DNA of 64,000 nucleotides from contig NZ_JTFC01000031.1 of NCBI RefSeq assembly GCF_003991225.1, forward strand, positions 248,001-312,000, given 5' to 3'. Under the pieces are notes generated by a model. That model saw nothing but the letters and a program-made list of their open reading frames with translations. It made no database searches and was not told the origin of the DNA. Source of the stretch: Candidatus Kurthia intestinigallinarum (lineage in GTDB: Bacteria; Bacillota; Bacilli; Bacillales_A; Planococcaceae). A program made the position numbers and the translations under genes. Position 1 is the stretch's first letter, and each line of letters opens with the position of its first letter. Of the stretch, positions 1 through 64,000 are shown piece by piece.

Positions 1-670
1 TTAAAACGTCCTTTGCTAGCAAGTGAAAAAAATTCACCCTTTCCTTACACATATGCTTCATTGAAAATCCTTTATCAGAAATACTTGATAAGCTCAGGAA
101 GCGTCTTTTGGCTACGACATAGTTAAAAATAAGTGCCAAACAATGCCGATATGCATAATAAAAAAGCTTGCGCTATTAATTATCTTGCAGAAAGCAGTCA
201 AGCAAAATTTTTATTCACTATTTTTGTGCATATCATTATTATTTTTGCGCTTATAAAAAAGCCTGTTTTCATGCAAAATGGGTTAAAAAAGGTCGTTTCC
301 GATGCTCTACCGGGTTGTTTTAAGCGACGAACTCGTGCAACTAGCTTGCTCTCTGTCATTTATTTTACACGCGCTAAAATGCGCCATTTTATAAGTACAG
401 TAGCGTGATCTTTGTTCAAAAAAAGCCCCAAACAACGTGAAACGGGGTGAAAATCGACCTCTAGCGGATGTTTTTGAGCCGTTTTTGTCAATACTGCGTG
501 CTAAATTATATTAACTATCGCCAGCTTTATCGTATTTATTTGCGTCTACTCGCTATTCAAACAAATGATTACGCAATATGCAGGTCTATCAGCTTAGCGT
601 TGACACATATTCAAAAATATGTCGTATCGAAAAGACGCTTTCTCGGCTTTTGACGAGTTTTAATTTTTCA
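1..670. other. Left-end stretch without a recognised gene
   Basis: No open frame here has a convincing Shine-Dalgarno sequence, codon pattern or recognisable protein. The composition is AT-rich with many short stops. Small inverted repeats are present, for example CTTTATCA with TTGATAAG near 69-91. A GC-rich half-palindrome next to a run of A near 421-447 could be a weak minus-strand terminator. I see no tRNA, riboswitch or repeat that I recognise. Confidence 0.5.
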
Positions 671-673
671 CAA

Positions 674-703
674 CAAAAAAGCATGTTCACTCGTGAACAT
701 GCT
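674..703 (-). terminator. Intrinsic terminator of the M20 amidohydrolase gene
   Basis: On the minus strand an 11-bp perfect stem (AGCATGTTCAC with GTGAACATGCT) closes a 2-nt loop and is followed by six T residues. It lies just past the stop of the amidohydrolase gene. Confidence 0.85.
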
Positions 704-710
704 GAAAAGA

Positions 711-1850
711 TTATGCTTCTTGCCACTGCGCTAATACACGTACTGCAAGCTCTGCGAAATAATTAGCCGCAACGCTTAAAGCATCTTCTGTCAAACGGAA
801 TGCGGGATGATGCCAGCCATGTGGTCCATCGACGCCCATCCAGACGAAAAAGCCTGGAATCGTTTGCTGATAAAAGGCAAAATCTTCGCCCGCAGGATTT
901 GGAATGGCTTCTACTGCTACATAGCCAATCGCTTCTGCCGCCTCACGTGCAACCGTTTCAAAGCGCGCGGCATTATCTACAACTGGTAAGTACGGGAACC
1001 ACCGGAAATCCGCTTTCGCACCGTAACTTGCGGCAATGCCTTCTGCAAGCGCGCGCATACGTTTACCCGTTGTTTCACGGTCTACTTCTTGGAATGAGCG
1101 TACCGTTCCTTCTAATTCGGCTTTTTCCGGAATGACATTCCACGTATTACCGGCTTGGAATTTTGTGACCGATACAACGGTATTACTAAATGGACTTAGG
1201 TTACGGCTCACAATTGATTGGAAGCCAGCAACAATTTGCGAGGCAATGACGATGGGGTCAATGGTGTCATTTGGAATACCCGCATGACCACCAATGCCTA
1301 CTACATCTAATTCAAAACGGTCCACACTCGCCATTAATGAACCTGATTTTACACCAATCGTACCTACTGGTAATTCCGGTTTATTATGCATACCAAAAAT
1401 CGCGGCAACATTTTGTAGTACACCTTTTTTCACTACGTAATCTGCGCCCTGCGCTACTTCTTCTGCTGGTTGGAAAATAATGCGCACCGTACCTTTTAAC
1501 TCAGCTACACGCTCTTTTAATAAGAGTGCAGCCCCAAGAATCGATGTCGCGTGAAAATCATGTCCACATGCATGCATGATACCATCATTTTTTGATGTGA
1601 ATGTTACGCCAGATTGCTCCGTAATCGGTAATGCATCAATGTCAGCACGTAAGGCGATTAACGGCCCCGCTTGTGCCCCTTTAATTTCTGCAACGACGCC
1701 CGTTTCTAAACCAAAATCAACAATGTCAATGCCCGCTTCTGTTAGCCAATTTGTTAAACGCTTTGTCGTTTCGTACTCATGAAATGACAACTCTGGATGC
1801 TCATGTAGCTCTCGACGATATGCCACTAATTTTTGTTGTAAATCCATCAT
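711..1850 (-). CDS. M20-family metallopeptidase / N-acyl amino acid amidohydrolase
   Basis: The protein (379 aa from this start) is a zinc-dependent amidohydrolase of the M20 (HipO/AmhX/YhaA) type. Such enzymes remove acyl groups from N-acylated amino acids in the cytoplasm. The metal-binding HACGHD motif is at about residues 93-98, the catalytic PAEE at about 128-131, and the C-terminal part has GEDFAFY. The start is the first of two adjacent ATGs, preceded by AGAAGGA at 4-nt spacing; the second ATG (1847) is nearly as good. An upstream in-frame ATG at 1916 has no ribosome site. The gene lies after pdp but a terminator separates them. The substrate cannot be told from sequence. Confidence 0.85.
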   Translation of the reverse strand: MMDLQQKLVAYRRELHEHPELSFHEYETTKRLTNWLTEAGIDIVDFGLETGVVAEIKGAQAGPLIALRADIDALPITEQSGVTFTSKNDGIMHACGHDFHATSILGAALLLKERVAELKGTVRIIFQPAEEVAQGADYVVKKGVLQNVAAIFGMHNKPELPVGTIGVKSGSLMASVDRFELDVVGIGGHAGIPNDTIDPIVIASQIVAGFQSIVSRNLSPFSNTVVSVTKFQAGNTWNVIPEKAELEGTVRSFQEVDRETTGKRMRALAEGIAASYGAKADFRWFPYLPVVDNAARFETVAREAAEAIGYVAVEAIPNPAGEDFAFYQQTIPGFFVWMGVDGPHGWHHPAFRLTEDALSVAANYFAELAVRVLAQWQEA

Positions 1851-1922
1851 TTGTTCCTTCTTTCTATCTTCTTGTGTTTCATCGTATGCTCGAACGACAT
1901 GCTTGTCAATATTCAAGTAATC

Positions 1923-1957
1923 AAAAAAAGCGCCAGGAACATGTCCTAGCGCTTTTT
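1923..1957 (-). terminator. Terminator after pdp
   Basis: Minus-strand stem AGCGCTAGGA with TCCTGGCGCT around a 5-nt loop, flanked by T and A runs, immediately after the pdp stop. It separates the drm-pdp transcript from the amidohydrolase gene. Confidence 0.85.
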
Positions 1958-1963
1958 TGCCGA

Positions 1964-3268
1964 TTACTCGGTAATCACTTCTTCAATTAATGCTGGAATG
2001 GCTGGTTTGGTATCGACAATTGAAATATTCGCATAGATTTTTTCGATAACTTCTTGCACATCTTCGCGGTTCGCGTAGATTGTTACAAGTGAGTCGCCCT
2101 CTTCTACGGCGTCACCCACTTTTTTGTGTAGCATTAACCCAACAGCTAAATCGATTTCAGATTCTTTTGTTGCGCGTCCTGCACCAAGTAGCATCGCCGC
2201 TGTCCCGATTTCATCCGCCACAATATGACCGATAAAGCCTGCTTGTTTTGCTGGAACTTCTACTTTGTATTTCGCCTGTGGTAATAGTGATGGATCATCT
2301 GCTACTGCAGGATTGCCACCTTGTGCCTCAACAAATTGCTTAAACACGTCTAGCGCCTTACCGTTTGCAATCACTTCTTTTAGCTGTTCACGTGCTTCTT
2401 CCAGCGTTGTGGCATGACCTGCTACAACAACCATTTGAGAGCCAAGTGTTAAGCATAGCTCTGTTAAGTCCTCTGGTCCATTGCCTTGTAATGTTTCAAT
2501 CGCCTCTTTTACTTCAAGCGCATTACCGATTGCTGCGCCAAGTGGCTGGTCCATATCTGAAATGATGGCCATTGTTTTACGACCGACTGCATTCCCGATT
2601 TTCACCATCGCTTTCGCTAATTTAATCGAGTCTTCCTTCGTTTTCATAAACGCACCGTCACCTGTTTTAACGTCTAACACGATCGCGTCAGACCCAGCAG
2701 CGATTTTTTTACTCATAATTGAGCTCGCAATTAACGGAATGCTTGAAACAGTGCCTGTTACGTCACGTAATGCATACAGTTTTTTATCAGCCGGTGTTAA
2801 ATTACCTGATTGTCCGATAACAGCTACTTTAATGTCATTTACTTGTTTCGCAAACTGCTTTGTCGTTAATTCCACATGGAAGCCTTCAATTGCTTCTAAC
2901 TTATCGATTGTACCACCTGTATGACCTAGGCCACGACCACTCATCTTCGCTACCGGAACACCTGTAGCCGCTACTAATGGGCCAAGTACAAGCGTTGTTG
3001 TATCGCCCACACCACCTGTCGAGTGCTTATCAACTTTTACACCATCAATGGCAGACAAATCAATTTGGTCACCTGATTCAACCATTGCCATTGTTAAATC
3101 AGCACGTTCGCGGTCCGACATATCTTGGAAATAAATGGCCATTGCTAAGCTACTTGCTTGATAATCTGGAATTGTACCATTTGTATAACCTTCAATAAAG
3201 AAGCGAATTTCTTCTGTTGTTAATTCATGTCCGTCGCGTTTCTTTTCAATAATATCTACCATGCGCAT
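1964..3268 (-). CDS. pdp: Pyrimidine-nucleoside phosphorylase
   Basis: Pdp splits uridine, deoxyuridine and thymidine with phosphate, giving free base and (deoxy)ribose-1-phosphate in pyrimidine salvage. At 434 aa it has the usual family length. It shows the phosphate/nucleoside signature [13 protein letters not shown] near residue 82 and [11 protein letters not shown] near residue 110. I chose the ATG at 3268 because GAGGGATT lies 5 nt upstream; an in-frame ATG at 3283 overlaps that Shine-Dalgarno and has none of its own. It lies 35 bp downstream of drm, whose enzyme takes the sugar phosphate onward, so the two form a nucleoside-catabolism operon. In B. subtilis drm is followed by pupG and dacF-spoIIA instead. 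Confidence 0.93.
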
Positions 3269-3303
3269 CGTATAATCCCTCATTTCATCAAGTTAAAATC
3301 AAG

Positions 3304-4503
3304 TTAGTTTAGGTCATTTAAGAAACTGTCACCGTACTGTGGTAGCGAGACGTCGAAGTTATCCGCTACCGTTGCGCCAAGTGAGGCGAAAGTATTCATT
3401 TTTGGTAATGCTTTTCCGCCATTAACGAAGCGTTTTGAATATGCGATTAATGGCACATATTCACGTGTATGATCCGTCCCTGGGAAGGTTGGGTCATTGC
3501 CATGGTCTGCTGTGATTAATAATAAATCATCCTCACCCATTGCCTCTAACACTTCTGGTAAGCGGCGGTCAAACTCTTGTAATGCCTCTCCGTAACCAAG
3601 TGGATCGCGGCGGTGACCAAAGTTCGCATCAAAATCGACTAAGTTCAGGAATGATAAACCATGGAAGTCACGTTTTACGACATCCACTAATTTATCCATA
3701 CCGTCCGTGTTGTCTTTTGTACGAATGGCTTCTGTGACACCTTCGCCATTGTAAATATCTGAAATTTTACCAAGTGCGATAACGTCTAAATTGGCATCTT
3801 TCAGCTCATTCATTACGGTACGACCAAATGGTTTTAATGCATAATCATGACGATTAGACGTACGTGTAAAGCTTCCTGGCTCACCAACGAATGGACGTGC
3901 AATGACACGACCTACTAAAAATTCTGGTTTTTGTGTGAGCTCACGTGCGATTTCACAAATTTTATATAATTCATCTAACGGCACAATATCTTCATGTGCG
4001 GCAATTTGCATAACAGGGTCAGCAGATGTATAAACGATTAAGGCACCTGTTTCCATATGCTCCTTCCCGTAATCCTCGATAACCGCTGTACCTGAGTACG
4101 GTAAGTTACATAAGATTTTGCGTCCTGTACGCGCTTCCAATTCATCTAATAATTCTTTCGGGAAGCCTTCTGGGTATACTTTAAATGGTTTGTCGATGTT
4201 TAGGCCCATGATTTCCCAGTGACCTGTCATCGTATCTTTTCCTACAGATGCCTCTTGCATATAGCCAAAATAAGCCTCTGGTTTATCAACACTTGTCATC
4301 CCTTGTAAATCTTCGCGGCCCACTAAGCTACGAATATTCGTATAACCTAAACGTTCCATATTTGGCATATGAAGCCCTTTCATTTCTTCCGCGATGTGCC
4401 CTAGTGTATCAGCACCTACATCATTAAAGTTTGCTGCGTCTGGAGCTTCGCCGATTCCGACAGAGTCCATAACGATTAAGTGAATACGTTTAAATGGTTT
4501 CAT
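3304..4503 (-). CDS. drm: Phosphopentomutase
   Basis: The enzyme (DeoB/Drm, 399 aa) interconverts (deoxy)ribose-1-phosphate and -5-phosphate. It links nucleoside phosphorolysis to central metabolism and belongs to the alkaline-phosphatase superfamily with two Mn ions. Metal-binding motifs are visible at the N-terminus ([13 protein letters not shown], residues 11-23) and C-terminus ([19 protein letters not shown], about 322-340). It follows xerD by about 85 bp and precedes pdp. The xerD-drm order matches B. subtilis. Upstream, AGGAGGG lies close to the start. Confidence 0.95.
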
Positions 4504-4587
4504 TAGAAAAACCCTCCTATCAATTACTTACATTCTAACAAATTTTCATGAAAAATAAACGTCAGACCTCTGACATTCTAAAAAAAA

Positions 4588-5490
4588 TTACGCACGTGGA
4601 TGGAACGTCTTATAAACCTCTCGTAGACGTGTTTTACTAATATGTGTATAAATCTGCGTCGTTGAAATATCCGCGTGACCTAACAACTCCTGAACAGCAC
4701 GTAAATCTGCGCCATTTTCAATCAAATGGGTCGCAAAGGAATGGCGGAAAATATGCGGTGTCATCTTCTCAATACCCACTTTTGATGCGTATCCCTTCAA
4801 TAGCTTCCAAACACCCTGTCTCGTTAACCTTTTCCCTCGTTGGTTTAAAAATAACGCCTCCGTGCGATTCTCTGGCTTTTCAAGCACAAAGCGTCCCTGG
4901 TTTAAGTACGTCTCGCAAGCCGCAATGGCTGATCGACCTAGTGGCACAATACGCTCCTTTCCACCTTTACCGAAAACGCGCACAAAGCCCATCGTCAAAT
5001 GCAGGTCCTCACAGTTTAAATCAATACACTCTGAAATCCTCATTCCTGTCGCATACAATAGCTCTAGCATTGCACGGTCGCGTATATTTGCAGGTGGCTT
5101 CGCATTTGCAGTCGCATTAATAAGGGTATCTACTTGTTCAATCGTGAGCACTTCAGGAAGCTTCTGCTCAAGCTTCGGGAGCTCAATATGAACGGTTGGG
5201 TCATTGGCGCAGCGTTTTTCACGTAATAAAAACTGATGAAATGACCGAATGGCAGAAATATGACGCGAAACAGTACGCGCGGTATTCCCTGCTTCACGCA
5301 ACTGTTGTAAATGAAGTAAAATATGTACCCGTTCAATATCATCGAAATGCTTTATGTTTTGCACTTCAAAAAGATGCGTAACATAGCTCATTAAATCACG
5401 CTCATATGACGTGAGCGTATTGGCCGCAAGCTGTCGCTCCACACGTAAAAAGTGCAAATAATCCGCTACGGCATCTGTTTGTTGTTCCAT
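4588..5490 (-). CDS. xerD: Site-specific tyrosine recombinase XerD
   Basis: XerD (RipX in B. subtilis) acts with XerC/CodV at dif to resolve chromosome dimers. The 300-aa protein has an N-terminal SAM-like core-binding domain (about 1-95) and a C-terminal catalytic domain. All active-site residues are visible: R151, K175, H246-x-x-R249, H272 and the nucleophile Y281. GGAGGG lies 5 nt before the ATG. It sits between fur and drm as in B. subtilis. Confidence 0.94.
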   Translation of the reverse strand: MEQQTDAVADYLHFLRVERQLAANTLTSYERDLMSYVTHLFEVQNIKHFDDIERVHILLHLQQLREAGNTARTVSRHISAIRSFHQFLLREKRCANDPTVHIELPKLEQKLPEVLTIEQVDTLINATANAKPPANIRDRAMLELLYATGMRISECIDLNCEDLHLTMGFVRVFGKGGKERIVPLGRSAIAACETYLNQGRFVLEKPENRTEALFLNQRGKRLTRQGVWKLLKGYASKVGIEKMTPHIFRHSFATHLIENGADLRAVQELLGHADISTTQIYTHISKTRLREVYKTFHPRA

Positions 5491-5504
5491 CTAATCCCTC
5501 CAAT

Positions 5505-5563
5505 AAAAAAAAGGACAGCATCTGCTATCCTTCCTCTAAGCTATAAACGTATCATGCTGTCCT
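5505..5563 (-). terminator. Terminator of fur
   Basis: Minus-strand stem AGGACAGCAT with ATGCTGTCCT (10 bp) closes a ~40-nt loop and is followed by eight T residues. It lies between fur and xerD, so xerD probably has its own promoter or depends on read-through. Confidence 0.7.
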
Positions 5564-5590
5564 ATCTACTAGCTTATTCAATAGGAAGTT

Positions 5591-6052
5591 TTATTGTTCA
5601 TCTTCGTTTGCATGACGTTCATTACAACGCCAGCAAATACCATGAAATGTTAAGCGGTGGTCCTTAACTGTGAAATTCCAGCGTTTTTCAACGACTGCTT
5701 CAACATCGTCAAGCAAGTCTTCTTGAATTTCATCAACGGCGCCACATTCGATACAAACAAGGTGGTGATGGAAGTGAGCTGCGCCTTCTTGACGAAGATC
5801 ATAACGAGAAACTCCGTCACCGAAGTTAATTTTATCGACAATTTTTAGCTCTGTTAAAAGCTCTAGTGTACGATATACTGTCGCTAGCCCAATTTCCGGT
5901 GCTTTTTCTTTTACGAGTAAATAAACATCCTCAGCGCTGAGGTGGTCTTCTTCGTTTTCTAAAAGCACGCGTACCGTTGCTTCACGTTGCGGCGTCAGTT
6001 TATAGCTCGCACCATGTAGTTGTTTTTTAATACGATCAATACGGCTTTCCAT
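5591..6052 (-). CDS. fur: Fur-family transcriptional regulator (ferric uptake regulator)
   Basis: This is a 153-aa Fur-family metalloregulator with an N-terminal winged helix (about 15-80) and a C-terminal dimerisation domain. It has two CxxC pairs for structural zinc (C100/C103 and C140/C143) and the regulatory HHH cluster at 95-97. Its position next to xerD and drm is that of B. subtilis Fur rather than PerR or Zur. It is preceded by a sigma-A-like promoter and, further up, PerR-like boxes. GGGGGGCG lies before the ATG. It probably represses iron-uptake genes with Fe(II) as co-repressor. Confidence 0.9.
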   Translation of the reverse strand: MESRIDRIKKQLHGASYKLTPQREATVRVLLENEEDHLSAEDVYLLVKEKAPEIGLATVYRTLELLTELKIVDKINFGDGVSRYDLRQEGAAHFHHHLVCIECGAVDEIQEDLLDDVEAVVEKRWNFTVKDHRLTFHGICWRCNERHANEDEQ

Positions 6053-6076
6053 ATGACGCCCCCCTAAACTGTTCCT

Positions 6077-6106
6077 ATTATACCAAACTCTAAATTATAT
6101 TTTCAA
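6077..6106 (-). promoter_or_regulatory. Sigma-A promoter of fur
   Basis: Minus strand: -35 TTGAAA (6101-6106), an 18-nt spacer, and -10 TATAAT (6077-6082). The -10 hexamer ends about 24 bp before the fur start codon. Confidence 0.65.
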
Positions 6107-6126
6107 TATGATATAAGTTATTTAAA

Positions 6127-6158
6127 TTAGAATGATTACTAAATTAGAATAATTATAA
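6127..6158. promoter_or_regulatory. PerR-like operator (two boxes) upstream of fur
   Basis: The box at 6144-6158, TTAGAATAATTATAA, matches the PerR consensus TTATAATNATTATAA at all but one specified position. A second, poorer copy TTAGAATGATTACTA lies at 6127-6141. They sit 21 bp upstream of the fur -35. In B. subtilis fur is a PerR-regulon member, which fits. A Fur or Zur site is an alternative because the family boxes overlap. Confidence 0.55.
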
Positions 6159-6260
6159 AATGATTTTCAATTAGTAACTGCTACATGGACTATATTAGCG
6201 AAATATCATAAAAAATCAACTATTTTCACTTAAATCGGGAGTTTCTACATAAGAATCATT

Positions 6261-6803
6261 CTATTTCCTTTGTTGATTGTATAGCCACATGACCGCAATA
6301 ATCGTTTTCGCATCACAAATCGCACCTTGTGCCATGAGGTTTTGTGCTTCTTCTAATGTAATCGCTGACATTTCAACAAATTCATCGTCATCTAATGCCG
6401 CAGGGTTGTCGAGTTTGAAAATATCACGTGCGACAAAAATGTGCACGACCTCGTCACAAAAGCCTGGTGATGTCACAACCTCTTGTAAATACGTTAAGTT
6501 TTGCGTGCCGTAGCCTGTTTCTTCCTCAAGCTCGCGTAGCGCACAAACCGTTAAATCCTCACCCGGCTCGATTTTACCTGCTGGAATTTCGACGATTGAG
6601 CGATTTAACGCTTTACGGTATTGTTCGACAACAATTAATTTGCCATCCGCTGTAATCGGAATAATCCCAACCGCACCAGGATGTTTCACGATTTCACGCT
6701 TCGCTTGTTCCCCGTCTGGTAATGTTACAGTATCTACTTGTACTTGAATAACGCGGCCACTAAAAATCGGTTCTGTTGCAATCGTTTTTTCTTCAAATTT
6801 CAT
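6261..6803 (-). CDS. nudF: ADP-ribose pyrophosphatase (Nudix)
   Basis: This 180-aa Nudix hydrolase splits ADP-ribose into AMP and ribose-5-phosphate. The full Nudix box GX5EX7REUXEEXGU is present at residues 76-98, with REL and EEETG at 90-97. It begins AGGAGAAAAAAG before the ATG. It is divergent from the aldo/keto reductase gene (yqkF), the same neighbour as in B. subtilis. Confidence 0.9.
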   Translation of the reverse strand: MKFEEKTIATEPIFSGRVIQVQVDTVTLPDGEQAKREIVKHPGAVGIIPITADGKLIVVEQYRKALNRSIVEIPAGKIEPGEDLTVCALRELEEETGYGTQNLTYLQEVVTSPGFCDEVVHIFVARDIFKLDNPAALDDDEFVEMSAITLEEAQNLMAQGAICDAKTIIAVMWLYNQQRK

Positions 6804-6874
6804 GCTCTTTTTTCTCCTATCATTTTCCTTTTACTGCTATTCATTGTACCATGTTTTAAAAGGAGGCGTTTAGT

Positions 6875-7777
6875 ATGCGCACACGAAAATTAGGACAAAG
6901 TGAGCTACATATTTCAGAGTTAGGTTTTGGGTGTATGTCGCTGCCATTAGAACGAGCGGAGGCTCAAAAAATAATTGATGTGGCGGTCGATAGCGGCATC
7001 AATTATTTCGACACAGCCGACCTCTATAATAAGGGAGAAAATGAACGCATCGTCGGGGACGCGTTAAAAACAAAACGCGCGAATATTTATATTGCCTCAA
7101 AAGTGGGCAATGTGTGGAATGCAGATGGAGATGGCTGGCACTGGGATGCGTCGAAGGAGCATATTATTAGTGGCTTAAAGGATAGTTTGACACGTCTACA
7201 AACCGATTATCTAGACTTTTACCAGCTTCATGGCGGTACACTCGATGATTCCTTTGAAGAAGTAACAGATGCATTTGAGACGCTAAAAAAAGAAGGGCTG
7301 ATTCGCGCTTACGGCATTTCATCGATTCGTCCAAATGTGTTAAAAACGTTTTTACCAATGAGTGCGGCGGATGGGGTTATGATGCAGTATAGCGCCCTCG
7401 ACCGTCGCCCAGAGGAATGGTTTGATTTCATTACAAAGCAAGGTGCTTCTGTCGTGTCACGTGGTACGGTCGCAAAAGGCTTATTAACGAATGAGTGGGC
7501 GAAGCGCTTGCAAAAGCATGATGGCTATTTATCGTATTCACAGCAGCAATTAACGGATACACTTGGCCATATCGCTGATGCGTATCCTGACGTCCTATCA
7601 GCAGCAATTGGCTACAATTTAGCGCACCCGGCTGTTGCAAGCACGATTGTTGGCGCCTCTAACGTGGCACAACTAACACAAAATATCGATGCGTATCACC
7701 GTCTGCCAGCTGATTTTGATTATGCCGCACTAGCAGGTTTAACAAAAAAAGAACTGTATACGACACATCGCGACTAA
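6875..7777 (+). CDS. yqkF: Aldo/keto reductase YqkF-like
   Basis: This 300-aa NADPH-dependent aldo/keto reductase is predicted to form a TIM barrel. The catalytic residues D-Y-K-H can be assigned to FDTADLY (about 46-52), ASKVG (about 75) and YQLHGG (about 115). AAAGGAGG lies 8 nt before the ATG. Its neighbours nudF and yqkE match B. subtilis YqkF. The physiological substrate is unknown; aldehydes or ketones are typical. Confidence 0.85.
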   Translation: MRTRKLGQSELHISELGFGCMSLPLERAEAQKIIDVAVDSGINYFDTADLYNKGENERIVGDALKTKRANIYIASKVGNVWNADGDGWHWDASKEHIISGLKDSLTRLQTDYLDFYQLHGGTLDDSFEEVTDAFETLKKEGLIRAYGISSIRPNVLKTFLPMSAADGVMMQYSALDRRPEEWFDFITKQGASVVSRGTVAKGLLTNEWAKRLQKHDGYLSYSQQQLTDTLGHIADAYPDVLSAAIGYNLAHPAVASTIVGASNVAQLTQNIDAYHRLPADFDYAALAGLTKKELYTTHRD

Positions 7778-7856
7778 TATGAAAGGATAGCGGTTCGTCA
7801 CAAAAAAGGTATTACTTTTTTGGACTGCGCTAAAGAGCTGACACAATATAAAAAGT

Positions 7857-7901
7857 AAAAAAACACTTTCAAGGATATACATCTTTGAAGGTGTTTTTTT
7901 T
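7857..7901 (+). terminator. Terminator downstream of yqkF
   Basis: Inverted repeat AAAAACACTTTCAA with TTGAAGGTGTTTTT, followed by a T run. The stem is symmetrical, so it may work in both directions. Confidence 0.8.
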
Positions 7902-7998
7902 AATGGGCAAAACCGATAATCGAACCTTATAAAAGAGTGGAATGAATAGATATGCTTAGTACGGTTTAATACATAGCATCAAAAAAGAGCAAAGAAAA

Positions 7999-8045
7999 GG
8001 CGTTATCATGCGCATACCCCGAACGGCACGCCTACTGATAACGCC
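7999..8045 (-). repeat. Dispersed hairpin repeat GGCGTTATCA, copy 1 (likely yqkE terminator)
   Basis: A 10-bp perfect stem GGCGTTATCA/TGATAACGCC encloses a 27-nt loop. On the minus strand it is followed by TTTTCTTT, so it can end yqkE transcription. Homologous copies occur at 28128 and 34009. The rest of 7778-8103 holds the yqkF terminator and no recognisable gene. Confidence 0.75.
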
Positions 8046-8103
8046 ATCATTGAGCTATTCTTTCTTAAAAGGCTTTTAAGAATCCAAAATGAGTTTTAAT
8101 ACT

Positions 8104-8364
8104 TTATTTTTTTGAATTGGTATCGCCAAAGCCGTACTCATCTAATAGTTCAGAAAAGGACATGTTTTTCTCACGTTGCTTTTTCTCTTTTATCGCTTGT
8201 TCTTTCGCTGCTTGTTTGGCGGCTTGCTCTTTTTGCTCTAATTCTTTTTTAGCATTTTTTAACTGCGCAAGTAAATCGCCACCAAGTTGATCAGCTAATG
8301 TTACTTTATCATCTTGTTGTTTTTTTGCGCCACCCTGTGCTTGACGCTGTTGTTTTTTTGCCAT
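8104..8364 (-). CDS. yqkE: YqkE-like protein (DUF3886)
   Basis: This 86-aa, very charged cytoplasmic protein is rich in Lys, Gln and Glu. It has a predicted long helix or coiled coil at about 30-68 and a conserved C-terminal SFSELLDEYGFGD segment. It matches the DUF3886 family of unknown function, and its place near yqkF and nudF agrees with B. subtilis. AGGAGGA lies 5 nt before the ATG. No function can be assigned. Confidence 0.8.
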   Translation of the reverse strand: MAKKQQRQAQGGAKKQQDDKVTLADQLGGDLLAQLKNAKKELEQKEQAAKQAAKEQAIKEKKQREKNMSFSELLDEYGFGDTNSKK

Positions 8365-8379
8365 GAAAATTCCTCCTAT

Positions 8380-8425
8380 AAAAAACAGCTACCTAAACGG
8401 CTCAATATTGAGTTATCAGGTAGCT
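8380..8425 (-). terminator. Terminator of yneF
   Basis: Minus-strand stem AGCTACCT/AGGTAGCT with an internal smaller repeat, followed by TTTTTT. It lies between yneF and the yqkE ribosome site. Confidence 0.75.
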
Positions 8426-8435
8426 AGTCAAACAA

Positions 8436-8681
8436 TTATTTTTTATTTTTTTTACCAAGTTGTTGGTCAGTTGCTTTATTCATTTGAGACATTACTTGAC
8501 GTACTTGTTTTTCAGATGGTTTACGACCCATTTGCGTCATCATCATACGAAGCATATCTTCATTGATTGGTGGATTTTCTTTAAGGTATTTCATCATATA
8601 TTGACGAGCCATAAAGAAACCGCCGACAGCACCCACGATAAGGGCTACAATGATAAGAACGATAGCTAATGCTGTATTCAC
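8436..8681 (-). CDS. yneF: YneF family membrane protein (UPF0154)
   Basis: This 81-aa protein has one N-terminal membrane helix (about 3-25), then a basic, Met-rich cytoplasmic helix with the conserved [17 protein letters not shown] segment. The start is GTG at 8681: AGGAGG lies 7 nt upstream, and the product then begins directly with the membrane helix as in relatives. An upstream ATG (8732) would put extra charged residues first and lacks a ribosome site. Function is unknown. In B. subtilis sirA lies between tkt and yneF; here it is absent. Confidence 0.85.
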
Positions 8682-8792
8682 GTAGTTTCCTCCTCTTTTG
8701 CATAAAACGAGATAAATCTCTCCGAAAGTCATTATACAATAAAAACTTTATCGTTACTAGCGTTTGCGGAATTTCATCCTTCGTTCACAATT

Positions 8793-8832
8793 AAAAAAAG
8801 ACGAAGACGGCCTTTTCGCCCATCTTCGTCTT
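8793..8832 (-). terminator. Terminator of tkt
   Basis: Minus-strand stem AAGACGAAGATGG with CCGTCTTCGTCTT, followed by seven T residues. Confidence 0.85.
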
Positions 8833-8846
8833 CCTTTTCTATTAAA

Positions 8847-10841
8847 TTAAAGTGCTTTTACTTTAGAGACAACGTTTTCAACTGTGAAACCGTACTCTTC
8901 AATCACTTTTTCACCAGGAGCAGAAGCACCGAATGTATCGATAGCAAGTACATCGCCTTCGAAGCCAACATATTTATGCCAACCGAATGATGCCGCCATT
9001 TCGATTGCTAAACGTTTTGTTACTGCTTTTGGTAATACCGCTTCTTTATAAGCTGCATCTTGTGCATCAAAGCGAGCCATATCAGGCATTGAGACAACTT
9101 GTGCGTCAATTCCTTCTGCAGCTAATGCTTGTTGTGCCTCAACAGCTAAACCTACTTCAGAACCTGTTGCGATAAGAATCGCATCTGCTACGTCTTTTTT
9201 CGCTGGCGATACAACGTATGCACCTTTTGCAACGCCTTCGTAGATCGTTTCTTTATCTGCATCAAGAACTGGTAAGTTTTGACGAGAAAGCACTAATGCC
9301 GTTGGGGTTGTTTCTGATTCTAACGCAAGTTTCCACGCTGCTACTGATTCCGTTGCATCTGCAGGACGGATAACAGAAAGGTTTGGCATTGCGCGTAATG
9401 CTGCTAAGTGTTCGATTGGTTCGTGTGTTGGACCATCTTCACCGACAGCGATTGAGTCATGTGTGAATACATATGTTACAGGTAAGCCCATAAGTGCTGA
9501 TAAACGAATTGCTGGACGTACATAATCAGAGAATACGAAGAATGTACCGCCAAATACGTTTAAGCCACCGTGAAGTGCCATCCCGTTAAGTGCTGCACCC
9601 ATTGCGAATTCACGTACACCAAACCAGATATTACGGCCTTCTGGTGTTTGTGCTGAGAAATCGCCAGCGCCTTTGATTGTTGTTTTGTTTGAACCTGCAA
9701 GGTCAGCAGAACCACCGAAGAATGATGGTACAGCTTTTGCGATAGCATTGATTACTTCACCTGAAGATGAACGTGTCGCTACTGATTTACCAGCTTCGTA
9801 TACAGGGAAATCTGCATCGAAGTTTTCTGGTAATTTACCAGCGATGGCATTTTCAAATTGCGTCGCAAGTTCTGGGAATTCCGCTTTATAACCTGCAAGT
9901 AATTCATTCCATTTTGCTTCTACTTGTGCGCCATTTACTTCAGCTGCTTCGTTGAATGTTGTATATACTTCTTCTGGTACGAAGAAATCTTCGCCATCCC
10001 AGCCGTAAGCTGCTTTTGTTAATTTTACTTCGTCCGTGCCTAGTGGTGCACCATGAGAATCTGATTTACCAGATTTGTTTGGAGAACCAAAGCCAATAAC
10101 TGTTTTGATTTCAATTAAAGTTGGTTGGCCTTTATGTGATTTTGCTTGTTCGATTGCAGTATTGATTGCTTCAACATCTGTACCGTCTTCTACTGAAATG
10201 TAGTTCCAGCCATAAGATTTGAAACGATCTGCTGTTTTGTCAGAGAATGATTTATTTAAATCACCATCTAAAGAGATGTCATTTGAATCGTATAAAACGA
10301 TCAGTTTTTCTAAGTTTAAGTGACCAGCAAGTGACGCTGCTTCTGCAGAAACACCTTCCATTAAATCACCATCGCCACAAAGTGCGAATGTATAGTGATC
10401 GACAACATTGTAGTTTGGTTTGTTGTATGTTGCAGCTAAATGTACCTCAGCCATTGCCATACCAACGGCCATTGAGATCCCTTGACCTAATGGACCTGTT
10501 GTTGCTTCTACGCCTGCTGTGTGGCGGTATTCTGGGTGACCTGGTGTTTTAGAACCCCATTGGCGGAAGCTTTTGATTTCTTCCATTTCAAGGCCGTAGC
10601 CACCTAAGTGAAGAAGGCTGTAAAGTAACATTGAACCATGACCTGCTGATAAAACGAAACGGTCGCGGTTGAACCAAGTTGGGTTTTTAGGGTTATGGTG
10701 CATTTGTTTTGTCCAAAGCGTGTAAGCCATTGGTGCAGCACCCATTGGTAAACCTGGGTGACCTGAGTTTGCTTTTTCAATCGCATCGATTGATAAAGTA
10801 CGAATCGTATTAATTGCTAACTGATCTGCTTGTTGCGTCAT
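8847..10841 (-). CDS. tkt: Transketolase
   Basis: Transketolase (664 aa) moves two-carbon ketol units between pentose-phosphate and glycolytic sugars using thiamine diphosphate and Mg. The ThDP motif GDGDLMEG is at about 155-162 and the N-terminal substrate signature with [11 protein letters not shown] at 26-36. The pyrimidine domain contains the [12 protein letters not shown] segment. AGGATGTC lies before the ATG. Its neighbours ynzC, yneA and lexA are as in B. subtilis. About 200 bp of AT-rich sequence upstream holds its promoter, which I could not place firmly. Confidence 0.95.
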
Positions 10842-11006
10842 TGTAATATAGACATCCTTTCTAAAATAAGCAAAATATTGTACTACCTACAGTCTAGTCA
10901 AAATTGGTAAAGAATACAATGATTTTTCAATCAATTGTAAGCGCTATGAAAAAATATTCCAATTTTCAAAATATTACATCACTCAATTTTTTTCTAACTA
11001 GGAATT

Positions 11007-11038
11007 AAAAAACAGCAGACGTCTGACAACGGCTGCTG
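11007..11038 (-). terminator. Terminator of ynzC
   Basis: Minus-strand stem CAGCAG with CTGCTG and an extended CGT/ACG inner part, followed by TTTTTT. Confidence 0.7.
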
Positions 11039-11044
11039 AATTCA

Positions 11045-11290
11045 TTAGTTAAGACGATTTAATTTTGATTTGATTTCTTGTACTTGTTTTAATTTGTCCG
11101 GTGTGACGTCATTCCCTTCTGGGTCCATGACACGAACATTTTCAATTGTACGACGCATATTGCCGCGGAAAGCTTGCAAGTATTCTTGACGAAGTGCTGA
11201 TTGTTCTTTTGCTTCTTCCTGTGTTAGTGTACCTGCTTTTTTCTTTTTCGCTAATGCATTGATGCGGTTAATTTTTGCTTGTGGTAACAT
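11045..11290 (-). CDS. ynzC: YnzC family protein (DUF896)
   Basis: This 81-aa helical cytoplasmic protein matches the DUF896/YnzC family, with the ALAKKKKAGTLT N-terminal hairpin and the RQEYLQAFR and DPEGNDVTP segments. B. subtilis YnzC is 77 aa and lies in the SOS-induced yneA-yneB-ynzC operon. Here yneB is missing and ynzC follows yneA by about 70 bp. The chosen ATG has GAAGGGAAG 7 nt upstream. The molecular function is unknown. Confidence 0.85.
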   Translation of the reverse strand: MLPQAKINRINALAKKKKAGTLTQEEAKEQSALRQEYLQAFRGNMRRTIENVRVMDPEGNDVTPDKLKQVQEIKSKLNRLN

Positions 11291-11361
11291 ATTTTTTCTT
11301 CCCTTCATAACTACTACTACAAAGGTATGAAAAAATTGGTCTAAACGCAAGCATTTCGCCT

Positions 11362-11667
11362 TTATTTATTTGTTGCGACTTCGATTTGCTCTATGTTGTG
11401 GTGGCCATTTGGCACATTTAACTCATCGCCGACATATAGACGGTCCTCGTAAATAGCATTTTCACGCTTCACTGATAAAATCCAATCTTCTCGGTCCATA
11501 TCGCCTTTATAACGCTCCGCTAATGTCCACAGCGTATCGCCATCTTCGACTTGAATTATGCCAAAATCTGTTGTATCGAAAAGTCCATGTATTGTTAGAA
11601 GCATACTCCATACTACAATCGCTGATATACCGGCTGTTGCACCATTTTTCTTCATCCACTTTATCAC
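11362..11667 (-). CDS. yneA: Cell division suppressor YneA (LysM)
   Basis: YneA delays septation during the SOS response. This copy (101 aa) has an N-terminal membrane or signal helix (about 10-29) and an extracellular LysM-like domain (about 38-95) with the typical [11 protein letters not shown] segment. It is divergent from lexA, with three LexA boxes between. Start choice is uncertain. GTG at 11667 has AAAGGGTGAT 4-5 nt upstream and is preferred; GTG at 11676 lies too close to that site, and ATG at 11655 has none. Confidence 0.88.
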
Positions 11668-11681
11668 GAAAATCACCCTTT

Positions 11682-11695
11682 CGAATATACGTTCG
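11682..11695. promoter_or_regulatory. LexA (SOS) box 1, yneA-proximal
   Basis: CGAATATACGTTCG differs from the Bacillus LexA consensus CGAACNNNNGTTCG at one position. It lies 14 bp upstream of the yneA start. Confidence 0.85.
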
Positions 11696-11718
11696 GAATA
11701 TGTGTTCTTATTTTAAAA

Positions 11719-11732
11719 CGAACAAACATTCG
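11719..11732. promoter_or_regulatory. LexA (SOS) box 2
   Basis: CGAACAAACATTCG has one mismatch to CGAACNNNNGTTCG. It lies midway between the divergent yneA and lexA genes. Confidence 0.85.
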
Positions 11733-11748
11733 TGTCAACTATTTTTTT

Positions 11749-11762
11749 CGAACTTATGTTTG
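11749..11762. promoter_or_regulatory. LexA (SOS) box 3, lexA-proximal
   Basis: CGAACTTATGTTTG has one mismatch to the consensus. It overlaps the first bases of the lexA -35 hexamer, as expected for autorepression. Confidence 0.82.
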
Positions 11763-11788
11763 CATTGTTTGTTCGCATTTGTTATACT
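11760..11788 (+). promoter_or_regulatory. lexA promoter
   Basis: -35 TTGCAT (11760-11765), a 17-nt spacer and -10 TATACT (11783-11788), upstream of the lexA ribosome site GGTGAGGTG. Confidence 0.75.
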
Positions 11789-11826
11789 CGGAGTACGATA
11801 GGTATAGACTAGGTGAGGTGAAAAAA

Positions 11827-12447
11827 ATGAAAAAAGTTTCAAAGAGACAAGAAGACATTTTAGCTTTTATTAAAGAAGAGGTCCGCACAAAAGGGTATCC
11901 ACCTTCTGTACGTGAAATCGGTGAGGCTGTTGGACTAGCATCTAGTTCAACTGTGCATGGGCATTTAGCTCGTTTAGAAAGTAAAGGATTAATTCGTCGT
12001 GACCCAACAAAGCCACGTGCTATTGAGGTATTAGATACAGCGGATGAAGCCGTTAAGAAAAAAGACGTACTCCATGTGCCACTTGTAGGAAAAGTAACGG
12101 CTGGTATGCCGATAACTGCAATTGAAAATATTGAGGAGTACTTCCCTATTCCATCGTCTTACGCGACATCAGATGACCATATTTTCATGCTTGAGATTAT
12201 GGGCGATTCGATGATCGAGGCTGGCATATTAAATGGTGACTATGTTATCGTCAAACAACAATCATCTGCAAATAACGGTGAAATTGTTGTCGCGATGACA
12301 GAAGAAAATGAAGCAACAGTAAAACGCTTCTATAAAGAAGAGCACCACTTCCGCTTACAACCTGAAAACGCCACAATGGAGCCAATCATCGTTGAAAAGG
12401 TTTCTGTTTTAGGTAAAGTAGTTGGCTTATATCGTACAGTGATGTAA
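11827..12447 (+). CDS. lexA: SOS-response repressor LexA
   Basis: LexA (206 aa) represses SOS genes until RecA filaments trigger its self-cleavage. It has an N-terminal winged helix (1-70, with [21 protein letters not shown]) and an S24 peptidase-like domain. The cleavage bond A92-G93, nucleophile S128 and general base K166 are all in place. Start is the ATG with GGTGAGGTG upstream; an earlier in-frame ATG at 11779 overlaps the promoter. Its DNA targets are visible in this window before yneA, lexA and recA. Confidence 0.96.
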
Positions 12448-12471
12448 CAATCATTTATGATTTCGTCATAA

Positions 12472-12506
12472 GGAGGAGATTGACATGTCAGTCTCTTCTT
12501 TTTTCT
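12472..12506 (+). terminator. Terminator of lexA
   Basis: Imperfect inverted repeat around TGACATGTCA, with flanking GAGGAGA/TCTCTTC arms and a T run, shortly after the lexA stop. Confidence 0.6.
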
Positions 12507-12510
12507 TTCG

Positions 12511-12545
12511 CAAAAAAAGAGGCTAGAATGTCTCCGCCTCTCCCA
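12511..12545 (-). terminator. Terminator of the gene at 12548-12997
   Basis: Minus-strand stem AGAGGC/GCCTCT around a 12-nt loop, followed by TTTTTTT. Confidence 0.7.
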
Positions 12546-12547
12546 CT

Positions 12548-12997
12548 CTATGTAGCAGCTAACTTCATCGCAATCATGGCTACGATTAATTGCTCCTCAT
12601 CACTTACTTCTTCTAATGCGGTTAATCGAATCACATGCGTCACCTCTATCATCATTTTCACACAATTATCCATCACAAACTCAAAGACTTGTTGTCCTCT
12701 GCGTACTTCATACGTCGTCCCGCGAATCGATGCACAATAACCCTCTCGTATGGTTGTCGTATCTAGGATGGTGCCATATGTCGGTAACACGAGCTCATAA
12801 CCTTTCGCTACTGCCATAAAATGTGGCTGAAAAATTCCGATGAGCTGTTGTTTAGCCGTCATCACTTCATAAATAGCATGATGCGTTCGCTGTCCCTTCA
12901 TTAAAAACGGATGCTCCTGCTTCAATCGAACCTCCCCAATTTCTTCATTCCCCAAAAACACTTTCACTACCGGCGCTGCCGTTAAACATGTCGTCAA
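12548..12997 (-). CDS. Uncharacterised protein
   Basis: The 149-aa product is probably cytoplasmic, with no signal peptide and no membrane segment. Alternating short strands (VFLGNEEIGEV, HAIYEVMTAKQQLIGIFQPH, YELVLPTYGTIL, GTTYEVRR) followed by a C-terminal helix loosely recall the LURP-one/tubby-like fold. This is only an impression and I do not assign a function. The likely start is TTG at 12997, which has AGAGGA 9 nt upstream; GTG at 13015 has no ribosome site. It is convergent with lexA and has its own terminator, so it is a real gene. Two C-terminal acidic and hydrophobic runs (EEVSDEEQLIVAMIAM) could be a dimer helix. Confidence 0.55.
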   Translation of the reverse strand: MTTCLTAAPVVKVFLGNEEIGEVRLKQEHPFLMKGQRTHHAIYEVMTAKQQLIGIFQPHFMAVAKGYELVLPTYGTILDTTTIREGYCASIRGTTYEVRRGQQVFEFVMDNCVKMMIEVTHVIRLTALEEVSDEEQLIVAMIAMKLAAT

Positions 12998-13166
12998 TTC
13001 AATGCTTCCTCTCACACGATTATTTCTATCTTCTATTATTATATGCTTGTCGCTAACATGCTAGTTAAATACGTCTCCTGCTTATTAAATTATGGTCAAT
13101 TTGTGACGATATACCAGGACTGAAAATTCCATTTAATTCCTTTTTTAAATGTATTTAAAATCACAA

Positions 13167-13195
13167 TTGTGAAAATAAAAATATTGAATTATAAT
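13167..13195 (+). promoter_or_regulatory. Promoter of the 5'-nucleotidase gene
   Basis: -35 TTGTGA (13167-13172), a 17-nt spacer and a perfect -10 TATAAT (13190-13195). Transcription should begin near 13202, which confines the start codon to sequence beyond that point. Confidence 0.7.
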
Positions 13196-13236
13196 GATTT
13201 TATCACTATACCACAATTTATAATGAGGACTTTAGA

Positions 13237-14994
13237 ATTATTCGTTCGAAATTTCTAGTTTCATTAAGTGCAACAGCCGCACTGTTTTGTGCATTATCAA
13301 CAACTGTTGATGCCAACACAACAGCAAAGAACGTACCTGTACAGTTTTTAGGGATTAATGACCTAAACGGCTACATTGATAGCACGTATACAAATAGTGC
13401 AGGAAAAACAATTGGTGGCATGGCTTCTCTTGCTTACAATTTATCAAAAGAAAAACAAGCATTTGCGAAAACAAATAACTTAAAATCAGCCAATACAAAC
13501 TCAATTTCTGTACATACAGGTGATATTTTAGGTGGTGGCCCTGCCATTTCTAGCTTGCTTCAAGATCATCCAACCATTTCGATTTTAAATGCGATGAATT
13601 TCCAACTTGGTGTCATTGGGAATCATGAATTAAATGACGGTTTAGACGAATTTTTACGCGTGATTCAAGGAAAGAAAGCCACATATGATACACCAAATTA
13701 TGATCTTGTAAGTCGTTATAAAATTGAAAAAAGTAACACAACCATTTTAGCGGCAAATGTCGTCAATAAAAAGTCGAAAAAAACGATTTCTGGCTTTAAA
13801 CCATATGAAATTAAAACGATTAATGGTGTAAAAGTTGGTTTTATCGGCGTTGTTGACCCATATGTACAGCAATTAATTATGCCGACACATACGAAAAATC
13901 TTAGCTTCACAGATCCTGCAAAGGCCATTGCGAAATACGATAAGGTACTACGTAAAAAAGGTATCAAGGCCATTGTTGTCTTAGCTCATGCTGGCGCTGA
14001 AAATACAGGTACATCGAATCAAGCAATCGAAACACAAGCAGCGAAGCCAAATAAAGCACAAGTTGGCGGTTCTGTCACACAAATCATTGATAAATTAGAT
14101 AAAATCGCACCAAATCATTCTGTTGATATTGTCTTTGGTGGACATAGTCATTCATTCGCTAATGGTATTTATGGTAAAAAGAATATTCGCGTTGTCGAAT
14201 CATTAGATTATGGTAAATCATACAATGTCGCAACAGGTAAAATTAGCACGACAACAAATGATTTCGTGAAAACGCCAGCAGCTACTGTAAAATACAATTA
14301 CACGCGCTCAAATACAGTAATTAATAAAAATAGTGTCGCAAAAAATGTGAATCGCATCGTGCAAAATGCCGCTCAATTAACAGCGACTGTGACACGCGCT
14401 CAAATTGCGACACTTGATGCAGAGCGTTTATCAAGCGTCCGTATAGCTAAAATTGAAGGCTCAGCTGTCGGTAATTTAGTAGCTGACTCACAGCTTGCCC
14501 TAATGAAAAACTTAGAGCGTCATGTCGATTTTGCATTCACAAACTCTGGTGGTGTACGTGACGATTTAGTCGCAACAGTAAAAGATGGGCGAAACATCAT
14601 TACATGGGAAGCTGCGCAAAAGGTTCAACCATTCTCGAACTTCCTATACACTGGACAATTAACAGGGGCTCAAATCACTCAAGTGTTAAATGAGCAATTC
14701 TCAGGCGGTCGTGGCTTAGAAGTAGCCGGTCTACACTATACGTACAACGACAAAGAAATCGTTGATGTTTTTGTCGGCGATAAATCAAGCTCAGAAAAAA
14801 TTGTTGCGAATAAATCGTATACTGTCGTGTTAAATAATTATTTAACAGGCGGTGGCGATAACTTTCCAACATTTACAAAGCTTAAGAACAGTGAAATTAT
14901 TGGCATCGATACCGATACATTTATCGACTATTTAAAAGCAATGAAAAATGTGCCAACAGCCTATACACCGCGTAGCGTTCAAGTTGAAAAATAG
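13237..14994 (+). CDS. Secreted 5'-nucleotidase / bifunctional metallophosphatase family protein, probable ATT start
   Basis: From ATT at 13237 the product is 585 aa, with a Sec signal peptide (positive residues 3-5, hydrophobic core about 6-22, likely cleavage after VDA at 26). The metallophosphatase domain has NDLNG (41-45), GD (95-96), GNHE (128-131), a HAG triad and GGHSHSF. The C-terminal 5_nucleotid_C domain (about 320-585) has NSGGVRDDL, QPFSNFL and NYLTGGGDNFPTF. Such enzymes release phosphate from extracellular nucleotides. No ATG, GTG or TTG exists between the upstream in-frame stops (13192-13197) and codon 62. Starting at ATG 13420 would remove the signal peptide and the first metal motif. 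GAGGA lies 7 nt before the ATT. A one-base sequence change or indel is an alternative. Confidence 0.82.
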   Translation: MIRSKFLVSLSATAALFCALSTTVDANTTAKNVPVQFLGINDLNGYIDSTYTNSAGKTIGGMASLAYNLSKEKQAFAKTNNLKSANTNSISVHTGDILGGGPAISSLLQDHPTISILNAMNFQLGVIGNHELNDGLDEFLRVIQGKKATYDTPNYDLVSRYKIEKSNTTILAANVVNKKSKKTISGFKPYEIKTINGVKVGFIGVVDPYVQQLIMPTHTKNLSFTDPAKAIAKYDKVLRKKGIKAIVVLAHAGAENTGTSNQAIETQAAKPNKAQVGGSVTQIIDKLDKIAPNHSVDIVFGGHSHSFANGIYGKKNIRVVESLDYGKSYNVATGKISTTTNDFVKTPAATVKYNYTRSNTVINKNSVAKNVNRIVQNAAQLTATVTRAQIATLDAERLSSVRIAKIEGSAVGNLVADSQLALMKNLERHVDFAFTNSGGVRDDLVATVKDGRNIITWEAAQKVQPFSNFLYTGQLTGAQITQVLNEQFSGGRGLEVAGLHYTYNDKEIVDVFVGDKSSSEKIVANKSYTVVLNNYLTGGGDNFPTFTKLKNSEIIGIDTDTFIDYLKAMKNVPTAYTPRSVQVEK

Positions 14995-15011
14995 CGTTCT
15001 TTCATGTTAAG

Positions 15012-15053
15012 AAAAAGCAGAAACCTCGTAGTGACACGGTTTCTGCTTTTTTC
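15012..15053 (+). terminator. Terminator of the nucleotidase gene
   Basis: AAAAAGCAGAAACC with GGTTTCTGCTTTTT, a 12-nt loop and a T run. Confidence 0.9.
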
Positions 15054-15239
15054 ATATTACGTTTTTATCAAACAATTTCTTTCTTTTAAAATATGGACAT
15101 TCTACAGCTACATACCTTCAAAACAATGATTCAAATGATAGAATTTCTTTTTTTCTGTAAATCATCATTTAACAGCACAGAAGTTTTGCTATAATTATAA
15201 ACGGTATTCTTTTACCGAATTCCTATAGGAGGGGTTGCA

Positions 15240-15866
15240 ATGAAACTCGCCCGACTTATCGTACCATGTGTACTAGCGACCGCATTGCTTCAAGGCTGTG
15301 CCTCTAGTTCATCAACAAAAGAAACGTCAACAGAAGATAACAAGACGACTTCGAATGCCGCAACGACTTCTACGGAAGATACGAATGCTTCTTTAAAAAA
15401 TAATAATGTAGCGAATCCAACAGCCTTTTTAACAGAAACTGTAGCAGCAGCGAAAAAAGGCCAGCTTCCAAATGTGCCATTTACAGTTGGTCAAACAACG
15501 TATACACAAGTGGAAGAACAATGGGGAAAACCAAACTTATCTTTTTTAAATACAGCGAATTATGTACAATACCGTGTAGCAAAGAAAGAACAAATTGCTT
15601 ATGGGGTGGGTATTGGACGCGGCCATATTTTATATGAATTACGTGCATTTGTAGCAGATGATGGTAAAACACCATTATCAAGCATTTCTTTTAAGGCAAT
15701 TAAAAAGCAATTAGGTCAGCCAACTATTAAAACAAAGCTAGGACCAGACCGTATTTGGAGCTATGCAGCAGGTAATTTCATGTTGAAATTCACCGGCTCA
15801 ACTAAGGACCATACGTTACATCATATTTCTGTCTACAGTAAAGTTTATGATGATTCGAAGCAATAA
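15240..15866 (+). CDS. YjgB-like lipoprotein (DUF4309)
   Basis: This 208-aa protein has a lipoprotein signal peptide with lipobox LLQGC, acylated Cys 20. A Ser/Thr/Asn-rich linker (about 21-60) and a C-terminal domain (about 62-205) follow. The domain resembles DUF4309 (B. subtilis YjgB), with the VGQTTYTQVEEQWGKP segment. It is anchored on the outer face of the membrane; function unknown. GGAGGGG lies 5 nt before the ATG and a TATAAT -10 lies at 15190-15195. It reads toward the orphan cobalamin riboswitch. Confidence 0.8.
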   Translation: MKLARLIVPCVLATALLQGCASSSSTKETSTEDNKTTSNAATTSTEDTNASLKNNNVANPTAFLTETVAAAKKGQLPNVPFTVGQTTYTQVEEQWGKPNLSFLNTANYVQYRVAKKEQIAYGVGIGRGHILYELRAFVADDGKTPLSSISFKAIKKQLGQPTIKTKLGPDRIWSYAAGNFMLKFTGSTKDHTLHHISVYSKVYDDSKQ

Positions 15867-15893
15867 AATAATACTTAGACACCATCTGAGTAT

Positions 15894-15930
15894 AAAAAAG
15901 CAGGAACGCGACAATCGCTTCCTGCTTTTT
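15894..15930 (+). terminator. Terminator of the lipoprotein gene (symmetrical)
   Basis: AAAAAAGCAGGAA with TTCCTGCTTTTT around a 12-nt loop. A/T runs on both sides mean it could stop transcripts from either direction. Confidence 0.85.
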
Positions 15931-15940
15931 GTATTTTTTC

Positions 15941-15976
15941 AAAAAAAAGAGACCGGCGCAAGGCCAGCCTCTTTTT
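15941..15976 (-). terminator. Minus-strand terminator downstream of the orphan riboswitch
   Basis: On the minus strand GAGGCTGGC pairs with GCCGGTCTC over nine positions (two G-U) around a 5-nt loop and is followed by eight T. On the plus strand the same positions give A-C mismatches, so it is built for minus-strand RNA. Confidence 0.7.
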
Positions 15977-16112
15977 CCGCTTGAAGATGATTGATTCATA
16001 GTTAGAATTTGGGGAGTTCATAACGGAATGCAAATATTCATCATTGAAGGGATTCAAGCGATTGAGTATAGGTGAGTTGAAGTATCTATACTTATCTCTC
16101 ACAATAAAGTTT

Positions 16113-16145
16113 AAAAAAACAGCCCTTCACACAGAAGCAGCTGTC
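16113..16145 (-). terminator. Putative expression-platform terminator of the cobalamin riboswitch
   Basis: Minus-strand stem ACAGC/GCTGT extended by CTTC/GAAG across a small bulge, 5-nt loop, followed by seven T. It lies about 60 nt past the aptamer, the usual place for a riboswitch-controlled terminator. Confidence 0.7.
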
Positions 16146-16205
16146 ATCTACAAAATAATCTGTAGCCAACATCTTCCTATCCTCGTAGGTAAACTAGATG
16201 CTTTT

Positions 16206-16378
16206 GCATACGGCAGGTCTCCTGGCTCATACCTCTCGTCTTCTCGCCCTTCCCGCTATAAAGCAGTGGTTATGCAAGTTTGACCGGTATTTACAGTTGC
16301 GGGACAGCGTTTGACTTTCACAAACTTCCCTTTTAAGTAAAATCACTTTGAAGATTTTACACCGCGTGCTGCATATTC
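16206..16378 (-). ncRNA. Cobalamin riboswitch with no downstream gene
   Basis: The minus strand carries the conserved parts of the AdoCbl/B12 aptamer in order. These are an AAAGGGAAG segment, GTGAAAGTC, TGTCCCGCAACTGTAAAT, AACCACTG, CGGGAAGG, GACGAGAG and the B12 box AGCCAGGAGACCTGCC (16213-16228). A loop segment TTGCATA (16271-16277) is complementary to TATGCAA just after the B12 box (16204-16210), a candidate switch pairing. The element has its own promoter and is followed by two minus-strand terminators, but no gene on that strand lies before the convergent lipoprotein gene. The small frame at 15875-16102 lacks a ribosome site and runs through both terminators. Confidence 0.9.
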
Positions 16379-16392
16379 GATTTACATTTGTA

Positions 16393-16421
16393 AGTATACC
16401 AAACGTTTACTGATTTCGCAA
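16393..16421 (-). promoter_or_regulatory. Promoter of the cobalamin riboswitch RNA
   Basis: Minus strand -35 TTGCGA (16416-16421), a 17-nt spacer and -10 TATACT (16393-16398), placed directly after the glutathione peroxidase stop codon. Confidence 0.7.
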
Positions 16422-16423
16422 TA

Positions 16424-16900
16424 TTATAATAATTTCTCAATCGCCTTTTTTAACGATTCTGGTTTATCTTTTGACGCAAAGCGCTCGACAACCTTCCCTT
16501 CACGGTCAACTAAAAATTTCGTGAAGTTCCATTTTACACTTTCGCTACCTAAAAAGCCTTTAGCGGACGATGTCATAAATTTAAATACCGGCTCCGCGTG
16601 CTCACCGTTCACATCTGTTAGTTCATGCATTGGAAATGTCACGCCGTAGTCACGACGACAAGCAGTAGCCGCTTCCTGCCCACTGTCTAGTTCCTGCTTA
16701 AATTGATTTGATGGAAAACCTAATACGACAAAGCCTTGATCCTTGTACTCTTCATAGAGTTTTTCTAAGCCACCAAATTGTGGTGTGAAGCCGCATTTTG
16801 TTGCGGTGTTCACCACTAAAACAACCTGTCCTTTGTATTTCTCAAGTGAATACTGTTCCCCGTTTTCAAGTGTCGCGTTAAAATCATATAAATTTGTCAT
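16424..16900 (-). CDS. Glutathione peroxidase family protein (Cys type)
   Basis: This 158-aa thiol peroxidase (GpxA/BsaA-like) is probably thioredoxin-dependent and reduces hydroperoxides. The active-site motif NTATKCGFT is at about 31-39 with catalytic Cys 36. The Gln/Trp/Asn partners appear in GFPSNQF (about 64-70) and VKWNFTKFL (about 124-132). AGGAGG lies 8 nt before the ATG; a TTG directly before it is not needed. A resolving Cys candidate is the CRR segment near residue 86. Confidence 0.9.
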   Translation of the reverse strand: MTNLYDFNATLENGEQYSLEKYKGQVVLVVNTATKCGFTPQFGGLEKLYEEYKDQGFVVLGFPSNQFKQELDSGQEAATACRRDYGVTFPMHELTDVNGEHAEPVFKFMTSSAKGFLGSESVKWNFTKFLVDREGKVVERFASKDKPESLKKAIEKLL

Positions 16901-16912
16901 CAATTCATCCTC

Positions 16913-18928
16913 CTATTTCGCTAATACTGTTCGTTTTAAATAGCTTGCAACGCGTTCGTAATCTGGATAAATGGTGGATTCATTAATTTCAATTACATCC
17001 AACCATTCCTGTAAATCTGCCTTGACGTCTGACGGTAGAATATACCGAACTTTAATACCATTTTTCGCTTCCTCTAATAGCACTTCTAGCATATCGATTA
17101 GACGTGGGTTTAAAATATCCTCATAAACTGCTAAAAAGGCTTCAATCGAGCGCACATCATCATTTTCATTTGAAGTACGATAGCGAATTTCCTCAATTTT
17201 ACGCTCACATTCATTGCGCTCTAATAAGCCGTTAATAATAAAGGCCCCGTGCTGCCGAACGATGCGCGTATTATTTTGAATCGGACGTACGACTAAAATA
17301 TCAAGCATATCCATCGGGTTAATATTTGATGTATAATTAACGCCCTTTTTACTCATTTCATGGACAAGCTTATGCACCGATGCGTGGCTATTAAAGTCCT
17401 CAATCATCGTATCTCGCACTGCTAAAACACTTTTTCGCTTCGAGCTCATTCCATTTACTAAAAAATCATCAATGACTTTGTTGAGGCTCGTCAAAATACA
17501 TTTAATCGCATGTACTTTGATTTTATTTTTGTCATTGTACGATAGCAGTGGCAGCGTCGCGAGCATTTCAGCTTTATCGCTATCATAATACTCAATACCC
17601 CGCTCTTCCTCCGCAAACACTAAAAATTCTCCATCCATGTCAGGTTCCATCTCTGTAGCAAAAAATAATGCGATTAACGGGCTACTCGTTAAATCGAGTA
17701 AACGCGTCGGTAGTGAGTAATGTTGCATCGATGCAAGCACCTCAAGTCCTCGACTATACTGTGACAATTCCTCTGAGCATTTAATATGCAAATCACGATA
17801 CATTTTTTCTTCCGACTCTAGCCATTTCTGCTTCCTATAAATACTTGGTGCTAAGCTATAGTTCGAATCACTATGTCCACGGTACATGAAATGATATTCA
17901 TCAACCTCATACTCATCATACTGACGTGATTCATCAAATAACCGGCTATAAAACGGTGTAATATGCTGTAGCTTCACGAAGATTTCATTTTGATCGTCAT
18001 CACTATCTAAAATATTACGCAGTGTATGACTTGATTCAAATTCGCCGAGATGATTTAAAATCCACTCCGATTCTTTGCGATACGCCCTCAGCTGCCATTC
18101 ATTCGCCTCTTCATGTAAAATCCGTCCATCATATTGCTGCTGCTTGCGATTTTGATTAATAAGCATTTTATTAAAGGCACTCTCATCTTCAATAAACTCA
18201 AGCTGATACATCATCGCATTGTACATATAAAGCTTCTTATGATGCGTGGTCGTGCGGAAAATCATAAATTGAAATACTTTTTTCAAGCGCTGCATAAAGT
18301 GACTTTTCAGTGCACGGTTGTCCTGCTCAAAGGCATTTAAGTCGCGGTCTAACTCAATTAGTCGCGATTTTAAATTACGAATGCTTTTTGAAATATCATT
18401 AATTTTTCGATTTAAGGAGGACCGTTTTCGACGCGATAATTCCAGCTTATCATGCAATTCCTTTTGCGCGAGCTCCTCTGAAAGAATCGCCTGGTCATCT
18501 AATGCCTCTTGCTGCTGTATTTCTAAATTAAAACGTTGTAGCATCCGTTCATTCATACGGTCTAGTGCTTGCTGCTGCTTCGCAATCGTTGTTGATAGCG
18601 TCGCATATTCCTGCCTACGCTCTGTGTATAATGCAAATAATTCACGTTGCTTTGTATTGTTATCTGAAATCAGTTGTCGCTGTCCTTCTCGCTCGCGCAA
18701 ATACACTTCATAGTCCGTTTTAAGTAAGGTAACCGCTTCTAATAAGCGTTCAAAATATAGTTTACTAATCCGTTCGCCACTCTTTGTAAAACGTGATTCA
18801 ATCCACGCTTTCATCTCCTCAATGGAGGTAGCATCTAGGCCATGTGTGCGTAAATAATCATCGACGCACACGTAATTATTCATATCGAGAAAGCTACCAA
18901 TATGTTCAAAGTATTTTTCAGTATTCAT
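16913..18928 (-). CDS. Large coiled-coil protein with FRG domain
   Basis: This 671-aa soluble protein has an N-terminal helical part (1-75), a long predicted coiled coil (about 75-215, rich in Gln/Glu/Arg) and a middle region. An FRG domain follows at about 346-566: YRGHSDSNYSLAPSIYR, QHYSLPTRLLDLT, ALFFATE and RQHGAFII are its hallmarks. About 100 further residues at the C-terminus are unassigned. The FRG domain is named for its Phe-Arg-Gly motif (here Tyr-Arg-Gly) and has no firmly known biochemical role. GGAGG lies 7 nt before the ATG. It stands alone between the peroxidase and a LysR gene, so context does not help. Confidence 0.8.
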   Translation of the reverse strand: MNTEKYFEHIGSFLDMNNYVCVDDYLRTHGLDATSIEEMKAWIESRFTKSGERISKLYFERLLEAVTLLKTDYEVYLREREGQRQLISDNNTKQRELFALYTERRQEYATLSTTIAKQQQALDRMNERMLQRFNLEIQQQEALDDQAILSEELAQKELHDKLELSRRKRSSLNRKINDISKSIRNLKSRLIELDRDLNAFEQDNRALKSHFMQRLKKVFQFMIFRTTTHHKKLYMYNAMMYQLEFIEDESAFNKMLINQNRKQQQYDGRILHEEANEWQLRAYRKESEWILNHLGEFESSHTLRNILDSDDDQNEIFVKLQHITPFYSRLFDESRQYDEYEVDEYHFMYRGHSDSNYSLAPSIYRKQKWLESEEKMYRDLHIKCSEELSQYSRGLEVLASMQHYSLPTRLLDLTSSPLIALFFATEMEPDMDGEFLVFAEEERGIEYYDSDKAEMLATLPLLSYNDKNKIKVHAIKCILTSLNKVIDDFLVNGMSSKRKSVLAVRDTMIEDFNSHASVHKLVHEMSKKGVNYTSNINPMDMLDILVVRPIQNNTRIVRQHGAFIINGLLERNECERKIEEIRYRTSNENDDVRSIEAFLAVYEDILNPRLIDMLEVLLEEAKNGIKVRYILPSDVKADLQEWLDVIEINESTIYPDYERVASYLKRTVLAK

Positions 18929-18977
18929 GTAAACGCCTCCTCGCCCTCATTATATAACGATTGCGTTTTTCATACTT

Positions 18978-19865
18978 CTAAAAACCATTATTTTGTTGCC
19001 CACTTGTGAAATCGACAAATAACTGCGCCGAGGCGGTCAACACACCGCCACGTTTCCACGCAAGGCCAATATCACGTGTACAGTCCATATCTGTTATGGT
19101 AAAGCGGTGAATAGGTAATGCCTCTAGCCCAGAGTAATACGGTAAAATACTAATGCCAAGATCCGACGAAATAAGCCCCGCAACGGTCGGCACATCTGTC
19201 CCTTGGAACACCATTGTTGGCATAAAGCCCGCTTCACGACACCACTTTACAAATTGCTGTTGCATCAGCTGCTCATCCTTAAACCCGACAAAGTCATACG
19301 CCGCAAGCTGTGCTAGTGGCCAGCCATCAGACACAGCGAGCTCATGCGCATTTGCACAATAACCATACAATTGCTCACGCTTTAACGGCACCCAATTTTC
19401 CGCGTCAAATGTGTGACTAAAATTAGTAATAAGGCATAAATCAATGTCTCCGCGCTCCAATAAATCAAGTGCCTCCTTCGAGCTACACTGCACTAAATCA
19501 AAACTCACTGCCGGATAGACTTGTCGAAAATCACGTAAAATTGTCGGTAGAAGCGTTGTACCAATCGATTGTAAAAATGCTAAACGCACCGTCCCTGTCG
19601 ATGGATTTTTCATTCCTTGTAGTTGTTTCCTTCCTTGCTCTAGCTCCTTTAAGGCACGCTCAACATACGGTAGAAAAGCTCGCCCGTAGCTACTACTATC
19701 AATCGAGCGTCCCGTACGATTAAATAATGGCACCTCTAGTTCGTCTTCTAGCTTATGAATGGCCTTCGTCAATGCTGGCTGTGATACATGCAAGCGCTCC
19801 GCTGCCTTGCCATAATGTTTTAATTCCGCTATTTCTTTAAAATAGCGTAGTTGATGCATCTCCAT
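18978..19865 (-). CDS. LysR-family transcriptional regulator
   Basis: This 295-aa regulator has an N-terminal winged helix (1-60, with RYFKEIAELKHYGKAAERLHVSQPALTKAI) and a periplasmic-binding-like effector domain (about 90-290). It is divergent from an MFS transporter gene. An inverted repeat lies between the two, so it probably controls that transporter and itself. AAAGGAG lies before the ATG. The effector is unknown. Confidence 0.9.
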   Translation of the reverse strand: MEMHQLRYFKEIAELKHYGKAAERLHVSQPALTKAIHKLEDELEVPLFNRTGRSIDSSSYGRAFLPYVERALKELEQGRKQLQGMKNPSTGTVRLAFLQSIGTTLLPTILRDFRQVYPAVSFDLVQCSSKEALDLLERGDIDLCLITNFSHTFDAENWVPLKREQLYGYCANAHELAVSDGWPLAQLAAYDFVGFKDEQLMQQQFVKWCREAGFMPTMVFQGTDVPTVAGLISSDLGISILPYYSGLEALPIHRFTITDMDCTRDIGLAWKRGGVLTASAQLFVDFTSGQQNNGF

Positions 19866-19890
19866 TTCAAGCTCTCCTTTATTAACTAAA

Positions 19891-19912
19891 AGTTATTAAT
19901 TTAATAATAACT
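19891..19912. promoter_or_regulatory. Candidate LysR operator palindrome
   Basis: Perfect 8-bp arms AGTTATTA and TAATAACT with a 6-nt AT spacer, lying between the divergent LysR and MFS genes. It contains the T-N11-A pattern usual for LysR sites. Confidence 0.6.
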
Positions 19913-19968
19913 AAGTATTAGACGTTATGAAAGTGTGGGCGTATCATAAAGAACAAGGAGCTGGCATT

Positions 19969-21138
19969 ATGACATCAAAAATCATGTGGGGCATGCTTAT
20001 CGGTAGCATGGTCACATTCGCAAATTTATATGGTCCACAAACATTTATTCAGCATTTTACAAACGATTTTCACTTAACATCATCACAGGCAAGTTTGGCG
20101 TTGTCGATTTCAACGTTTACGCTCGCCTTTAGTATGTTAATTATGGCTGCTATCTCGAATTCTATCGGCCGCAAAAATATTATGGTCTTTTCATTAATTA
20201 GTTCGTCACTACTTTATCTCGTCGTTGGCTTCGCGCCCAATTTCGAAACTTTACTCGGGATTCGCGCCTTGCAAGGCATCGCACTCAGTGGCTTTCCGGC
20301 CATCGCCGTTACGTATTTAGCAGAAGAGCTTGCGGCAAAAGAGTTTCCAAAAGTACTTGGCATTTACATTACCGGCAGTGGCTTCGGTGGTTTTTTTGGA
20401 CGTATTGTTTCTAGTACGATGCTCGATTTAACAAACTGGCATATCGCCATTTGGACACTCGGCGCCCTAACAACGCTCTTATCCATCGTCTTTATGCTTT
20501 TAATTGCACCTTCTAAAAACTTTCATAAGACGCGCTTTTCATTCCACAACTGGGGACACGGCTTACTTGAAGCATGTAAAGATGCGAAACTACTGTACTT
20601 TTACGGCCTAGGCTTTTTAGCACTTGGTGTATATGTCGCAGTCTTTAACTTCGTCGGCTTCCCGTTAATGGCACATTACGGCCTCAGCCAAACGATTGTT
20701 GGCTTCGTCTTTGTCTTTCAGCTACTTGGCTCGATTGGTTCGATGACGGTAGGTCGTTTAAGCAGTCGTTTCACACGTGGGCAAATGCTGCGCGTCAGCC
20801 TTGTCGTGACCGCGGTTGGTCTCGCCCTTACGATGATGCCCTCACTCATTAGTATGCTAGCTGGGTTATTCATTATTTCATGTGGTTTCTTCGCGTGGCA
20901 TAATCTTGTCAGCGGCTGGGTTTCAAGCTCTGCAGCACCTGATGTAAAAGCCTATGCATCTTCCCTTTATTTATTGTTTTACTATATCGGCTCAAGTGTC
21001 ATCGGTACATTAGGTGGTCATTTTTACGACCTATACGACTGGAACGGCGCCGCCTTATTACTTATCGGCTGTACCGCACTTGCCTTCGTATTCGTCGTAC
21101 TTATAAAATTACGCATTAAGCATACAGCTGTAGCATAA
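19969..21138 (+). CDS. MFS transporter
   Basis: This 389-aa major facilitator protein has about 12 membrane helices and the loop 2-3 motif NSIGRKNIM after the second helix. The best-fitting group is the 12-TM drug/H+ antiporter-like set (YnfM/YybF-like). The start at 19969 has AAGGAG 8 nt upstream and begins just before the first helix; the ATG at 19927 has no ribosome site. The partner LysR gene is divergent. Substrate is not predictable. Confidence 0.85.
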   Translation: MTSKIMWGMLIGSMVTFANLYGPQTFIQHFTNDFHLTSSQASLALSISTFTLAFSMLIMAAISNSIGRKNIMVFSLISSSLLYLVVGFAPNFETLLGIRALQGIALSGFPAIAVTYLAEELAAKEFPKVLGIYITGSGFGGFFGRIVSSTMLDLTNWHIAIWTLGALTTLLSIVFMLLIAPSKNFHKTRFSFHNWGHGLLEACKDAKLLYFYGLGFLALGVYVAVFNFVGFPLMAHYGLSQTIVGFVFVFQLLGSIGSMTVGRLSSRFTRGQMLRVSLVVTAVGLALTMMPSLISMLAGLFIISCGFFAWHNLVSGWVSSSAAPDVKAYASSLYLLFYYIGSSVIGTLGGHFYDLYDWNGAALLLIGCTALAFVFVVLIKLRIKHTAVA

Positions 21139-21156
21139 AAAACTCAGACAACATAA

Positions 21157-21213
21157 AAAGAAAAAGACACGTTCAAGGATTAAAATCTGCTGAAAAATCG
21201 TGTCTTTTTCTTT
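21157..21213 (+). terminator. Terminator after the MFS gene
   Basis: AAAGAAAAAGACACG with CGTGTCTTTTTCTTT, 15-bp arms around a ~27-nt loop. It may serve both strands. Confidence 0.75.
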
Positions 21214-21252
21214 GTCTCACTCACATGGGTCAGTTCCCATGTATTTGCTTTT

Positions 21253-21615
21253 TTAACGAATACTAAATTCTACACTAGTGCGGTAAGGTCCTATCATTTT
21301 TACAAGGCGATACATCCCCGCCGGTAGCGCACCATATGTATGCGCCCAGTCGATGTCTTCGGTAGTATGGCCATGTGCAGGTAATGTAATGGCAAGTAAG
21401 ATAACCGCAAATGGCCCGGCATCAATCGTGTACCATGTATTCTTTTTAAACACATCAATTTCATAGCCGACGCCATATACAAGCTCTTCGCTTGTATGAT
21501 TCATTATTGCTAGTTGGAGTGAATGCGCTGTGACAGAATTTTCTACAAGCTGTAGTGACACCTGCGTTTGCTCGAGTAGTTGCTGCGGCGCTACTTTTAG
21601 ATTCATATGATTCAT
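21253..21615 (-). CDS. Small Big_14-like immunoglobulin-fold protein
   Basis: This 120-aa protein has the pattern of the bacterial Ig-like Big_14 domain: a YGVGYEIDVFKKNTWYTID block, a conserved DWAHTYGALPAGMYRLVK segment and a C-terminal strand. No signal peptide or lipobox is visible, which is unusual because many relatives are exported. AGGAAGGA precedes the ATG. It lies downstream of glnA beyond a terminator. Function is unknown. Confidence 0.65.
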   Translation of the reverse strand: MNHMNLKVAPQQLLEQTQVSLQLVENSVTAHSLQLAIMNHTSEELVYGVGYEIDVFKKNTWYTIDAGPFAVILLAITLPAHGHTTEDIDWAHTYGALPAGMYRLVKMIGPYRTSVEFSIR

Positions 21616-21703
21616 TGTCCTTCCTACTTAAACAGATGAAAGGGGCATGCTCAGTAGAAAAAATCTTTTTCATGCAAACACACCCCTTTATTTTTATTAT
21701 AAA

Positions 21704-21742
21704 CAAAAAAATCCCACGCGAATGATCGCGTGGGATTTTTTC
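21704..21742 (-). terminator. Terminator of glnRA
   Basis: AAAAATCCCACGCG with CGCGTGGGATTTTT, a 6-nt loop and T runs; 10 GC-rich base pairs. Confidence 0.9.
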
Positions 21743-21765
21743 AAGCATCGATTGAATAAATCGGC

Positions 21766-23100
21766 TTAGTATGTTTTCATGTATTGCTCGCGTTCCCATG
21801 GGTGTACATTCGTACGGAACATATCGAACTCGATTTCTTTTGCTTCTTTGAAGTTGGCATAAATATGTGAGCCAAGTGCATCTTGGACTACTTTATCTGC
21901 TGCTAATTCTTTTAGCGCATCATTTAAGCTTTCTGGTAAGTTGCCAATACCTGCTTCAGCGCGTTCCTCAGCATCCATTACATAGATGTTACGGTCTACT
22001 GCTGCTGGTGGTGTTAAATTTTGTTCAATACCGTTAAGACCTGCTTCAAGAATTACGGCCATTGCTAAGTATGGGTTCGCCGTTGGGTCAACTGAGCGTA
22101 CTTCGATACGAGTTGATAAACCACGTGAAGCTGGTACACGAATTAATGGTGAACGGTTTTGACCAGACCAAGCGATGTAACAAGGTGCTTCGTAGCCAGG
22201 AACTAAACGTTTATATGAGTTTACCGTTGGGTTTGTGATTGCTGTGAACCCTTTAACGTGTTTTAATACGCCCGCCATGAATTGCATAGCAGTTTCAGAC
22301 AATTTCATCTCTGCATTTTCATCGAAGAATGCATTTTCTTTCCCGTTAAATAGTGACACGTTCATGTGCATACCAGAACCGTTGACACCAAATAATGGTT
22401 TTGCCATGAATGTGGCATGTAAACCGTGTTTACGTGCAATTGTTTTAACTACTAATTTGAATGTTTGGATGTTATCACAAGCTGTGATGGCATCTGCATA
22501 TTTAAAGTCGATTTCGTGTTGTCCAGGAGCCACTTCATGGTGAGATGCTTCAATTTCAAAACCCATTTCTTCTAGCTCAAGAACGATATCACGACGACAG
22601 TTTTCACCAAGGTCCGTTGGTGCTAAGTCAAAGTAAGCACCGTGGTCATTTAATTCTAAAGTAGGTTCGCCTTTTTCATCTAGTTTGAATAAGAAGAATT
22701 CTGGTTCAGGTCCTAAGTTAAATGATGAGAAGCCCATTTTTTCCATACGAGCTAGGATGCGGCGTAAGTTGTTACGTGGATCCCCTTCAAATGGTGTAAG
22801 ATCTGCTTTGTATACGTCACAGATAAAGCGACATACAGTCCCTTTCCCAGTTGTCCATGGGAATACGATAAATGTATCAAGGTCTGGATATAAGTACATG
22901 TCTGATTCTTCGATACGTACGAAACCTTCGATTGAAGAACCATCGAACATCATTTTATTGTCTAATGCTTTTTCTAATTGAGATACAGGAATCTCAACGT
23001 TTTTAATTGTACCTAGAATATCTGTGAATTGAAGACGGATGAATTTTACTTCTTTTTCTTCAACCAATTTACGAATATCATCTTTTGTATACTTACCCAT
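21766..23100 (-). CDS. glnA: Glutamine synthetase type I
   Basis: GlnA (444 aa) makes glutamine from glutamate, ammonia and ATP in dodecamers. Motifs include FDGSSIEGF (about 52-60), GPEPEFFLF, the ATP-binding [14 protein letters not shown] and the region [13 protein letters not shown]. The length and glnR linkage fit the Gram-positive GSI-alpha class, which is feedback-regulated and binds GlnR/TnrA rather than being adenylylated. It forms an operon with glnR, about 50 bp apart. Confidence 0.96.
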
Positions 23101-23153
23101 TGAAAATCAGCTCCTAATTAATTGTTTTACGTATTATTTACAAACTCATTTTT

Positions 23154-23540
23154 TTAACGTCTAAAAAAACGAGATAAATCACCTTGTCTGAGCGAAGTGC
23201 GTTGCATGGTCTGAGCCTGCTGCATTTCCTCACGAAGTATGCGGCGTAAGTCCGCGTCTGTGATGTCTTTTTTATGTTGGTTCGTTACTACAGGTTCGTT
23301 CTTTAATGCAAAAACTTTTTTAATCCCTGCCATATTGATGCCTTGGTCAAGTAAATCTTTAATCTCTAATAAGGCATCTACATCATTGAGTGAAAACATG
23401 CGGCGATTGCCTTCTGTTCTCGCAGGCTCGATTAACTCATGCTCTTCATAATAACGAATTTGCCGTGCGGTTAAATCCGTTAACTGCATCACTATACTAA
23501 TAGGTAGTAGTGGCATCGAGCGTCTTATCTCACGACTCAT
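23154..23540 (-). CDS. glnR: MerR-family nitrogen regulator GlnR
   Basis: GlnR (128 aa from this start) represses glnRA and other nitrogen genes when glutamine is plentiful, through binding by feedback-inhibited glutamine synthetase. The MerR winged helix is at about 10-80 ([28 protein letters not shown]). A short C-terminal tail with [12 protein letters not shown] is the glutamine-synthetase-sensing part. GAGGTGA precedes the ATG at 23540. Two GlnR boxes lie upstream. Confidence 0.93.
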
Positions 23541-23579
23541 CTCGCTCACCTCGCCTTTCACAAGTCCTATACTAAACCA

Positions 23580-23619
23580 TGTTAGATTTCATGTCAATTC
23601 CATGTTAGGAAAATTAACA
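23580..23619. promoter_or_regulatory. Two GlnR/TnrA boxes upstream of glnR
   Basis: TGTTAGGAAAATTAACA at 23603-23619 matches TGTNA-N7-TNACA fully. TGTTAGATTTCATGTCA at 23580-23596 matches with one change. Tandem sites are typical of the autoregulated glnRA promoter. Confidence 0.8.
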
Positions 23620-23660
23620 TATCATTTTTCGAACAATTCAATCGAATCAGAATATAAGAA

Positions 23661-23707
23661 AATAAGCGAGCACATCTCCGCATAACTGAGGACGTGCTCG
23701 CTTATTA
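23661..23707 (-). terminator. Terminator of ynbB
   Basis: AATAAGCGAGCAC with GTGCTCGCTTATT, 13 bp, directly after the stop codon. Confidence 0.85.
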
Positions 23708-24955
23708 TTAGTGCATTTGCTGAACAGCGCTTAAGATGGCTGTTTTCACATGCTCGTATGTTAAACCACCTTGCATATAGACCGTGTACGGAGGACGAAT
23801 CGGACCATCCGCAGAAAATTCGATACTTGCGCCTTGCACAAATGTACCCGCTGCCATAATGACTTCATCTGTATAACCTGGTAGAAGCGATGGCTCCGGT
23901 GCAAACTGTGCATTAACAGGCGAATTTTGTTGGACAGCTTGGCAGAACTGAATCATTTGTTGTGCATTATTAAAAGATACAGACTGAATTAAATCCGTAC
24001 GCTTCGCATCAAAGCGTGGTTCTGGTGTCATACCGACATGTTCTAAAATCGCTGCTGAGAATACCGCGCCTTTTAACGCTTGTGATACAACATGTGGTGA
24101 TAGGAAGAAACCTTGATACATATCCGTTAATGTATTTAATGACGGACCCGCTTCTGCACCAATGCCTGGCGTCGTCATACGGTACGCGCATTTCTCAACT
24201 AAATCCGCGCGCCCTGCAATATAGCCGCCCACTTTTGCTAAGCCACCACCTGGATTTTTAATTAACGAACCGGCCATTAAATCCGCACCTAATTCTGTTG
24301 GCTCTTTGTAGTCAACAAATTCGCCATAGCAGTTATCAACGAAAATAATGACATCTTCTTTCATTGCACGTACTTGTTGAATCATTTCTGCGACTTCATC
24401 AATCGTAAATGAAGGACGTGTTGCATAACCTTTTGAACGCTGAATGGCCACCACTTTTGTTTTTTCTGAAATCGCTGCTCTTACCGCATCAAAATCCACT
24501 TTATTTGCTGCATTTAAATCGATATGCTGATAATCAATACCCCAGTCTTTTAGCGAGCCGGTATCTTTGTCGCCACCATCAACGATTGATTGTAATGTAT
24601 CATACGGTTGCCCTGTAATATACATTAATTCATCACCAGGACGTAATACGCCAAATAATGATAACGTAATCGCATGTGTGCCCGAGATAATTTGTTGACG
24701 TACAAGTGCTGACTCTGCACCAAAAACATCCGCATAAACACGTTCTAAATTGTCACGGCCCTCGTCATCATAGCCATAGCCTGTCGTACCATTAAAATGA
24801 TTTTCACTTACTTGATTGTTACGAAATGCTGCGAGTACCTTTTGTTGGTTATAAAAAGCAATCTCTTCGATACGCTCAAATTGTGCTGTTATTTTTTGTT
24901 CGATTTCTTTTCCTAATTGCTGCGTTTGTGCAGTTAATGTTGATTGGAATGCCAT
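23708..24955 (-). CDS. ynbB: YnbB-like PLP-dependent enzyme (methionine gamma-lyase / aluminium-resistance family)
   Basis: The 415-aa protein is a fold-type I PLP enzyme of the YnbB (COG4100) family. The Schiff-base lysine lies in GSLIKNPGGG (about 225-234). The cofactor-binding Asp is in IIFVDNCYGEF, and the GTTGYGYDDEGRD N-terminal segment is conserved. It is annotated variously as aluminium-resistance protein or methionine gamma-lyase; the real substrate is not settled. It lies upstream of glnR as in B. subtilis. Confidence 0.85.
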   Translation of the reverse strand: MAFQSTLTAQTQQLGKEIEQKITAQFERIEEIAFYNQQKVLAAFRNNQVSENHFNGTTGYGYDDEGRDNLERVYADVFGAESALVRQQIISGTHAITLSLFGVLRPGDELMYITGQPYDTLQSIVDGGDKDTGSLKDWGIDYQHIDLNAANKVDFDAVRAAISEKTKVVAIQRSKGYATRPSFTIDEVAEMIQQVRAMKEDVIIFVDNCYGEFVDYKEPTELGADLMAGSLIKNPGGGLAKVGGYIAGRADLVEKCAYRMTTPGIGAEAGPSLNTLTDMYQGFFLSPHVVSQALKGAVFSAAILEHVGMTPEPRFDAKRTDLIQSVSFNNAQQMIQFCQAVQQNSPVNAQFAPEPSLLPGYTDEVIMAAGTFVQGASIEFSADGPIRPPYTVYMQGGLTYEHVKTAILSAVQQMH

Positions 24956-25084
24956 CTAATTCCACTCCTTATTTAAAGTTCTCTTCAATCTTAACAATAA
25001 ATAACGAATCGTCAAACAAACTTAGTGAAAAACAGACAAGTTTTTGTTACAATTCATTGGATTAAATGAAAGGAGTTGGTCACG

Positions 25085-25690
25085 CTGGCTTGGGAAGTTT
25101 TAAGTATTTTTGGCACAATTGCCTTTGCCATTTCAGGCGCAATTGTTGCAATGGAGGAAGAGTACGATATTTTTGGCGTTTACCTCCTTGGCGTCGTTAC
25201 CGCTTTTGGTGGCGGTGCCATTCGTAATCTCCTTATCGGTGTCCCTGTATCCGCACTTTGGGAGCAGGAAATGTTTTTTCAAATCGCCCTTGTATCGATT
25301 ACGATCATGTTTTTATTCCCGCAGCGCCTATTACGTCATTGGCCACTCTGGGGAAACTTTTTTGACGCCATTGGTTTAGCGGCTTTTGCCATCCAAGGCG
25401 CTTTATTTGCTGTAAAATTAAATTTACCACTTAGTGCTGCCATCGTTGCCGCTGTGTTAACGGGTGCTGGTGGCGGGATTGTGCGCGACCTATTAGCGAG
25501 CCGCAAGCCCACTGTTTTACGGGATGAAGTATACGCCGCCTGGGCGATTTTAATTGGTCTTATTATCGGCTTAAAGCTTGTCACCGGTGATATTGGCCTT
25601 TATGTATTATTTGTCGTCATGACGGCTTTGCGTATTATTTCTTATATACGTCGCTGGCGTCTACCCTTTAAAAAATTACGCAATCCTTAA
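25085..25690 (+). CDS. TRIC / UPF0126-type membrane protein, probable CTG start
   Basis: This 201-aa protein has about seven membrane helices in two similar halves, each with a glycine-rich GG(G/A)xxR motif (AFGGGAIRNLL and TGAGGGIVRDLL). It belongs to the YadS/UPF0126 family related to TRIC cation channels. AAAGGAG ends at 25075. TTG at 25076 directly abuts it and cannot be used. CTG at 25085 is 9 nt away and gives an N-terminus (M)AWEVLSIFGT that begins right at the first helix. The next ATG is about 50 nt further in and would cut helix 1. Confidence 0.8.
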   Translation: MAWEVLSIFGTIAFAISGAIVAMEEEYDIFGVYLLGVVTAFGGGAIRNLLIGVPVSALWEQEMFFQIALVSITIMFLFPQRLLRHWPLWGNFFDAIGLAAFAIQGALFAVKLNLPLSAAIVAAVLTGAGGGIVRDLLASRKPTVLRDEVYAAWAILIGLIIGLKLVTGDIGLYVLFVVMTALRIISYIRRWRLPFKKLRNP

Positions 25691-25696
25691 TAGAGT

Positions 25697-25733
25697 AAAA
25701 ACAGCTATCTCGCTTCGAGATGGCTGTTTTTTT
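25697..25733 (+). terminator. Terminator of the TRIC-like gene
   Basis: AAAAACAGCTATCTC with GAGATGGCTGTTTTT, a 5-nt loop and seven T. Confidence 0.9.
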
Positions 25734-25808
25734 ATTTCCTAAAAAAAGGATTAACTGTTTAAACAGTATGCTTTTGGCAATGCTACTAAATAAGGAGGGA
25801 TGTGATGT

Positions 25809-27182
25809 ATGGAAATTTCGAATGCCTATTCGCATTATTTTTTGCCCATCTCACTTCATAATGTCGATGCGACAGCAATTCAAAATCAACTCATCGAACA
25901 GCATTTTTTACTATATGAAAAAGAGACTGCTTCCCTTGTACGCTATGGTGATGAAATAGAAGATAATTTTGAAACACTTAAGCATTATTTTATGCCCTAT
26001 GTAAGTGAAAAGATTTTTTCTTGCACTCCTGAAAATGGCTTTCAACGTTTTTCAAAAAATAGTCACCTGCATGGTACATTAAATGATTTGCAGCTGTCTT
26101 TTTCTATTCCAAGTATCGATGTAATCATATGTCCATTTGCGGTTGCTTTTCTCGTTATTCATGTCTCGTATGGCGAGGCTTCAAAAGAAGATTTAGCAAA
26201 AGCATTTAGACAGTTTAAAGAATTTAAAATTAAGCGTTCTTTTACCATAGAAGAAAAACGCTATACCTCATTTGAACAATTTTTAAAGAAAGAGCTTTTT
26301 GCACATCTTCCGTATCTCGCAAAAAATGGTGTCTTTCAACGTTTCGAACGTTTTCAAGATGGCGTATTACTAGCAAATCATTTTATTGCGACCTCTGTGG
26401 AAGCGACGAATGAAACACTCTTTCAACTAAACGGCGGTCCAGGTGCCTTTTCACTAAATGAACAACTTGCTCCTTACGTTTCTCCTAGCTATATCAATCG
26501 CTATATTGAAGAAGGAGAACTTATTCGTCATAGCCCGACAATACGTTATATACAGGCGGAAGAAAGTGGTGTTTTTTGGACTTCACTCTCTCCTAAATCG
26601 ACACCATATGCGTCTTTACGGCGGTATTTTAATGGCCCATTATTTTATCAAGTAGTGATTCATTATTTCCAAAAGATTGTCTTATTATCTTTTTCAAATG
26701 CTTATGCGAAAATCGATTGGAAAAAAGATGCCGCTTTTATTCGTTCACTTATGAAAAAGATGACTCTTTTTGAAGCGCAATATGATTTCCGTGATATATC
26801 TGCTTTAAGTGAAGAAAAAAATGTAACTTTATTATTACGACAAGCGCTTGATTTACAACGGATTTATGATGAAGCCTTTCATTCCTTGCAACATCTTTAC
26901 TCGACACAAGAAAATTTGTCTGATATCAAGCAAAATAATTTGCTCTTTTTCTTAACAATGTCCACCGTAATATCCGGAGCATTTGGCATGAATTTAGTCA
27001 TTGATGAATTAAAAGATGGCGTAACACTTTCTAAACTCGCCGCACTTACGTTTACAGAAGTATTTGTTTTAATTGTGACACTCATTAGCGTCGTAGTAGC
27101 AGTATTTTTCAGTCTATATACCGTTAGCCAACTTATGTATCAAACATATCAAAAGAAACAACGTCAAAAAAATAATGATTAA
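25809..27182 (+). CDS. Uncharacterised membrane protein with CorA-like C-terminus (GMN motif)
   Basis: The 457-aa protein has a large soluble N-terminal part (about 1-370) and two C-terminal membrane helices (about 376-393 and 414-440). It ends in a positively charged tail. The first helix ends in SGAFGMN, with GMN at 393-395, the signature of CorA-type divalent-cation channels at that same place. The preceding long helix (DLQRIYDEAFHSLQHLYSTQENL) resembles the CorA stalk. The N-terminal domain does not look like ordinary CorA, so this is probably a distant relative. AAGGAGGG lies upstream; the alternative ATG at 25804 is out of frame. It precedes an SDR gene by 12 bp. Confidence 0.7.
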   Translation: MEISNAYSHYFLPISLHNVDATAIQNQLIEQHFLLYEKETASLVRYGDEIEDNFETLKHYFMPYVSEKIFSCTPENGFQRFSKNSHLHGTLNDLQLSFSIPSIDVIICPFAVAFLVIHVSYGEASKEDLAKAFRQFKEFKIKRSFTIEEKRYTSFEQFLKKELFAHLPYLAKNGVFQRFERFQDGVLLANHFIATSVEATNETLFQLNGGPGAFSLNEQLAPYVSPSYINRYIEEGELIRHSPTIRYIQAEESGVFWTSLSPKSTPYASLRRYFNGPLFYQVVIHYFQKIVLLSFSNAYAKIDWKKDAAFIRSLMKKMTLFEAQYDFRDISALSEEKNVTLLLRQALDLQRIYDEAFHSLQHLYSTQENLSDIKQNNLLFFLTMSTVISGAFGMNLVIDELKDGVTLSKLAALTFTEVFVLIVTLISVVVAVFFSLYTVSQLMYQTYQKKQRQKNND

Positions 27183-27194
27183 AGGAGTATTTAT

Positions 27195-28061
27195 ATGACA
27201 AACAAAGATTATATGAAGCAAGCACCTGCACAAACACAATCACGTCAACCAGGAATGGAACAACAAATGCATCCTGAACCAGTACAGCCTTTTGATTATC
27301 AAGGTGCGCAGAAACTAAAAGATAAAGTCGCCATTATTACGGGTGGTGATTCCGGTATTGGCCGCGCTGTTGCAATGGCATTCGCATGTGAAGGCGCCGA
27401 TATTACGCTAAATTATTTACCAGAAGAACAGCAAGAGGCAGAAAAGGTAGCCGCTTTTGCAAAAGAACAAGGGCGTGACGTCTTATTACTTCCTGCTGAT
27501 TTAACCGAACCACAGCAATGCAAACAACTCGTGGAGAAAACCATTGCTCATTTTGGTCAATTAAATATTGTTGTCAATAACGCAGGGATTCAATTTCCTG
27601 TAGAAGAATTTACAGATATTACGAATGATCAATGGAAACGTACATTTGAGACAAATGTAGATCCAATGTTTTATTTAACTAAAGCTGCTGTTCCTCATCT
27701 ACAAGAAGGGGACACGATTATTTCAACAACGTCTATTAATGCCTATAAAGGCCACGCGATTTTAATTGATTATACCGCTACGAAAGGCGCGATTGTCGGC
27801 TTTACTCGTAGCTTAGCACAAAGTCTCGCACCAAAAGGCATTCGCGTGAACATGGTCGCACCTGGCCCTATTTGGACACCACTTATTCCAGCAACTTTCG
27901 ATGAACAGCAAGTAAAAGAATTTGGTCAAGATGCGCCGCTCGGTCGTCCTGGACAACCCGAAGAACTTGTAGGAGCCTATGTTTTACTTGCATCTTCTGA
28001 AGGAAGTTATATGACGGGGCAATGCATTCACGTAAATGGTGGCGCGATTATGCACTCATAG
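27195..28061 (+). CDS. SDR family oxidoreductase (YhdF/YdaD-like)
   Basis: This 288-aa short-chain dehydrogenase has an extended Gln/Pro-rich N-terminus (about 1-40) typical of the YhdF/YdaD/YhxC general-stress group. The cofactor motif is TGGDSGIGRA (about 49-58), the structural motif NNAG is near 127, and the catalytic Ser and YTATK are at about 171-187. AAAGGAG lies before the ATG. It may share a transcript with the GMN protein. The substrate is unknown. Confidence 0.85.
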   Translation: MTNKDYMKQAPAQTQSRQPGMEQQMHPEPVQPFDYQGAQKLKDKVAIITGGDSGIGRAVAMAFACEGADITLNYLPEEQQEAEKVAAFAKEQGRDVLLLPADLTEPQQCKQLVEKTIAHFGQLNIVVNNAGIQFPVEEFTDITNDQWKRTFETNVDPMFYLTKAAVPHLQEGDTIISTTSINAYKGHAILIDYTATKGAIVGFTRSLAQSLAPKGIRVNMVAPGPIWTPLIPATFDEQQVKEFGQDAPLGRPGQPEELVGAYVLLASSEGSYMTGQCIHVNGGAIMHS

Positions 28062-28127
28062 CTTTAAATATGAACACAGCCGTCCGTTGTTGTTCTTAAA
28101 TAAAATCGTCAATCTCCATTCAATGAG

Positions 28128-28166
28128 GGCGTTATCAGCGGGCCTGCTCCTGATAACGCTTTTTTT
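28128..28166 (+). repeat. Dispersed hairpin repeat GGCGTTATCA, copy 2 (terminator of the SDR gene)
   Basis: GGCGTTATCA with TGATAACGC around a 13-nt loop, followed by seven T. It is a shorter version of the hairpins at 7999 and 34009; it keeps the CAGC start and GCTCCTGATAACGC end seen in copy 3. Confidence 0.8.
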
Positions 28167-28198
28167 AATTTGTTAAACAAGTTCATTTTTTCCCTATT

Positions 28199-28238
28199 AA
28201 AAAACACTTCCAATGGCTTTCGCCTTGAAAGTGTTTTT
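28199..28238 (-). terminator. Terminator of the ketone-body operon
   Basis: AAAAACACTTCCAA with TTGAAAGTGTTTTT (one mismatch), bordered by A and T runs; on the minus strand it follows scoB. Confidence 0.8.
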
Positions 28239-28286
28239 AAGTAGGTCTTAGGTTTTTAGTTAGGTGCAACATCCACCTCTTTTTAG

Positions 28287-28946
28287 TTAAAAGCGACTTT
28301 TGGCTTCGCCTTTATTTAAACCATTTTGAAAGCTTGCCTCTGTTTTTTCCGTTACTTCCTCTAATGTATGACCATCTAATAATTCAATTAACACCATACC
28401 CTCCGGTGTAAAATCAAATACCGCTAAATCGGTAATTAAACGGCTAATGACCTGCTGCCCTGTTAGTGGCAAGGTACATGTCTTTTTCACTTTCGATTCC
28501 CCATGCTTATTCACATGCTCCATAATAACGATGACACGCTTTGCACCAACGACTAAATCCATTGCACCGCCCATGCCTTTGACCATCTTGCCAGGAATCA
28601 TCCAGTTCGCTAGGTCTCCTCGCTCTGACACTTCCATACCACCAAGAATCGCTAAATCGATATGACCACCGCGAATCATTGAGAATGACGTCGCACTGTC
28701 AAAATACGACGCCCCTTTTGCCGCGGTAATCGTTTCTTTACCAGCATTGATTAAATCCGCATCCTCTGTGCCTTCTACTGGGTACGGTCCAATACCAAGC
28801 ATACCGTTTTCAGACTGTAATAATACGTCGACACCTTCAGGGAGTGCATCCGCCACAAGCGTTGGCATGCCGATTCCTAAGTTAATATTCATCCCATCCT
28901 GAACCTCTTTTACTGCGCGCTGTACAATGACTTCACGAGCTGCCAT
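28287..28946 (-). CDS. scoB: 3-oxoacid CoA-transferase subunit B
   Basis: ScoB (219 aa) with ScoA moves CoA from succinyl-CoA to acetoacetate. The catalytic glutamate lies in the conserved SENGMLGIGP segment (about 44-53), and the GGHIDLAILGG segment follows. The start ATG overlaps the scoA stop (TAATG), with GGAGGCGAAG upstream, so the two are translationally coupled. It is the last gene of the gntP-hbd-bdh-regulator-scoA-scoB operon. Confidence 0.93.
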   Translation of the reverse strand: MAAREVIVQRAVKEVQDGMNINLGIGMPTLVADALPEGVDVLLQSENGMLGIGPYPVEGTEDADLINAGKETITAAKGASYFDSATSFSMIRGGHIDLAILGGMEVSERGDLANWMIPGKMVKGMGGAMDLVVGAKRVIVIMEHVNKHGESKVKKTCTLPLTGQQVISRLITDLAVFDFTPEGMVLIELLDGHTLEEVTEKTEASFQNGLNKGEAKSRF

Positions 28947-29653
28947 TACGCTTCGCCTCCTTTTGAACGTACCGTACGTTTTTCGATGCGTTTTTCATAG
29001 TCTGTCCCCTTAAGCACATGCTGCACAAAAACAGCTGGTGTATGGATAGCATCTGGTGCTAATGTGCCGAGTTCAACAATTTCCTCAACTTCTGCAATCG
29101 TTACTTTTCCAGCCATCGCACATAACGGATTAAAGTTTTGTGCCGTATGACGATAGACGATATTGCCATAGCGGTCTGCTTGATAGCCTTTGACAAACGC
29201 GAAGTCCGCGATAATGCCTTGCTCTAATAAATAATCCGTGCCATCAAAATTACGCACTTCCTTCCCTTCTGCAATTGGTGTCCCCGCTCCTGCCGCTGTA
29301 TAAAACGCTGGAATTCCTGATCCACCTGCACGTAGACGCTCCGCTAATGTTCCTTGTGGTGTGAGCTCTACCTCGATTTCACCATTTAAAAACTGCTGTT
29401 CAAACGTTTTATTTTCACCGACATACGATGCGACGATTTTTTTGATCTGCTTTTCTTTTAATAGCAAGCCAAGTCCCCAATCATCGACACCACAGTTATT
29501 ACTATAAATCGTTAAATCTTTCGTACCCTGTTTCACAAGCGCTAAAATTAATTTTTCAGGAATCCCACTTAATCCAAACCCACCAACAGCAATTGATGCA
29601 CCATCTGGAATTTGCTTGACGATTTCTTCAAAAGATTGTTTTACTTTATCCAT
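28946..29653 (-). CDS. scoA: 3-oxoacid CoA-transferase subunit A
   Basis: ScoA (235 aa) contains the CoA-binding glycine loop GGFGLSGIP (about 25-33) and the [12 protein letters not shown] segment. GGGGGAG lies 7 nt before the ATG at 29653; an ATG at 29674 overlaps the regulator's end. It follows the regulator gene almost without gap. B. subtilis carries the similar yxjC-scoA-scoB-yxjF set; hbd and the regulator are added here. Confidence 0.93.
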
Positions 29654-29657
29654 GCTC

Positions 29658-30545
29658 TTACTCCCCCTGTTCAATGTGTAGCTTTTTTAGCTTTTGATAC
29701 AATGTCGTGCGATGAATGCCTAACGCTTCTGCGGCTCTCACCTTATTGCCACCATGCTCTTTTAGTACTTGAATAATTAAATCACGCTCATGCGTATGTA
29801 GCGTGTCTTTCATATGAGAAGATTGCTGTAGTAAATTATTTTGATGCATTTGATCATAAACATTATAAATTTTCGTAATTTCCTCAAACATTAAAAAGCC
29901 AATAGCACCGATTGTGACGCCTTTTTGAATAAGCGGTAGTCGGTGGACTCGCATCTCCTGACCATTGATGAGTTGCTGCTGGTTACGCTCTGCGATGCCC
30001 GTTTTTACAACGACATGCATTTGCGTATTTTCAATAATTTCCGTCACATGACGCCCAATGGCATTGGCATGCGGCACACCGGTAAAACGGCTATAGGCAT
30101 CATTAAATTCGACGATTACCCCGTTGCTGTCTACAACGACGATGCCCTCATAAGCATGCTGCAGCGTCATTGCAAAGGCACGCTTCTCTAACCCATAGCG
30201 CTCCATAAAGTCCTTCATTAAGACGTGCATGACGTCCTTTGTTAAAAGACCAATTTGCTGATGCTGATGATTTTCAACAACGACTGGAAAGGCTTGCTCC
30301 AATGATACTTTCTCAATCCCTATCGTCTGAACCGGCTGCATAATATCTGACACTAAGCGCTCTAGTTCATCGATATGCGCTAGTATTTGCTCACTTTCTA
30401 AAATTCCGACGACGCGACCTCGTTCTACAATGACGACAACGTGAACTTTTTGACTTGAAAAATAACGTGCCGCCTGGCGTAGCGTTGTCGTATGAGCAAG
30501 CTGATACGACAGCGGCTGCATATAACTCGCCCATTGTATGTCCAT
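29658..30545 (-). CDS. CBS-PAS-Fis-type HTH regulator lacking the AAA+ domain
   Basis: This 295-aa protein carries a pair of CBS-like repeats (about 10-115), a PAS domain (about 125-235, with [21 protein letters not shown]) and a C-terminal Fis-type HTH (about 255-292, [23 protein letters not shown]). This is the layout of sigma-54 activators of the RocR/BkdR kind. However, only about 20 residues join PAS to HTH, where a ~230-residue AAA+ domain with Walker A and GAFTGA should be. The frame is open throughout, so no frameshift explains it. AGGAGG lies 6 nt before the ATG at 30545. It probably controls the ketone-body operon without sigma-54. Confidence 0.82.
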
Positions 30546-30555
30546 AAACGTCCTC

Positions 30556-31317
30556 CTACTGTGCCGTATAGCCACCATCAATAATAATTGCTTGCCCCGT
30601 CATCCCTTTCGCACTATCGGATGCTAAGAAGAACGCCGTATCCGCAATCTCACTTAAATCAATTAATCGTTTTTGTGGAATAAGTGGATATAATACATCC
30701 TCTAGCACCGCTTCACGGCTAATGCCACGCGTTTTTGCTAGATCATCAAATTGATTACGCACAAGCTCTGTATCCGCATAGCCTGGACAAATTGCATTGA
30801 CTGTAATGCCATGCGCTGCCGTTTCAAGTGCCGCCACCTTCGTGAAGCCAATGACACCGTGCTTCGCCGAATTGTATGCCGCCTTACCCGCAAAGCCAAT
30901 CACGCCATTGATCGACGACATATTCAAAATGCGACCAGACTGCTGTTTTTTCATATGTGGTAAAACATGCTTTGTCATAACAAATGGTGCCACAAGCATG
31001 ACATCAATTAGCAATTGAAACTTCTCTGTCGGAAATTCTTCAATCATCGCTACATGTTGTAAACCAGCATTATTAATGAGCACATCAATGCGCCCAAACT
31101 CAGACATTACTTGCGCGACCATATCTTTAATTTTTTCTTCATTCGTGACATCACACACAATACCAATTGCGCGCTCACCTAATTTTTTTGCTGCCTCAGC
31201 TACTTCTTCGTGTAAATCCACTAACACAACTTTATCTCCCGCTGTGTAAAACTTTTGTGCTAGCTCATAGCCAATCCCCTGAGCGCCACCTGTAATAATT
31301 ACAACGCGTTCTGTCAT
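30556..31317 (-). CDS. 3-hydroxybutyrate dehydrogenase (SDR)
   Basis: This 253-aa SDR matches the D-3-hydroxybutyrate dehydrogenase type (B. subtilis YxjF), oxidising 3-hydroxybutyrate to acetoacetate with NAD. Motifs: TGGAQGIG (about 9-16), NNAG (about 83-86), Ser in NMSSINGV and YNSAK (about 148-152). AAGGGAG lies upstream and the ATG begins one base after the hbd stop. The genomic setting with scoAB and gntP supports the role. Confidence 0.88.
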   Translation of the reverse strand: MTERVVIITGGAQGIGYELAQKFYTAGDKVVLVDLHEEVAEAAKKLGERAIGIVCDVTNEEKIKDMVAQVMSEFGRIDVLINNAGLQHVAMIEEFPTEKFQLLIDVMLVAPFVMTKHVLPHMKKQQSGRILNMSSINGVIGFAGKAAYNSAKHGVIGFTKVAALETAAHGITVNAICPGYADTELVRNQFDDLAKTRGISREAVLEDVLYPLIPQKRLIDLSEIADTAFFLASDSAKGMTGQAIIIDGGYTAQ

Positions 31318-31318
31318 C

Positions 31319-32260
31319 TTATGCATCTCCCTTGTCATTTCGATCCTCTAGTAAAAAGCGCATTAACAATTTTTCACGCTTCGTTGCCACATCATTCATT
31401 TCCGCTTCGTTCCATTCATAGTACCCTCGACCACTACGCACACCGACATGCCCGTATGAAACGAGCTCATTTAAACCAGCACCTGCTGCTTTAAGCGTCG
31501 ATAAATCATCAAATAAATAATCTGAAATATCTTTGAAAATATCTAAGCCACCAAAATCTGCACTCATTAAAGGCCCGGTAATCGGTAAGCGGCGACCGAT
31601 ACTATACGTAACAGCCGCATCAATATCCTCTTTTGTCGCAACACCTGCATCATACAATGCCTGCGCTTCGCGGAATAAGGCGAACTGTAGACGGTTGCCA
31701 ATAAAACCTGGCACCTCTTGACGTACAACAATCGCTTTTTTATCAATTCCTTCAATCCATTCCTTCGTACGTAAGACTGTCGCCTCGACTGTTTCTGCTC
31801 CTGGCACAATTTCCACAAGTGGAATTAAATGTGCTGGATTCCAAAAGTGTGTCACGATAAAGCGTTCTGGATGCTGACTACCAAGCGCTAAATCACTTGG
31901 CTTTAGACCAGACGTATTGCTCGCAATAATGACATCTGACGACACAAGCGACTCGATTTTTTGATAGAGCTCATGCTTCATCGTTAATTTTTCTGGAATG
32001 GCTTCAATGATAAAGGTTGTATCCGCCAGTGCCTGCTCTAAATCATCGTGATACGAAATTAATGGTGTAATGTCTGATGTTGCTTGAAGTAAGCCCTCCT
32101 CGACCATGCGCTCAGCCTTCTCTACAATACCCTGCTGTGCACGCGTTAGCTCCTCTGCTGAAATACCGTATAATACGACTGGCTGTTTCGCCCAAGCTAT
32201 CGCTAGCGCAATCGAATGCCCCATTGTGCCTGTCCCAATGACTGTTACGTGTTCTGTCAT
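31319..32260 (-). CDS. 3-hydroxyacyl-CoA dehydrogenase family protein
   Basis: This 313-aa protein has an N-terminal NAD-binding domain (GTGTMGHSIA, about 9-18) and a C-terminal 3HCDH domain. It includes the SNTSGLKPSDLA and THFWNPAHLIPLVEIVPG segments (Ser and His catalytic region, about 120-150). It may oxidise 3-hydroxybutyryl-CoA or a related hydroxyacid. It lies between gntP and the 3-hydroxybutyrate dehydrogenase gene in the same operon. The exact substrate is not certain; carnitine dehydrogenase-like enzymes share this form. Confidence 0.85.
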   Translation of the reverse strand: MTEHVTVIGTGTMGHSIALAIAWAKQPVVLYGISAEELTRAQQGIVEKAERMVEEGLLQATSDITPLISYHDDLEQALADTTFIIEAIPEKLTMKHELYQKIESLVSSDVIIASNTSGLKPSDLALGSQHPERFIVTHFWNPAHLIPLVEIVPGAETVEATVLRTKEWIEGIDKKAIVVRQEVPGFIGNRLQFALFREAQALYDAGVATKEDIDAAVTYSIGRRLPITGPLMSADFGGLDIFKDISDYLFDDLSTLKAAGAGLNELVSYGHVGVRSGRGYYEWNEAEMNDVATKREKLLMRFLLEDRNDKGDA

Positions 32261-32271
32261 GTAAATTCCTC

Positions 32272-33594
32272 CTAAATACCAAGTCCAAGTGAGAATAAAA
32301 TAATCGCTAAAATAAGACCGATAATCGGTACAATGACTGTCACCGCAGCCATTGCTGGATACGCATCTTTATATTCCTCGTTTGCAATCGAGCGAATCGT
32401 CGTTACGACGTAGCCGCCTTGCGGTAATGTATCAAGCGAACCAGATGAAATCGCAATCGTTCGGTGAAGTGCATCCGCATTGACACCCATATCTAAATAA
32501 TGTGGTGCAAGCAGTGGTAGCGCTATCGTTTGACCACCTGAAGAGGAGCCTGTTAGACCAGCAATCACTGCGACCGCAATGGCACCACCAATTAATGGAC
32601 TACCTGGAATATTTGTCATTAGATCAACTGCTGACTGGAATGAATCCGTCACCTTTACAACGCCGCCAAATCCAACTACTGCGGCCGTATTCGCAATCGC
32701 AATAATGGCCCCCATTGTTCCTTCTGATAGTGCGTTACTAATATTTTGGAAATACTTACGATTAATTAAATACGTCGCAACAATGCCACTCGTTAATGCA
32801 ATAATTAATGCCGATGTGCCTAATTTATCATGGAACACAAACGATAAAATCAATACAATCGCAAGTGGAATCATGCTCATTAATGGATTCGGTAGCGCGC
32901 GTGAGGCATCATTAACGGGGTCACTAGCTCGTCCAACAAAGCCTTCACCCTTCGCAACCGCTTTCAAAACTAAATGCTTAATCCAAATGTAACCACCAAC
33001 TGCCATAAAGATTGCAACAATAATGCTGACCTCCCAGCCTGCATATGGTGATGTGCCTAAATATTCAATCGGAATCCAGTTTTGAATTTCCGGTGAACCC
33101 GCTGACGTCATCGTAAATGTAACCGACCCTAGCGCAATAACCCCCGGGATGAATCGACGTGGATAATTGGCTTGACGGAATAAACTAACCGCCATCGGAT
33201 ACACTGAGAAAGCAACGACGAATAAGCTGACGCCGCCATACGTTAAAATCGCACAGGCTGCGACAATAGCTAAAATGGCTTTTTTAACGCCTAGCTTCTC
33301 AACAACCCATTTCGCTACTGCATCTGCAGCACCACTATCTTCCATCACCTTACCGAAAATAGCTCCTGCTAAGAACATTAAGTACCATGAACCTACAAAT
33401 CCGGTAAATCCACTCATATAATTACTAACAAAGTTTGGATCTCCATCTTTTACTAACTGTGGAAAGAGAGGAATGCCATTTAATAACGCCACAAATAATG
33501 CCGTTAATGGCGCAGAAATTAATAAATTCACACCGCGCACTGTTAAATAAATAAGAAGTAACAGCCCGCCTACCATACCAATCATGCCAATCAT
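32272..33594 (-). CDS. GntP-family permease (YxjC-like)
   Basis: This 440-aa protein with about 12 membrane helices belongs to the GntP/citrate-like H+ symporter group, as B. subtilis YxjC. Here it probably imports 3-hydroxybutyrate or acetoacetate for the operon. The start is taken at 33594, where the first helix begins (MIGMIGMVGGLLLLIYL) and GGAAGCAGGTG lies upstream. Earlier in-frame ATGs, up to 33717, would add about 40 polar residues. It heads the six-gene operon. Confidence 0.85.
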   Translation of the reverse strand: MIGMIGMVGGLLLLIYLTVRGVNLLISAPLTALFVALLNGIPLFPQLVKDGDPNFVSNYMSGFTGFVGSWYLMFLAGAIFGKVMEDSGAADAVAKWVVEKLGVKKAILAIVAACAILTYGGVSLFVVAFSVYPMAVSLFRQANYPRRFIPGVIALGSVTFTMTSAGSPEIQNWIPIEYLGTSPYAGWEVSIIVAIFMAVGGYIWIKHLVLKAVAKGEGFVGRASDPVNDASRALPNPLMSMIPLAIVLILSFVFHDKLGTSALIIALTSGIVATYLINRKYFQNISNALSEGTMGAIIAIANTAAVVGFGGVVKVTDSFQSAVDLMTNIPGSPLIGGAIAVAVIAGLTGSSSGGQTIALPLLAPHYLDMGVNADALHRTIAISSGSLDTLPQGGYVVTTIRSIANEEYKDAYPAMAAVTVIVPIIGLILAIILFSLGLGI

Positions 33595-33773
33595 CGATAC
33601 ACCTGCTTCCTTTAATAAACTATTTTTTAAAAAATTTACATTCAGTGAAGCAACAATCCTGTTCAATAAAGTGTTGCCCTCTGTCTTTATTTGTATACAG
33701 CGATTGTAGTGTATCAACTATAAAAAAACAATATATTCTCGAAAAAACATCTTTTTTTAAAAATAAACATCAA

Positions 33774-33797
33774 ATTTGTATATTTTATCATACAAAT
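33774..33797. promoter_or_regulatory. Candidate operator upstream of the ketone-body operon
   Basis: Perfect 8-bp arms ATTTGTAT and ATACAAAT separated by 8 nt, about 180 bp before the gntP start. The Fis-type regulator in the operon is a possible ligand. No sigma-54 promoter (GG-N10-GC) is seen nearby. Confidence 0.4.
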
Positions 33798-34008
33798 GTG
33801 TAGCGTTTAATATACACTACTATTTCCTTTTTTACCATTTTAAAACATAAAAAAAGGAATAATACGATTGTGAGCCCTAAATATCTAAGACAATATCAAA
33901 GTAAAAAGACACTTAGAGATGTATCATTTATAGTTACAAGAGTGAAAGGCCCCTCTGAAAAGTAATCAGATGAAGTGACATCACACAAGTATGAACAAGC
34001 GGAAAAAA

Positions 34009-34060
34009 ATGGCGTTATCAGGAGCATGTCCCTCAAAGGCACGCTTGCTGATAACGCCAT
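34009..34060 (-). repeat. Dispersed hairpin repeat GGCGTTATCA, copy 3
   Basis: Stem ATGGCGTTATCA with TGATAACGCCAT (12 bp) around a 28-nt loop; the minus strand continues with a T run. It resembles copy 1 in the loop (shared GGCACGC). It could end transcripts from the rhodanese gene. Confidence 0.75.
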
Positions 34061-34204
34061 TTTATCTTGAAGTGTTTTGAGAACGACAAATAAGGTTGTC
34101 GTTCAAACCGTTAACAATACATCAACTACGATAATCATACGCGAATTTTGGCAAAGTTAAACCACCTTTCTCCAGTTGAATACCGAAAAAAGATGGTTAA
34201 ACAA

Positions 34205-34255
34205 GAATTTGACGGCGACTCCTAAGGGGCCCCCAGGAAAGCGTCCATCAAATTC
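34205..34255. repeat. 51-bp element with inverted ends (remnant Bacillaceae-type repeat)
   Basis: Ends GAATTTGACGG and CCATCAAATTC are inverted repeats (10 of 11). The interior has GGCGACTCCT and GGAAAGCGTCC, segments I recognise from a short dispersed repeat common in Bacillaceae genomes. The middle looks deleted (AAGGGGCCCCC). Confidence 0.5.
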
Positions 34256-34339
34256 CATTGAAGAATATTGGCCTTTTCTTTGTCTCACTTTCATGAATCA
34301 ACGCGATTAACCATTCCTTCTACATGCCCTAAAGGCAAA

Positions 34340-34645
34340 TTAGAATTCTAATTCGCCTTCCCAAGCGCTCATGCCGCCTTCCATGTTTGTCACATCAAAG
34401 CCTTCGCTATCTAAGTAAGACGCTGCTGTAAAGCTACGACCACCTGCATGACATACGATAATGTATGGTGTTTCTTTATTTAATTCGCCTTGACGATCTG
34501 CAATTTGACCTAGTGGAATGTGAATTGCACCTGGGATTACACCATTTGCTACTTCATCATCTTCACGTACATCGATTACATTTAATGCTTCATTTGCATC
34601 GAATTTGTCTAATACTTCATTGGCTGTAATGTTTTTTAATGCCAT
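34340..34645 (-). CDS. Rhodanese-like domain protein
   Basis: This 101-aa single-domain rhodanese has the active-site loop CHAGGRS with catalytic Cys at about residue 67, and the DVREDDEVANGVIPGAIHIPLG segment. Such proteins carry sulfane sulfur or act in sulfur relay. AAAGGGGGAT lies before the ATG. It stands alone downstream of hfq, separated by the hfq terminator. Confidence 0.9.
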   Translation of the reverse strand: MALKNITANEVLDKFDANEALNVIDVREDDEVANGVIPGAIHIPLGQIADRQGELNKETPYIIVCHAGGRSFTAASYLDSEGFDVTNMEGGMSAWEGELEF

Positions 34646-34683
34646 TGTTAATATCCCCCTTTAATGGATTCGTCTTAACTATA

Positions 34684-34722
34684 CAAAAAAAGCCGATACC
34701 CCGCAAGGTAATCGGCTTAATT
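34684..34722 (-). terminator. Terminator of hfq
   Basis: AAAAAAAGCCGAT with ATCGGCTT around a CCC/GG inner stem; the minus strand ends in a T run. Confidence 0.8.
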
Positions 34723-34944
34723 TTATTCTTCCGTTAACTCAACAGACTTCGCTGGTGCGAATGTTGAAATCGCATGCTTATAAATTAAATTTTGTTTTCC
34801 CTCTGCTTCTAAAAGTACAGTAAAGTTATCGTATGAACGAATTGTACCTTTCAGTTGGAATCCATTTAATAAAAATACGGTAACGAATACCCCATTTTTA
34901 CGCAGCTGATTTAAATATGTGTCTTGTAAATTCGCTGGCTTCAT
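34723..34944 (-). CDS. hfq: RNA chaperone Hfq
   Basis: Hfq (73 aa) forms a hexameric Sm-like ring that binds RNA. The Sm1 motif ([26 protein letters not shown], about 21-46) and the Sm2 motif YKHAIST (about 55-61) are intact. It lies directly downstream of miaA, a pairing seen in both Gram-positives and Proteobacteria. AGGGGGATG lies before the ATG. Confidence 0.95.
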
Positions 34945-35003
34945 GAACTGACATCCCCCTCATCTTCCAATTAATCTATTCTACACAATAGGTATACCCC
35001 TAT

Positions 35004-35915
35004 TTATTGGAAAATATCCTTAAAAACCGCTTCTTTTGCAGAAAAAGAATCATACCACGTAATATCCATTTTATTGCGGAAGTAGGTCAATTGTCGTTTA
35101 GCATAACGACGAGAGTTTTGTTTTAAGTTTTCAATCGCCTGCTCAAATGTTTCGCGGCCATCAAAATAGTCATACAGTTCCTTATAACCAATCGCGCGAA
35201 TTGCCTGTACATCGCGAATATCGCGGTCATATAAGCCACGCACCTCATCGACAAGCCCTTGCTCTAGCATCATATCTACACGTAAGTTAATACGCTCATA
35301 CAATTTTTCACGGTCCATATTAAGGCCGATAATTAAATGATGATATAATGCCTTTTCCCCTTGATGCTGTGCGTCATTCGATTTTTTGACATCGCTATGC
35401 TCAGCCATTTCTAGCGCACGAATGACACGACGTGTATTATTCGGATGAATCGTTTTCGCTGTCTCAGGATCTACTGCAGCAAGGCGCGCATGCATTGCCT
35501 CAGGTCCTAGTTGTTCAAGCGCTGTGTAATACGCCTCACGTACGCCTTCATCGATCTTTTCTTCCGTAAAACGAAAATCATATAGCACTGCTTGCACATA
35601 TAAGCCTGTACCACCAACGATAATTGGCATTTTACCGCGCGCTTGAATTTCTGTAATTTTTTCACGTACAGCCTGTTGATAATCTGCAACAGAAAAACTA
35701 TCTGTCGGCTCTAAAATATCGAGTAAATGATGCGGCACGCCGTCCATTTCCTCTGGCGTAATTTTTGCGGTACCGATATTTAAATCGCGGTATACTTGCA
35801 TCGAATCGCCATTAATAATTTCTCCATCGAGCTTTTTCGCAAGCTCGATGCTTAGTGCAGTTTTGCCGACTGCCGTTGGTCCGACAATCGCAATCACATC
35901 ATAGTTGTTGTTCAT
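35004..35915 (-). CDS. miaA: tRNA dimethylallyltransferase MiaA
   Basis: MiaA (303 aa) adds a dimethylallyl group to A37 of tRNAs reading U-starting codons. The P-loop GPTAVGKT is at 12-19, the conserved [17 protein letters not shown] follows near 37-53, and [13 protein letters not shown] near 100. MiaB, which completes ms2i6A37, is encoded at 47402-48922. The gene overlaps the upstream hydrolase gene by 17 bp, indicating co-transcription. Confidence 0.95.
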
Positions 35916-36837
35916 AAATCTTTTTCTCCAGCCATTTCAAAATCGTTTGATAGATTAGTTGATTATTTGTTTCGTTTAAAATTTCATGTCGCATACCATC
36001 AAAAAGATGCACGCTTAGCTTTGAAATGCCCGCATCATAATATTGACGCGCCACTTTCCAAACGCCTTTGCCATAACCACCAATCGGATCATCACTCCCG
36101 CTAATGAGGAGCATAGGCAAGTCCTTACGAATTTTCGCGACTTCTGTTGGACGAGATGCCACTTCAAAGCCTTCCATAAAATCCGCATAAAACTGATTTG
36201 TTGACGTATAGTTGCAATACGGATCCTTTAAATAGGCCGCGACTTGCGCTCGATCCGTTGACAACCAGTCCTTGGGTGTTTCGGCATTTTTTATTTTACG
36301 ATTATTACTTGAGCCGCCTAATCGGTCAATTAGCTTAGCCTCGGTCGCTTCTCCGTCTCGCTTCGCTAAACGTTTCGCCAGTTGCGCAGCTACTTGATGA
36401 ATTGGTGAATGCACAAGCGTCCCCATAATGATTACCTTTTGAATCGTATCACTATACAGTTCAATAAAACGGCGTGTCACAATCGAGCCCATACTATGCC
36501 CTAATAATATCGGCTTCGGCAAATCGTAGCGTGTACGCAACGTCATCATGACGAAATGCACGTCTTCGACTACTTTATTAAAGCCATCTGTCGGGCCATA
36601 ATAACCGAGTGGTGTATGATTGAGTTCTGCATTTTTCCCATGTCCTCGGTGTGAATGCAAGCCCACGACATAGCCATTTGAAGCAATATAACGCGCAAAA
36701 TCATCATAACGTCCATGATACTCTGACATCCCATGCAAAATATGCAGATAGCCCTTTTGCTCACCCTCGGGCATATATACAGCGGTTGCTAATTGATAGC
36801 CATCCGGTGTTGTCAAAATAAATTCTTCTTTACGCAT
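35899..36837 (-). CDS. Alpha/beta hydrolase (lysophospholipase / monoacylglycerol lipase-like)
   Basis: This 312-aa cytoplasmic alpha/beta hydrolase of the Hydrolase_4 (PldB/YtpA-like) type has the oxyanion segment [15 protein letters not shown] and the nucleophile elbow GHSMGS (about 108-113). An acid/His pair is likely in [10 protein letters not shown] and [10 protein letters not shown]. The start at 36837 has AAAGGA 8 nt upstream and overlaps the end of glpD by 8 bp. Lipid ester hydrolysis is the best guess. Confidence 0.82.
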
Positions 36838-38482
36838 ACGTGCCATCCTTTGCAAAATGTGCGGCATCATGCAGTAACTCTTCTACTTCTAAACGATAAC
36901 GCTCTTTTTCCGCTTCACTATAATGTAGTAAATCGGCCATCAATTGTTGGACACCGTCTTTGTAGTTGTGCACGCTATCAATATTGAAGAACATACGACC
37001 TGTACGACGTACAAGTACATCAGACGGGCGATACGCAAATTCATGCTCCACTGCATACACGACCTCTGCATAAATATCTGCTGGCAATCCAAACGTATCC
37101 TCCGGCATTGCAGCGATAATTTTAAATAGCTTACTAACATTCGCACCATATTTTTCGACTAAATGGCGCGCCTGCTTCGTTTCAAGACCTAATCCCTCTC
37201 CATCTGCTGTTCGTTTTGCAACAAATGATTCAAACGTTTCTGGCGTTAAGCCCTCTGCACCTGCTAATGGTAAATGCTGCGTTTGACACGCTGCATAATG
37301 CTTAAACTGCTTACGCTTCGCTAAACGGTCAACAATGTCCTTTGCCATATGACGATAGCCCGTCAGTTTACCACCCGCAATCGTTAGTAGACCCGTTGGC
37401 GCCTCCCAAATTTCATCTTTACGTGAAATTTCAGAAGGGTCCTTACCATCTTCATAAATTAATGGACGTACCCCTGCCCAGCAAGATTCCACGTCTTTTT
37501 GTGTCACATGGACATCCGGGAACATATAATGAATCGTATCTAAAATATACGTAATGTCCTCTTGCTCAGCTACAGGCTTTTTCGGATCCTCATCATAAAA
37601 TGTATCCGTTGTCCCAATATACGCCTTGCCCTCACGTGGAATCGCAAATACCATACGGCCATCTGGTGTATCAAAATATACCGATTGATGGAGTGGGAAT
37701 ACGGATTGATCAATGACAATATGAACTCCTTTGGTCATACGAAGCTTTTTATTATTTGATACGACGTCTTTTTCACGAACTTTATCTGTCCATGGACCCG
37801 TTGCATTAATAACCGACAATGCTTCAATATCAATTGTACGTCCTGACACTTCATCTTTCACTTTCGCACCAGCTACACGCCCATTTTTATACGTGAACTC
37901 TTCCATTTTTGCATAGTTTAAGCAAATCGCTCCGAGCTCTACCGCTTTTTTCATTACTTCAATCGTCAAGCGTGCATCATCCGTACGGTATTCCACGTAC
38001 AGACCGCCACCTTGTAGACCATCTGTTTTCAAAAGAGGCTCTTTCGTTAATGTTTCATCCGGTGACAACATGACGCGGCGTTCTTCTTTTTTCACTTGCG
38101 CTAATGTATCATACACTTTTAACCCAATCGATGTAGACAACGGACCAAATGTGCCCCCTTTATAAAAAGGTAGCAGCATACCAAGTGGTGTCGTAATATG
38201 TGGCCCATTTTCATACACAATCGCGCGTTCACGCCCTGTTTCTGCGACAACATCAATTTGTAATTGTTTTAAATAACGTAGTCCGCCGTGGACAAGCTTT
38301 GTTGAGCGGCTTGATGTCCCTGCCGCAAAATCCTGCATTTCCACAAGCGCTACTGAAAAGCCGCGTGATACGGCATCTAATGCAATTCCTGCACCTGTAA
38401 TTCCACCACCAATAACGAGTAAGTCAAATGAATATTTTTCGAGTGTTTCAATCGTTTCTTGACGCTTTTTAGCTGAAAACAT
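36830..38482 (-). CDS. glpD: Aerobic glycerol-3-phosphate dehydrogenase
   Basis: GlpD (550 aa) is a membrane-associated FAD enzyme that oxidises glycerol-3-phosphate to dihydroxyacetone phosphate and feeds electrons to quinone. The FAD-binding GGGITGAG is at about 25-32, with [15 protein letters not shown] near 60. GGGAGAG lies before the ATG at 38482; an in-frame ATG at 38500 has no ribosome site. No glpF, glpK or glpP is next to it, unlike B. subtilis. It sits between mutL and a lipase-like gene. Confidence 0.93.
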
Positions 38483-38502
38483 GAAATTCTCTCCCTTCAA
38501 AT

Positions 38503-40419
38503 TTACATAACACGTTTAAACATTTTTTCAATTTCATACGTTCTAAAATGCACGACTACCGGACGACCATGTGGACATGTAAATGGATTCACACATTTTT
38601 TCAAATCGACTAATAAACGTTCCATTTGCTGTTTATCTAAGTAGTGATTCGCTTTAATCGACTTTTTACAGCTCATCATAATCGCTGCTGCTTCGCGAAG
38701 TTTTTTAATATCGGTTTTTCGCACAGTCAGCACTTGTTCGATAAGCTCTTCAATAATTTCCTGCTCCATTCCTTTTGGGAACCATACAGGATGCTCTCTG
38801 ACGATAAATGAATGCTGCCCAAACTCTTCTAAAAATACACCTACTTCGGTCAATTCATCCATATGCTCAACTAATTTTAATGATTCATCAGCTGAGTAAT
38901 GGAACGTCAGCGGTAATAATAGCGCCTGGCGTTCACCCGCGTTCACTTCACCAACCATATCCTTGAAAAACTCATATTTAATACGTTCTTGTGCGGCATG
39001 TTGGTCAATTAAGTAAAAGCCATCTTCACTTTGCGCAATAATATATGTGCCATGAATTTGCCCGACAATTTCTACCATCGGGAACGGCTCTTTAATCGGT
39101 GATGCTTCCGAAAATTCCTGTTCAGGCCAGTCGGTATTTTCCTCTAGCTGCTCCACTTGTTCGGCAGGCATATTGTGATTTTCACGTTCTCTTATCTGTT
39201 CCCATGTTTCAGGTTCGCTAAAACCTTTCTCAGCAGGTTCATTTAATTCATAACGCGGATTTTGCGGCGCTTCTAATATCGTTTCTGCCACGTTCTTGTG
39301 CGGTAATTCTTTTGGACGTGGCTTATCGCCAAATTGCTCAACAGCCGTTTTTTGATAATCCAAGCCTTTCCAAAAATTAATTTGCTCTGTTTGGGCCGCT
39401 TGCTTTTTCGGTTTCTTCATAATTTCAGGTGCTTGCATCGATGCACGAACTGCCTTGTGAAGAGACGTTTCAATAAGTTTCATTAAATCGCCTTCCTTAC
39501 TCAGACGTATTTGCTGCTTCGATGGATGGACGTTAACATCTGTTAAAAAAGGATCGCCCTCAATATGCAGCACCGCAATTGGAAAACGGCCAATCGGTAA
39601 ATACGTATGATACGCGTCAATAATCGCCTTTTGCACTGTATAATGACGCACCCAGCGTCCATTCACAAAAATCGATACATAGTTTTTAGAGGCGCGCGTA
39701 ATTTCTGGAATTGTCGCATAGCCGGTCACTTTATAATCGGCGGTCTCGCCTTCAAAATGGACCATTTTTTTTGCATTCGCCAAACCATAAATCGCTGCTA
39801 GTACTTGGCGTAAATCGCCACGACCATTTGTTTTTAATAGTTCGTGGTCGTGATGTACGAGCTTAAAAGCAATTTGCGGGTAGCACAGCGCCAGGCGGTT
39901 CATTAAATCAATTGTATGCCCAAGCTCCGTTTGGATCGTCTTCATATATTTTAAGCGCGCAGGTGTATTGTAAAATAACTGCGCCACCGTAATATCGGTT
40001 CCTTTACGCAGTGGTCCTGGTCGCTTATTCACGACATGACCACCCTCTAATACAACTTCAATGCCACTATCGCCATTAGATGTAGCGAGCGTTACTTTTG
40101 ATACCGATGCAATTGACGCCAGCGCTTCACCACGGAACCCGAGTGTACGAATACGGAAAAGGTCATGTTCATTATTGATTTTACTTGTCGCATGACGCTG
40201 GAAGGATACTAAAGCATCCTCCTCATCCATGCCACTTCCGTTATCAATGACTTGAATCGACATCAAGCCCGCTTCCTCAAGTAACACTTCAATCGATGTA
40301 CTGCCTGCATCAATTGCATTTTCTACTAATTCTTTCACAACAGAGGCTGGGCGTTCGACAACTTCCCCTGCCGCAATTTTATTCGATAGAAATTCATCCA
40401 TAATATGAATCTTGCCCAT
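38503..40419 (-). CDS. mutL: DNA mismatch repair protein MutL
   Basis: MutL (638 aa) is the GHKL ATPase and endonuclease of mismatch repair. ATPase motifs are intact: [11 protein letters not shown] (motif I), DNGSGM (motif II), RGEALASI (motif III). The C-terminal domain has the endonuclease motif [12 protein letters not shown] and the zinc-site segments [10 protein letters not shown] and CPHGRP. An acidic Pro/Glu linker spans about 350-440. It follows mutS by 21 bp in an operon. Confidence 0.95.
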
Positions 40420-40440
40420 ATCGAATGCACTTCCTTTACG

Positions 40441-43104
40441 TTATTTTTTTAGCAATTGTTGCTGTAAACGGTAAACCATTTGCAAGGCATCCATCGGTGT
40501 CGTTCCAGAGATGTTTATGCCTCGTAATTCCGTTAGTACATCCTGCTCCTCTTGTGTCTGTTCTTCAAATAGCGACAGCTGTGCAGAAGGTTCTGCTACG
40601 GCCGTTGCGCTCGCCACTTCGACAACACGCTCGACTGGCACCTCAACGATACGTTCAACCGGTACTTCGACACGCTTTTCAACAATGCGTTCCACTGGTA
40701 CTTCAATGCGTTTTTCAACGATTTTTACCTCACCCTCATTTTGCGACTCGAATTGTTCAAGTAACACATGCGCACGTTCGATAATTTCCGTTGGTAAATC
40801 GGCAAGCTGTGCCACATGAATCCCATATGACTTATCAGCTGGCCCTTCTTTTACTTTATGCAAGAATACAACACGACCATCCTGCTCTGTTGCAGAAACA
40901 TGTACATTACGTAAATGCGACAGCTGCTCTTCTAGCGACGTTAGTTCGTGATAGTGCGTTGAGAATAATGTATTTGCGCCAATATGGTCATGAATATATT
41001 CCATCATGGCCTGTGCTAAGCTCATGCCATCATACGTTGACGTCCCACGACCAATTTCATCAAATAATAATAAACTACGAGACGTAGCATTCATGATGGC
41101 ATGTTGGGATTCAAGCATTTCCACCATAAATGTCGATTGACCACCTGCTAAGTCATCAGCTGCGCCAATCCGCGTGAAAATCTGGTCGGTAATCGGTAAG
41201 ACTGCCTCATCCGCTGGTACATAGCAGCCCATTTGTGCCATGACCGTAATAAGTGCTACTTGACGCATATACGTTGATTTACCCGACATATTCGGACCTG
41301 TAATTAGCATCATATTTTCCGCTTCATTGAGCACACAGTCATTTGGTACATACGTTGATTTATTCAACATTTTTTCAACAACCGGGTGACGCCCGTTGAT
41401 GATTTTTAGTGCGCGGTCTGCATGAAATACCGGCTTCACAAAACGATATTTTTCCGATATCGTCGCAAACGCTGCATACACATCTAGCTCACTAATTTGT
41501 GCCGCAATTTTTTGCAGACGACCAATGTATTGCTTCATCGTCTCACGGATTTCTGTAAATAATTTATATTCTAAAACAGCACTTTCTTCCTCTGCATTTA
41601 AAATAAGCGCTTCTTTTTCTTTTAATTCCTCTGAAATATAACGCTCTGAATTCGTTAACGTTTGCTTGCGCTCATAACGAGATAAATCCGCTAAATGAAT
41701 ATTTGATTTCGTAATTTCAATATAGTAGCCAAATACGCGGTTATAGCCAATTTTTAAGTTTTTAATGCCCGTACGCTCACGTTCTTTTTTCTCTAATTGC
41801 GCAATCCAGTCCTTACCATTACGTGAGGCATCACGTAGCTCATCAAGACGTGTATTATAGCCTTCGCGAATAACATCGCCTTCTTTAATTGAAATCGGTG
41901 GATTGTCTGTAATCGCTGTTGCAAGATAACGCTCAATATCCTCACATAAATCCAGTGCCTGGCCAAGAGCTACTAAATTATCGCGTCCAGATTCTAGTAA
42001 TTGCTTTTGAATCGCCGGTAGCTGACGTAGTGAATCACGTAGCTGAGCTAAATCACGACCACCTACACTACCAAAAGCTACACGCCCTACAAGACGCTCT
42101 AAATCATAAACATTTGTAAATAACTCTTGTAATTCCATACGTAAAAAATATTCTTCAAGTAATGCTGTCACAACGCCAAGACGTTTTTCAATCGCCTGCT
42201 GATTGGCTAGTGGTTGATGGAGCCATTGTTTTAATTTACGACCACCCATTGCTGTGACCGTTTCATCTAGTAGCCATAACAGCGTACCCTTTTGGTCACC
42301 ACCACGTAATGAGTGGATTAACTCTAGATTACGTTTTGAATGCGTATCAATATTTAAGTATTGCTCGACTTCTTGATAATTAAACGGTTGAATATGTGCG
42401 AGCGAGCGCATTTGTGTACGCTCAATATAACGTAATAGCTTGTAAATCGTCGCATGAAGATCATCAGGTGATGCAGTCGTATACATTGCCCCGTTTTCTG
42501 CACTCATTGCATCCTCTTCAATTGATAGCACAATCGAATAAACATCTGCGAGTTCCTTTAACTCATCGAAAAAAGCATCGGACACCACGAGCTCACGAAT
42601 GCCAAGTGACTGTAGTTGCTGCATCAGGTCATCATTTGCACCGTCAACATAGGTTGCTGTTGCTTCACCTGTAGAAATATCTAAATAGCAAAAGCTATAA
42701 CGTGCGCCAATTTTTTCAGCCGCCGCAATGAATAAATTCGTTTTACCATCCATGCCCTTGCCTTCCATTAACGTCCCTGGTGTCACGACTTGTACCACTT
42801 CGCGTCGCACGACACCTTTCGCTTGGCGTGGGTCTTCCGTTTGCTCACAAATGGCTACTTTATAGCCTTTTTGCACAAGCGCCTCAATATAGCCCTGTGC
42901 CGAGTGATGTGGGACTCCACACATTGGAATGCGCTCTGGTGCCCCAGCATCTTTCCCCGTTAATGTAATTTCAAGCAACTGCGATGCTTTTGTCGCATCA
43001 TCAAAAAACAACTCATAGAAATCGCCTAAACGGAAAAAAACAAACGCGTCTTTATAATCTTTTTTTATATTAATGTATTGTTGCATCATAGGTGTATATC
43101 CCAT
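40441..43104 (-). CDS. mutS: DNA mismatch repair protein MutS (with expanded linker repeat)
   Basis: MutS (887 aa) recognises mismatches. The N-terminal mismatch-binding FFRLGDFYELF is at about 22-32. The ATPase domain has Walker A GPNMSGKST (about 601-609) and the DEIGRGTSTYDG region. The C-terminal clamp-binding motif QLSLFEE is near 845. Between the ATPase core and that motif lies a tandem repeat of the VEVPVERIVEK kind (about 791-825), in which DNA and protein units both recur; most MutS proteins do not have this. The start lacks a close Shine-Dalgarno; GCGAGG lies 14 nt upstream. Confidence 0.95.
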   Translation of the reverse strand: MGYTPMMQQYINIKKDYKDAFVFFRLGDFYELFFDDATKASQLLEITLTGKDAGAPERIPMCGVPHHSAQGYIEALVQKGYKVAICEQTEDPRQAKGVVRREVVQVVTPGTLMEGKGMDGKTNLFIAAAEKIGARYSFCYLDISTGEATATYVDGANDDLMQQLQSLGIRELVVSDAFFDELKELADVYSIVLSIEEDAMSAENGAMYTTASPDDLHATIYKLLRYIERTQMRSLAHIQPFNYQEVEQYLNIDTHSKRNLELIHSLRGGDQKGTLLWLLDETVTAMGGRKLKQWLHQPLANQQAIEKRLGVVTALLEEYFLRMELQELFTNVYDLERLVGRVAFGSVGGRDLAQLRDSLRQLPAIQKQLLESGRDNLVALGQALDLCEDIERYLATAITDNPPISIKEGDVIREGYNTRLDELRDASRNGKDWIAQLEKKERERTGIKNLKIGYNRVFGYYIEITKSNIHLADLSRYERKQTLTNSERYISEELKEKEALILNAEEESAVLEYKLFTEIRETMKQYIGRLQKIAAQISELDVYAAFATISEKYRFVKPVFHADRALKIINGRHPVVEKMLNKSTYVPNDCVLNEAENMMLITGPNMSGKSTYMRQVALITVMAQMGCYVPADEAVLPITDQIFTRIGAADDLAGGQSTFMVEMLESQHAIMNATSRSLLLFDEIGRGTSTYDGMSLAQAMMEYIHDHIGANTLFSTHYHELTSLEEQLSHLRNVHVSATEQDGRVVFLHKVKEGPADKSYGIHVAQLADLPTEIIERAHVLLEQFESQNEGEVKIVEKRIEVPVERIVEKRVEVPVERIVEVPVERVVEVASATAVAEPSAQLSLFEEQTQEEQDVLTELRGINISGTTPMDALQMVYRLQQQLLKK

Positions 43105-43213
43105 AATCAGTTAAAACCTCGCTTCTACTTTCATTGTTCTTTTATTATATCAAAATTAGCAGGTGAAAAAAGGAATACGTGTTATGATGGAATTTGAAGA
43201 GGGAGTGAAGAAA

Positions 43214-43576
43214 ATGCTTGTAACAGGTTCAGTTATTGCCATGTTAGCAGTTGTTATTGGTGCATTTGGTGCACACGCGTTAAAGACTCGATTTGAAGGA
43301 ACAAATTACGGGGAAACGTGGGAGACGGCTGTTAAATATCAAATGTATCATGCACTTGGTCTTATTCTTATCGGCATTCTACAATTCGATACATTACTTG
43401 GTACGCAGTCGATTTTTTCAACAGCAAGCTGGCTAATGGTCATCGGGATTATTTTATTCTCAGGTAGCTTATATGTACTCGCACTCACAGGAATTAAAAA
43501 ACTTGGTGCAATTACACCACTTGGCGGTCTATGCTTGATTGCCGCTTGGCTTTGCGTCGCAATTGGCGTAGCATAA
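43214..43576 (+). CDS. DUF423 (YwdK-like) membrane protein
   Basis: This 120-aa protein has four membrane helices and the DUF423 hallmark GAFGAHALK near the first helix and WETAVKYQMYHALGLI. The start at 43214 lies at the beginning of the first helix, with GAGGGAG about 8-10 nt upstream. An earlier ATG at 43163 would add charged residues. Function is unknown. It is divergent from mutS. Confidence 0.82.
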   Translation: MLVTGSVIAMLAVVIGAFGAHALKTRFEGTNYGETWETAVKYQMYHALGLILIGILQFDTLLGTQSIFSTASWLMVIGIILFSGSLYVLALTGIKKLGAITPLGGLCLIAAWLCVAIGVA

Positions 43577-43577
43577 T

Positions 43578-43617
43578 AAAAAAGAGGCGAGGGACGTATC
43601 CCTTGCCTCTTTTTTAT
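43578..43617. terminator. Bidirectional terminator between convergent genes
   Basis: AAAAAAGAGGCGAGGG with CCCTTGCCTCTTTTTT and a 6-nt loop, between the DUF423 gene and the convergent alpha/beta hydrolase gene. Confidence 0.9.
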
Positions 43618-43629
43618 TGCAGTAAAAGA

Positions 43630-44409
43630 TTATTCAGCTTCTACGTCTGATTCTGCTTCTACATCTGTGTCCGCATATTGTTCTTCAAAATCTGCAATTA
43701 AGTTTACAAAGCCTCTAGGTTCTTCTAGCATACCTAAGTGACCTGTGTTTGTTAACATCATTTCTACGTATAAGTTGTCTGTTTCAACAGGCTCTACGAT
43801 TGTGTCCTCTTTACCTTCGATTACAAGGATTGGTGTTTCCGTTGTATCTAGTAATTGTTGTTGGTTTGGACGTTGTTTCATTGCTTCAAGCGCTGCAACT
43901 AAACCTTCTTTTGTAGCACCATTTGCGATTTTTTTAGCAAACTCGACATCAGTAGGTTTTGCATCTTTTTTGAAGAATTTCGTAATTGTGTAATCAACAT
44001 AGTGCTCAACACCTTGTTTAGTGATGATGGCTTGTTGGTCATTACGTTTTGATTTTGTAAGTTCGCTGTCAGCAGCTGGTGAAGAATAAGCTAATACCGC
44101 TTTTGTAATTGGCATTAATTGTTTTTCAAGTGCTGCAAGTGTGATATACCCACCTAGTGAGTGGCCCACCCAAGTTGCTTCCTCGATACCTTCTTCTTTT
44201 AACACGTTTACGATTTCTTGTGCATAATCGTATACTGTGTACGCTTCTTTTTCCATTACGCTTTCACCATGTCCCGGTAGATCCACAGCAATCACATCAA
44301 AACTTTGTGAAAGTGGTCCAATCACGCGGTCAAAAATGGCTGTGCTTCCTAAAAATCCATGGATTAGAACAAGCGGTGCGCCTGTTCCTTGTCGTGTATA
44401 GTGTAACAT
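43630..44409 (-). CDS. Alpha/beta hydrolase (MenH/YtxM-like) with acidic tail
   Basis: The 259-aa alpha/beta hydrolase has oxyanion HGFLGS (about 18-23), nucleophile elbow GHSLGGY (about 83-89), acid in VIEGKEDTIVE and catalytic His in NTGHLGMLEEP. The last residues are a repetitive acidic tail (DVEAESDVEAE). Length and motifs resemble 2-succinyl-6-hydroxycyclohexadiene carboxylate synthase and similar small hydrolases. No menaquinone gene is nearby, so the substrate is open. Confidence 0.78.
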   Translation of the reverse strand: MLHYTRQGTGAPLVLIHGFLGSTAIFDRVIGPLSQSFDVIAVDLPGHGESVMEKEAYTVYDYAQEIVNVLKEEGIEEATWVGHSLGGYITLAALEKQLMPITKAVLAYSSPAADSELTKSKRNDQQAIITKQGVEHYVDYTITKFFKKDAKPTDVEFAKKIANGATKEGLVAALEAMKQRPNQQQLLDTTETPILVIEGKEDTIVEPVETDNLYVEMMLTNTGHLGMLEEPRGFVNLIADFEEQYADTDVEAESDVEAE

Positions 44410-44652
44410 AGCATAGCTCCCTTCAAACTTCCTATATGCTTGTGTATTCCCTACTTTAATTTTGATGAAAACTAACTCGGGTAAATTTGTATTCTAAATT
44501 GCATAACGCAACCATACTATAATATAACAAAATTCATCGTCTAATAGGGAGTTCGAGCAGGATTTCTTCTAATTTTCTTAAAAAACATCTACTTTCATAT
44601 GTTGAAATTTTCATGGAAAATACATAATTTTGAAATTACCTTATAAAATTGG

Positions 44653-46800
44653 TTATTTTTTGTATCGTTTACGCACATCTAAAATCGACATTTCTTTTAA
44701 TACGTCTTGCTCCTGTGCTTTCATCCACGTATAAACGGCGACATGAAGTGGTTTCGTTAATCGGTTTCGTTTCACCTCTTGCTTGCGCTCAATAACTTCC
44801 TTCACCGTACGTAGCTCTTTCCACACTGTGTAAAACGGCAACTTTAATTTTGTCATAAAGCCCGTCGCATCTTCTAAAACATAACCTTCCATTTCAAGCG
44901 TTAGATCATTTGTCACACGTAAATACCATTCATAGAAGCTTAACCAATCCGCAAATTCAGCCATCACCTGCTTCACTGGTAGCGCAAAGGTTTCCGCAAA
45001 GCGTACAACCTCATCATATGGTAGCTTTTCATAGGCGACACTGCGGCGCACGATATCTAATAAAATGAGGCGGTCTGTATCGTAGTCAATAATATGTGGA
45101 TCTTCTTGAATTTTAATGACCTCAAATACGAGCGCTACATTTTCATCACGCAAAAAGCGTTTTACCGCTTCGCGTTGTTGCGGCTGGACTTGTTTTTCAA
45201 ATAATTCCTTCACCCATTCGGAATGCATACCATCGATTCGTGATTTCGACGTATAAATGAGCGCATCACTCATCTCGTCATAGCCAACAGTGCCTAGGAA
45301 GCCATTCTCTTTTGAGTAAGCGACAACCGGGAATGTTAAATTTTCAGCTAGTGTATCCATTTTCGTGTCTTCTCGCTCGCCAATATTGAAAAATTTATTG
45401 TAGGAACGTGCGACAATTTTTTCGTTCTTCGTATTAATAAATAACCCACGTGCTTTGACATTAAGCGCATCCCACGCACGCTCTGTAAATGCCCGTCTCG
45501 TAAAGTTAAATGAAGAAATATGACCGTCCATCGGTTTTTCTTGCACAAGCTCATGTGCACGTAAATACGCAATAAATTCATCCTCTGGTACATCCTCTTG
45601 AATCGTGGTCACCGTATTGTCTTGCGACAGCTCATACACATCATTTTTTATTTCAAATGTCTCAAAACCGTCTTTAGATAACGTCATTGCACGAAGATAC
45701 TGTCCCTTTTCTACCTGGCCTTCTAAATTAAATGTATGCGATGTTGCCTGTACTGGTAAATGATATAAATTACGATGACCATGCACCTGATACGTCGTTT
45801 CATGCTGCTCCCATAAATGGTCTACATCTAAGCTATAAGAACCAACACCGTATACAAATTGACGTGTCGGCATCAAATGTAAATCCTCTGGCATTTTCGG
45901 TATGCCTGCATGGGTAACAAGCACCTCCTGATTATCATACGTATAATATACGACCTGACGCAGACGACGACAAAGCTGGCGCACGTCTTTTTTCGATATA
46001 TTTGCCGCTTCTAGTTGCTCCTTCGTCGGTCCAAAATTGCCCCCACGGATTTCCTCATCATTCGCCCATGCCTCTAAACTCTTCTCATGGTTACCGCGTA
46101 GTAGGACGACATTCGGCTGCTCGTACACTGTTAATAAAAACTGAAGCACCTCCACGTTTTCAAGGCCACGGTCTAAATAATCCCCAACAAAAATATACAA
46201 CTCATCATCGTGTAGCTCGCTGTTTAAATACTGCTGAAGCGCCGTATAACAGCCATGAATATCCCCAATATGATGAATTTTTTGCCACTTATTATAGTCA
46301 GTTGGCGAATAGGTAATGGCCTCACGAAATTCATGTGGCTTCAGTGTTGTAATCCAGTTCGGCAATGGTGTCGTTTGGATTTGATCATAAACAGTCATAA
46401 CGGCAGCATCCGGCACATGCTTATACGTCGCACGCATTTTATTTTGCTTTAATACTACGTCAAGTGGCACATCTGAAAAATCGACAGCGTATGTACGGTA
46501 GCGATAATGCTGTGCTAATTTTTTGTAGCGTGCTAGCGTCTTACTATTGGCATGCGTCGCATTGACGACAACAAACTCGCCTCGCTTCATACGCGTTTCT
46601 AATAAATCGAATAATAAATTCCACACACGGTGGTCATTTTTTTGACTAATCGTTAATTCTCCTGCGTCATTCATTAAGGGCCCTTCAAACATTAATCGAA
46701 TCGTATCTGATGATAATGTATATGGTTCTAGACCTTGCTCGGTAATAAATGTGTCTTTTCCTGCGCCCATTGCTCCGCGCAGTAATACTAATTGCTGCAT
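44653..46800 (-). CDS. Single-chain RNA-repair enzyme: polynucleotide kinase - metallophosphatase - T4 Rnl1-type RNA ligase
   Basis: The 715-aa protein joins three domains. Residues 1-150 form a P-loop kinase (GAMGAGKDT at 9-17; SSDTIR at 30-35 with the T4 Pnk-like Asp and Arg; lid near NKMRATYKHVP). Residues 173-385 form a calcineurin-type phosphatase: GDIHG 179-183, GDYLDRG 206-212, GNHE 236-239, HAGIP 297-301, HGH 340-342. Residues 425-665 match T4 RNA ligase 1: ARGLF and ARSYNKFFNIGE before motif I, motif I KENG with nucleophile K497, VFEVI (558-562), and motif V EGY to KLK (638-653). The order resembles bacterial Pnkp, but the ligase is of Rnl1 type. It would heal 2',3'-cyclic-P/5'-OH breaks and seal them, for example in tRNA. 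It lies between ricA-miaB and mutS, where B. subtilis has cotE. Confidence 0.85.
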   Translation of the reverse strand: MQQLVLLRGAMGAGKDTFITEQGLEPYTLSSDTIRLMFEGPLMNDAGELTISQKNDHRVWNLLFDLLETRMKRGEFVVVNATHANSKTLARYKKLAQHYRYRTYAVDFSDVPLDVVLKQNKMRATYKHVPDAAVMTVYDQIQTTPLPNWITTLKPHEFREAITYSPTDYNKWQKIHHIGDIHGCYTALQQYLNSELHDDELYIFVGDYLDRGLENVEVLQFLLTVYEQPNVVLLRGNHEKSLEAWANDEEIRGGNFGPTKEQLEAANISKKDVRQLCRRLRQVVYYTYDNQEVLVTHAGIPKMPEDLHLMPTRQFVYGVGSYSLDVDHLWEQHETTYQVHGHRNLYHLPVQATSHTFNLEGQVEKGQYLRAMTLSKDGFETFEIKNDVYELSQDNTVTTIQEDVPEDEFIAYLRAHELVQEKPMDGHISSFNFTRRAFTERAWDALNVKARGLFINTKNEKIVARSYNKFFNIGEREDTKMDTLAENLTFPVVAYSKENGFLGTVGYDEMSDALIYTSKSRIDGMHSEWVKELFEKQVQPQQREAVKRFLRDENVALVFEVIKIQEDPHIIDYDTDRLILLDIVRRSVAYEKLPYDEVVRFAETFALPVKQVMAEFADWLSFYEWYLRVTNDLTLEMEGYVLEDATGFMTKLKLPFYTVWKELRTVKEVIERKQEVKRNRLTKPLHVAVYTWMKAQEQDVLKEMSILDVRKRYKK

Positions 46801-46906
46801 GCTACGTCCTCCTTTATTTGCTGTTCCAACGTAATCACTTATGTATTGATTAACTTCCTATGATACACCAAAATATCAAAAAAATACAAAAATAATAAAA
46901 TCGCCA

Positions 46907-47014
46907 TAAAAAAGAGACTGGGACAAAACACGTCATGTTCCTTTTTTAGCGTTCGCAACGAAAAACCGGAACCGCGCCACCGCGCGATTCCGGTTTTTCT
47001 GATGCTCCTATGAG
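46907..47014 (-). repeat. ~108-bp dispersed repeat with strong hairpin, copy A
   Basis: The element has an AAAAAAGAGACTGGGACAAA end, a TAGCGTTCGCAACG segment and a long hairpin (AAAAACCGGAACCGCGC with GCGCGATTCCGGTTTTT). A nearly identical copy lies inverted at 52332-52440. On the minus strand it follows ricA and can act as its terminator. Confidence 0.85.
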
Positions 47015-47051
47015 AGGTGATTTCTACACGTATGTCAAAGCCTCGTTGTTG

Positions 47052-47402
47052 CTATTTTTCTAGATGATCTGCCATCGTCTTCGCGACAAGCTGTAGTAAT
47101 TCGTTCACATCTTTATGAACGCCCTTAAACTGGTCTACAATTGGCATATCATCAATCTCTTGCTGAAGTGCATCAATTTTCGCTTCAACCTCATGCTGTG
47201 CAGCATATTTGCCGTAATGTTGTAAATTGACCGCTTGCTTCTGCAGCAGCTTAATTTCCGCAATTTTTTTTTGCACTTTTTTATTATTATTTAACTGCGC
47301 TTCTGCACGTTTGAAAAATGCTACTTCTTCGCTCTGTTCGATTTGAGCAGCAATTTGCTGTGCCTTGCGCTTAATGTCCTCGTTTGAAAAACGTTCAGGC
47401 AT
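47052..47402 (-). CDS. ricA: RicA (YmcA) regulatory subunit
   Basis: RicA (116 aa, alpha-helical) works with RicF (YlbF) and RicT (YaaT) as the Y-complex, which directs RNase Y to specific mRNAs and holds Fe-S clusters. The family pattern is seen in EEVAFFKRAEAQLNNNKKVQ and PIVDQFKGVHKDVNELLQLV. Its start overlaps the miaB stop (TAATG). rny itself is at 56586-58145 in this window. Confidence 0.9.
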   Translation of the reverse strand: MPERFSNEDIKRKAQQIAAQIEQSEEVAFFKRAEAQLNNNKKVQKKIAEIKLLQKQAVNLQHYGKYAAQHEVEAKIDALQQEIDDMPIVDQFKGVHKDVNELLQLVAKTMADHLEK

Positions 47403-48922
47403 TAAACCTCCACCTTTTCCACAACCTCTACGAACTCACCATTTAATGAATACATTTTTGCGTCTGTCACACGTACAAGTACACGCTTGCCAATCACTTC
47501 TTTTGGTGCGCGGAAGTTGACTAATTTATTGCGACGCGTATAGCCCGCTAAGACATCTTTATTTCGTTTACTTTCGCCGTCTACTAACACTTCAACAACT
47601 TGGCCCACATAAGGTTTTAACGCCTTTTCGCTATATTCTCCAACGACCGCATTTAAACGCTGTAAACGCTCTTTTTTTACGTCCATCGGTACATTATCTG
47701 ACATTTTTGCAGCAGGTGTGCCCTCACGCGGAGAATAAATATAGGTGAAGGCCATTTCAAAGCCCACCTCACGATAGAGTGATAACGTTTCTTCAAATTG
47801 CTCTTCTGTTTCATTCGGGAAGCCAACGATAATATCCGTCGTTAACGCAACATCCGGAATCGCCTTCTTAATTTTAGCAACTAATTCTAAATAACGCTCG
47901 CGTGTATACTTACGCGCCATGATTTTTAGCATACTTGTTGAGCCAGATTGTACAGGTAAATGAATATGCTCGACTAAATTACCTTTTTTCGCTAACACAT
48001 CAATCAAGTAATCATCAAAATCACGTGGATGACTTGTCGTAAAACGAATACGTGGTACATTAATGGTACGAAGCTCATCCATTAAATGGCCTAAGCCATA
48101 TTCAAAACCTTCTAAATCCTTACCATACGCATTGACGTTTTGACCAAGCAACGTAATTTCTTGATAGCCCTGTGCGGCTAACTCGCGTACTTCCTGAATA
48201 ATATCTTGCGGTAAACGACTACGCTCTTTCCCGCGTGTATACGGTACGATGCAGTACGTACAGAACTTATCACAGCCGTACATAATGTTTACCCATGCCT
48301 TTGTACCACCATTACGCACTTTTGGCATGTTTTCGATGACATCGCCCTCTTTTGACCATACATCGATGACCATTTCTTTTGACATATACGCTTCATTTAA
48401 GATTTCTGGTAGCTTATGAATATTATGGGTACCGAAAATAATATCGACCTGATCATATGTTTTTAAGATTTTATTAACGACCGCTTCCTCCTGTGACATA
48501 CAGCCACAAACGCCAAGTAATAAATCAGGATTTTTCGTTTTTAATGGTTTTAAATGACCCAGCTCACCAAACACACGATTTTCCGCATTTTCACGAATCG
48601 CACATGTATTCAGTAAAATCACATTAGCCTCGTTAACATCCTCTGTTGCTTCGTATCCTAGACTTTCAAAAATTCCTGCCATCACTTCAGTATCATGGAC
48701 ATTCATTTGACAGCCAAAAGTTTGAATCATAAATTTACGGCCATTGCCCATGCCTTTAAATTGCGCATTAATTGAAAATTGCTCATACGCAACCTCTTCT
48801 TTACCACGCTTTTTCGCATCTTTTAGTGAAGGTGCTTGAAAATAGGCACTATAGTCCTTTGTCGGTTGTAGTGGTTTGAACGGCTTCGCCTGCTCGTTCA
48901 TGTTACGTTGTTCTTCGTTCAT
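47402..48922 (-). CDS. miaB: tRNA-2-methylthio-N6-dimethylallyladenosine synthase MiaB
   Basis: MiaB (506 aa) is a radical-SAM methylthiotransferase that turns i6A37 into ms2i6A37. It has an N-terminal UPF0004 domain with [10 protein letters not shown] (Cys near 69) and [12 protein letters not shown]. The radical-SAM cluster is CDKFCTYC (about 212-220), and a C-terminal TRAM domain spans about 430-500. About 60 residues precede the first domain, a longer leader than in E. coli but usual in Bacillus. It forms an operon with ricA. Confidence 0.95.
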
Positions 48923-48985
48923 TATTTTATCCCCCTCAAAATCATCCCTCTTATTATACGGAATTCAGCGAGGTTTGGAAATGAT

Positions 48986-50338
48986 TTACGGCAAGTACAA
49001 CTGCTTCATACTTTTATAATCAACTTTACCGGTATGCAAATGCGGTAGCTCTTCGACGCTTTCGACCTGTACAGAGTTGGCATGCAAGTTATAGAGCTGG
49101 CATAAAAAGCGCTTCACACGTGATGCATCGCCGTGTTCAATTACCGCGACAAGTTGTTGGTCATTACCTACACAGGCGACCGTTACACCAAATTTCTTCG
49201 CGACCGTCTTTTCAACATCATGTAAATTAATGCGTAGCCCTTTAATTTTAATAAAACTTTTCATGCGCCCAATTAAGGTCGCATAGCCTTCCTCATCAAT
49301 TGTTGCTAAATCGCCAGTCGGTAAACAGCCGTCATATTCATCGCCGTTTGCAAGATCTCTCGCCTCTGTTGCATAGCCCATCATGACATTATCGCCGTAA
49401 TAATATAATTCACCCGTATCCGCTAGCTCAAAGCGGCCGCCGGGCACTGGGATACCAATTGAGCCTAATTTATCCGCAAGGCGCTCATACGGGACGTACG
49501 CAATGCGTGGTGCCGCTTCCGTTTGTCCATACATGACATAAAACTTGCGATTCGTTGCAATCGCGTATTGATTAAATTTATCGACTAAATACACATCTAA
49601 GTGGCCACCCGCTTGCGTCAATGTTTTTAATGACGGCAACTCCATATCAACAAAGCCTAAACGATTTAATAATTGATACGTAAACGGCACACCTGCAATC
49701 GACGTCCCTTTAAATTCATTCACAAAATACCAAAACGACGGTAGTTTCACGCTTTTAGACGTCAATAATAACGTCGCCCCTACTTGTAAATGACTATTCA
49801 CAATCGAAATGCCGTACGAATATGATAACGGTAAATTAATGACGGGACGCTCGTGCTCGTCTAGTTCTAAATAGTCGACAATCGACTCGGTATTTGCTTG
49901 TATATTTTTATACGAGAGGCGCACGTATTTTGGGCTTCCCGTCGTACCCGATGTACTTAATAGTAGCGCTAAATCTTTATGAACCGAATAGGTTGGTTGT
50001 TGACGTTTTTTGAAAAACTGCTCGGTAATCTCTTCGTAGGCATCATGCGTCGTTGCACCGAGTAAAAAAGCCGGCTCATAATGCGTCACGATATTTTCAA
50101 GCATGGCTACCGCTAAGTCATCATTTATGAGCATCACTGCATGACCCGCTTGAAGTGCCGCTACATAATGGACAATCGTTTTATAATCATTGCGGCAAAC
50201 AATGCCGACAACTACTTTCTTTGGCGTCTCTAACATCGCGACAATTTGTGCGACATCCTCAGCTAGTTGCTCATACGTGTACGCCGCTGTCGCTTTTTGA
50301 ACAGCAATTTTTTCCGATGGTTGAATGTCAAAAAACAT
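48986..50338 (-). CDS. AMP-forming acyl/aryl ligase (ANL superfamily), short
   Basis: This 450-aa adenylate-forming enzyme has the phosphate loop LLSTSGTTGSPK (about 129-140), the MYGQTEAAPR segment (about 267), the GDL hinge region and a C-terminal lysine in HTGKVDYKS. It is shorter than usual acyl-CoA synthetases, with a trimmed N-terminal part. No carrier protein, thioesterase or CoA-ligase partner is next to it, and I cannot name the substrate. Confidence 0.8.
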   Translation of the reverse strand: MFFDIQPSEKIAVQKATAAYTYEQLAEDVAQIVAMLETPKKVVVGIVCRNDYKTIVHYVAALQAGHAVMLINDDLAVAMLENIVTHYEPAFLLGATTHDAYEEITEQFFKKRQQPTYSVHKDLALLLSTSGTTGSPKYVRLSYKNIQANTESIVDYLELDEHERPVINLPLSYSYGISIVNSHLQVGATLLLTSKSVKLPSFWYFVNEFKGTSIAGVPFTYQLLNRLGFVDMELPSLKTLTQAGGHLDVYLVDKFNQYAIATNRKFYVMYGQTEAAPRIAYVPYERLADKLGSIGIPVPGGRFELADTGELYYYGDNVMMGYATEARDLANGDEYDGCLPTGDLATIDEEGYATLIGRMKSFIKIKGLRINLHDVEKTVAKKFGVTVACVGNDQQLVAVIEHGDASRVKRFLCQLYNLHANSVQVESVEELPHLHTGKVDYKSMKQLYLP

Positions 50339-50402
50339 CGTTCTTCCCCCTTATCACAATTCCTTTGCTTTTATTTTAATGGAAAAATTTTGATTTTCCT
50401 AT

Positions 50403-50435
50403 AAAAAAAGAGAAATCACGAAGATTTCTCTTTTT
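50403..50435 (-). terminator. Terminator of the TDT transporter gene
   Basis: AAAAAGAGAAATC with GATTTCTCTTTTT around a 5-nt loop. Confidence 0.85.
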
Positions 50436-50441
50436 ACATGC

Positions 50442-51383
50442 CTATTCATTGACCGCTACTTTTCTAGCACTTGCCATCTCACGCCATAAAAAGACAATGT
50501 AGCGCGCCGTTACATAGAGCACCATGACCGTTGCAAACGTTATTTCAACAACAATCACAGTTGTTACGATAGGACCTGTATAGCCTAAATAATGCACGGC
50601 ATTTGTCAGTGCTGTCGCACAAATGACCAGTGGGAATGTAAACGCCGCATAACTCGGAAAAAATGGTAGGCGTAATAATTGAGGAAGCTGTGTTAGCACA
50701 AGCACATATAATAGCTGTGCAATGATAACTAGTGTTAACACCATCGTCGTTGAAGCCGCTTCAACATGTGCTAAGTAGCCTGCTAATGTCAGAGATACAG
50801 GTGCACATAAAATCGTAATTAACGGCAAGGTCGGCACCTCTAAATTACGCATCACGAAAATACGTACGAGCATGAGCGGTACAAGAATAATCACAAACGT
50901 AATACAGCTATAAAAAACGATATCCATTAATGCTGGCGCACGTCCACCAGCCGTTAGTGGCATAATGCCCATACCGATATACATAATAAACCAGCTCGGA
51001 TAAATATGAGAAAGTGTCAACGCCGTACGTAATACGAAGCGATACGTAAAATACAACATCAATACAAAATGCAGCACAAGGGCAAACCACCAAATATTTT
51101 CCCATACAACCATTGTATCCATATACAAACTACTTAACACCATTAACGCCATTGTGAATGTCGGTGACACTGCAGCAATTAAAGGGTTTTTCATTTCTTT
51201 TAAAACGCGTTCTGGTGCTAATACAATCTTTAATAATAGTCCGCTTAAAAAGACAGCACCCATAAAAATAAGGCCATTGGCAAACCATGTTAGCTCGAAT
51301 GTTTTTACTAATTTAGCGAGCGAGAATAATGCAAGCATAACACCGCTAATTGGAATCGGTATCGCACGAATAAGTTGTTTCAT
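50442..51383 (-). CDS. TDT-family transporter (tellurite-resistance/dicarboxylate type)
   Basis: This 313-aa integral membrane protein has about ten helices and the TDT-family layout (TehA/SLAC1-like fold), with PIPISGVMLALFSLAKL in the first helix and AVSPTFTMALMVLS in the third. TDT proteins export anions such as sulfite, C4-dicarboxylates or tellurite. AAGGAGACG precedes the ATG. The divergent LysR gene is the likely regulator. Confidence 0.82.
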   Translation of the reverse strand: MKQLIRAIPIPISGVMLALFSLAKLVKTFELTWFANGLIFMGAVFLSGLLLKIVLAPERVLKEMKNPLIAAVSPTFTMALMVLSSLYMDTMVVWENIWWFALVLHFVLMLYFTYRFVLRTALTLSHIYPSWFIMYIGMGIMPLTAGGRAPALMDIVFYSCITFVIILVPLMLVRIFVMRNLEVPTLPLITILCAPVSLTLAGYLAHVEAASTTMVLTLVIIAQLLYVLVLTQLPQLLRLPFFPSYAAFTFPLVICATALTNAVHYLGYTGPIVTTVIVVEITFATVMVLYVTARYIVFLWREMASARKVAVNE

Positions 51384-51493
51384 TGTTCATCACGTCTCCT
51401 TGATGCTTTCAGTATACTAAGAACTTTACTATTTTAAAAATACATAATTAAAATTATAATTATTGGTAAATCAAATAATTAGGATGTGATTCC

Positions 51494-52297
51494 ATGCTTG
51501 AACAACTTCATGTATTCGTAAAAGTATATGAACAACGAAATTTTACAAAAGCCTCCGCACTATTGTTCATTTCACAACCAACGATTTCAACAAAGATCAA
51601 ACAACTTGAGCAACAATTAAATACAACATTCTTCATTCGTAAAGGTCCCAAAAGCCTCGTACCAACTGAGGCCGCCCATACCTTTTATCAATATGCGTTA
51701 CGTACCATTGATGACTACGAACAGACGTTGACACAACTGCATGGTAAAAAGCGTATACGTTGCCATATTGGCTGTTCGAATACGATTGCGGTCCATTACT
51801 TCCCGCAAATCTTCCCACAGCTTGTCGCCGCTTTTCCACATATTGATTTCATTTTGTCCTTATCCAATTCCGCGAAAGTAGCCGAAGGCGTGGCACAGCA
51901 TCGACTAGATATTGGCCTAATCGAAAAGCCACTCGATACGCATCCGCTTCAAAAGACTATACTTGGTACAGATGAGCTCGTACTCGCTGGCAATCTAGAA
52001 AGTCCCTACTGGCTGATGCGTGAAAAACAATCAGGTGTTCGCTTTTTTAATGAACTCTATATTTCCGAACAAAATATTCATGCACAAATTATCGATACAA
52101 ATAGTAATGAAATCATTACCGCACTACTGCAACAAGGCTTTGGTAAAACCATTTTGTCACGCATTAGCTTGCCAGAAAACATTCCCTTTCAGCAACTGTC
52201 CACGCATTATCATCGACAACTTTTCCTTATTAATCGCGACGATCAAAATGATTTACAAGCTGTTTCAGCGATGATTGCAAAGCATTTCCAAACATAA
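51494..52297 (+). CDS. LysR-family transcriptional regulator
   Basis: This 267-aa LysR protein has a winged-helix N-terminus (1-60, FVKVYEQRNFTKASALLFISQPTISTKIKQLE) and a shortish effector domain. It is divergent from the TDT transporter across a ~110-bp AT-rich gap, so it probably controls that gene. AGGATGTGATTCC precedes the ATG. Repeat copy B follows its stop. Confidence 0.88.
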   Translation: MLEQLHVFVKVYEQRNFTKASALLFISQPTISTKIKQLEQQLNTTFFIRKGPKSLVPTEAAHTFYQYALRTIDDYEQTLTQLHGKKRIRCHIGCSNTIAVHYFPQIFPQLVAAFPHIDFILSLSNSAKVAEGVAQHRLDIGLIEKPLDTHPLQKTILGTDELVLAGNLESPYWLMREKQSGVRFFNELYISEQNIHAQIIDTNSNEIITALLQQGFGKTILSRISLPENIPFQQLSTHYHRQLFLINRDDQNDLQAVSAMIAKHFQT

Positions 52298-52331
52298 AAA
52301 AGAGAGAGGGATATACATGAAAAAACAACCG

Positions 52332-52440
52332 CTCCTAGGAGCATAAGAAAAACCGGAATCGCGCGGTGGCGCGGTTCCGGTTTTTCGTTGCGAACGCTAA
52401 AAAAGGAAAATGACGTATTTTGTCTCAGTCTCTTTTTTAT
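52332..52440 (+). repeat. ~108-bp dispersed repeat with strong hairpin, copy B (inverted relative to A)
   Basis: Read on the minus strand it matches copy A with only a few base changes, including the GAGACTGAGACAAAA end, AGCGTTCGCAACG and the CCGGAACCGCGCC/GCGCGATTCCGG hairpin. It lies between the convergent LysR gene and korB and may end both transcripts. Confidence 0.85.
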
Positions 52441-52445
52441 TATGA

Positions 52446-53312
52446 TTACATAAATTCTTTCATTAACTCGTCTAATTTTTCTTCGCCTAATTCAAGATTT
52501 TCATAAGTTAATGCATTTTCTGAATAGCCTTTTACTTTTTCTTGGTAAGAAGCTGTTTCAGTATCTTGATAAATGATACCTGTTACAAGACCTTCATGCT
52601 TCATAACCGTTTGCATTGCTTGCTCACGGTTTGAAGAATCATAATCTTCAATATCACTTAATTTTGTTAAATGTTCTTTAAACCAATCATATGTGTTTAC
52701 TTTATTATATGTCACACATGGTGAGAATACATTAATGAATGAGAAGCCTTTATGTTTCATCCCTTCTTCAATCATCGCTGTTAATTCTTTTAAATCTGTT
52801 GAGAAGCCTTGTGCCACAAATGTTGCACCTGATGATAAGGCTACTTCAAGCGGTTTTAGTGATGGCTCAATCGCGCCACCTGGTGTTGATTTCGTGATAA
52901 AACCAGCAGCAGAACGTGGAGATGTTTGTCCTTTTGTTAAGCCATAAATTTGGTTATCCATTACAATGTACGTGACATCAATATTACGACGGATTGAGTG
53001 TACAGTGTGACCCATACCGATAGCAAATCCATCACCGTCACCGCCTGTTGCGATAACGTTTAAGTCACGGTTTGCCAGTTTTAGACCTTGTGCGATTGGT
53101 AGCGCACGACCGTGGATACCATGTAAGCCATATGCATTAATATAACCTGATAAACGACCTGAACAACCGATACCTGACACGACCGCTAATTCATGTGGTT
53201 CGATTTCTAGGTTTGCGGCAGCACGTTGAATCGATGCTTGTACAGAGAAGTCACCGCATCCTGGACACCAGTTCGGTTTGATTGTATTACGAAAATCTTT
53301 AAATGTTACCAT
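52446..53312 (-). CDS. korB: 2-oxoacid:ferredoxin oxidoreductase, beta subunit
   Basis: KorB (288 aa) carries the thiamine-diphosphate site of a 2-oxoacid (probably 2-oxoglutarate) ferredoxin oxidoreductase. The N-terminal NWCPGCGDFSVQ holds cluster cysteines. The ThDP motif is GDGDGFAIG to NQIYGLTKGQTSPRS (about 92-131), and a third cysteine appears in FSPCVTYN. It overlaps korA by 14 bp. No separate ferredoxin gene is adjacent. Confidence 0.9.
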   Translation of the reverse strand: MVTFKDFRNTIKPNWCPGCGDFSVQASIQRAAANLEIEPHELAVVSGIGCSGRLSGYINAYGLHGIHGRALPIAQGLKLANRDLNVIATGGDGDGFAIGMGHTVHSIRRNIDVTYIVMDNQIYGLTKGQTSPRSAAGFITKSTPGGAIEPSLKPLEVALSSGATFVAQGFSTDLKELTAMIEEGMKHKGFSFINVFSPCVTYNKVNTYDWFKEHLTKLSDIEDYDSSNREQAMQTVMKHEGLVTGIIYQDTETASYQEKVKGYSENALTYENLELGEEKLDELMKEFM

Positions 53313-55059
53313 CTGGTAGCAACTCCTTTACACGACCTAACAATTCGTTTGGTAAGAATGGTGTACCATCGTATTTTGTTAAGTTGATGATTTTATCATG
53401 ATGACCGACGTTTAACTTAATGATGCTTGCAAGCTGACCAGTCGCATTATTTTCAACAACAATGATTTTTTTCGCTTTTTCCATTAATGGTAGCAATTCT
53501 TTTGCTGGGAATGGGTGAATCAAGCGAATATGAGCATGATTGGCTTTGATGCCTTGTTCATCTAACACAGGACGAATTTCTTCGATAGCACCGCGTGTAG
53601 AACCGAAACCAACGATTAATACGTCTGCTTCGTCATGTGGCGCATCTGTGTAAACAGGTGTCTCAAAATCAACATACTCTAATTTACGGAAACGTTTATC
53701 CATTTGCGCTTGGCGATTTGCCGGTGCTTCAGATGGTGTACCGATTTCAGAGTGCTCAACACCCGTCACATGGTGAATACCATATTTTTGACCAGGTACG
53801 ACACGTGTCGATACACCGTCCTCTGTCACTTCATAGCGTTTGAAGTAGGCTTTGTCTTCCATTTCCGGTAAATCACCTAATTCCAATTTACCGCGTTTAA
53901 TCGATACTTTACTATAATCAAATGGTTCCACTGTTTGCTTACCAAGTGATAGCTGTAAATCCGAAAGAACGATTACTGGTAATTGTAATTGATCCGCAAT
54001 ATTGAATGCTTGAATCATATCGTAAAATGCTTCCTCACCTGTTGACGGTGCGATAATCACTTTGGGAATTTCACCATGTGTACCGTAAAGCATTGCAAAT
54101 AAATCGGATTGTTCTTGTTTCGTTGGGAGACCTGTTGATGGACCACCACGTTGTGTATCAACGACAACAAGTGGAGTTTCTGTCATACCGGCAAGACCTA
54201 AACCTTCCATCATTAGTGATAGACCAGGACCTGCTGATGCAGTGAATGCACGTGCACCACCATAAGAAGCGCCAATTGCCATTGTGACAGCTGCGATTTC
54301 ATCTTCTGTTTGGACAACAAGACCACCGACTGTTGGTAGTTTTTTTGTTAAATATTCCATAATTTCAGAAGCTGGCGTAATTGGGTACGCACTCATCACG
54401 CGAGAACCTGCAGCTAATGCACCTAATGCCATTGCTTCATTCCCAATCATAAATAGACGGTGTTGACCATCGCCTGGTTCTAATTCAAATTGACCTTCTG
54501 TATTCCCTGCTTCAACTAATAAATCATGCATTAATTGATGCCCTTGTGCGATAGCCTCCATGTTTTTCGCTACGACTTCTTCCCCTTTACGGCCAAAGAT
54601 TTCGTCGACGACACTTTGGAATACGGTATCTTCTAAATTCATTAATGCCGCTGTAGCACCAATCGCTACCATGTTTTTCATTAATGTTGTTCCTAGCTCT
54701 TTTGCAGTCGCTGTGAACGGCACGATATACATTGTTGCCTCACAATCTTCAGGTTTTACTGGCTTAAATTTTGCATCCGCTAAAATAACACCATCTGCAT
54801 GTAGCTCTTTATAGTTTACATCGATTGTTTCTTGGTCAAATGCAACAAGAATATCGTTATCATCTGGAATCGTATGCACCGTTGTTGTACGTACGTTAAT
54901 TTTATTATTCGTATGGCCACCTTTAATACGAGAAGAGAAATGACGATAGCCGTATAGGTGGTAGCCTAGACGGTTCATCGCTGTTGAGAAAATCTCACCA
55001 GTTGATTCGATCCCTTCACCTTGCTGCCCACCGACTTTCCACGAAAGTTGATGTAACAT
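53299..55059 (-). CDS. korA: 2-oxoacid:ferredoxin oxidoreductase, fused gamma-alpha subunit
   Basis: KorA (586 aa) is a fusion of gamma domain (about 1-185, GGQQGEGIESTGEIF at 11-25) and alpha domain (about 205-580, AYPITPASEIMEYL). It forms the complete enzyme with KorB. It decarboxylates 2-oxoacids to acyl-CoA and reduces ferredoxin. In related bacilli this pair lies between the miaB and rny regions, as here. AAGGAGATG precedes the start. Confidence 0.9.
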   Translation of the reverse strand: MLHQLSWKVGGQQGEGIESTGEIFSTAMNRLGYHLYGYRHFSSRIKGGHTNNKINVRTTTVHTIPDDNDILVAFDQETIDVNYKELHADGVILADAKFKPVKPEDCEATMYIVPFTATAKELGTTLMKNMVAIGATAALMNLEDTVFQSVVDEIFGRKGEEVVAKNMEAIAQGHQLMHDLLVEAGNTEGQFELEPGDGQHRLFMIGNEAMALGALAAGSRVMSAYPITPASEIMEYLTKKLPTVGGLVVQTEDEIAAVTMAIGASYGGARAFTASAGPGLSLMMEGLGLAGMTETPLVVVDTQRGGPSTGLPTKQEQSDLFAMLYGTHGEIPKVIIAPSTGEEAFYDMIQAFNIADQLQLPVIVLSDLQLSLGKQTVEPFDYSKVSIKRGKLELGDLPEMEDKAYFKRYEVTEDGVSTRVVPGQKYGIHHVTGVEHSEIGTPSEAPANRQAQMDKRFRKLEYVDFETPVYTDAPHDEADVLIVGFGSTRGAIEEIRPVLDEQGIKANHAHIRLIHPFPAKELLPLMEKAKKIIVVENNATGQLASIIKLNVGHHDKIINLTKYDGTPFLPNELLGRVKELLPDGNI

Positions 55060-55323
55060 GTTTAAACATCTCCTTAAAACAGGGTATTTTATATATTTTT
55101 ATCCTTCATAAGTTTATCACGAAGAAACGACAGAAACTATTGGAAATCCATGAAAAGAGAGAATTTCAGACCTTTGACGGAAAAATTAAGTTTGTTTTAC
55201 ATAAATAAACTTAATTTTCTTGTTTTTCATTCTTTTTATGTGTTTAAATTTCAAAAAAAGGGAATCATACTACTATACGAATAGAAGAACAACAATAAAT
55301 ATTACAAAAAAGCGAGGTGAAAG

Positions 55324-55345
55324 CTTCTACGCTACGCCGTAGAAG
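55324..55345 (+). promoter_or_regulatory. Hairpin between Shine-Dalgarno and start of a small membrane protein gene
   Basis: Perfect 8-bp arms CTTCTACG and CGTAGAAG with a 6-nt loop. GCGAGGTGAAA lies directly upstream and ATG follows 8 nt downstream. Folding would bring the ribosome site to about normal distance from the ATG; unfolded it is about 35 nt away. Confidence 0.6.
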
Positions 55346-55353
55346 TAGCAATT

Positions 55354-55551
55354 ATGATGAAAATTCTATGGATTCCCATCGCATTGTTTATTTTCTCACT
55401 AACAGCATATATGGTAGCTACTTGGGGTACTGACGGTGCAACAACATTGAAAATGCTCATCGGTCAAGGGGTTATGATTCCGTTCTTCTTCTTCGTTCTC
55501 TTATTCATTTGGCGATTTAATCAACAGCATAAAAAATCTTACACGGCTTAA
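55354..55551 (+). CDS. Small two-helix membrane protein
   Basis: This 65-aa protein has two membrane helices (about 3-24 and 36-54) and a short basic tail QQHKKSYTA. I do not recognise a family. It is the only plus-strand gene between korA and ymdB, the place where spoVS lies in B. subtilis, but it has no similarity to SpoVS. A good terminator follows, supporting a real transcript. The start is the first of two ATGs; the second is at 55357. Confidence 0.6.
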   Translation: MMKILWIPIALFIFSLTAYMVATWGTDGATTLKMLIGQGVMIPFFFFVLLFIWRFNQQHKKSYTA

Positions 55552-55588
55552 ACAGTATAAAAAACGCAACGTTAAAAACATGAGTAAC

Positions 55589-55628
55589 AAAAAGAAGGAA
55601 TCGCGCGTGTGCGTGATTCCTTCTTTTT
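55589..55628 (+). terminator. Terminator of the small membrane protein gene
   Basis: AAAAAGAAGGAATC with GATTCCTTCTTTTT and a GC-rich loop; likely also usable by ymdB from the other side. Confidence 0.85.
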
Positions 55629-55676
55629 ATTGAGAAATATAATATTAAGTAAGAAAGGATTTACATCAGCTTTCCA

Positions 55677-56474
55677 TTAACCTTTAAATGGATTATCTGG
55701 ATTAATATAAATACGTTCCATTTGTTTCGCTTGACCTGTTTTATCATCCAGCTCAACAAATACAGCACTTAATACCGCGTCGCCTTTTGTTGGTACTTCA
55801 AAACGAACAGGTAAATTTGTTTGGAAACGATAAAGGACACTTTCTTTTTTCATCCCTAATACTTCATTATAAGGACCTGTCATTCCTACATCACTAATAT
55901 AAGCTGTTCCGCCTGGTAAAATGCGAGAATCAGCTGTTTGAACATGTGTATGCGTGCCGACAACACATGATGCTTCTCCCGCTAGATGCCAGCCAAGCGC
56001 AATTTTTTCACTCGTTGTTTCAGCATGGAAATCAACGAAAACAAGTGGTGATACTTTTTTTGCTTCTGCTACAAGCTCTTTCCCCACTTTAAACGGATCT
56101 TCATGCGGTGGTAAAAAGACACGGCCATGTAAGTTAATAATTGAAATGGTTTGACCATTTTTTGTTACTGTCGTCATCCCTTTACCTGGCGCATCCTCTG
56201 AGAAGTTTGCTGGACGTACTAAATAATCAGCGTCATCGATAAAATCAAAAATTTCGCGTTGATCCCACGTATGGTTCCCCATTGTCATAGCATCGACACC
56301 CATCATTAATAAATCTTGATAAATACGACGTGTTAACCCGCGTCCTTTTGCGGCATTTTCTGCATTTGCGATGACAACATCAATAGCATATTTACGCTTT
56401 AATTTTGGTAGGTATTTCTCTACAGCATCTAAACCGATGTCCCCTACGATATCGCCGATAAATAAAACTTTCAT
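55677..56474 (-). CDS. ymdB: YmdB metallophosphoesterase
   Basis: YmdB (265 aa) is a cytoplasmic di-iron phosphodiesterase acting on 2',3'-cyclic nucleotides and linked to biofilm and motility decisions in B. subtilis. Motifs: FIGDIVGDIG (4-13), NAENAAKGRG (about 37-46), MGNHTWDQ (about 66-73), HAETTSEK (about 150) and VVGTHTHVQTAD (about 171-182). It follows rny as in B. subtilis; spoVS, the usual next gene, is missing. Confidence 0.93.
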   Translation of the reverse strand: MKVLFIGDIVGDIGLDAVEKYLPKLKRKYAIDVVIANAENAAKGRGLTRRIYQDLLMMGVDAMTMGNHTWDQREIFDFIDDADYLVRPANFSEDAPGKGMTTVTKNGQTISIINLHGRVFLPPHEDPFKVGKELVAEAKKVSPLVFVDFHAETTSEKIALGWHLAGEASCVVGTHTHVQTADSRILPGGTAYISDVGMTGPYNEVLGMKKESVLYRFQTNLPVRFEVPTKGDAVLSAVFVELDDKTGQAKQMERIYINPDNPFKG

Positions 56475-56545
56475 TGTTTAAGCTCCTTAATAATACAAGT
56501 TATCTTTACTTTACCACAATACGCTTCTGCTTTGGAAAATGCATT

Positions 56546-56582
56546 AAAAAAAGAAGAGATTTGCCTAAGCAATCTCTTCTTC
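56546..56582 (-). terminator. Terminator of rny
   Basis: Minus-strand AAGAAGAGATT with AATCTCTTCTT followed by TTTTT. ymdB must then be read through or have its own promoter. Confidence 0.8.
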
Positions 56583-56585
56583 CAT

Positions 56586-58145
56586 TTATTTTGCATATTC
56601 AACAGCGCGTGTTTCACGAATGACCGTAATTTTAATATGTCCTGGGTAATCCAGTTCATCTTCAATACGTTTTCGAATATCGCGTGCAAGACGATGTGAT
56701 GATAAATCATCTACAGCATCTGGACGTACAATAATACGAATTTCACGACCTGCTTGAATCGCATATGATTTTTCGACACCTTCATAAGATTCGGAAATCT
56801 CTTCTAGCTTTTCAAGACGTCGAATATAGTTTTCAAGCGTTTCACTACGAGCACCTGGGCGTGCAGCTGATAATGCATCAGCAGCCGCTACAAGCACCGC
56901 AATAACAGATGTTGCTTCTGTATCACCGTGGTGAGAAGCAATACTATTAATAACGACTGGATGCTCTTTGTATTTTGTAGCAAGCTCTACGCCGATTTCA
57001 ACGTGTGAGCCTTCTACTTCATGATCAATTGCTTTACCGATATCGTGCAGTAACCCTGCACGCTTCGCAAGCATCACATCTTCACCAAGTTCAGCAGCAA
57101 GTAAACCTGTTAAATGCGCTACTTCGATTGAGTGTTTTAAAACATTTTGACCGTAACTTGTGCGATACTTCATACGACCTAAAATTTTCATTAAATCTGG
57201 ATGTAAATTGTGAATGCCAAGGTCAAATGTTGTTTGTTCCCCAGTTTCACGAATTTGTTCATCAATTTCACGACGAGATTTTTCCACCATTTCCTCGATA
57301 CGCGCTGGGTGAATACGGCCGTCTTGTACTAATTTTTCAAGAGCTAGGCGGGCTGTTTCACGGCGAATCGGATCAAAGCCTGAAAGAATAACTGCTTCTG
57401 GTGTATCATCGATAATCAAATCAATACCTGTCAATGTTTCAAGTGTACGAATGTTACGACCTTCGCGGCCAATAATACGGCCTTTCATTTCATCGTTTGG
57501 TAAATTCACGACCGAAACGGTTGTTTCAGCCACATGATCTGCAGCAAAACGTTGAATTGCTAATGATAAAATTTCGCGCGCTTTCTTATCTGCTGTTTCT
57601 TTAGCACCTGATTCCGCTTCCTTTGTCATAACAGCGATATCAGTAGTAAGTTCTGTTTCTACGTCTTTAAGAATAATTTCTTTTGCTTCATCGCGTGTTA
57701 GAGCTGAAATACGTTCAAGTTCAGCGCTTTGTTTAGCTACAAGCTCTTCTGCTTTGCCTTCCATCTGTTCAATATGCTGTTGTCTGTCAGCTAGAGACGT
57801 TTCCTTACGCTCTAAAGCTGTCTCTCGATTATCGAGAGATTCATCCTTACGATCTAAGTTTTCTTCACGCATTAACAAGCGGTTTTCTTGTTTTTGTAAT
57901 TCAGAACGACGATCACGGATTTCAGTTTCTGCTTCTGTTCGAAGTTTGTGAGTTTCATCTTTTGCTTCAAGAAGTGCTTCCTTCTTCAGTGCTTCCGCTT
58001 CTCTTTTACCATCTTCGATAATCATTTCTGCGGTACTTTTAGCACCTGTCACTTTTGAATCATTCACTTTTTTCATGACGAAATAGATAACAGCGGCACC
58101 GACGATGAGTCCAAGCAAAGCGGAGATTATGATTTCAATGCCCAT
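56586..58145 (-). CDS. rny: Ribonuclease Y
   Basis: RNase Y (519 aa) is the main membrane-bound endoribonuclease starting mRNA decay. It has an N-terminal membrane helix (about 4-24), a long coiled coil (about 30-190), a KH domain (about 210-270, [15 protein letters not shown]) and an HD domain (about 335-430, with [15 protein letters not shown]). The start at 58145 has AGGAGGTG 5 nt upstream; an ATG 51 nt earlier has none. Its specificity factor RicA is encoded nearby. Confidence 0.95.
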
Positions 58146-58368
58146 TCGAACACCTCCTCTTGCTATTTTAAAAAAACATTTCAGTCGGCTATACATTGCA
58201 TATTACAATATACTGCCTATTTCATTTCAGTTTAGAAATAATACAATTTCATTGTATAGATGAAGAAAAGGACTGTCAAGGATTCACAGTATTTGGATAT
58301 TCTTTTCTTTCGTCATACGAATTATTTTCATATTATAAAAAATGTGTATTTTTTTATTAAAAACACAT

Positions 58369-58413
58369 AAAAAGAGAGCTGTTCTGATAAGAAGATACTT
58401 ACAGAACAGCTCA
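58369..58413 (-). terminator. Terminator of recA
   Basis: GAGCTGTTCTG with CAGAACAGCTC (11 bp), a ~15-nt loop and T run on the minus strand. Confidence 0.85.
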
Positions 58414-58430
58414 CTTATAAATCGATAGTC

Positions 58431-59498
58431 TTATTCTTTGTCTAAACCTAAATCAGCAGCTAATGCTGGATCCATTTTTTCTTCCTCTTCTTCAGGAACA
58501 ACATATTCTTCGCTAGCAATACCTGCTGCCACACGAATTTTTTGTGCGATTTCTGCGCAAACTTCTGGATTTTCTTTTAAGAATTGTTTTGCATTTTCAC
58601 GGCCTTGACCTAAACGTTCGTCACCGTAAGCAAACCATGAACCCGATTTTTGAACGATTTCATATTCAACACCAAGGTCAACTACTTCCCCAACGTATGA
58701 AATTCCTTCACCATACATAATATCAACTTCTGCTACTTTAAATGGTGGCGCTACTTTATTTTTCACAACTTTAATTTTTGTACGGTTACCGACCATGTCA
58801 CTACCTTGTTTAATTGTTTCAGCACGACGCACTTCTAAACGAATTGTTGAATAGAATTTAAGTGCACGACCACCTGTAGTTGTTTCAGGGTTACCAAACA
58901 TAACACCGATTTTTTCACGTACTTGGTTAATGAAAATAGCGATACAGTTCGATTTGTTAATGATACCTGATAATTTACGTAACGCTTGAGACATTAAACG
59001 AGCTTGTAGACCCATGTGAGAGTCGCCCATTTCTCCCTCGATTTCAGCTTTCGGTACTAATGCTGCAACAGAGTCAATGATGATAATATCGATAGCTCCA
59101 CTACGTACTAATGCTTCAGTAATTTCAAGTGCTTGTTCACCTGTATCTGGTTGAGATAGTAATAGTTCGTCGATATTAACGCCTAATTTTTCTGCATATG
59201 ATGGGTCTAATGCGTGCTCAGCATCGATGAATGCTGCTTGACCACCATTGCGTTGTACTTCAGCAATTGCATGAAGCGCAACCGTTGTTTTACCTGATGA
59301 TTCGGGTCCATATACTTCAATAATACGACCTTTAGGGAAACCACCAACTCCAAGAGATAAATCAAGTGTTAATGAACCAGTTGATGATGTAGAAATTTTT
59401 CTATCTGCTTGTTCCCCTAATTTCATTACTGAACCTTTACCAAATTGTTTTTCAATTTGCTTTAATGCCATATCTAAGGCAGCTTTACGATCGTTCAA
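58431..59498 (-). CDS. recA: Recombinase RecA
   Basis: RecA (355 aa) forms filaments on single-stranded DNA for strand exchange and triggers LexA cleavage. Walker A GPESSGKT is at 64-71, loop L1 and L2 regions follow, and the C-terminus is acidic (EEEEEK). The start codon is TTG at 59498, preceded by GGAGG at 7-nt spacing; the next ATG is too far inside. A sigma-A promoter and a LexA box lie upstream. Confidence 0.97.
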
Positions 59499-59542
59499 TG
59501 TATTTCCTCCTTCATTACACGTCTGTTGTGTCTATACATACT

Positions 59543-59571
59543 ACTATACTTCAATTTCATAAAATACTCAA
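59543..59571 (-). promoter_or_regulatory. recA promoter
   Basis: Minus strand -35 TTGAGT (59566-59571), a 17-nt spacer and -10 TATAGT (59543-59548). Confidence 0.75.
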
Positions 59572-59579
59572 GAAAAAAG

Positions 59580-59593
59580 CGAACATTTATTCG
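59580..59593. promoter_or_regulatory. LexA (SOS) box upstream of recA
   Basis: CGAACATTTATTCG has one mismatch to CGAACNNNNGTTCG. It lies 8 bp upstream of the recA -35 hexamer. Confidence 0.85.
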
Positions 59594-59663
59594 TACTTTT
59601 TTCTGCTGTTCTGTAATTATAAGTTGTTTTTTTTGGACGTTCAAACGAAACGTCCCAAATTTA

Positions 59664-60923
59664 TTAGCTATTTTTTAATTTTGAATAACCCTGTTCGCTT
59701 AATAATTGAATAATAAAATTTTGACATGCTTTAACAGCTAACAAACGATTCGTATTGCGCTGAGCTGACAACTGAAGCTTATACGTATGCACTGTATCTT
59801 TTATCGCAATTCCAATCCATACTGTACCAGCTGGGCTACCATCATGTGCATCAGGACCTGCAGCACCCGTCAAACCAACTCCAATATCCGCATCAAATTT
59901 CTCACGGGCACTTAAAGCCATTGCTTCTGCACACTGTGAGCTCACAACCGTATATTCTTCAAGAAGTTCTCGAGAGATATCTAGTTGTTTAATTTTCATT
60001 TCTTCATTATAAACAACAACACCACCTTGTAATGCTTCTCCTACTCCAGGAATATCCGCTAATGTTGCCATAAAACGTCCTGCAGTTAAGCTTTCTGCAG
60101 CAGCTATTGTTAACTTATTATCGATAAGCATTTCCACTAGCTTAGACGATAGTGAATCGTCATTAATACCGTAAAAGTGTTTCCCAACACGTTGTAAAAT
60201 TTCTTGTTGAATTGGTTCAATTAACTCACGGGCACGTATTTCACTCTCTGCTTGAGCTGTAATTCGTAGCATGACTTCTCCGTCACTAGCAAGCGGTGCA
60301 ACCGTTGGATTCGTTAAATCTAACAAATCCGATACTTCTACCTCGAGTGCTGATTCCCCAATACCATAAAAATGAAGCACCTGCGATACGATTTGCTCGC
60401 CATCACTAACAATCGATGCTAATAAAGGTTTTGCCTCAAATTGAAACATTGGTTCTAACTCACTCGGTGGTCCAGGTAATAACATATAGAAATGCTTATC
60501 TGTTTCATAAAACATCCCGGGCGCCATCCCATGACGATTTGTCAACACCGTCGCACCGTCTAGGACAAGTGCTTGTTTTTTATTATTGTCTGTCATCACG
60601 CGATTTCTCACATCAAAAAAATGTTGAATACTCGCCATCGCCTGATCGTTTTGTACAAGATTTACATTTAAATGCTGTGCAATGGTCTCCTTCGTTAAGT
60701 CATCCTTTGTTGGGCCCAATCCACCACTAAAAATAATGATATCTGCTCGGCTCTCAGCAATCTCAATCGCTTGCAACAATCGTCTCGGATTATCCCCAAC
60801 AACTGTATGATGGTAAATATGAATTCCTAATTCCGTTAATTGACTTGAAATAAATCGTGCATTCGTGTTATTGATTTGCCCAAGTAATAGCTCCGAACCT
60901 ACTGCAATAATTTCTGCATTCAT
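59664..60923 (-). CDS. cinA: CinA family protein (competence/damage-inducible; nicotinamide-nucleotide deamidase type)
   Basis: CinA (419 aa) has an N-terminal molybdopterin-binding-like domain (about 1-170, GSELLLGQINNTNARF, FSGGLGPTKDDLTKE) and a C-terminal NMN deamidase-type domain (about 255-415, AAESLTAGR, GLTGAAGPD). Cells use it in pyridine-nucleotide recycling and in competence. GGAGGAG precedes the ATG at 60923. It is upstream of recA as in B. subtilis. A 7-bp inverted repeat GGACGTT/AACGTCC lies after the stop but lacks a T run. Confidence 0.92.
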   Translation of the reverse strand: MNAEIIAVGSELLLGQINNTNARFISSQLTELGIHIYHHTVVGDNPRRLLQAIEIAESRADIIIFSGGLGPTKDDLTKETIAQHLNVNLVQNDQAMASIQHFFDVRNRVMTDNNKKQALVLDGATVLTNRHGMAPGMFYETDKHFYMLLPGPPSELEPMFQFEAKPLLASIVSDGEQIVSQVLHFYGIGESALEVEVSDLLDLTNPTVAPLASDGEVMLRITAQAESEIRARELIEPIQQEILQRVGKHFYGINDDSLSSKLVEMLIDNKLTIAAAESLTAGRFMATLADIPGVGEALQGGVVVYNEEMKIKQLDISRELLEEYTVVSSQCAEAMALSAREKFDADIGVGLTGAAGPDAHDGSPAGTVWIGIAIKDTVHTYKLQLSAQRNTNRLLAVKACQNFIIQLLSEQGYSKLKNS

Positions 60924-60941
60924 GCGTTTTCTCCTCCAAAT

Positions 60942-60989
60942 AAAAAAATACTTTCTATACATATTTACCATAAAGTATAGAAAGTATTC
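60942..60989 (-). terminator. Terminator between pgsA and cinA
   Basis: Minus-strand AATACTTTCTATAC with GTATAGAAAGTATT (14-bp stem) followed by TTTTT; it lies just before the cinA ribosome site. Confidence 0.85.
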
Positions 60990-61006
60990 AAAATTAATTA
61001 ATTAAA

Positions 61007-61585
61007 TTACATTGAGTCTAATAAAAGACGACGATTTTTCCAGAAATAATCGAGACCTGATAACAATGTAAAGAAGAATGCTACATATAACATGATTTGG
61101 TCAAATGGGAAATTCCACATTTCAAAAATGATGTTGTGCAATAGTAAAAACGCTAATGCTACCATTTGAGACCATGTTTTAAGCTTTCCTAAGTTACTTG
61201 CAGCAATAATGACATTTTGCTCCGCGCCAATTGAACGAAGGCCTGTAACAGCAAACTCACGCGCTACAATGACGATGATTACCCATGCAGGTGCTACACC
61301 CCATTGCACTAAAATAATAAATGCTGCTGTGACTAATAATTTGTCCGCTAATGGGTCTAAAAATTTCCCCATATTCGTTACTAAATTATATTTACGAGCT
61401 AAGTGACCATCAAAGAAATCGGTAATTGATGCAATAATAAATACAATCGCACCGACTAAATGTTCAATTGGCATTGTAGCGCCAAGTAACGTAATGTTAC
61501 CCCATCCAAAATTGACAACCATTAAAATAACGAAAATCGGAATCATCACGACACGAGAAACGGTTATTTTGTTTGGTAAATTCAT
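61007..61585 (-). CDS. pgsA: CDP-diacylglycerol--glycerol-3-phosphate 3-phosphatidyltransferase
   Basis: PgsA (192 aa) makes phosphatidylglycerophosphate, the first step to phosphatidylglycerol. It is an integral membrane CDP-alcohol phosphatidyltransferase with the motif D-G-x2-A-R-x8-G-x3-D-x3-D seen as DFFDGHLARKYN to GKFLDPLADK (about 60-85). AAAGGGTGA lies 5 nt before the ATG at 61585. It lies between rodZ and cinA as in B. subtilis. Confidence 0.95.
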   Translation of the reverse strand: MNLPNKITVSRVVMIPIFVILMVVNFGWGNITLLGATMPIEHLVGAIVFIIASITDFFDGHLARKYNLVTNMGKFLDPLADKLLVTAAFIILVQWGVAPAWVIIVIVAREFAVTGLRSIGAEQNVIIAASNLGKLKTWSQMVALAFLLLHNIIFEMWNFPFDQIMLYVAFFFTLLSGLDYFWKNRRLLLDSM

Positions 61586-61602
61586 TTCTTTCACCCTTTT
61601 TC

Positions 61603-61630
61603 AAAGAAAATAGCCATCAAATGATGACTA
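61603..61630 (-). terminator. Terminator of rodZ
   Basis: Minus-strand ATAGTCATCA with TGATGGCTAT (one G-U pair) followed by TTTTCTTT, overlapping the approach to pgsA. Confidence 0.65.
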
Positions 61631-61640
61631 TCTTCTGACA

Positions 61641-62621
61641 TTATTTCATTTCAATAACAATATTTTGCGTTGGACGACTTGAAGCAGGAACTAATAGTTT
61701 TACTTCTTTGTTGTTAATAAATACTTTCCCTGCTGAAGCAGCACCTAAACGAATTCGAATGGATTCTTGGTCTTTTGCATTATATTCTAACTTTTGACCA
61801 CTTGAATACATTTTACCTGTTACAAGATTTGCACCTGCAGCAGTTGTAATACCAACCCAGTTTTCGCCAGTCATTTCAACTCGAACTTTGAAGTTTTTCG
61901 TATTAGATAATGTGTATTTCGTTGTTGCACCATCGCCAGCATCTGTACCTTTTGATAACTTACCAGCTTTTTTCTTTTCTTTCGCTGCTTTTTCTTTAGC
62001 AGCTTTCTCTTTCGCCGCTTTTTTCTTAGCAGCAGCTTCTTTTTTCGCTGCTTTTTCTTCCGCTTCTTGATCTTTTACTTCTTGTTCTTTCGTTGTATCT
62101 ACTTTAGTTTCTGTAGATGTAGCTGCTTTTTGTTCTTGCTTCACGTCATCTGTTACATCATTATTTTTAGATTGATGATTCGCTAAGAACCAAATAACTG
62201 CAATCACAACAATGACAACGACAGCTACCGCAATTTTTGGCATTAAATCGGTCATTTTACGTTGTTGCTTAGCTGTTTGCTTAATTTTCGCTGCAGGTTG
62301 TGCTGTACGTTGATTCGTACCACCTTTTGGTTGCTGAATCGCAGTTGATACTGTTCCAGCCGCCTCTGCTGCTTTATTCGCAGGAATTTCAGATTTATAT
62401 GTTTCTAAAATTTCATTGGCATCTAATCCGACTGCCTCTGCGTATTGTTTAATAAATGCACGTACATAAAATGCACCGGGCATTACGCTAAAATTGCCTT
62501 CCTCGATGGCAGACAAATAGCGTTTTTGGATTTTTGTGATTTCTTGTAAATCTTCCAAACTATACCCTTTGGCCATTCTCGCTTCTTTTAAGCGAGTACC
62601 TAGTTCTGCCAAGTTAAACAC
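61641..62621 (-). CDS. rodZ: RodZ-like membrane-anchored HTH protein (YmfM)
   Basis: The 326-aa protein has a cytoplasmic Xre-type HTH (about 5-70), one membrane helix (about 128-148) and an external low-complexity Lys/Ala/Glu segment (about 170-222, repeated AAKEK units). A C-terminal DUF4115 domain follows (about 235-326). RodZ ties MreB to the membrane and helps shape rod cells. It starts 8 bp after ymfK. The Lys/Ala repeat makes it longer than B. subtilis YmfM. Confidence 0.9.
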   Translation of the reverse strand: MFNLAELGTRLKEARMAKGYSLEDLQEITKIQKRYLSAIEEGNFSVMPGAFYVRAFIKQYAEAVGLDANEILETYKSEIPANKAAEAAGTVSTAIQQPKGGTNQRTAQPAAKIKQTAKQQRKMTDLMPKIAVAVVVIVVIAVIWFLANHQSKNNDVTDDVKQEQKAATSTETKVDTTKEQEVKDQEAEEKAAKKEAAAKKKAAKEKAAKEKAAKEKKKAGKLSKGTDAGDGATTKYTLSNTKNFKVRVEMTGENWVGITTAAGANLVTGKMYSSGQKLEYNAKDQESIRIRLGAASAGKVFINNKEVKLLVPASSRPTQNIVIEMK

Positions 62622-62628
62622 CTACCTG

Positions 62629-63438
62629 TTAAAAGTTAAAGTCTCCAAAACCGCCGAAACCACCTGATTCGTTGAAGAAATCATTTTGTTGCTCATGCTT
62701 TTCAAGAATCTGATATGTAATTTCTTCCTCTGGATGATGTCTCAATTCGATTATATAATCGAAATCTTCTAGCGTGTATTCCGAATGTTGAACGAAAATA
62801 TCAGGATGCTCCACTACTTTAATGGATGGTTGTTGCATCATTTCTCGCACTAATTGTTGATGTCGTTCGTCTGACGAACGACGCGTCACTGCTCCGTCAA
62901 TAATAAATACATTATTACCACCATATTCATCACCATGTAGCTTCTGACGCACCGTCTGTTTAATCATTGTAGACGATAAAAAGAGCCATTTTTTGTTCGC
63001 ACAAACACTGGCTGCTACAATAGATTCCGTTTTTCCAACACGAGGCATACCACGTACCCCAATTAATTTATGTCCTTCTTTTTTAAATAGTTCGGCCATA
63101 AAATCAACTAAAATCCCTAGTTCATCGCGTACAAAACGAAATGTCTTCGTTTCGTCGCCCTCACGTTGAATGTAACGACCATGACGAATTGCTAACCGAT
63201 CTCGCGTTGTTGGTTTTCTAAACTTTGTCACACGAATCATTTCCATCGTAGAGACAATATTTCGAAATCGTTCAATTTGCTCAGCCTTTTCAGCGCGAAT
63301 CAACATACCGCGACGCACTAAATCGACACCATTAATTGTAACAATATTGACACGCAGCATACCTAATAGCGACGCAATATCTCCTAATAAACCCGGACGA
63401 TTTACCTGTATCTCATATTCAAAATACCATTCGTTCAT
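62629..63438 (-). CDS. ymfK: YmfK-like protein (ACT-like + DUF3388)
   Basis: The 269-aa protein has an ACT-like N-terminal domain (about 1-75, QVNRPGLLGDIASLLGMLRVNIVTING). A DUF3388 domain follows, containing a P-loop-like GMPRVGKTE (130-138) and FIDGAVTRRSSDER-like strands. The start at 63438 has AAGGGAG upstream. It keeps the B. subtilis place between ymfI and rodZ (ymfM); ymfJ is missing. Function is not known; nucleotide binding is likely from the loop. Confidence 0.83.
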   Translation of the reverse strand: MNEWYFEYEIQVNRPGLLGDIASLLGMLRVNIVTINGVDLVRRGMLIRAEKAEQIERFRNIVSTMEMIRVTKFRKPTTRDRLAIRHGRYIQREGDETKTFRFVRDELGILVDFMAELFKKEGHKLIGVRGMPRVGKTESIVAASVCANKKWLFLSSTMIKQTVRQKLHGDEYGGNNVFIIDGAVTRRSSDERHQQLVREMMQQPSIKVVEHPDIFVQHSEYTLEDFDYIIELRHHPEEEITYQILEKHEQQNDFFNESGGFGGFGDFNF

Positions 63439-63612
63439 ACAAGGTTCTCCCTTCATATATAACGATTAAAACATTTCTATGTTTCATAATAGCGGATTTT
63501 GTAACAGATTAAAAGAAAAAAAGGAAAACTACGACAAAACGATGACATTCCTTTCATTTTCAAAATCTATTTCATACTTTTTTTATGTACATTGCCAAAT
63601 ACTTGTTGAATG

Positions 63613-63656
63613 AAAAAAAGCTGAAATCGTCACCTTGTACGTTTCCAGCTTTTTTC
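63613..63656 (-). terminator. Terminator of ymfI
   Basis: AAAAAAGCTGGAAACG with TTTCAGCTTTTTTT on the minus strand (one mismatch), directly after the ymfI stop. Confidence 0.8.
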
Positions 63657-63657
63657 A

Positions 63658-64000
63658 TTAAATATACCAGCCACCATTAACACGCATGATTTGTCCGGTC
63701 ATATAATCTGCTTTTCCAGATAATAAAAATGATACAAAATGTGCCACTTCTTGTGGTTGGCCTGCTCGTGCCATCGGAATTTCCGATACAACATCCGCAA
63801 GCTCTTGCTCGGTTAAATGCCCATTCATCGATGTTTGAATCATCCCCGGTGACACAGCATTTACTTTCATACCATTAAAAGCGACTTCCTGTGCATAGGC
63901 TTTTACAAAACTATGCACCGCACCCTTAACCGCTGAATACATCACTTCGCCAGCGCCACCCGCTTCGCCCCAAATTGAGCCAATCATGGCGATATAGCTC
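63658..64000 (-). CDS. ymfI: SDR-family oxidoreductase YmfI (C-terminal part, cut by window end)
   Basis: About 113 C-terminal residues of a short-chain dehydrogenase are present. The catalytic YSAVK lies in GEVMYSAVKGAVHSFVKAYAQE, then NAVSPGMIQT and the terminal GGWYI. The frame stays open past the last in-window ATG (63987), so the gene continues beyond 64000. The position beside ymfK agrees with B. subtilis YmfI, a 3-oxoacyl-ACP reductase-like protein. Confidence 0.88.
   Translation of the reverse strand, partial: SYIAMIGSIWGEAGGAGEVMYSAVKGAVHSFVKAYAQEVAFNGMKVNAVSPGMIQTSMNGHLTEQELADVVSEIPMARAGQPQEVAHFVSFLLSGKADYMTGQIMRVNGGWYI

Follow-up and report, generated by a model that had tools for sequence, protein, structure and literature searches.

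What does a cobalamin riboswitch control when no gene follows it? This question is raised by a locus in the window (the whole 64,000-nucleotide stretch of the Candidatus Kurthia intestinigallinarum contig NZ_JTFC01000031.1 that was analyzed), where a B12 aptamer and two terminators lie on the minus strand between a glutathione peroxidase gene and a lipoprotein gene (Table 1). In total, the genome (a 3.93 Mb draft) contains ten cobalamin riboswitches, and several of the others precede B12-linked genes, e.g., metE (L002), cobT (L001) and cbiM (L003); these three genes were named from their translations, and metE was confirmed by Pfam. For the riboswitch without a gene, the sequence-only reading of the locus had left two answers, the recent loss of a B12-linked gene or the synthesis of a small B12-responsive RNA.

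Table 1. Features of the riboswitch locus and its neighbours (positions in the window).
Feature	Position	Strand	Remarks
Glutathione peroxidase gene, upstream	16424-16903	-	RNA directly downstream in 6/7 species
Sigma-A type promoter TTGCGA-17-TATACT, extended -10 (TG)	16421-16393	-	consensus match; nearest relative G003 likewise
Cobalamin riboswitch aptamer (RF00174)	16381-16195	-	108.3 bits, E 3.5e-26
P13/L13-like hairpin CCUA-CGAGGA-UAGG	16189-16176	-	invariant in 7 species
Antiterminator hairpin UGUUGGCUACA/UGUAGAUGACA	16171-16142	-	covariation across species
T1, intrinsic terminator	16145-16113	-	early termination expected when B12 is bound
Seed hairpin GUUA(U)GAA-CUCCCCAAA-UUCUAAC	16024-16001	-	9-nt C-rich loop; invariant bases and covarying stem
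Seed CUCCCCAA	16016-16009	-	complement: UUGGGGAG (metF-metH leader)
T2, terminator closing the long RNA	15979-15940	-	-21.7 kcal/mol; use on the + strand possible as well
DUF4309 lipoprotein gene, convergent	15240-15866	+	neighbour in 4 species only; RNA does not overlap

The elements that had been recognized from the sequence alone were all recovered. A covariance-model search matched the aptamer to RF00174 end to end (model positions 1-189), with 108.3 bits against a gathering score of 31.5, and the orthologous aptamers in six other Kurthia score 106-123 bits. The proposed promoter is present, with TG before its -10 hexamer, and the same promoter layout is seen in G003, the nearest relative; the consensus match is weak when taken alone (11 matches in the region vs 6.8 expected by chance). 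Transcription is predicted to start near 16386, giving RNAs of about 270 nt to T1 and about 445 nt to T2; of the two sizes suggested earlier, 240 nt is slightly short. The second minus-strand terminator, T2, folds with a z-score of -5.1, and none of 200 shuffles was as good. When 15860-16430 was searched permissively against Rfam, nothing above chance level was obtained besides Cobalamin. It should be mentioned that an FRG-domain protein (PF08867) of 671 aa is encoded upstream of the glutathione peroxidase gene (16913-18928 of the window, minus strand); it is highly conserved and occupies the same position in G003 and G005, and no counterpart was seen at the remaining loci.

The expression platform is of the transcriptional type, as the 5' arm of T1 (GACA) is included in the 3' arm of the antiterminator and the two structures compete for it. 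In the antiterminator, 97% of the cells of the alignment are paired, and two pairs show double changes (four double-change cells). T1, the terminator already noted behind the aptamer, has a folding energy of -12.3 kcal/mol, which 4 of 200 shuffles equalled (z -2.95), and ends in a U7 run at 16119-16113. It is present in six of the seven species that carry the locus and is degenerate in G006 (L014), where the U-run is lost and the seed loop described below is one A shorter; because of the lost U-run, B12 control of the RNA is doubtful in this species and may be relaxed. The CCUACGAGGAUAGG element between aptamer and antiterminator was considered as a special ANTAR- or CsrA-like hairpin and rejected, since it is the riboswitch's own P13, a motif that also follows many other cobalamin aptamers.

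To this locus correspond, in a search with 15867-16430, orthologous loci within the genus with an identity level of 73-92%. The succession of aptamer, P13, antiterminator, T1, spacer and T2 was found in seven of eight Kurthia genomes and in 0 of 253 further members of the family; the genus is represented in the named genome collection by K. huakuii, K. sibirica, K. gibsonii, K. zopfii, K. massiliensis and K. senegalensis. The surroundings are less constant. In G006 the upstream neighbour is not a glutathione peroxidase gene, and the convergent lipoprotein gene is confined to clade A, clade B having a different neighbour. The sequence of T2 differs between lineages, yet a terminator is present in all seven species.

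The stretch behind T1 has diverged among the species except for 11 bases, GAACUCCCCAA, that are invariant in all seven. They belong to a hairpin whose loop, CUCCCCAAM, comprises 9 nt (8 nt in G006) and occurs as CUCCCCAAA, as CUCCCCAAC or, in G006, as CUCCCCAA. In the window species this hairpin is weak (-1.1 kcal/mol). In its stem, however weak there, several pairs have both partners changed: 79.7% of the cells are paired vs 70.2% in shuffles, the covariation score was reached by none of 500 shuffles, and every slid version of the stem scored lower. Such a pattern, with a covarying seed hairpin in a diverged stretch, a T2 kept as a terminator and no conserved reading frame, characterizes a noncoding RNA rather than a peptide or a gene that was lost.

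The loop is complementary to the leader of the metF-metH operon, which comprises the B12-dependent methionine synthase and carries an S-box riboswitch. GGGGAG is present in this leader in all seven species with the RNA, and in six of them it is extended to UUGGGGAG, directly behind the S-box terminator and with differing flanks. The longer motif is absent from the leader of G004, the eighth Kurthia genome, and from the 18 leaders of this gene examined outside Kurthia. The metF leaders of G001 and G007 contain UUGGGGAGUUC (11 nt), and a second site in G000, GGGGAGUUCAUA, is a 12-nt perfect match to this strain's own RNA. In six species 32-36 nt separate the site from the start codon downstream, and it is not at the Shine-Dalgarno sequence; a site at the metF Shine-Dalgarno sequence is found in G000 and in G002, in the latter as UGGGGAG. 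In G000, G001, G002, G006 and G007 hardly any dinucleotide shuffle gave a duplex energy as good as that of RNA and leader (0-15 of 500); in G003 and G005 the match is only 8 bp long and 314 and 73 of 500 shuffles, respectively, were as good. By its distribution, the metF-metH leader is the broadest predicted target.

Together with the flanking GAA, the seed (GAA-CUCCCCAA) is also complementary to GGGGAGUUC, which is found at the Shine-Dalgarno sequence of icmF, encoding an adenosylcobalamin-dependent mutase, in three species and of mbcS in four. Pairing with messages of B12 enzymes had been hypothesized before the unbiased search was made, and the match at icmF first came to light in a targeted inspection. 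In the search for GGGGAGTTC before start codons, for which all eight Kurthia genomes were used, 39 matches were found in the seven RNA-bearing genomes vs 3 for the reversed pattern, a number that includes overlapping starts and the RNA gene itself. The real gene starts among them belong to (i) icmF (G000, G003, G005), (ii) the first gene of the metF-metH operon (G000), (iii) mbcS (G000, G002, G003, G005), (iv) a B12-binding radical-SAM protein (G002), (v) a ChsH2-like OB-fold protein (G000, G003) and (vi) two single-species membrane or lipoprotein genes. Three of the approximately seven real target families are B12-dependent enzymes or their operon (hypergeometric p of about 1e-7, from rough family counts), and such an enrichment is unlikely to have arisen by chance.

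As a background, about 1,390 genes were taken from 0.8 Mb each of G000 (704 genes) and G005 (687 genes). The start region of icmF is the only one with GGGGAGUUC or GGGGAGTTC; about 2.5% of these regions contain GGGGAG, which is kept in both members of only six of 569 ortholog pairs. In mbcS it is present in six of the seven species. GGGGAG resembles a Shine-Dalgarno sequence, and part of the icmF and mbcS match could reflect ribosome binding alone; both sites are absent in G006, and the icmF site is poor in clade B. MbcS produces isobutyryl-CoA in Staphylococcus aureus (PMC10026030), the substrate of IcmF, so the two genes share a pathway.

Several other candidates were looked at. The methylmalonyl-CoA mutase gene mutA was rejected as a target, its Shine-Dalgarno sequence being GGGGGGAAG, without GGGGAG, in all the species that were read. 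In G003, two GGGGAGUUC matches beside another riboswitch were discarded because they are not at gene starts, and a function of the plus strand, with GGGGAG as a Shine-Dalgarno sequence, because the downstream plus-strand frames are not conserved. A genus-wide search for UUGGGGAG directly before start codons revealed no conserved target apart from coaBC (G000:C175:430199-430217), where the motif is at the Shine-Dalgarno sequence in G000 and G005; this gene may be an additional target or the match may be due to chance. Separately, a terminator-like hairpin with a U-run stands directly before the Shine-Dalgarno sequence of icmF in several species (L129-L134), which hints at attenuation.

The sign of the predicted regulation has to be considered here. 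The position of the metF site in six species, at a distance from the start codon and beside the S-box terminator, would also suit an RNA that base-pairs and yet activates its targets, or a metF leader acting as a sponge that titrates the RNA. We hold this to be rather unlikely: the icmF and mbcS sites cover the Shine-Dalgarno sequence, where repression is predicted, G000 and G002 have such a site at metF as well, and a repressed metH is what the interplay with metE would suggest.

In bacteria that possess both methionine synthases, B12 is known to turn metE off. The metE gene is present in all seven species with the RNA; it has a cobalamin riboswitch in six of them, and in G002 the contig ends upstream of the gene. 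In G005 two cobalamin riboswitches in opposite orientation, about 180 bases apart, were observed upstream of metE (L317:2586-3128). G004 (loci L182, L184, L277, L308), the only one of the eight Kurthia genomes without the RNA, is also the only one in which metE was not found, and its metF, mbcS and icmF leaders are without GGGGAG; these absences rest on one imperfect genome, a fragmented draft of 450 contigs with 8% contamination. Because G004 is nested inside clade B in the metF protein tree (support 97/97), the data suggest that the RNA and metE were lost jointly. This fits, since an RNA silencing MetH would not be affordable for a species in which MetH is the sole methionine synthase.

Anatomy, conservation, complementarity and co-occurrence among the species, all of which were read from the sequences, point to one mode of action, with repression by a B12-repressed small RNA that base-pairs with the messages of B12 enzymes, i.e., a "cobalamin-sparing" response; we give this reading a probability of roughly 0.7. 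We infer that the unit is transcribed and responds to B12 as follows. With B12 bound, the aptamer and P13 would form and T1 would terminate transcription, so that only the leader of about 270 nt, without the seed, would be produced; MetH, IcmF and MbcS would be made and metE would be off. When B12 is scarce, the antiterminator would capture the 5' arm of T1, and read-through to T2 would yield the RNA of about 445 nt, whose hairpin would display the CUCCCCAA loop. The proposed targets are the S-box-controlled metF-metH, icmF (isobutyryl-CoA mutase) and mbcS; in the cell, this loop and the adjacent GAA would pair with GGGGAG(UUC) in their leaders or at their Shine-Dalgarno sequences and block initiation. 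Enzymes devoid of their cofactor would no longer be translated, and metE, under its own B12 riboswitch, would take over methionine synthesis. The fuller proposal, in which this riboswitch-gated RNA acts in trans and runs a cobalamin-sparing regulon (metF-metH, icmF, mbcS and possibly the B12-binding radical-SAM enzyme in one species) with a sign opposite to that of metE, and was lost with metE, we regard as rather probable.

Riboswitch-controlled noncoding RNAs of Listeria and Enterococcus had been named as a parallel for the locus. The control logic of this analogy holds: Rli55 (Listeria) and EutX (Enterococcus) likewise have a B12 aptamer and a terminator before a noncoding RNA, with a long form of about 450 nt in the absence of B12, and they limit B12-dependent metabolism when B12 is absent, as is predicted for Kurthia. 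The mode of action does not carry over. Rli55 and EutX sequester the antiterminator EutV via ANTAR hairpins and lie beside the eut operon, whereas the Kurthia RNA has no eut or pdu neighbour and bears a conserved C-rich loop whose complement is present in unlinked mRNAs. Behind T1, dual hairpins with ANTAR hexaloops were not found in the seven species; the CUCCCCAAM loop is the sole conserved element there.

That the RNA is B12-controlled and noncoding and acts through protein binding, the C-rich loop being a protein site, is nevertheless suggested by the precedent of EutV binding and by the similar sizes (Rli55 has 200 nt with B12 and 450 nt without). We consider this unlikely, as the 9-nt loop differs from the ANTAR hexaloop and a protein site does not predict the complement of the loop at the leaders of B12 enzymes; none of the eight Kurthia genomes gave a match to the ANTAR domain, a weak argument, as the control genomes gave none either.

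A B12-repressed RNA that pairs with its targets can be compared with several other systems. AspocR (Rli39) of Listeria is also a regulatory RNA that is governed by a B12 riboswitch and limits B12-dependent metabolism (the latter predicted in Kurthia); it differs in being a 1.4-kb cis-antisense RNA to pocR, while the Kurthia matches are elsewhere in the genome. No cis-antisense overlap was found at the locus, where T2 ends at 15940 and the convergent gene at 15866, with another neighbour in clade B. FsrA of Bacillus subtilis and IsrR of S. aureus are iron-sparing small RNAs that halt the synthesis of enzymes lacking their cofactor (PMC9410917). They share with the Kurthia RNA a C-rich single-stranded or loop motif directed at Shine-Dalgarno regions, a likeness of working only, and in the Kurthia RNA such a conserved loop motif is complementary to the start regions of functionally linked mRNAs. 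In contrast, they are controlled by Fur at the promoter and not by a riboswitch, their cofactor is iron, and a sequence relation to the Kurthia RNA was not found with Rfam. In Streptomyces, the small RNA scr5239 and the metE B12 riboswitch similarly act on the choice between MetE and MetH; scr5239 represses metE, is not riboswitch-controlled and leaves metH unaffected, and the same study calls the control of MetH in low B12 unknown (PMC4365011). Listeria SreA and SreB are riboswitch RNAs reported to base-pair in trans; there a SAM riboswitch is concerned and the terminated form is the effector, whereas in Kurthia the read-through form would carry the effector loop. No report of a similar RNA was found in the open-licence literature.

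The alternative of a lost gene, finally, can be answered from the relatives. A degenerate remnant, i.e., a riboswitch and terminators left behind after their B12-regulated gene had gone, would account for the window, in which no gene follows. It is highly improbable, since the gene-less layout is common to seven species of two clades, the antiterminator and the seed hairpin covary, and T2 is kept despite its changing sequence. None of the orthologous Kurthia loci carries a directly controlled gene, and the lost-gene idea, including the recent loss suggested earlier, was rejected. The view that no credible gene follows the riboswitch stands, as no open reading frame of at least 15 aa between T1 and T2 is conserved across the seven species. 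Least credible of all is a short B12-regulated peptide, for a 75-aa frame does span the seed in the window, but G007 has no frame of at least 15 aa and the frames of the other species differ in length, position and sequence. Thus, of the two original answers, the small RNA is strongly favoured by the genus-wide gene-less layout and by the conserved structured element after T1.

The proposal makes testable predictions, namely the seed, the targets and a sign opposite to that of metE. If it is true, it would give a concrete answer, in one genus, to the question of whether and how metH goes down when B12 is missing. The RNA would then be a vitamin-cofactor counterpart of the iron-sparing small RNAs, and its riboswitch would directly control a seed-pairing small RNA whose read-through form is the effector.
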